Source: a virus
DNA: 22,049 nt
Reading direction: 5' to 3' (one strand)
Virus record (IMG/VR): IMGVR_UViG_3300021963_000730
Coordinates: 1 to 22,049 of that record
Each line of letters begins with the position of its first letter. Positions within the stretch are counted from its first letter, which is position 1. The notes below the pieces were generated by a model. That model did no database searches. It worked only from the letters and a program-made list of their open reading frames with translations, and was not told the origin of the DNA. The position numbers and the translations under genes were made by a program. Positions 1 through 22,049 of the stretch are shown in pieces.

Positions 1-354
1 TGAAATAACAATTCCAACATGCTCTGTGTCAGTTGGTGTCTTATCAAAATTAAAGAACACTACGTCTCCTGCTTGTGCCTGTCCAATTGGAACAATTCTC
101 TTGTTCTTTGCAAACCACTGTGCTCCTGCATCACAAGATGCAAAGCCTTTCTTTGTTGATGCTGCAACTAGGTGAACTAATCCTGCGTCATCAAAGCATC
201 CCGAAACGAACATTGCACACCAAGGTTGGTGATTCATTCCGTATCTCTTTCCAAAAACTGTATCGTTGTTTGGTCCTTCTGCATATCCCTCATCAGCATA
301 TTTCTTTGCTGCTGCTACAACCTTTGCGGCTAGCGGGTGTGTTGTTTCTGCCAT
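1..354 (-). CDS. CHAP-domain endolysin, N-terminal part (gene continues past the window edge)
   Basis: Probable peptidoglycan-cleaving lysin of the CHAP (Cys/His amidohydrolase-peptidase) family, which opens the host wall at lysis. The first 118 codons are visible and the frame is open to position 1, so the C-terminal part, probably a wall-binding region, lies outside. The catalytic Cys is Cys46 in the PWCAMFVSGCF motif and the catalytic His is His112 in EHVGIVIS, following the typical AGDVVFF strand. No signal peptide or membrane segment is seen, so export would need a holin. The start ATG at 354 has an AGGAG Shine-Dalgarno seven bases upstream. It lies 47 bases downstream of tRNA-Arg and may be co-transcribed with it. 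A tail-associated lysin is a less likely alternative because the CHAP domain starts at the very N terminus. Confidence 0.82.
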   Translation of the reverse strand, partial: MAETTHPLAAKVVAAAKKYADEGYAEGPNNDTVFGKRYGMNHQPWCAMFVSGCFDDAGLVHLVAASTKKGFASCDAGAQWFAKNKRIVPIGQAQAGDVVFFNFDKTPTDTEHVGIVIS

Positions 355-387
355 TTTATTTCTCCTTATTATAGTTGACTTAATTAT

Positions 388-416
388 ATTATAGCATTTT
401 GCGCCCCTGGAAGGAA
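388..416 (-). promoter_or_regulatory. Possible extended -10 promoter for the endolysin
   Basis: On the minus strand TGC-TATAAT (396 to 388) gives a perfect -10 with the TGn extension. The -35 at 17-base spacing (TTCCTT, 416-411) is poor and lies inside the tRNA-Arg gene. It would start transcription about 25 bases upstream of the lysin ATG. AT-rich DNA yields such hexamers by chance, so this is tentative. Confidence 0.3.
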
Positions 417-474
417 TCGAACCTCCGACGCAGGCCTTAGAAGAGCCTCGCTCTATCCGCTGAGCTACAAGGGC
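402..474 (-). tRNA. trnR-UCU: tRNA-Arg(UCU)
   Basis: A full cloverleaf folds by eye: acceptor GCCCTTG/CAGGGGC with one G-U pair, D-arm GCTC/GAGC, anticodon stem AGGCT/GGCCT around loop CTTCTAA (anticodon TCT), T-arm GGAGG/CCTTC around TTCGATT, discriminator G. No CCA is encoded; CAA follows. It would read AGA/AGG, codons common in an AT-rich phage but rarer in many hosts, so it probably supplements the host pool. It sits between a strong hairpin (481-504) and the endolysin gene. Confidence 0.93.
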
Positions 475-480
475 AAAAGT

Positions 481-504
481 AAAGGCTAACAAATGTTAGC
501 CTTT
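481..504 (-). terminator. Perfect 10-bp hairpin, possible terminator or RNA-processing signal
   Basis: AAAGGCTAAC and GTTAGCCTTT form a perfect 10-bp stem around a 4-base loop. On the minus strand it is followed by ACTTTTG, a weak U-tract, and six bases later by the 5' end of tRNA-Arg. It could be a leaky terminator after the 612-923 gene, a stabilising hairpin, or a processing guide for the tRNA. The stem is certain; the function is not. Confidence 0.4.
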
Positions 505-568
505 ACGTAACCATAATCATCCTAAAGTAGCGAGCCCGAATGCGTAGGGGGGTTAGCGCCTACAAGAT
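505..568. other. GC-rich non-coding stretch, candidate structured RNA
   Basis: No plausible reading frame covers 475-611, which is long for this compact genome. The part 528-562 is clearly GC-richer than its AT-rich surroundings. It contains a GTAGG/CCTAC stem with a 10-base loop (544-563). The loop carries GCTAAC on the minus strand (557-552), which could also pair with the GTTAGC arm of the hairpin at 481-504. I could not fold it into a tRNA. The strand and function are unknown. Confidence 0.25.
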
Positions 569-611
569 AATTATATTACGTTTTTTTAAAAATACAGACT
601 GGTTAACCAAT

Positions 612-923
612 TTAATTGTTTGGAATATCTTTTTCAATATCCATAGGTATCAGACCAAAATTTTTTATAGCTTTTTTTCCTTCTTCATTTAAAGAAAACG
701 TGGCATCTAAATTTTCGTCATACTCTACAGACATTAATCCTTTTCTATACAAGCTTATTAATGTTTCGTCTATATGGTTTACATGAGCAGCCCATAGCTC
801 TGGGGCAAGCTCTTTTGCGGCTTCAGTTATACTCAAAATAAATTCTCCGCTTTCATCAACGCCTACCATCTCTATAGCGCCTATATCAAGATAGTGATCT
901 AGGTCTGACATTCCGTCTTCCAT
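612..923 (-). CDS. Small acidic phage protein, function unknown
   Basis: A 103-residue acidic soluble protein that I cannot assign to a named family. The middle (residues 10-70) reads as helix-strand-helix, and the C-terminal section with LISLYRKGLMSVEYDE and FSLNEEGKKAI resembles the wing region of a winged-helix fold, but no recognition helix is obvious. The start ATG at 923 has an excellent AAGGAG six bases upstream; that site begins two bases past the 3' end of the upstream tRNA (936-1009), so the tRNA forms the mRNA leader. Met5 is a weaker alternative start. Its place beside the terminase and tRNAs suggests the late/packaging end of the genome. No membrane segment or Cys cluster is present. 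Confidence 0.72.
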   Translation of the reverse strand: MEDGMSDLDHYLDIGAIEMVGVDESGEFILSITEAAKELAPELWAAHVNHIDETLISLYRKGLMSVEYDENLDATFSLNEEGKKAIKNFGLIPMDIEKDIPNN

Positions 924-935
924 TTCTTCTCCTTG

Positions 936-1009
936 TGCGGCAGGTAGGACTCGAACCTACGATTACCAAATTATGAGTTTGGGGCTTTAACCGACTAAGC
1001 TACTACCAC
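936..1009 (-). tRNA. trnM-CAU: tRNA with CAU anticodon (elongator Met or Ile2)
   Basis: Cloverleaf: acceptor GTGGTAG/CTGCCGC with two G-U pairs, D-arm GCTT/AAGC, anticodon stem CCAAA/TTTGG around CTCATAA (anticodon CAT), T-arm GTAGG/CCTAC around TTCGAGT, discriminator A, no encoded CCA. The G1-C72 pair is intact and the anticodon stem lacks the three G-C pairs of initiators, so it is not fMet. Elongator Met and lysidine-modified Ile2 cannot be separated by eye. A consensus promoter would start the transcript about two bases before the mature 5' end. Confidence 0.92.
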
Positions 1010-1017
1010 ATAGCTTA

Positions 1018-1047
1018 ATTATATGTTAACGTCGTCACTCTTGTCAA
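1018..1047 (-). promoter_or_regulatory. Consensus sigma-70 promoter for the tRNA-Met unit
   Basis: Minus strand: TTGACA (1047-1042), 18-base spacer, TATAAT (1023-1018), both hexamers perfect. The predicted start near 1011 is two bases before the mature tRNA 5' end at 1009. The promoter lies inside the 3' coding end of the 1019-1270 gene, and the stop TAA of that gene is part of the TATAAT box. Confidence 0.78.
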
Positions 1048-1270
1048 TACTTGTTTCTACAGCTTGTTGCACATATTCAGAAAAATGTTTTCTGATACTA
1101 CCACTTGGCCTAGAACCAATTTGCTTCCATATCCTAGTATACTCTAAAACATTTGCATATGTGGTAGGACACATCATTGTCCCATTAAATTCTCGTAGAA
1201 CCGTTGGAAGTGGAACATGCTTTCCACAACATTTGCATTCTTTTGCTCTTTCTTGATATATATTTGTCAT
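1019..1270 (-). CDS. Small Cys-rich protein downstream of terL
   Basis: An 83-residue basic protein. Cys residues cluster at the N terminus (ECKCCGKH near residues 11-18, then MMCPTTY near 32-38), suggesting a small zinc-binding knuckle; the rest is helical. I do not recognise the family. The start ATG overlaps the terL stop in an ATGA junction, so it is probably translated by coupling to terL. Such position suggests a packaging-linked or DNA-binding role, but this is only inferred. The overlapping frame on the other strand is taken as a shadow. Confidence 0.7.
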   Translation of the reverse strand: MTNIYQERAKECKCCGKHVPLPTVLREFNGTMMCPTTYANVLEYTRIWKQIGSRPSGSIRKHFSEYVQQAVETSIDKSDDVNI

Positions 1271-3063
1271 ATTGTCATCATTCTTTCTATTGCGTCTTGC
1301 AGGTCGTTCGGCATTGATTTAGGAGGCCTAATAAGATTAAACGATTGTTCTTTAGATTCTCCAAAATCTGCTTCATAACTCATTGATTCATAAGTGTGAA
1401 TATTAATTTCTCTATCTGTTGGGGCAAAAGATTTAGATATTGCATTGTATACTGATCCGCAAACAGCATCTGAAAGGTCCTTTGAGCCCTTTCGAGGGTG
1501 GTCTACCTTGTCCCGCATAATTCTTAGCTGAAGCAATTCATTAATTAATAGTGGTATGTGAGGACCTTTAATTCTTTCCTCTAATACAACCATTGCCATA
1601 TCGTCATAATGTTTTTTAGCGACAGACAGAATCTCTGTATTGATGCCATATTGTTTTAGTTGTTGCATCATATCATGAGAGTTCCATCTGTCAAAAGTAC
1701 AAAGCTTTATATTAAATCCAGCGCTCTTTAAAGAAAGAATGTAGTCTTTTACTTCTGTAAAGTCAACAGACTTATCTGCAGTAGGAGTCCAATACATAAC
1801 GGCATCAACTTCAACAACTGGTGCTGGCTGAGAGTATTCATTTGTAACCTTAATATTAACCCAGTCACGTACGTGTGCAAGTGATACCGCACAATGGTCA
1901 TGTTTTTGAGCTAGGTCAACGTGTATAAAATAATCAGTATTTTCTTGAGGTTTAAACCAAGGCTCTAGTCTTCCAAATTTATCTACAGCAATTCCAGTAT
2001 TGCTAAAAGCCTTTTCAACTTTTTCTCTAGACTTAAAGAATGCATCTACAGCCTCTGGGGGCATGCAGGCAAATCTTCCTAGAGCGTCTAGCTGGTTTCT
2101 GTAGAAGTCAACCTTAAAGTCTTCTATTTTTTTTGTTGGGTTTACTTCCCAGGTTGGTCTTTTAAGTGCATATGTTTTAGGATACTTGTATGACTTTATA
2201 TGGTCTTCTTCCCACTCAACTGTAACCTCATTGCCTTCCATTCCATCTGGAAGGTCCTCGTCCATTTTTAAAACTTTTGTTCTAATAACAGTTTCTTTTT
2301 CTGCAATTACAGACTCATAAAATTTTTGAATAGGATCATTTTTAAATCTAGGGAAAGAAAGAAGAATAAGCTTTCCACAATCTGGAAAACGAGACATTAC
2401 TGAAGCACGGTACATGTCGTATAGGGCATCTGCTGTTTTTGCCTGATCGTGCCCAGTTGTGCTTTCAATTGCAAAACCTGAAATCTCATCAAGGATGACA
2501 ACAATAACGTTATAGCCTTCCCAAGCTTCTCTTTCTGAGTGACCAGAGTGAACTGTAATAGCTTTATCAAATTTCATTTCAGATGCTTTTGACTCATACT
2601 TTCCAGCAAACCATGGGGACCTGTCAATTCTTGTCTTGAAACCTTTAAAGAAAACATTGTTTGCCTGTTGTGCGTTAATAGCAATATTTAAAATATCAAT
2701 TGAATCTCCAGGAGGCTTTCCATAATATGATGCTGGATCCTTTAAACATAAAAGAAGATAAACTACGTATGCTGTAGCAATAGTAGACGAGTAGTCTTTT
2801 CCAGAACCCTTACCTAATTGTGCAACAACCTCATTGCATGTTTGCTTAAATATTCTAACACCCTCTTCTTCACCAAATAGCTTTTTGAGTGTTGATTCTT
2901 TATAAATTTGAGAAGATTTTTCAATCAGAGTATATTGGTGTTCTGATAAAACTGGTAGGCCAAGGTAGGATGGGCTAGTGACAAATGTTCTTAGATCTAC
3001 TGGGCGCTCTTCAAACTCTTCGCCGTCAAGCATATCAATAAGATCGCTAAAATCAAATGACAT
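1267..3063 (-). CDS. terL: Terminase large subunit (packaging ATPase/nuclease)
   Basis: The motor that pumps phage DNA into the prohead and cuts it. The N-terminal ATPase has a Walker A-type loop GKGSGKD (residues 84-90) and Walker B VIVVILDE (Asp192, Glu193). The C-terminal RNase H-fold nuclease has its acidic residues at Asp383 (FIHVDLAQ), Asp458 (CTFDRW) and Asp529/Asp532 (KDLSDAV). At 598 residues it is slightly longer than many TerL proteins, with an acidic N-terminal extension of about 30 residues. No intein or frameshift is seen. It overlaps terS by 11 bases and the next gene by four, forming one operon driven by the promoter at 3599-3627. The strand order terS-terL matches common phage layout. 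Confidence 0.93.
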   Translation of the reverse strand: MSFDFSDLIDMLDGEEFEERPVDLRTFVTSPSYLGLPVLSEHQYTLIEKSSQIYKESTLKKLFGEEEGVRIFKQTCNEVVAQLGKGSGKDYSSTIATAYVVYLLLCLKDPASYYGKPPGDSIDILNIAINAQQANNVFFKGFKTRIDRSPWFAGKYESKASEMKFDKAITVHSGHSEREAWEGYNVIVVILDEISGFAIESTTGHDQAKTADALYDMYRASVMSRFPDCGKLILLSFPRFKNDPIQKFYESVIAEKETVIRTKVLKMDEDLPDGMEGNEVTVEWEEDHIKSYKYPKTYALKRPTWEVNPTKKIEDFKVDFYRNQLDALGRFACMPPEAVDAFFKSREKVEKAFSNTGIAVDKFGRLEPWFKPQENTDYFIHVDLAQKHDHCAVSLAHVRDWVNIKVTNEYSQPAPVVEVDAVMYWTPTADKSVDFTEVKDYILSLKSAGFNIKLCTFDRWNSHDMMQQLKQYGINTEILSVAKKHYDDMAMVVLEERIKGPHIPLLINELLQLRIMRDKVDHPRKGSKDLSDAVCGSVYNAISKSFAPTDREINIHTYESMSYEADFGESKEQSFNLIRPPKSMPNDLQDAIERMMTI

Positions 3064-3592
3064 CTTGCTCCGATACTATTTGTACAGGCTCAACAATTCC
3101 AGTTATTTGTGAAAGCCGACGTGCAACATCCATCTTACAATTAGGACATGAAGCAGTAACTTCTTTTAATATTCCAACTAATATTTCTTGCTTACGCTCT
3201 GTGTCTGCAATTTGTCCAGCAAGTTCTGCATTATCTAAGAGGCCAACCTGTTGCAGCATGGCAATTCTTTTTGTTTCAATATCTGCAATAAGCTTTAGGG
3301 CTCCAGCTTTAACGTTTAGCTGACCTTGGGTATCTGCATCTTCAACAGTTTTCCATGCCTCTTTGATAAGCATTGCGTAATGCTGGTCTGCACCTGATAC
3401 GGCTTCTTTAGCCCGCTCTCTGGCGTTCTGATCATTATGGACAACCGACTTCCATTCACCAATTAACTCAACAACATCTGCTCTCTTGAGGCCAGTAAGT
3501 GTTGCAATTTGGGTAGGGTTGTTACCCTTAAGTAGTTCTGAGACTACCTTATTCATGCGGTCAAAATGATCCGCTAACTCTATATCAGACAT
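3053..3592 (-). CDS. terS: Terminase small subunit (DNA-recognition protein)
   Basis: A 179-residue protein directly upstream of terL, probably the small subunit that binds the packaging start site and stimulates TerL. Residues 18-50 form a helix-turn-helix (LLKGNNPTQIATLTGLKRADVV). Residues 60-145 are long charged helices, suited to the oligomerisation core of a TerS ring. A CPNC pair sits near residue 153, with no second pair, so zinc binding within one chain is doubtful. Start ATG 3592 lies six bases from a TATACT box and has no Shine-Dalgarno, so its mRNA is probably leaderless. The assignment rests on context and HTH plus helical architecture, not on a family signature. Confidence 0.78.
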   Translation of the reverse strand: MSDIELADHFDRMNKVVSELLKGNNPTQIATLTGLKRADVVELIGEWKSVVHNDQNARERAKEAVSGADQHYAMLIKEAWKTVEDADTQGQLNVKAGALKLIADIETKRIAMLQQVGLLDNAELAGQIADTERKQEILVGILKEVTASCPNCKMDVARRLSQITGIVEPVQIVSEQDVI

Positions 3593-3598
3593 TACTCT

Positions 3599-3627
3599 AG
3601 TATACTTTTAGTCGACTAAAATGTCAA
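3599..3627 (-). promoter_or_regulatory. Consensus promoter of terS-terL, leaderless geometry
   Basis: Minus strand: TTGACA (3627-3622), 17-base spacer, TATACT (3604-3599), then only AGAGTA before the terS ATG at 3592. Transcription would start at or next to the A of the ATG. The TGA stop of the upstream gene (3624-3626) is contained in the TTGACA box. Confidence 0.8.
3606..3621. promoter_or_regulatory. 16-bp perfect palindrome between -35 and -10, candidate operator
   Basis: TTTTAGTCGACTAAAA fills all but one base of the promoter spacer. A repressor bound here would block RNA polymerase directly. No copy of the whole palindrome was noticed at the other promoters in the window. The palindrome is directly seen; regulator binding is inferred. 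Confidence 0.5.
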
Positions 3628-3953
3628 TTAGATTTTGCTTTAGCAATCTTATATAGAATTAAATATCCAATCAAATCATCAATATCGTTATCTCCAGCGT
3701 AACCTTGATTATTTATAACTCTATTTAGTTTGTCATCTATTCTTACCTTTAATTGCTCTGTTGCATCCGCCCTAGAGAATATTCTTGCAGGATTTAAGGC
3801 AGAGTCTCCATAAGAAATATTCTTTTCAATTAATAGATGAGCTATCTCATGGCATGCTCCCCAAATTTTGCCACCAGATGGCGCACCAACTGACTTCAAA
3901 TAAAGATCGCTACAGTTAAAATTTTCAACATCTTCAAATACTGCTTTTAACAT
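3624..3953 (-). CDS. DUF1599/Nmad1-like protein (nucleotide-modification-associated family)
   Basis: A 109-residue protein. The central motif EKNISYGDSALNP (residues 43-55), then RIDDKLNR (71-78) and IDDLIGYLILYKI (91-103) matches the pattern of the all-alpha family known as DUF1599 or nucleotide modification associated domain 1: KN-x-YG, R-x-DK-x-x-R, D-DL-x-Y. Such proteins occur in many phages, often near nucleotide or DNA-metabolism genes, and resemble MazG-type pyrophosphohydrolases in having helical acidic motifs. The substrate is unknown. The ATG at 3953 has TAGGAG five bases upstream, overlapping the end of the methyltransferase gene. Its stop lies inside the -35 box of the terS promoter. 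Confidence 0.65.
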   Translation of the reverse strand: MLKAVFEDVENFNCSDLYLKSVGAPSGGKIWGACHEIAHLLIEKNISYGDSALNPARIFSRADATEQLKVRIDDKLNRVINNQGYAGDNDIDDLIGYLILYKIAKAKSN

Positions 3954-3954
3954 A

Positions 3955-4404
3955 CTATCTCCTAATCAGTTCAAATCGTAGGTCATTATTTTCTCTACCT
4001 ACAAATGTCACCTGAAATAACGGAACGTTATCCCAGTAGTACCTTCCAAACAATTCATACAATTCTTTTTCAGGATCAAAATAGTCAAATGTTTCATGGT
4101 GAAAAACTTTCTTATGCGTTGGATCACGATAAGATAATTCGTTGTCCCATGCTGGAAGTCTTAAAGTAAGTTTTCCGCCGACCTTAAGTATCCTATGACA
4201 TTCAGACAGCCAATCTACAATTTCTGTATTTAGATGCTCAAACACATCAATTGCATAGACTTCATCCCACTCCTCATTTTCACAGGGCCAAGGAATAACT
4301 TCTAGGTCCCAGGCTACATCTATCCATTCGGAATGCTTTATTCTATCATGATGCACGGCACCTTGTAAAGGGACTGATCCAGACCCAAGCTCTAGTCTAT
4401 TCAT
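3955..4404 (-). CDS. SAM-dependent methyltransferase, class I fold
   Basis: A 149-residue single-domain methyltransferase. Motif I LELGSGS (residues 4-10) binds SAM; the acidic strand end and WDEVYAIDVFEHL (near 46-58) match motifs II-III; CHRILKVGGKLTLRLPA (near 69-85) is the typical motif after the beta-4 strand in the methyltransferase-11 group. There is no DNA target motif such as DPPY, so an N6-adenine or cytosine DNA methylase is unlikely; small-molecule, RNA or protein substrates are possible. It is short and starts right at motif I, lacking the usual N-terminal helix. Its ATG overlaps the stop of the HTH gene (ATGA). No good Shine-Dalgarno is seen, so coupling is likely. Confidence 0.8.
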   Translation of the reverse strand: MNRLELGSGSVPLQGAVHHDRIKHSEWIDVAWDLEVIPWPCENEEWDEVYAIDVFEHLNTEIVDWLSECHRILKVGGKLTLRLPAWDNELSYRDPTHKKVFHHETFDYFDPEKELYELFGRYYWDNVPLFQVTFVGRENNDLRFELIRR

Positions 4405-4547
4405 CGCTTTTTAATTAGTCCAAACTTAGTTAGGTATCTCTGTATAGTCATAGCAGAGGTATTACATTCAATAGCAATCTCAGTTATGCTCTTTTTTTGA
4501 ATAACGTATCTTCTATACAACCACTCTTCACTTTGATAGTATTTCAT
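4401..4547 (-). CDS. 48-residue helix-turn-helix protein
   Basis: A small basic protein whose whole length is a homeodomain-like HTH. The first helix EEWLYRRYVIQKK (residues 7-19) is followed by SITEIAIECNTSAMTIQRYL (20-39) and ends KFGLIKKR. This matches the common phage or resolvase-type pattern of SI-x-EIA-x-x-C-x-x-S-x-x-TI-x-x-x-L-x-K-x-GI. It starts in an ATGA junction with the RuvC-like gene (TGA 4546-4544) and stops in an ATGA junction with the methyltransferase, with GGAAAG before its ATG. The double coupling and full-length HTH make it a real gene although it is short. It could be a DNA-binding partner of its neighbours or a transcription regulator; neither is shown. Confidence 0.75.
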   Translation of the reverse strand: MKYYQSEEWLYRRYVIQKKSITEIAIECNTSAMTIQRYLTKFGLIKKR

Positions 4548-5110
4548 CTTTCCGTCAACACCTTGTTAGCATAATGTGCAATACCAAAGCTGTCTGCAAC
4601 GTCAAAATCCACCACATTTAAATTATACTTCCTATTAAAGTAGTCAGCAGTTCTCTGCTTTCTCATGTTCCTTAATTTGTTTTGATACCAAGAATCTGCA
4701 TAACCTGGGTTAAGTGCTCTTATTGCCTGCTTCTCTTCTTTGGTCGGGTTCTTATTGCCTATGTATGCCTGCCAAGAGGATGGGGCTATTGTTATAACTT
4801 TTGCTCCTGATGCCATCAATTCTGCAATTACAACTCCATAAACATAAGACAATTTAATTACTGCATCTGCTGACTTTACAAATACAGCACCTTCTACTAC
4901 AATATAATCTGCCTTTAATTCATCAATCATTGCATGCATTTTTCTTTTTGCATCATATATCTTCTCGTATATGTCTTGGCCTTTAAGCTCTAGCTTCCCC
5001 CATTTAATGGGAACGTCGTTCTCCATAAGGCAAAAAGCTATTGAATTTGTTGATGCATCTATGCCTAAAACCCTAACAGCTTTAGACTTAACAAGATTAG
5101 CTAATCCCAT
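4544..5110 (-). CDS. RuvC-like Holliday junction resolvase
   Basis: An RNase H-fold nuclease of 188 residues, expected to cut four-way junctions so branched phage DNA can be packaged. Strand 1 carries Asp18 in VLGIDASTNSIAF, the second acid is Glu73 in YIVVEGAVF, and the C-terminal acids are in VDFDVADSFGIAHYA near residue 170. This D-E-D-D order is that of RuvC. The ATG at 5110 is preferred over the in-frame TTG three bases upstream because AGGGG lies eight bases from it. It overlaps the zinc-finger gene by 14 bases and the HTH gene by four. With RecA and the Cas4-like exonuclease upstream it forms a recombination set. The length is close to bacterial RuvC. Confidence 0.85.
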   Translation of the reverse strand: MGLANLVKSKAVRVLGIDASTNSIAFCLMENDVPIKWGKLELKGQDIYEKIYDAKRKMHAMIDELKADYIVVEGAVFVKSADAVIKLSYVYGVVIAELMASGAKVITIAPSSWQAYIGNKNPTKEEKQAIRALNPGYADSWYQNKLRNMRKQRTADYFNRKYNLNVVDFDVADSFGIAHYANKVLTER

Positions 5111-5372
5111 CAAGCATCCCCTTTAGTCTTGCTCTTGTCTCCCGCTTTTGTTTATCAACGCACATTGTACATACAGTTTTTTCTGTGTATCGGCTTAATT
5201 GACCACCACATTTGCATAGCCTTACTGCACCATTTCTAATTGCTTTCTTCTCATAGTATTTCTCCATGATCCTTTTGTTTGTTGCAACTCTGCAACACTC
5301 GTCAGAGCAGTATTTTTGGTTATGGGTTTTTGCCGTAAATTCTTGATTACAGTCACCATTTGCACAAATCAT
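5097..5372 (-). CDS. Small protein with two zinc fingers
   Basis: 91 residues with two Cys clusters. The first (Cys3, Cys8, and YCSDECC near 21-27) has the C-x4-C...YCS-x-x-C layout of a treble-clef or MYM-like finger; the second is CKCGG near 53-57 with CTMC near 68-71, a zinc ribbon. A basic helix with KRIMEKYYEKK links them and the tail is basic, fitting nucleic-acid binding. Start ATG overlaps the TAA of the Cas4-like gene by one base (TAATG), so it is probably translated by reinitiation. The exact family is not recognised; a DNA-binding cofactor of the flanking nucleases is a guess from context. Confidence 0.72.
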   Translation of the reverse strand: MICANGDCNQEFTAKTHNQKYCSDECCRVATNKRIMEKYYEKKAIRNGAVRLCKCGGQLSRYTEKTVCTMCVDKQKRETRARLKGMLDGIS

Positions 5373-6157
5373 TATGCCTGTACATCCATTGAAGGAATAT
5401 GTACAGAACCTTCATCTGCGGTTTTAGCCCAGCAACTTTTCTTTAGTGGGCAATACTTACACGGAGCCTTTGACTTTGTGTATCCCTCTGGAATTACTGG
5501 CATATCTCCATCTTTAAAATTATCCCAAACTTTAGACAACCATTCAAATGCGTCGTTAATTATTTTAGAGTTTCTATCATTCATCTGTATTGGCAGAACA
5601 AGGACCTCTTGGGTATTCTTGTTCTCGTACAAGAAGAATCCTTCTTTTGCATCTGTTAGTTTCATATAAGTAAGAAGCTGAAGCATGTGATTTGTTGAAG
5701 ACTTCATCTCTGCCTGTCGGGTATCCCAGACCTCTTGCTTTGCAGTTTTAATTTCTCCAATAACAGTTTCTCCATCATAGTTCATTACAAGGTCTATGAA
5801 GCCACGAATTGGAGGATATTCATTTTTAATTTCTTTTTCTTCTTCTACAAATTCTGGGAAAGTTCTGATCAAACCCTGGAGTCTTTCATGAGACTGTGTT
5901 CCAACTGCCATGTTAGCAATATTAACCGCTTCATTATTATCAATAAATTCTGCACCGCTAAATGCCATATACCAATATCTTGCACAATTACCATGACCAT
6001 AACCAATAGTGCTGGGACTAAATGAGTATTTTGTCATTTCTCCATCTGGTCTTTTTGTTGCAAGGTACGCCTCATTTAGCTTTTCCCCAAATACTGCTGG
6101 ATCAAACTTACCCACATATTTTTTAAACTTTAAATTACTTATGATTGCTTTTCCCAT
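5372..6157 (-). CDS. Cas4/RecB-like PD-(D/E)XK exonuclease with Fe-S-type cysteines
   Basis: A 261-residue nuclease. The core motifs are His90, Asp122 in RGFIDLVMNYDG, EIK at 135-137 in TVIGEIKTAK, and Q-x3-Y at 160-164 (QLLTY), which is the RecB/Cas4 arrangement. One Cys (Cys58, GNCARYW) lies before the nuclease core and three after it (Cys233, Cys236, Cys242 in CKYCPLKKSC), the pattern that holds a 4Fe-4S cluster in Cas4 and AddB. No CRISPR array, cas1 or cas2 is nearby, so a role in resecting DNA ends for RecA-type recombination is more likely than CRISPR adaptation. ATG 6157 overlaps the previous stop (TAATG), and its own TAA overlaps the next start. Confidence 0.87.
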   Translation of the reverse strand: MGKAIISNLKFKKYVGKFDPAVFGEKLNEAYLATKRPDGEMTKYSFSPSTIGYGHGNCARYWYMAFSGAEFIDNNEAVNIANMAVGTQSHERLQGLIRTFPEFVEEEKEIKNEYPPIRGFIDLVMNYDGETVIGEIKTAKQEVWDTRQAEMKSSTNHMLQLLTYMKLTDAKEGFFLYENKNTQEVLVLPIQMNDRNSKIINDAFEWLSKVWDNFKDGDMPVIPEGYTKSKAPCKYCPLKKSCWAKTADEGSVHIPSMDVQA

Positions 6158-6492
6158 TAAACGCTATACCTCGCTGAATACTTCAATGCATCTACTAGTC
6201 TGTCTAAAGCTTCTTTAACTGAGTAATAAATGTTCTTTTTATTGTTGTTTACCGTTCCAGCCTTATCTTTGGCAATAGTTGAGTAAAATGAAGCTAAAAT
6301 GGCAAGTTTGGCACTGATTGCCTGCAATTCAATAATCAGCATAGGAGCCTTTGCAGATGGCACCTCTGGATTCATTATTAGCTTTACCAAGATCGCTAGT
6401 GCTCTATCCAACTGATCGTCAGACATAAACTCATGCATATCATTAAACTCTGTTATCTCGCTTATAAGCTCTAAAGTATTCTTATCACTCAT
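6157..6492 (-). CDS. Helical protein of unknown function in the recombination operon
   Basis: A 111-residue protein predicted to be almost wholly alpha-helical, with an acidic N-terminal half and a basic C-terminal half. No catalytic motif, Cys cluster, signal peptide or membrane segment stands out; the section LIIELQAISAKLAILASFYSTIA is amphipathic rather than clearly membrane-spanning. It overlaps the upstream gene by eight bases and its TAA overlaps the Cas4-like start by one. The position between two candidate nucleases suggests a partner or accessory role in recombination, but the sequence does not show this. Confidence 0.7.
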   Translation of the reverse strand: MSDKNTLELISEITEFNDMHEFMSDDQLDRALAILVKLIMNPEVPSAKAPMLIIELQAISAKLAILASFYSTIAKDKAGTVNNNKKNIYYSVKEALDRLVDALKYSARYSV

Positions 6493-6793
6493 TGTGTGTC
6501 TCCCAACATTCGATTAATTGCTCTAATAACGCCCACTCAATTACTGCAAGTCTTGTTTTGGCGCCTTCTGAACCAAGTACAAGTTTAAGTACTGGGCTCT
6601 TATCCCGACTAACTTTAAAAGTATCTGTACAAATCTTAGCCCACATATCTTTTGAAATAGAGATTGATTTAGAATACTCTTTATAATCCACTACAAAATT
6701 ATGCCAAATGGAATCGCCTTTTTGGTAATCGCCACGACCAGAATTTTTTTGTCCTTTTGCTCCATCACGCTTTATCTCTGCTCTTTCTGACAT
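6485..6793 (-). CDS. Putative PD-(D/E)XK-fold nuclease or resolvase-like protein
   Basis: A 102-residue basic protein. After a Gly/Lys-rich start (AKGQKNSGRGDYQKGD, residues 12-27), VVDYKEYSKS (34-43) supplies a D-x-K(-E) pair, followed by SISISKDMWAKICTDTFKV and PVLKLVLG, then RLAVIEWALLEQLIE. A Gly-Asp, then a beta strand ending in (D/E)-x-K, a Ser-rich turn, a helix with W-x-K-I, a strand after Pro and a final strand-helix is the usual layout of small phage restriction-endonuclease-fold proteins. The acidic pair is less canonical than in the Cas4-like gene, so activity is unsure. TAATG coupling links it to the zinc-ribbon gene upstream. Confidence 0.6.
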   Translation of the reverse strand: MSERAEIKRDGAKGQKNSGRGDYQKGDSIWHNFVVDYKEYSKSISISKDMWAKICTDTFKVSRDKSPVLKLVLGSEGAKTRLAVIEWALLEQLIECWETHNE

Positions 6794-6999
6794 TATTTAA
6801 ACGGAACTGACGAGACATGACCTTTACTGCAGGTCCACGTGAGCCTTTCCTCTTTGTGTTTAAAAAATGCAGAGTAGACTTCTTGACCACATTCTTGACA
6901 CTCAAACGTGCCTCCAGCAACTGGAAGATCTTGATCAAAAGCTAACTCTGTCTTGGGATCTGGTGCAGCATCTTTTATAAAATCATTAAGATCTGGCAT
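6793..6999 (-). CDS. Zinc-ribbon protein after recA
   Basis: 68 residues. An acidic N-terminal half (residues 1-27) precedes FECQECGQEV (Cys34, Cys37) and a second site WTCSKGHVS (C-x3-H near 57-61), a C2-CH zinc ribbon on a short beta hairpin. ATG 6999 overlaps the recA 3' end by 14 bases, and its stop overlaps the next start by one. It is co-transcribed with recA, so a link to recombination or DNA binding is reasonable but unproven. Confidence 0.68.
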   Translation of the reverse strand: MPDLNDFIKDAAPDPKTELAFDQDLPVAGGTFECQECGQEVYSAFFKHKEERLTWTCSKGHVSSVPFK

Positions 7000-7984
7000 A
7001 AATTTTCTCCTTTAAACTTTTTACTACTTTTGGATTATCTTTAAGGTACTGAACTGCTTTAGCACGTCCTTGAAATCTTTCTTCTCCAATAGTATACCAG
7101 GCTCCACCTTTTTCAATTAAGCCATACATCTCTGCAACATCTAATGTTTCTCCAACACCATCTATACCAATAGTTTCCCCTTGGTAGTAAAAGTCGTATT
7201 GTCCTGATAGATTTGGGGGGCCTTGTTTGTTGTAATCAATAATCCAATTAACTGGTCTTCCGACTCTTTGTTCAATAATTTTGTCGCCAACTTTAACGCC
7301 AGCTTTAATAGCATTAGCTTCAGCTTCAGAAGACCAGAGCTTGACGACAGTGGTTGAAAAGAACTTGACTGCCATGCCACCTGTGGGGATGTGTGAAGCA
7401 TGCATAGATCCAAACTGATTTCGTTGCTGTGAGATGAGAACAAGTAGTGTGTTTTTGTTTGCATAATTTAACATTTTGACCGCATGGGTCATATCCTTTG
7501 CTTCTGCTCCAATTTGTTTTGTATCTTCTAACTTCTTCAAGTCAGTGCTATCTTTTTCAAAATAGATGGCAGGTAGCAGTGCCGAAATTGAGTCTACAAC
7601 AATAATGTCAACGTTTGCTTCCATTAACTGCGTAGCAATATCAACCATATCATTTATTGATTTGGCTGGAGAATAAATCAATTGACTTGAGTCAACACCA
7701 AGTAGCTCTGACCACGCTGGATCATAGGAATCTTCTGCGTCAATCCATGCACAAGTCTTTCCTTCTTTTTGTGCTAAAGCAATCATCTGCAAACAAAATG
7801 AAGACTTACCAGCAGATTTATTTCCCCATACTAAAACTTGTCTTCCGTATCCAAATCCACCTTTAGTGGCAAGGGTCAGGCCTACGCTAGGGGTTGGCTG
7901 CTTTTGATTATCTATTTCTGTTGCAATTTGTACTCTCTTGCGAGTTTTTGGGTCTAGCCCAGCTAAAATTTCTTCAATGTTCAT
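6986..7984 (-). CDS. recA: RecA-type recombinase
   Basis: Strand-exchange ATPase of 332 residues, slightly shorter than bacterial RecA. Walker A GNKSAGKSS at 54-62; catalytic Glu84 in IDAEDSYDP; Walker B VDIIVVDS ending at Asp131; the L1 region with FEKDSTDLK near 142-150; L2 with ISQQRNQFGSM and PTGGMAVKFFS at about 184-210, matching the Q-x-R-x-x-x-G and GG-x-A-x-K-F signatures; and a C-terminal domain with the GAWY and FQGRAKAVQYL motifs typical of RecA. It lacks the long acidic tail of bacterial RecA. Start ATG 7984 follows a purine-rich AGAAAGAG and its own extended -10 promoter at 8009-8037. Probably drives phage recombination and recombination-dependent replication. Confidence 0.94.
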   Translation of the reverse strand: MNIEEILAGLDPKTRKRVQIATEIDNQKQPTPSVGLTLATKGGFGYGRQVLVWGNKSAGKSSFCLQMIALAQKEGKTCAWIDAEDSYDPAWSELLGVDSSQLIYSPAKSINDMVDIATQLMEANVDIIVVDSISALLPAIYFEKDSTDLKKLEDTKQIGAEAKDMTHAVKMLNYANKNTLLVLISQQRNQFGSMHASHIPTGGMAVKFFSTTVVKLWSSEAEANAIKAGVKVGDKIIEQRVGRPVNWIIDYNKQGPPNLSGQYDFYYQGETIGIDGVGETLDVAEMYGLIEKGGAWYTIGEERFQGRAKAVQYLKDNPKVVKSLKEKIYARS

Positions 7985-8008
7985 TTGAACTCTTTCTATT
8001 ATCTAGAT

Positions 8009-8037
8009 AGTATACCATTAAAACAAATTGCCGTGAA
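8009..8037 (-). promoter_or_regulatory. Extended -10 promoter of recA
   Basis: TGG-TATACT (8017-8009) with TTCACG as -35 (8037-8032) at 17 bases. The upstream gene's stop TAA abuts the TGG extension. A 10-bp palindrome TATCTAGATA (8000-8009) covers the predicted start site and could be an operator. The leader is about 18 bases. Confidence 0.55.
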
Positions 8038-8422
8038 GTCTTGGTCTTCCTCTATTTTTATCAACTTTAAAGTCTAGGACATCATCTAAAGAATCTTCTA
8101 CTGTGCCCATCTTTTTTAGAGCAGCATATACATCTAGCAATCTAATTAAAACATCTGCCATCTCTTCAACAATTTCACGGCTGCCTTTATCTTTTCTAAT
8201 TGCTTCTAGTATCTCTGTTACCTCTGAGTGTACTAAGGCAAGCTTGTTTCCAATCTTATCAAAGTTGTGCTCCCCATCCCAGAAACCCTTTTCAATTGCA
8301 GATTCGTGAAGAACTGATGCTAACTCATCTAGGCCATGGTCTAAAAGAATGCTTGATGCTGTTTGTGTAGTTTTCTCTGCATTTGCTGGCACTCTAAAAT
8401 TATCTGTCTTAATTACTCCCAT
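8018..8422 (-). CDS. MazG-like nucleoside triphosphate pyrophosphohydrolase
   Basis: A 134-residue all-alpha NTP-PPase. The metal-binding motif E-x-x-E is Glu67/Glu70 (HSEVTEILEAIR), and the second is EEMADVLIRLLD (Glu87, Asp90), spaced as in MazG/dUTPase-2-like enzymes. Upstream helices (LDELASVLHESAIEKGFW) fit the family's helix 1 with its E...KGFW. It would hydrolyse (d)NTPs or an alarmone to monophosphates; phage MazG proteins may counter host starvation signals or clean the nucleotide pool, but the substrate cannot be told here. ATG 8422 has AGGGG six bases upstream and overlaps the previous gene by 14 bases. A basic C-terminal tail with NRGRPRLHG is beyond the usual core. Confidence 0.85.
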   Translation of the reverse strand: MGVIKTDNFRVPANAEKTTQTASSILLDHGLDELASVLHESAIEKGFWDGEHNFDKIGNKLALVHSEVTEILEAIRKDKGSREIVEEMADVLIRLLDVYAALKKMGTVEDSLDDVLDFKVDKNRGRPRLHGNLF

Positions 8423-8612
8423 TTGGATCCCCTAACGAAATTGTAAATGTATTGTTTCCTTCATTATAAGAAACAATAAGTCCAGTATCTTCATCTGCTG
8501 GATTAAGAACCATATCTGAAGGAACTTCAATAGAATGAATTGTCTTCAATATTGCAACCAATAGAGACGTTACGTTAATCTCTTGTGAAATCTCTGTTAC
8601 TTCTTCACTCAT
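8409..8612 (-). CDS. Small acidic protein of unknown function
   Basis: 67 residues. The ATG at 8612 is chosen over the one at 8618 because AGGAG lies six bases before it, whereas it would abut the other directly. A helix (INVTSLLVAILKTIHS) is followed by two or three beta strands (GLIVSYNEG, NTFTISLGD). It overlaps both neighbours by 8 and 14 bases, so it is part of the same transcript as dnaE and the MazG-like gene. No family recognised. Confidence 0.65.
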   Translation of the reverse strand: MSEEVTEISQEINVTSLLVAILKTIHSIEVPSDMVLNPADEDTGLIVSYNEGNNTFTISLGDPNGSN

Positions 8613-8844
8613 TTGCATCTCCTACATATATAGCTATATCCTTGTTGTTTTTTAACCATTCAAATGTTTTCATAAGCATTTCTCTTGTTTCACAATTTGA
8701 GCAACCGTCAAATGGCTGATACGGCTCCCAATCTTTTGCAACTTCATCTTCATCATAAAGAGTGTTATAGCATTGCTCCATGTGATAAATCAAAGAGTCT
8801 TCTAGGTCTTTGGCCTCTTCTTCTGTCATTATAACTTCAATCAT
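8605..8844 (-). CDS. Small acidic protein downstream of dnaE
   Basis: 79 residues, strongly acidic, with helices MTEEEAKDLEDSLIYHMEQCYNT in two halves and a FDGCSNCETREMLM section whose C-x-x-C may be half a metal site. ATG 8844 overlaps the dnaE stop (ATGA) and has AAAGGA upstream; the Met at residue 6 is a second possible start. Function unknown. It may be too acidic to bind DNA and could be a protein partner. Confidence 0.66.
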   Translation of the reverse strand: MIEVIMTEEEAKDLEDSLIYHMEQCYNTLYDEDEVAKDWEPYQPFDGCSNCETREMLMKTFEWLKNNKDIAIYVGDANE

Positions 8845-11800
8845 TTTATTTCCTTTACCATAAGTGTTCCGTCATCTAGCTTGGACAAAACTACATCACA
8901 AGCCATTCCTTCTCTAAGTTTGGCTAAAGCTATCTTGTACATAGTTGAAAAAACAATAGCTCTTGTCAGTTCCTTATCTTTATTTGTAAAGACTATATGA
9001 GCCATTGTCTTGCCAGCTTTAGTTTTATATGGAGTAAAATTAAGAACCATATATTTATCTTCTGGAATGTTATCATATTCTTTACGATATAGATAGTCTA
9101 CAAACAAGTCTTCGCTGTCTTCTTTTGTTTCAGAAACCTTAACATAACGTGCAATTCTATTGTCTCCGACCAAAACAAAATACATCTGTCCCACTTCAAT
9201 TTGAGTCTGCTCTGTATGAAAAAGGCCAATTGATCCAGTTTCATCCACCAACTCAATTCTTGCCCAGCCAGTTCCACGCTTTATGGCCTTGACCATTCCA
9301 AACATTACAAAGGAACCAAGGTCGTCAAACTCTTCAATAGGTCTTGCTTGCGCTTTAATTCTTGGCGGCAGATCTTGCAAATTAAACTGCGGTATACCAA
9401 GATACTCGTAAAAACTTTCTTGCTCTAATCCTGTTCTTGGATTGTCTTTAAAAGCTGCTGCCCCAATAGCATTAAGAGCCCCAATAGCACGGCTATTAAC
9501 GCCGCTGTTTTTAACAGAGCTTTTTTCCATGAAGTCTTCATAGGTTAAATACGGCCTTCCTTTTATTATTTTGCTTCCGATATTGTCTGATATATATTTT
9601 ACATCTGCAAGCCCAAACCTCATAGAATCTTTCTGTAAAGAAAAATCAATTTCTGATTCGTTAATATGCGGAAGTAAAACTTTTAAACCAAGTCTTTTGG
9701 ACTCAATTAAATACTCTGTTCTTGCATCTGTGTCAGTTTCATTTTTAAGAATTGCAAACATAAACTCTAATGGGTAATATGTTTTAAGCCATGCAGTATA
9801 AAAGGATACCATAGAGTATGCAACAGCGTGAGAACGGTTGAAAGAGTACCCAGCGTGAGCTTCAAAGGTGTGCCACAGGTCTTCAGCCTGCTTTTTAGAA
9901 ATGTGCTTTGAGGCTCCAGAAACAAACTTGTCCTTGAACTGGTCAAACTCTTTTGCATCTTTCTTCTTACCAATGATCTTGCGTACCTTATCTGCTTCTG
10001 ACCAAGACATTCCGCCAAGGTGTACGCATGCCTGCATAACCTGCTCTTGATAAATAATAACTCCATAAGTATTCTCTGTAAAAGGTCTCATAATTGGATG
10101 CGTATAGTCAACGGCTTCTCTACCATGTTTACGGTTAATGTATGCAGCGCCAACAGTATTCATTGCTCCAGGTCTAACCAATGCATTGGATGCAACAAGG
10201 TCTTCAAACTTATCTATGCCCATCTTTATAAGCAGGTTTGTGTATGGAGTTGCTTCAGCCTGAAACACGCCCTTTGTATACCCTTGATTCAAATTCTTAT
10301 AAACGTTTTCATCTTCAAGCTCTAGCTCGCTAAGAATAATATCTTTGCCATATCTATCCTTGATTGAGGATAATGTATCTGACATAATAGAAAGAGCTTT
10401 TAAGCCCAGTGCATCCATCTTAATTAAGCCAATGTCTGCAACTGCTTCCATCTCGTAAGCAACAACTGGAATTCTTCCAGAGACCTTGTCCTTTGGATCT
10501 TCACGAGTTTCAATTGGAGCATAGTTTCTTAGATCATCTTTTGCTACAACAACTCCAGCAGCGTGAACTCCAGTACTTCTAATTCTTCCACGCCATCTTT
10601 CCGCAAGCCAACCTACCTCTGGATACTTCATTCTAAATTCTTTTGTATTTGGAGAATCCATATAATCTTCAAAAGTATCTACCTGCTTAAGTGCACGGTT
10701 AACTTCCTGTAGAGGAATCATAAATACACGAGCAGCATCACGAACCACACCCTTATCTTTAAAATAAGTAAATGTAGAAATAGAAGCAACGTTTTTAAAG
10801 CGCTTCTTTAAATAGTCTTTTACTTCTTTACGACGTCTGTCCTCAAAGTCCGTATCAATATCTGGAAAGTCATTTCTTTCTGGATTAATAAAGCGAAAGA
10901 ATAGAAGATCGTATTTAATTGGGTCAACATCTGTAATACCTAATGTATAACAAACTAAAGATCCAGCAGCAGAGCCACGGCCTGGCCCAACCTTAATTCC
11001 TTGGTCTTTAGCCCAGTTAATCATATCTGAAACAATCAAGAAGTATGAGGCAAAATTCTTGTCCTTGATAACTCCTAGCTCTTCGTCTAAACGGTCCTTA
11101 TAGACCCCTTCAGAGGCTTTTCCGAGCCTTTCCAGCCCTGCCTGGGCCAACTCCCTAAGCTGTTTATCTGCATTAGTCTTTGGAACGGGAAGCAGGTCTA
11201 GACCTTGGTGGAATGAATATTCCTCAACTTGGTCTGAAATATGAACAGTATTATCATATATATCCGTTCTTGTAATACCTTGTTTGTTAAACTCAGCAGA
11301 CATTTCTTCTCTGCTCATAATATACAAATCTAAATGCTCAAATGATATTCTGCGGTCAGGCCAAAGATAATTAAATCTATCAAACATATTGTCAAACGTA
11401 CGTGACTTATCAAAATCTAGTTCTTTATTTACTTTAGGGGAAGTTGAAAGGATAAGCATTGCTTCTTCAAAAACCCGCTCTTCTTCTTTAGAGAAGTGTG
11501 CATCAGAAGTTGCAACTGGACGAATTCCATTTTCATCTGCAAGTTCAAGAAGCTTTTTGTTTATCTCAGGTGGGTTTCCTGGTTGAACCTCAACATAGAA
11601 GTTGTCTCCAAAATTTGTCTTAAACCATTTAAGCATCATCTTGGCATCATTAAATTCATTTTTTTCAATTGCTTTTGTAATTAATCCGTTTAGGCACCCA
11701 GACAAAATAATTATGTCTTCGCCAAACTCTTTTAGAATTTCTCTGTCAATACGTGGCTTATGATAAAAGCCTTCTGTCCAAGCAAGTTCTTGAAGTTTAT

Positions 11801-12113
11801 TAATATTGTTTAGCCCGTTTTGATTCTTTGCAAGCAATATAATATGGTTGTACGCCTGAATTGTTTTATCTGTTTTAGATGATCGGTCAAATCTATCTGT
11901 TGGTGAAATATACGCCTCTACTCCAAGTATAGGCTTCATTCCCAATTCCTTTGCAGCAATCTGCATGTCTCTATGAGAAGATAGGGTTCCGTGATCTGTA
12001 ACAGCTAAGGATGTCTGTCCTAAATCTTTTGCAGCCTGAAGCAACTCTTTTGGTGAGTTATATCCGTCCATAAGGCTATAAAAGCTATGAACATGAAGGT
12101 GTGTAAAATTCAT
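8841..12113 (-). CDS. dnaE: DNA polymerase III alpha subunit (C-family replicative polymerase) with PHP domain
   Basis: Replicative polymerase of 1090 residues, similar in size to bacterial DnaE. The N-terminal PHP domain has HLHVHS at 5-10, a TDHG motif, GVEAY, LSGCL and ATSDAH, so the metal ligands look intact and it may proofread. The polymerase active site acids are Asp418 and Asp420 in PDIDTDFE and Asp567 in IKMDALGLK. A GPGRGSAAGS motif near 375, YQEQVMQ and FNRSHAVAYS follow. The C-terminal part contains an OB-fold-like stretch (FGMVKAIKRGTGWARIEL). The ATG at 12113 is preferred to 12131 because it forms a TAATG junction and gives the family's usual N terminus. No clamp or loader gene is in the window, so the host's are probably used. 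Confidence 0.95.
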   Translation of the reverse strand: MNFTHLHVHSFYSLMDGYNSPKELLQAAKDLGQTSLAVTDHGTLSSHRDMQIAAKELGMKPILGVEAYISPTDRFDRSSKTDKTIQAYNHIILLAKNQNGLNNINKLQELAWTEGFYHKPRIDREILKEFGEDIIILSGCLNGLITKAIEKNEFNDAKMMLKWFKTNFGDNFYVEVQPGNPPEINKKLLELADENGIRPVATSDAHFSKEEERVFEEAMLILSTSPKVNKELDFDKSRTFDNMFDRFNYLWPDRRISFEHLDLYIMSREEMSAEFNKQGITRTDIYDNTVHISDQVEEYSFHQGLDLLPVPKTNADKQLRELAQAGLERLGKASEGVYKDRLDEELGVIKDKNFASYFLIVSDMINWAKDQGIKVGPGRGSAAGSLVCYTLGITDVDPIKYDLLFFRFINPERNDFPDIDTDFEDRRRKEVKDYLKKRFKNVASISTFTYFKDKGVVRDAARVFMIPLQEVNRALKQVDTFEDYMDSPNTKEFRMKYPEVGWLAERWRGRIRSTGVHAAGVVVAKDDLRNYAPIETREDPKDKVSGRIPVVAYEMEAVADIGLIKMDALGLKALSIMSDTLSSIKDRYGKDIILSELELEDENVYKNLNQGYTKGVFQAEATPYTNLLIKMGIDKFEDLVASNALVRPGAMNTVGAAYINRKHGREAVDYTHPIMRPFTENTYGVIIYQEQVMQACVHLGGMSWSEADKVRKIIGKKKDAKEFDQFKDKFVSGASKHISKKQAEDLWHTFEAHAGYSFNRSHAVAYSMVSFYTAWLKTYYPLEFMFAILKNETDTDARTEYLIESKRLGLKVLLPHINESEIDFSLQKDSMRFGLADVKYISDNIGSKIIKGRPYLTYEDFMEKSSVKNSGVNSRAIGALNAIGAAAFKDNPRTGLEQESFYEYLGIPQFNLQDLPPRIKAQARPIEEFDDLGSFVMFGMVKAIKRGTGWARIELVDETGSIGLFHTEQTQIEVGQMYFVLVGDNRIARYVKVSETKEDSEDLFVDYLYRKEYDNIPEDKYMVLNFTPYKTKAGKTMAHIVFTNKDKELTRAIVFSTMYKIALAKLREGMACDVVLSKLDDGTLMVKEIK

Positions 12114-12319
12114 TAGTACCCGCCCAAGCATTCATTTCTAGTATGATAAAGTCTAATCTTTGTCATAGTTTTTTTATTTGGTGCATATAAATCTTCCTTG
12201 CAACATCCACATTCCATATGCCATTCTCTAGCAAAGAAGTCGTACAGCATCCCTTTATAGTCTTTATATTTGTTAGCAACAAATGTATCGAATGGGTCTG
12301 GGATATCATATGTGTTCAT
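12113..12319 (-). CDS. Small Cys-containing protein upstream of dnaE
   Basis: 68 residues, aromatic-rich N-terminal half (YDIPDPFDTFVANKYKDYKG) and a Cys cluster HMECGCCKED near 34-42 with a lone Cys near 64; a small zinc site is possible. No Shine-Dalgarno is seen: the ATG is six bases after a TAGAAT box, so the mRNA is probably leaderless. Its TAA overlaps the dnaE ATG, coupling the two. I do not recognise it; as first gene of the dnaE transcript it may aid replication or only set dnaE translation. Confidence 0.7.
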   Translation of the reverse strand: MNTYDIPDPFDTFVANKYKDYKGMLYDFFAREWHMECGCCKEDLYAPNKKTMTKIRLYHTRNECLGGY

Positions 12320-12325
12320 CTTGCT

Positions 12326-12354
12326 ATTCTACTAAATAACTTAGGGCCAGTCAA
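12326..12354 (-). promoter_or_regulatory. Promoter of the dnaE transcript, leaderless geometry
   Basis: TTGACT (12354-12349), 17-base spacer, TAGAAT (12331-12326), then AGCAAG and the ATG at 12319. The distances are identical to those of the terS promoter. The -35 box is formed by the loop and descending arm of the hairpin at 12343-12366. Confidence 0.7.
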
Positions 12355-12366
12355 TAGACTGGCCCC
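12343..12366 (-). terminator. Strong hairpin after ssb, probable weak terminator
   Basis: Arms GGGGCCAGTC and GACTGGCCCT pair over 10 bp (one G-U) around a four-base loop, 12 bases after the ssb stop. Only an interrupted U-run follows (TAAGTTATTT), so termination is probably partial; it may instead protect the ssb mRNA 3' end. It overlaps the next -35 box. Confidence 0.55.
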
Positions 12367-12378
12367 AGTTATAAATAA

Positions 12379-13053
12379 TTACCACTCTAAATTGCTACCA
12401 GTGGATTCTGAGCCTTCGCTCTTATCGTTATCTCCGAAAAGATAGAATGAGTCTTGATCTGCGTATGGCAGGTCACGAACTGCTGTCTTTTCTAGTTCAA
12501 ATATTTCAAGCTTTGATGAATCAAAATCAACTTCATCTTTACCAAGAGGAATGATTGTATAGCTTGTGTCTGTCTTTGTTCCAGAACGCTTAATGCGCCA
12601 AATAAGGTTTGTGATGCTTCCCATTTCACCAGCGTACTCAATAAGTGTTGGTGTAATTGTTTTTCCACTTGAACCTTGTGAAAGAATTGCTACGTATGGC
12701 TCTTCTTTGCCATCATCAATTAATACGTTGATGTATAGGCGTGAGCGGCCTTTCCAGCCAGCCTTAAAGTCTTTACGATGTTGTTCACAACCCCAGCACT
12801 TACCTTGGTCATCAATTGAACACAAAGCCTTGCGACGGTAATCTTTTGGATTTGTGTGTTCTACTGCAATAAAACCGAGACCCAACTTGTCATTGTATGT
12901 TGGAGAGTCTGGATCTAGTTCTTGAAGAAATCTTACCTTTACGCTTTCGCCGTCCTCTAGCTTTACCCAACGACCTTTTACGCTATCTCCACCTGAAGAC
13001 TGTGGCTTATCTAATGTCTTATTTAAATCTTTTAAACCTTTTACAATACCCAT
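12379..13053 (-). CDS. ssb: Single-stranded DNA-binding protein, T4 gp32-like
   Basis: A 224-residue SSB that would coat single strands at the fork and during recombination. A His-Cys3 zinc site is visible: His66, Cys78, Cys86, Cys89 (HTN...LCS...CWGC), nearly the same spacing as T4 gp32 (H-x12-C-x9-C-x2-C). Flanking strands (KVRFLQEL, RLYINVLIDD, EPYVAILSQGSSG) fit the OB fold. The basic N-terminal stretch (VKGLKDLNKTLDK) would serve self-association, and the acidic tail DNDKSEGSESTGS would bind partner proteins. Start ATG 13053 has AAGGAA eight bases upstream. It has its own promoter and a terminator-like hairpin behind it, fitting the high amounts SSB needs. Confidence 0.85.
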   Translation of the reverse strand: MGIVKGLKDLNKTLDKPQSSGGDSVKGRWVKLEDGESVKVRFLQELDPDSPTYNDKLGLGFIAVEHTNPKDYRRKALCSIDDQGKCWGCEQHRKDFKAGWKGRSRLYINVLIDDGKEEPYVAILSQGSSGKTITPTLIEYAGEMGSITNLIWRIKRSGTKTDTSYTIIPLGKDEVDFDSSKLEIFELEKTAVRDLPYADQDSFYLFGDNDKSEGSESTGSNLEW

Positions 13054-13104
13054 AATATATTCCTTTTTCTATGTAGTTGATGGTGTAAATCCATCTGTAT
13101 AACA

Positions 13105-13133
13105 ATTATATCATTACCAGCTAATATATTCAA
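13105..13133 (-). promoter_or_regulatory. Extended -10 promoter of ssb
   Basis: TTGAAT (13133-13128), 17-base spacer ending in TGA, TATAAT (13110-13105). The primase stop TAA directly precedes the TGA extension. The leader is about 45 bases and holds a small 5-bp hairpin (13079-13095) of doubtful meaning. Confidence 0.6.
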
Positions 13134-14106
13134 TATGTGAAACTGAGTTATTTATACAGGCTTTAATCTCTTGATCGGTCATATCGCCAGCATCTTTTGC
13201 ATCATGTGGGTATATCGTACCATATGAATGCGATGCCCACAATACATCTTTATTCTTTAATTTGTTAAGGATGTTGTTGCCAAGGGATCTTCCAGCCTCA
13301 TCATTATCTGTCATAATAATAATTCTATTGAAATATCTATTTAATAAAGAAAGATTATTTGAAGATATATGCCCACCCAAAGTTGCCACTACATTTGGGA
13401 ATCCAGCCTGATGAACTCTCATTGCATCGAAACTAGACTCCACAACGACGCAAGTTGCACCAATACGTTTAGCACGATGAATATTAAAAATAGTAGAATT
13501 ACGAGGGAGTCCTGGTGAGTTCTTAAACTCCTTCTCCTTGATACTGCGGCCAACAACGCCAACACAAATACCATCTGGACTGTGCACAGGAACTGTAACC
13601 ATACTGCGGTTATTAGAATAGCCAACATTAAAATACTCCAAAGTCTCATCTGTGAATCCACGAGTATACATATAATTCTTTCCATCTTCATATTGTTTCA
13701 TTTCAGATGTAAGTTTATCTATTGTAGTGGAATCAAATTCAATAAAGTCTGGCTTTTCTTCTAGAGTGTCTTCTAGCAACTCATCGAAGTTTGCCATAAC
13801 TTCTGCTTCTTTAACTGTAATAAATCTAAGAGCTTCGTAATCATTTCGTTTAGTTATTCTTTTAACTAAATCAATTAATGTTCCGCTCTCTCCGCATGAT
13901 GGGTTGAAGCATAGCCATGCGCCAATTTCTTTGCTTACGCTAAAGCTAGAGCTATGTCTATTTGAATGAAATGGACAATATGCAAGAAAATCATTCCCTG
14001 TTTCACCGACTACATTAATGTTTAATGTTTTTAAAATTGACTTAATGTGTGACGGTGTATATCTCGTGGAATCAATTTTCCTTGCGAAATTCCCTCTGAT
14101 TGCCAT
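13114..14106 (-). CDS. dnaG: DnaG-type primase
   Basis: Synthesises RNA primers at the fork. The N-terminal CHC2 zinc domain has Cys44, His47, Cys66 and Cys71 (YCPFH, LCFNPSC). A TOPRIM catalytic core follows, with Glu223 in VVVESSFDAMR and Asp267/Asp269 in MTDNDEAG, then DAKDAGD near 302-308. At 330 residues it lacks most of the C-terminal helicase-binding domain of DnaG, as is common in phages. An in-frame TTG at 14157 would lengthen it by 17 residues, but the ATG at 14106 has a purine-rich GGAAAGAAGAAGG upstream and gives a normal N terminus. It still overlaps the preceding gene by 76 bases. Likely works with the DnaB-type helicase next door. Confidence 0.93.
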   Translation of the reverse strand: MAIRGNFARKIDSTRYTPSHIKSILKTLNINVVGETGNDFLAYCPFHSNRHSSSFSVSKEIGAWLCFNPSCGESGTLIDLVKRITKRNDYEALRFITVKEAEVMANFDELLEDTLEEKPDFIEFDSTTIDKLTSEMKQYEDGKNYMYTRGFTDETLEYFNVGYSNNRSMVTVPVHSPDGICVGVVGRSIKEKEFKNSPGLPRNSTIFNIHRAKRIGATCVVVESSFDAMRVHQAGFPNVVATLGGHISSNNLSLLNRYFNRIIIMTDNDEAGRSLGNNILNKLKNKDVLWASHSYGTIYPHDAKDAGDMTDQEIKACINNSVSHIEYISW

Positions 14107-14333
14107 GCCTTCTTCTTTCCCACATATACGCTGTGCATTGTTAATATAAAGGACCAAATGTCTTGGTCGTATGATACTGAGAAAGTTGGATCTATTTCAA
14201 GAACTCTAACAAATCCTTTATCTCGCATCTCCTGAATTAGGAGTGACTCGTACTGAGCACGTACCCTAATGATGTCTGCATCACTATTAAACTGTGCCCT
14301 GACTTGGAATCGCTGTATACGCTGATGGGTCAT
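14031..14333 (-). CDS. Small protein between helicase and primase genes
   Basis: 100 residues, mostly beta and helix, basic: QRFQVRAQFNSDADIIRVRAQYESLLIQEMRDKG reads as a strand then a helix, then FVRVLEIDPTFSVSYDQ strands and FILTMHSVYVGKKKA. The last 25 codons overlap the primase start in another frame. ATG 14333 overlaps the helicase stop in an ATGA junction, so it is a true gene of the operon. No family recognised; a helicase-primase accessory role is suggested only by position. Confidence 0.68.
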   Translation of the reverse strand: MTHQRIQRFQVRAQFNSDADIIRVRAQYESLLIQEMRDKGFVRVLEIDPTFSVSYDQDIWSFILTMHSVYVGKKKAWQSEGISQGKLIPRDIHRHTLSQF

Positions 14334-15556
14334 TTTTGAATATTTTCATATATCTCCTTAATTATACCCCGATTGATATCCCAGTCCAAGTAGAATCCGA
14401 AGCCATCTCCGTGACGATTCTTTCTGGACACAATCTCAATCATATTAGTGTCAGTGTATCTATGGATAGCAATTGCCATATCAGCATCATATTCAATAGC
14501 CTTTGACCAAGCCACTTGCGAAAGCATTGGTGGGTTATCTTGATCTGAGACATCGTCCATTGTTGCTGCAGTGATATCAATAATTGGAATATTATTGTTC
14601 ATTGCAAGCATCTTGAATTCACGAGAGACGTTCATATTTCTCTCGGTAGCTCCAGTACTTCCCTTTGTATCTGAGAATAACTGGTGGTAATCCAGAATTA
14701 CTAGGTCTGGCTTATGCTGGTCAATTTTTGCTTGAACAGTATTAGCATTTACAGAACCCATTCCTTCATTTGAAACAAGAACAAAACCATTCTTGCCTTC
14801 AAAATTCTTTTTACTCCATGATCTAAAGTCGTCAACATTTACATCACCTCTTGAGAAGTCGCTGGCTTTAAACAAACCAGAACCCATCATTGTGTAAATA
14901 CGGTTACGCATATCTTCTGGAGACATTTCAAGCGAGATAATCATTGGCTTAAATCCTTGTTCCCAAGCCTTGCATGCAAGGTAAGAAGTAAACCATGTCT
15001 TACCACGTCCTGGCCAACCAATTGCAACAATTAAATGTCCTGGTGCCATACCTGTTGCGTATGCGGTATCCATTGCCTTAAATCCAGTTGGGATTCCTGG
15101 GCTACCACCCATTGCGCTAGCACGTAGTCTGACTTGCTCAAAATACTTTTCTGCAGATTCAAAATCTGTTACATCTAAATCTCTTACATTACTTGTGAAC
15201 TTTGCAAGACCTGCAAGCTCTGATTGCATCTGTGCAATAATTCTTGAAGGAGCATCTTCTTTTAATCCTGCACCAGAGCGCAAAATAATTGTCTTGAGTT
15301 TATTTGTAAGATACTCTGTTTTTAATTGCTCTAAGTAATATCCAGTCTCTGCTTTTACCTCAACAGATTCAAAGTCTCTGTACTTATCTGTGAGTATGCC
15401 TACTTCTGGAATTGCTTTAAACTTATAATAGTATGACTTTAAGCCATCCCAAACATCTTTATGGGAAGTAAATAGGTCATCAACATTATCAGCAAGAATT
15501 GTTGATATGTCTTTATTCTTGCAAATTGCTGATATCAGCGTTGCTTCTGTGTTCAC
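14330..15556 (-). CDS. dnaB: DnaB-type replicative helicase
   Basis: RecA-fold hexameric helicase of 408 residues. A small helical N-terminal domain (1-95) would contact the primase. Walker A GWPGRGKTW at 180-188, the catalytic Glu in ISLEMSPEDMRNR near 207-219 (the DnaB H1a/H2 signature), Walker B LVILDYHQL with Asp289, and the C-terminal SRKNRHGDGF motif near 373-382 with the Arg finger. The start is GTG at 15556, which has AGGCGG upstream; no ATG is near. It overlaps the previous gene by 44 bases. Shorter than E. coli DnaB by about 60 residues, mainly at the N terminus. Confidence 0.93.
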   Translation of the reverse strand: MNTEATLISAICKNKDISTILADNVDDLFTSHKDVWDGLKSYYYKFKAIPEVGILTDKYRDFESVEVKAETGYYLEQLKTEYLTNKLKTIILRSGAGLKEDAPSRIIAQMQSELAGLAKFTSNVRDLDVTDFESAEKYFEQVRLRASAMGGSPGIPTGFKAMDTAYATGMAPGHLIVAIGWPGRGKTWFTSYLACKAWEQGFKPMIISLEMSPEDMRNRIYTMMGSGLFKASDFSRGDVNVDDFRSWSKKNFEGKNGFVLVSNEGMGSVNANTVQAKIDQHKPDLVILDYHQLFSDTKGSTGATERNMNVSREFKMLAMNNNIPIIDITAATMDDVSDQDNPPMLSQVAWSKAIEYDADMAIAIHRYTDTNMIEIVSRKNRHGDGFGFYLDWDINRGIIKEIYENIQK

Positions 15557-15890
15557 TTAACCGCCTCTCTCTTTCTTCCACCATCGTCTTAGTCTTAGAT
15601 CTTAGCATATCTCTATGCGTTTTGTCATCCTCTATATCTTTCCAAAGCTTGTCTAGCCTATCAAAGTTATAAAAGAACCACTGTAGTGGGTGCCCAAACT
15701 TATTTAAAGTAAAGTAATATTCAATCAAATCCTTTGCACGTTGATATCCTACGGTATCAATAACATCTTGCATTCCCCATTTTTCCCTAAATCTATTAAG
15801 GATTGGGTCTTTGCTATATCTATCTTTATATAAAGAGATATAAAATGTTAACAAAGAATGTGGTTGCTTATTGTCTACTTTACTTGCCAC
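15513..15890 (-). CDS. Possible helicase loader or helicase-associated protein
   Basis: 125 residues, basic and helical, with a conserved-looking core RFREKWGMQDVIDTVGYQR and AKDLIEYYFTLNKFGHPLQW, then a charged helix. The position directly before the DnaB-type gene and the length are like phage helicase loaders, but no AAA+ motif is present, so it would be of the non-ATPase type. Start is a GTG at 15890 with AAAGG touching it; a TTG further in (Leu14) is possible. It overlaps the helicase by 44 bases and the previous gene by 11. The function is inferred from context. Confidence 0.6.
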   Translation of the reverse strand: MASKVDNKQPHSLLTFYISLYKDRYSKDPILNRFREKWGMQDVIDTVGYQRAKDLIEYYFTLNKFGHPLQWFFYNFDRLDKLWKDIEDDKTHRDMLRSKTKTMVEERERRLSEHRSNADISNLQE

Positions 15891-16095
15891 CCTTTAGTTC
15901 CTCTTCCATTTCCGCCGTTTTTTCAATTAGCTTCTCTTCTACAAACTTGTAAACTCGGTCTGTAGCAGAATCTGCATTCTCACCCTGACGAACAATGTCC
16001 TCAACGCCAATACCGATTCTGATGCTCTCGTAGTTCCCCAAGTTTCTTGTGAACTGGAGGTCCACCTTTACCCTTGTTGGTGTCGATTCTGTCAT
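15880..16095 (-). CDS. Small acidic protein of unknown function
   Basis: 71 residues. Beta strands VKVDLQFTRNL and YESIRIGIGVEDIVR are followed by one long charged helix (ATDRVYKFVEEKLIEKTAEMEEELK). The ATG at 16095 has a strong GAGGAAGAGGAAG upstream. The first 32 codons overlap the 3' end of the previous gene in another frame, a long overlap. A small beta-beta-helix protein of the replication operon; no known family found. Confidence 0.65.
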   Translation of the reverse strand: MTESTPTRVKVDLQFTRNLGNYESIRIGIGVEDIVRQGENADSATDRVYKFVEEKLIEKTAEMEEELKGGK

Positions 16096-16318
16096 CTTCT
16101 TCCTCTTCCTCTACTCCAAAACCCAAAGCAGGTCTGCGCTTGGGCATAAACTCTTCTGACAATCTATCTGCAACTTGCATCCATGCTGCTGCTACTGTAA
16201 TCAATCCTTCAATATCTTTTTTCTTATCTGCATGAACAGATGCAAGATCAAGGTTTACTGCTGCACGTTCTAGTGCAGTCTCTTCATTTAAGAAATCAAA
16301 CTCTTCTTCTTCTGTCAT
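16001..16318 (-). CDS. Acidic helical protein of unknown function
   Basis: 105 residues from the ATG at 16318, chosen over a TTG at 16330 because GGAAAG precedes it and it gives an ATGA junction with the upstream stop. A helical half (ETALERAAVNLDLASVHADKK, LITVAAAWMQVADRLSEEF) is followed by an acidic linker VEEEEEDD and a basic tail KKLGELREHQNRYWR that is dual-coding with the next gene. Likely a small adaptor or binding protein; not recognised. Confidence 0.63.
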   Translation of the reverse strand: MTEEEEFDFLNEETALERAAVNLDLASVHADKKKDIEGLITVAAAWMQVADRLSEEFMPKRRPALGFGVEEEEEDDRIDTNKGKGGPPVHKKLGELREHQNRYWR

Positions 16319-16803
16319 TCTGCTTTCCAAACTGGCACGAATTCTCCTGATGTTGTCTTAGTATACAATATAACGTTGTGTTTCATCAAGGCCTTTAACT
16401 CATTTTTTGTAGGCAATTTTTCTATTTCCCTGCCTGCCGACAAAAGATATTCGTGAAGCTCAATCACATCGTCCTCGCTAAACATATATTGAGACCAAGC
16501 TTTGCTTTCTGAATTACCAATAGGATATACCTTTTGAGGGGCTCTGATTTTTCCCTCTAAGATATAATCTTCAATAGTAACTTTATGCCTTCCAATCATT
16601 ATAGAAACTTGAGACATTGTGTATGCATTTTGCATATGCTTACGTACGTCCGAGTCTGGATAAAGAACTCTTGCCTTATCTTGATATGACCAAGCAATTA
16701 GTTGATCTTTTACTCTAGAGGACTTTAAAACTTTATGTAGTTTTCCGTTTAAGAAGAAATACCGAAAGCTTTTTTGTGACCTGTTTCTCTTTGATCTAGC
16801 CAT
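16315..16803 (-). CDS. MerR/excisionase-like DNA-binding protein
   Basis: 162 residues. A very basic N terminus (MARSKRNRSQKSFRY) precedes a winged-HTH of MerR type: YTMSQVSIMIGRHKVTIEDYILEGKI at residues 61-86 is the Y-T-x-x-x-x-A-x-x-x-G-x-x-x-x-T-I helix pair with a wing (PQKVYPIG), and YMFSEDDVIELHEYL at 106-120 matches the W/Y-x-F-x-x-x-D-V-x-x-L helix that follows. It may bind DNA as a regulator or origin-binding protein. ATG 16803 overlaps the upstream gene by 55 bases, and a weak GGAAA is close to it. It precedes the helicase-primase genes, consistent with replication initiation. Confidence 0.72.
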   Translation of the reverse strand: MARSKRNRSQKSFRYFFLNGKLHKVLKSSRVKDQLIAWSYQDKARVLYPDSDVRKHMQNAYTMSQVSIMIGRHKVTIEDYILEGKIRAPQKVYPIGNSESKAWSQYMFSEDDVIELHEYLLSAGREIEKLPTKNELKALMKHNVILYTKTTSGEFVPVWKAE

Positions 16804-16937
16804 TTTCCGAAACCACTCGTTTCTTTATTTACCATCCAGCGTCTTCCACACATAAGGCAATAAAGCTCCATGTGAAGTTTTTGAGAGAATACTCTATCTA
16901 CAAATACTCTCCCCCTACATCTTTGGCATTTCATCAT
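16749..16937 (-). CDS. Zinc-ribbon protein
   Basis: 62 residues with CQRCRGR (Cys4, Cys7) and CLMCGRR (near 27-30), a canonical C-x2-C ... C-x2-C zinc ribbon with basic knuckles, then a basic helix. ATG 16937 overlaps the phosphoesterase stop (ATGA); the next codon is also ATG. The last 18 codons overlap the following gene. A nucleic-acid-binding role is probable. Confidence 0.7.
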   Translation of the reverse strand: MMKCQRCRGRVFVDRVFSQKLHMELYCLMCGRRWMVNKETSGFGKWLDQRETGHKKAFGISS

Positions 16938-17737
16938 AGCGAGAAGAACTTCCCGTCAACTACACAACTGTAGTTTGGTGAAACGTGAATCATTTGTACG
17001 TGAGGATATTCACCATTTTCAATGTGCGCTATAGCAAACCCCTTTTGCCAATCATGATGCTGTGTATATTTCATTCCTGGACCTTTTTCGTCACACATGT
17101 GACCAATTTCGTATCCACGAAGAGTTTCGCCTTCTCCATTGTTTCTCAACTCATACGTAACCATATGAGATGCAATTCTATGTGAGTGCCCTCTAATAAG
17201 AGAAACCTGCATGTCTTCCATATCTTTTCTTACCGCACCTGTTGCAGAAATAGAAAGTCCATGGTGGACGTGAATGTCTCCAAAGCGGCGCTTAGGTAAC
17301 TCGTTGTAGTAAATGTATTCATAGCCTAGGGAATCCAAAGACCACAAAGCCTCTGGTGTTACTTCGTTAATATAGTCTGGAAGCTTTGCGTCTACATAAT
17401 TAAAAATTCTAATGTCGTGATTTCCAAGGGCGGAGAACAGTTGTGCATCAGGAAGCATTTCTCTAGTTTTTGCATAGAAGTCTCTTGCACCCTTTGCTTC
17501 GTGTCTCATCATTGGAACAATTAAGTCACGACTGTCATCCTTATGCAATTGCAAAAATTCTGCTGAGCGTCCTTCTGTATACTTGCTGTAGCATGCTTGG
17601 TCGTCTGTATCACCGAGGTAGTCTACAACATCTGGCTTAAACCATTTCATTACTTTAAACCACAGAGCAATCATCTTATCATCTTGATAAGGGAACTGCT
17701 GATCGGATGATAACATCCATTTTAAATCATTACTCAT
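16934..17737 (-). CDS. Calcineurin-like metallophosphoesterase
   Basis: 267 residues with the full dimetal motif set: Asp12 (SSDQQF), GDTDD at 42-46, GNHD at 105-108, HH at 158-159 and GHSH at 183-186. This is the Mre11/SbcD or general phosphoesterase class; the substrate (DNA, nucleotide or phosphoprotein) cannot be read from the sequence. No SbcC-like ATPase is next to it. The first gene of the replication operon: ATG 17737 has TAGGAA five to six bases upstream, a rho-independent terminator 15 bases farther and a consensus promoter beyond that. Its own stop overlaps the zinc-ribbon start. Confidence 0.85.
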   Translation of the reverse strand: MSNDLKWMLSSDQQFPYQDDKMIALWFKVMKWFKPDVVDYLGDTDDQACYSKYTEGRSAEFLQLHKDDSRDLIVPMMRHEAKGARDFYAKTREMLPDAQLFSALGNHDIRIFNYVDAKLPDYINEVTPEALWSLDSLGYEYIYYNELPKRRFGDIHVHHGLSISATGAVRKDMEDMQVSLIRGHSHRIASHMVTYELRNNGEGETLRGYEIGHMCDEKGPGMKYTQHHDWQKGFAIAHIENGEYPHVQMIHVSPNYSCVVDGKFFSL

Positions 17738-17752
17738 TATATTCCTAACACG

Positions 17753-17775
17753 AAAAAAGCCACGAGTCCGTGACT
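17753..17775 (-). terminator. Rho-independent terminator, possibly an attenuator
   Basis: Minus strand: AGTCACG, loop GACT, CGTGGCT, then TTTTTT, a 7-bp stem with one G-U pair and a perfect U-tract. It would end transcripts from the tail genes. Because a consensus promoter lies upstream of it (17787-17814) with a start near 17780, it also stands in the leader of the phosphoesterase operon. A second CGTG directly after the U-tract could pair with CACG in an alternative fold. Confidence 0.78.
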
Positions 17776-17786
17776 TTGTTTATCTT

Positions 17787-17814
17787 ATTGTACTATTGTT
17801 TATTGGTTTGTCAA
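17787..17814 (-). promoter_or_regulatory. Consensus promoter of the replication operon leader
   Basis: TTGACA (17814-17809), 16-base spacer, TACAAT (17792-17787). It begins five bases after the stop of the last tail-region gene. A small 5-bp hairpin (17816-17829) overlaps that stop. The predicted start near 17780 is only a few bases before the terminator stem. Confidence 0.68.
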
Positions 17815-17819
17815 GGTCC

Positions 17820-18251
17820 TTATGAGGACTTTGCTATTGCAAAATAGTGGACCTTTACTGATCCTGGGGTTGTTACTGACTTTCCAATTGCATTAGCTGC
17901 TCTTGTTAAAACTGCTGTGCATCCATCTTTTGTTGCACCCGATTTCAGAAACACAATGATTTCTGAATCTATTGAACTTGTTTCAACTGTTAGCTGAACT
18001 GATGCTGGGGCCGCTGTCAATGGCGGAGTAAAAGCAATTGGAATTTCTTTAGCAGCAGTAAGACTAAGGCTGGGAACAGAAATTGTTCCCATTGTCATCT
18101 TTTGTGCAATAGCCTTGTCTGCTAAAGTTCCAAACTGGGATGGCAGAGAAAGCGCTTGAGAGTTAACCTTGTTAACATACTCAACAAGTTTTCTTAATTC
18201 AGATGCACTAATTGGTGCTCCGTCTTCAAAGTTAAAGCTCGTATCTGCCAT
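17820..18251 (-). CDS. Small structural-type protein at the end of the tail block
   Basis: 143 residues. The N-terminal helix (ISASELRKLVEYVNKVNSQ) could form an oligomeric coiled coil; the rest is beta-rich and Ser/Thr/Ala-rich (IPIAFTPPLTAAPASVQLTVETSS, ... VHYFAIAKSS), the layout of a small trimeric fibre or tail-decoration protein. No enzyme motif or signal peptide. It begins at ATG 18251, five bases after the preceding gene, with GAGG upstream. Its function as part of the tail or fibre is inferred from the gene order. Confidence 0.63.
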   Translation of the reverse strand: MADTSFNFEDGAPISASELRKLVEYVNKVNSQALSLPSQFGTLADKAIAQKMTMGTISVPSLSLTAAKEIPIAFTPPLTAAPASVQLTVETSSIDSEIIVFLKSGATKDGCTAVLTRAANAIGKSVTTPGSVKVHYFAIAKSS

Positions 18252-18256
18252 AATAT

Positions 18257-18448
18257 TTAATTTGCCTCTTCTATTTTATTAATTAAAGATTGATTGTATT
18301 GATCTGCAGCCATATCTTTATTCTGTTGTTCTTCTAAAATTGTTGTTATCTCTGCTCTAAGAAATGCAACCTGTGTCTCATAATTTGAGACAATTTCGCC
18401 AATTCTTTGTTGAAGAGCAGTAATAATTAATTCTGCCTTGTCAGCCAC
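18257..18448 (-). CDS. Small coiled-coil protein
   Basis: 63 residues, one long amphipathic helix almost throughout (ALQQRIGEIVSNYETQVAFL, RAEITTILEEQQ). Start is GTG at 18448, with a weak AGAG upstream; it lies eight bases after the previous stop. Probably an oligomerising accessory of the tail fibre, though it is too small to identify. Confidence 0.6.
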   Translation of the reverse strand: MADKAELIITALQQRIGEIVSNYETQVAFLRAEITTILEEQQNKDMAADQYNQSLINKIEEAN

Positions 18449-18456
18449 TTATATCT

Positions 18457-18699
18457 CTATTCTACTATAGACTGTTGTTCTGTAACCAAGACTGCTCTCT
18501 TAGCATTTAGACCAGATAGCTGTGCATTAATTGTTGCAAGCTTATCTGCGTCTGGTGTCTGAGCAGCATTTTCTACCATAATGTCTAGTTCCGCCCCATA
18601 AATTGAGTAGTCTAGATTACGGATATGTTGATTTACAATTGTTAGCTTGTCCTCTACGGAAAGCAATGTTGTTGGTTCTGCTGGTGTTGTAGGTGTCAT
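18457..18699 (-). CDS. Small coiled-coil protein
   Basis: 80 residues. After a Thr/Pro N terminus (MTPTTPAEPTT), two charged helices (VEDKLTIVNQHIRNLDYSIY; DKLATINAQLSGLNAKRAVL) could form a helical hairpin. It has the best Shine-Dalgarno of the block, AAGGAGG five bases before ATG 18699, and a TATAAT box behind it. Function unknown, likely tail-related. Confidence 0.65.
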   Translation of the reverse strand: MTPTTPAEPTTLLSVEDKLTIVNQHIRNLDYSIYGAELDIMVENAAQTPDADKLATINAQLSGLNAKRAVLVTEQQSIVE

Positions 18700-18715
18700 T
18701 TGTTCCTCCTTGTAT

Positions 18716-18743
18716 ATTATATCATTATTGCTTAAGATAGCAA
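18716..18743 (-). promoter_or_regulatory. Possible extended -10 promoter within the tail block
   Basis: TGA-TATAAT (18724-18716) with TTGCTA (18743-18738) at 16 bases. The start would be about 14 bases before the strong Shine-Dalgarno/ATG at 18699. The -35 lies in the 3' end of the 18732-18995 gene. Confidence 0.42.
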
Positions 18744-18995
18744 GTGTTTTTCTATATTATCTGGTAAATTTGATTCAGGAGCCACCCCTATTGAGGCAAA
18801 TAAAGCGTACCTCTGTGTAATTAAGTCTACCATCTTTGCATTTGCTGCCTTTAAATTTGGTCTTTGTTCTTCACCCTCTGTAAGAAGATCTGGTATTGAC
18901 CTTAGTATATTATTTATCTCTACCATAGTTGACCTCTGGAGGTCCTCTATTTCTCTAATTTGTTCTACTACTTCTTTGTTTATTTCATTAAACAT
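18732..18995 (-). CDS. Small coiled-coil protein after the large tail protein
   Basis: 87 residues. Two charged helices (INKEVVEQIREIEDLQRSTM and RPNLKAANAKMVDLITQRYAL) flank a Pro/Gly break, similar in plan to the 18457-18699 gene: both have N-terminal helix, PDADK or EGEEQRP, then a helix with K-x-x-x-x-N-A-x. They may be distant paralogues. ATG 18995 has AAGGAT five to six bases upstream and lies eight bases after the large tail gene stop. Probably a small fibre or chaperone partner. Confidence 0.63.
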   Translation of the reverse strand: MFNEINKEVVEQIREIEDLQRSTMVEINNILRSIPDLLTEGEEQRPNLKAANAKMVDLITQRYALFASIGVAPESNLPDNIEKHLLS

Positions 18996-19003
18996 TTTTA
19001 TCC

Positions 19004-22000
19004 TTACGCTGGGTTAATATTTGATCCATTTTCTGTATAAGCACCTTGAGCAGAGGTTCCTACAGTATATCTACTTACTGAATAATTTGAATCATAAGAA
19101 ACTCCTTGAACTCCAAACCTGTATGAGGTTCCAGTAAGAGAAGTGTATATATCTGATTTTGGAGTTTCGCTAAACAAACTATGGGTTGCCGTAGCTCCGC
19201 TAGAAGTATTTCTAATTCTAGTATACCATGCTGTAAAAGATCCACCAGATCTTGTGCTAGTCCATGTTCCAGTTATTTGTCTTGTTGCAGTTTTTGAAGC
19301 TGAAACAGTTCCAATTGTAAATGTTGCTGGCGTTGCTGCAGCTGATGTTGTTAAGCTGTAATTTGCAGATGCAGTATTTCCAGTAGAAGATGTTACTGTT
19401 ACTGTTCCAGTATATGTTGTTGATGCAGAAAGTCCAGTTTTTGAAATAGATGTTCCAGTTGTTCCAGTTCCGCTAAATGTTCCATCTGAGCTATAACTTG
19501 ATTGGTTGGTTGATGTCCAGTTAATTGTTCCTTGAGCAGCTGTAACCCCAGTATTTCCAGACATTGTTATTGTTGGAATTACAGAGTTGGCTGTCCATTT
19601 TGCCCAAAGAGTTACATTTGCAGTAAGCGTTATTGCTGCATTTGATGCATAATTTGTTCCAGTCCCAGATGAATTTGTATTCCATCCAGCAAAAGTAGAT
19701 CCAGATTTGGTAGGGGCGGTTCCAGAAACTGTTGTAGCCCATCCAGAACCACTATCTGTTCCACTTGTTTGTGATGGGGCCCCAGTTCCAGTATTGGCAT
19801 CATAAGATAAAAATCTTGTTGCAGAAAGAGTGTAAGACGAACCAGAACTCCAATTACTGAGCGATGTTGATGGAGCAGTAGTGCCAGTAGTTCCTGTTGT
19901 TAATGCAGATCTTGCATACACGTACCATGTTCCAAGAGAACCAGGCCCAGTTGTATCCTGAATTGTAGTTGTTGTGCTTGAGCCATCGGGAGTTACTCCA
20001 ACTCCAGGAGCTGTAGCAGAACTCCACCAATAAATTTGATAAGCTGGTCCTCCACCTGAAACGTTAACAGTTAAAGTTCCTCCTGGAGAAGATTGGGATG
20101 GGGTTCCAACAATTGCTGGAGTTGTCAATACATTATTTGCAAGGTCTGTTGTAGTCTCAGTTCCACCAACTAATGCAGATGTTCCAGTGCTATTTGTTGC
20201 AGAAGCAAATACCCTATATCTTTTTCTTCCACTTGATTGTGAATCTGTAAACTCAGAAGGAGGTATTGTATATGTTGCAGAGGTAACATTTCCAAAATCT
20301 TGAACTAAAGTTTCTGAAGTAATAACCCCTGGAGTTCCTCTGTATAGTCTTAAATTATAAGATGCTGGACTATAATTCCATGTACCAACTCCAAGATTTA
20401 GTGTTTGACCAACAGTTGGGGTTCCAGAAAGTGTTGGGTTTGTATTAATTGTAGGGGCTGGAAGGTATACTCCAACAGCACTTGATGTTTTGGCACTTGC
20501 ATATGGAGTCCAAGTTGTTCCATCTGCAGAAGCTGATACAAAATAGTATTGTGCGCCTCTTCCAAATGGGGTGTAACTATTTCTATCTGGATCTGATGGG
20601 CCCCAAGCCCATGAACCTGAAGTTTCTGTAATTGTTGAAAAGTTAACAAATTTTTCTTCATCATAATATGTTGCTGGTGAACCTGGACTTACTCCATTGC
20701 TATTCCAATAAATTCTATATACAGTTGCATTTGTAGCACCAGACCAAGAAATTGTTACTGTGTCTGTGCTTCCGTTGTTTGCTGCAGTTACAGATGTTGG
20801 ATATGTTGCTGCTATTGCATTTGTTTTTATATTTGAGCTAACACTTGGAGTTCCGCTATATGATACTCCAGTTGAATATTCATATATCGAAGTCACTCTT
20901 ACATAATATGTTGTATTTGGTTGAGTGCCATCTGCTGACGTGAAGCTGGCAGTTCCATTTATCCCAGATACTGTTTTTGTAGCAATAGTATTATACGGAG
21001 AAAGGTATTGAACTAAAGCAACTTCATGTTTATTTGCTGAACCTCCTCCAACAATTGAAACTCCTATGTCGTAAGATCCATTTGTTCCAAGGTAAGGGTT
21101 TCCAATAGTTGCTGTTGGATTATCATTTCCACTTAGCACTTTTGAACCATAAGCAGTAAGTGATCCTTCTGCTCCTGTTTTATTGCTAGACAAGTAAGGA
21201 CGCAGATAAGAGGTGTAGCTTCTTGTAGTAGAATTTGCTCCAGATAAAGCAATTACCCCAGCAGTATTACTATTTATATTTATATATCCCTGTATTGAGT
21301 CGGTTGCCATAAAGCTATCATACTCAAGCCATGCATTCATTGAGGCTGTATTATTTCCAGAGGTAAAAAATACGTGACCAGTATTTGCAGCAAAAGATTT
21401 TACTACAACATTTGTCGGTGCTCCTGGCCGTGCAGAGCTTGTTATGTTCAAAGAGTTACTCGATGAACTAGTCTCTCCGTCATAATTTACTGCCCTTACT
21501 TGAACAGTATAATATGTTCCTTCTGCAACATATATCTTTGCACCATTTACTTGGTTTATGTATCCAGTTCCAAGCGTCCCGTATGTTCCCGTGCTAATTT
21601 GAGAAAAAGATCCACCATTTAATGAGTACTCATAATATTTTTCTGCATTGCTTCCAAAAGAGGACTGATAGATATTAAAAGATATATAGGTGCCAAAATA
21701 GTCTGCTGTTGTTGCTATACTAGAAATAGATGGGGAACTTGGGGCAACTCCTGGCGGATACAATGTATTTGTAGATATGATTGATCCATCTGTAGTTCCG
21801 CCAAACTTTGCCCTGGCAGTAATTTCATAATACTGATAATCTGCAACATTTGCTGTTGCTGTTAAAACTCCACCTGATCTACCAGACTCCATAGTGTAGG
21901 GAGAATCGTTATATGTTAATAGTGTTGTATAATAAGATACTGGGAAGTAATAGTCTGTACTTCCATTCCATGGGCCATACCCACGAATTTGTAACTCATA

Positions 22001-22049
22001 TCTGTCTGCCGATGCAGATTGCCCTATATCAACTGCAACTGTTCTCTTC
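19004..22049 (-). CDS. Large tail/fibre protein with fibronectin- and Ig-like repeats, C-terminal part
   Basis: The frame is open from 22048 to the stop at 19004, so at least 1014 residues are present and the N terminus lies outside; the ATG at 21892 is internal (52 sense codons precede it, with YELQIRGYGPW in them). It is built of beta-sandwich modules: repeated P-x-AP or T-xx-V-N-x-x strands, fibronectin-III-like Y-x-V-R-x-x sections (YTVQVRAVNYDG, YYVRVTSIYE), an Ig-like LSGTPTVGQTLNLGVGTW module, and a List-Bact or InlB B-repeat-like module at about 19590-19813 (YDANTG ... GWNT ... LWAKW). Thr/Ser/Gly-rich throughout; no enzyme motif. Probably an extracellular receptor-binding or tail-surface protein. 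Its DNA is rich in simple Thr/Ser codon runs. Confidence 0.82.
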   Translation of the reverse strand, partial: KRTVAVDIGQSASADRYELQIRGYGPWNGSTDYYFPVSYYTTLLTYNDSPYTMESGRSGGVLTATANVADYQYYEITARAKFGGTTDGSIISTNTLYPPGVAPSSPSISSIATTADYFGTYISFNIYQSSFGSNAEKYYEYSLNGGSFSQISTGTYGTLGTGYINQVNGAKIYVAEGTYYTVQVRAVNYDGETSSSSNSLNITSSARPGAPTNVVVKSFAANTGHVFFTSGNNTASMNAWLEYDSFMATDSIQGYININSNTAGVIALSGANSTTRSYTSYLRPYLSSNKTGAEGSLTAYGSKVLSGNDNPTATIGNPYLGTNGSYDIGVSIVGGGSANKHEVALVQYLSPYNTIATKTVSGINGTASFTSADGTQPNTTYYVRVTSIYEYSTGVSYSGTPSVSSNIKTNAIAATYPTSVTAANNGSTDTVTISWSGATNATVYRIYWNSNGVSPGSPATYYDEEKFVNFSTITETSGSWAWGPSDPDRNSYTPFGRGAQYYFVSASADGTTWTPYASAKTSSAVGVYLPAPTINTNPTLSGTPTVGQTLNLGVGTWNYSPASYNLRLYRGTPGVITSETLVQDFGNVTSATYTIPPSEFTDSQSSGRKRYRVFASATNSTGTSALVGGTETTTDLANNVLTTPAIVGTPSQSSPGGTLTVNVSGGGPAYQIYWWSSATAPGVGVTPDGSSTTTTIQDTTGPGSLGTWYVYARSALTTGTTGTTAPSTSLSNWSSGSSYTLSATRFLSYDANTGTGAPSQTSGTDSGSGWATTVSGTAPTKSGSTFAGWNTNSSGTGTNYASNAAITLTANVTLWAKWTANSVIPTITMSGNTGVTAAQGTINWTSTNQSSYSSDGTFSGTGTTGTSISKTGLSASTTYTGTVTVTSSTGNTASANYSLTTSAAATPATFTIGTVSASKTATRQITGTWTSTRSGGSFTAWYTRIRNTSSGATATHSLFSETPKSDIYTSLTGTSYRFGVQGVSYDSNYSVSRYTVGTSAQGAYTENGSNINPA

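Follow-up and report, generated by a model that had tools for sequence, protein, structure and literature searches.

The small terminase gene (terS) of this phage is preceded by a promoter whose spacer is filled almost completely by a palindrome. The arrangement raises the question of whether the palindrome is the binding site of a regulatory protein, which genes such a protein would govern and how the gene behind the promoter is translated. These points were addressed by computational comparison of the window (the whole stretch of 22,049 nucleotides that was analysed) with related phage records.

The terS promoter and its phage

In front of terS, the minus strand reads TTGACA TTTTAGTCGACTAAAAG TATACT AGAGTA ATG. 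The two hexamers, their 17-bp spacing, the six bases between -10 and ATG and the 16-bp palindrome are exactly as the earlier note had described them. The elements of the locus (window coordinates) are:

3606..3621, no strand: putative operator TTTTAGTCGACTAAAA, a 16-bp dyad and the window's sole exact copy, with the consensus T-YYY-AGT-YR-ACT-RRR-A
3622..3627, minus strand: -35 hexamer TTGACA, overlapping the TGA stop codon of the upstream gene and degenerate in relatives
3599..3604, minus strand: -10 hexamer TATACT, nearly invariant (TATA(A/C)T or TACAAT in relatives)
3593..3598, minus strand: AGAGTA, the six bases from -10 to ATG, with transcription predicted to start at 3592
3053..3592, minus strand: terS, small terminase (phrog_9507), assigned by homology and gene order, with a predicted leaderless start
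1267..3063, minus strand: terL, large terminase, downstream of terS in the same direction
3624..3953, minus strand: upstream gene, phrog_1485, encoding 109 aa and ending with its stop codon inside the -35 hexamer

The perfect palindrome takes up 16 of the 17 spacer bases and is the only one of at least 16 bp in the 22-kb window. Per shuffled window, chance gave 0.48 perfect palindromes of at least 16 bp, and promoters scoring 11/12 or better numbered 0.85. A promoter of this quality whose spacer held a palindrome of as little as 12 bp turned up in 0/300 shuffles. Elsewhere in the window, a perfect TTGACA-18-TATAAT (1018-1047, minus strand) ends 8 bases before tRNA-Met (935-1009) and is probably the promoter of this tRNA.

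The terS gene directly precedes terL, and its Streptomyces phage homologues bear the annotation helix-turn-helix (HTH) protein or terminase small subunit. Gene order and terminases match Streptomyces phages of the Stanwilliamsviridae (about 45-54% identity for TerS and about 60-63% for TerL). The phage, represented here by a 22-kb fragment, thus appears to be a relative of this family and is not called a member; no operator promoter was present at terS in the four Stanwilliamsviridae Streptomyces phages that were read. IMG/VR contigs with a GC content of about 0.36-0.39 form a large clade, to which the window belongs. Genes for WhiB, which is treated as an actinophage marker (PMC6802176, PMC10202952), scored over the Pfam cut-off in 8/13 related records. 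Judging from the relatives and the WhiB genes, the host is likely an actinobacterium, and the low GC content together with the WhiB literature (PMC6802176, PMC10202952) suggests a freshwater origin of the contigs. At the far end of the window (19004-22048, minus strand), a long repetitive open frame runs off the fragment; by eye, it resembles a tail or surface protein in which Fn3-like and FAGWNT-type repeats occur.

A leaderless start of terS without a Shine-Dalgarno sequence, as put forward in the earlier note, is strongly supported by the sequence comparison. Anti-Shine-Dalgarno pairing upstream of terS amounts to -1.0 kcal/mol, as against -4 to -13 for most other genes of the window, and the start codon is backed by N-terminal homology nearly up to the first residue. 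The distance from -10 to ATG is 6-8 bases in 72/73 operator promoters of relatives, and the start is therefore predicted to be leaderless or nearly so, with a leader of 1-2 bases possible where the distance is 7-8 bases. Leaderless-type starts were also seen at several other genes of these phages, with a simple count only modestly above control.

Conservation and displacement of the palindrome

Homologues were gathered by TerS similarity, with the promoter disregarded, and dereplicated to 97. The operator followed by a -10 was present in 73 of these 97 terS upstream regions, and the idea that a regulatory protein binds at the terS promoter gains strong support from its retention in 73 dereplicated promoters. 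The 24 regions without it comprised 14 of Streptomyces type, 9 in operator-less clades of the TerS tree (several of whose terS genes have a Shine-Dalgarno-led start) and L104, in which a gene is inserted before terS; the parallel record G009 has the same promoter before that inserted gene. In G009 (6434-6463), L095, L099, L104 and L589, a cupin-like gene (MTTENRPWGYY...) separates terS from the operator promoter and is the one that starts leaderless in its place.

Seven of the 16 operator positions are invariant in the 73 relatives, mostly as symmetric pairs (the outer T and A, and AGT and AC of the core). The remaining positions obey pyrimidine/purine symmetry, except for two C at core position 8, and the consensus is matched exactly by 71/73. 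Four-fold degenerate positions in the terS genes of these relatives have a mean pairwise identity of 0.43, and none reaches 0.95. By this measure, the dyad symmetry of the putative operator is conserved beyond neutral expectation.

The promoter beneath it is not fixed. The gap between the core AGTYRACT and the -10 is 5 bases in 49 cases, 6 in 1, 7 in 13 and 9 in 10. Promoters with a gap of 5 have a -35-like hexamer (mean 4.2/6 matches) and a TG-extended -10 in 0/49, those with gaps of 7 or 9 have a TG-extended -10 in 23/23 and have lost the -35, and the gap classes are scattered over the TerS tree with many changes. Nor does coding constraint explain the core, since the stop codon of the upstream gene moves relative to it, sitting 9, 8, 7 or 1 bases before its start or at its end. 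Because it is kept while the gap and the promoter type vary, the palindrome is not a contact of RNA polymerase and behaves as an independent operator, which in these alignments is conserved for its own sake, independently of -10 and -35.

Further copies and candidate regulators

Although the window holds a single copy, further copies of the palindrome are present in related genomes; their absence there was part of the refuting condition set in the earlier note. A full-architecture scan (dyad, -10 and a start codon 5-9 bases on) of 15 operator-clade records returned 20 sites, and in each record the terS site (in G009, the site at the inserted gene) was among them; several compared contigs are incomplete, and the absence of further sites in such a record may be only apparent. 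Two of the five sites outside terS concern a 23-aa reading frame of doubtful reality that two near-identical records share. The scan gave 0 sites in three operator-less records and, with a reversed core, 0 sites in 1.53 Mb, while a loose three-mismatch scan of whole records did no better than control. Scans of the collection, which demanded only the core and the right half and whose counts still contain near-copies, yielded many more copies at genes for small CxxC-motif proteins (MKCDFCENPKYVERINAKG...), short membrane-like proteins and glycosyltransferase-like proteins, most of them having gaps of 10-13 and a -10 of the extended type. Within the AGTTGACT set outside terS, the left half had not been searched for and was enriched nonetheless, with T in 26/36 and Y in 35/36 distinct flanks, those of related contigs not being fully independent. 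At least eight genomes with TerS or its operator have the site in front of further leaderless genes as well, and a second operator promoter stands alongside the terS operator in G004, G024, G002, G003, G026, G031, G032 and G033. Most likely, further leaderless genes form a small regulon under its control. The control of late packaging genes suggested earlier is too narrow as a description, as the same site also occurs at small leaderless and glycosyltransferase-like genes.

Other promoters and dyads came up in these searches. The tail-gene promoter AAATGGTATAAT-N6-8-ATG (class 2) was considered as a second operator site and rejected, since an unbiased sample and the dyad consensus showed most copies to be without operator; part of its resemblance to the operator is a stop codon. 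This leaderless extended -10 promoter is conserved before a minor structural gene in 80 relatives, mostly without operator, such as L150 at about 12172 (G004 52172) and L231-L310. At a small membrane-like gene, whose upstream leader could form a hairpin, a possible TTG start that follows a Shine-Dalgarno sequence coincides in part with the dyad-like TAGTTGACTAG (G006 26912, G003 2698, G024 84804, G001 95922, G023 111678, G018 78726, G008 10358 and G021 50228). Between scaffold-like and RlpA-like genes, an exact copy of the 16-mer follows a terminator-like hairpin in L008, L011, L015, L017, L018, L020, L023 and L027, which form an unrelated, podovirus-like-looking phage group.

Two genes of the window were considered as candidate regulators:

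4401..4547, minus strand: 48-aa HTH protein with weak Sigma70_r4-like and HTH matches
16315..16803, minus strand: MerR-like HTH protein (phrog_9440), whose relatives give a weak HTH_17/MerR match and whose Coruscant homologue is annotated as MerR-like

The 48-aa protein was found in 14/14 operator-clade records compared, and its recognition helix differs in the two operator-less freshwater-type records. The MerR-like gene is also found in relatives without the operator; the record comparison revealed no regulator gene exclusive to the operator clade, both of these proteins being non-exclusive. A search of these phages for an XRE-type repressor found none, and a PDB profile search with the MerR-like protein gave nothing useful. 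The type of the 48-aa protein associates with the type of operator, although neighbouring genes do equally well or better in nearest-neighbour concordance; in the available sequences the association is inseparable from linkage. For this reason, the 48-aa protein was not accepted as the established cognate regulator and is kept as a lead. By eye, operator-clade phages also encode an Hsp20-like (small heat-shock) protein (G005 81901-82329, L126), which is absent from three operator-less records compared.

Proposed mechanism and comparison with known systems

The palindrome is probably an operator for a dimeric, probably phage-encoded HTH protein, placed inside a strong promoter of the housekeeping-sigma type that would drive terS-terL and the following genes. 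The bound protein would most likely repress by steric exclusion of RNA polymerase; upon its release, transcription would begin with the A of the ATG or a neighbouring base, terS would be translated leaderless, and the small leaderless regulon would respond to the same protein. The predicted start lies about 21 to 30 bp beyond the dyad centre, which shifts in steps other than helical turns, over strong promoters. Repression is the best inference from this pattern, as an activator would need a fixed geometry. That a protein binds, that it represses and does not activate, when it acts and which protein it is are all inferred. Tentatively, one small HTH protein (perhaps the 48-aa one, 0.8 kb upstream of terS) could co-repress the packaging operon and scattered tiny leaderless genes, the promoters beneath the operator having switched repeatedly between -35 and extended -10; this would be an undescribed circuit in freshwater actinophages without a recognisable cI-like repressor.

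The same dyad could instead be an activator site, at which a MerR-like or other phage factor contacts RNA polymerase and switches terS on late in infection. Its place within the spacer is that seen in promoters under MerR control, a MerR-like gene is present in the phage and the -35 hexamers of many relatives' terS promoters are poor. However, the spacer is 17 bp instead of 19-20 bp, the distance between dyad and -10 ranges over 5-13 bp by amounts other than whole helical turns, the promoters are near consensus or have an extended -10 and need no activator, and the MerR-like gene occurs in operator-less relatives too, all of which makes activation unlikely. That the phage exploits a host regulator, with no protein of its own, would agree with the lack of a phage regulator exclusive to the operator clade; it is nevertheless regarded as rather unlikely, as exact-pattern searches of 84,980 prokaryote genomes with narrow patterns gave 0 and 9 matches, none of them in a genome named as an actinobacterium and the 9 coming from unrelated organisms.

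Small terminases belong to the HTH proteins, and terS often contains or adjoins the packaging site. Such general precedent would allow the palindrome to be a recognition site of the terminase (pac or cos). This is very improbable, given that unrelated leaderless genes carry the same dyad, that the HTH of TerS is similar in clades without the site, and that in long contigs terS sits at a great distance from the (unmapped) ends. A chance palindrome within an ordinary promoter is in turn hardly credible: a 16-bp palindrome is expected about 0.5 times per window, but conservation far above that of synonymous sites, dyad symmetry, a sliding position and recurrence at unrelated genes all speak against it.

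Reading the palindrome as a repressor operator is of interest because transcription control is little known in the abundant phages of freshwater actinobacteria. The operator consensus, several target genes and a short list of candidate regulators make the question directly testable. The relatives provide a natural series in which the operator is fixed while the promoter beneath changes type, as well as a case of packaging genes apparently expressed from leaderless messages. A literature search for such an operator found no description.

Leaderless promoters of actinobacteria, of which the mycobacterial case is an example (PMC7148126), resemble those at terS in having the -10 six to eight bases before the ATG and no Shine-Dalgarno sequence. 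The terS-type promoters differ in carrying a conserved operator, and their start is predicted from sequence. Promoters of the MerR family have an inverted repeat in a spacer of 19-20 bp. The inverted repeat in the spacer and the MerR-like HTH protein encoded by the phage are shared features, whereas the spacer is 17 bp here and the position of the dyad relative to the -10 varies. Operators of lambda- or Tet-type repressors sit between or over the -35 and -10. Unlike in those systems, the cognate repressor is a postulated one here, and the genes behind the site are packaging genes and leaderless genes of phages in which no cI-like repressor is recognised; as in those systems, a dyad of about 16 bp lies over the core promoter, tolerates changes of position and occurs in several copies per genome, with a strong promoter beneath.
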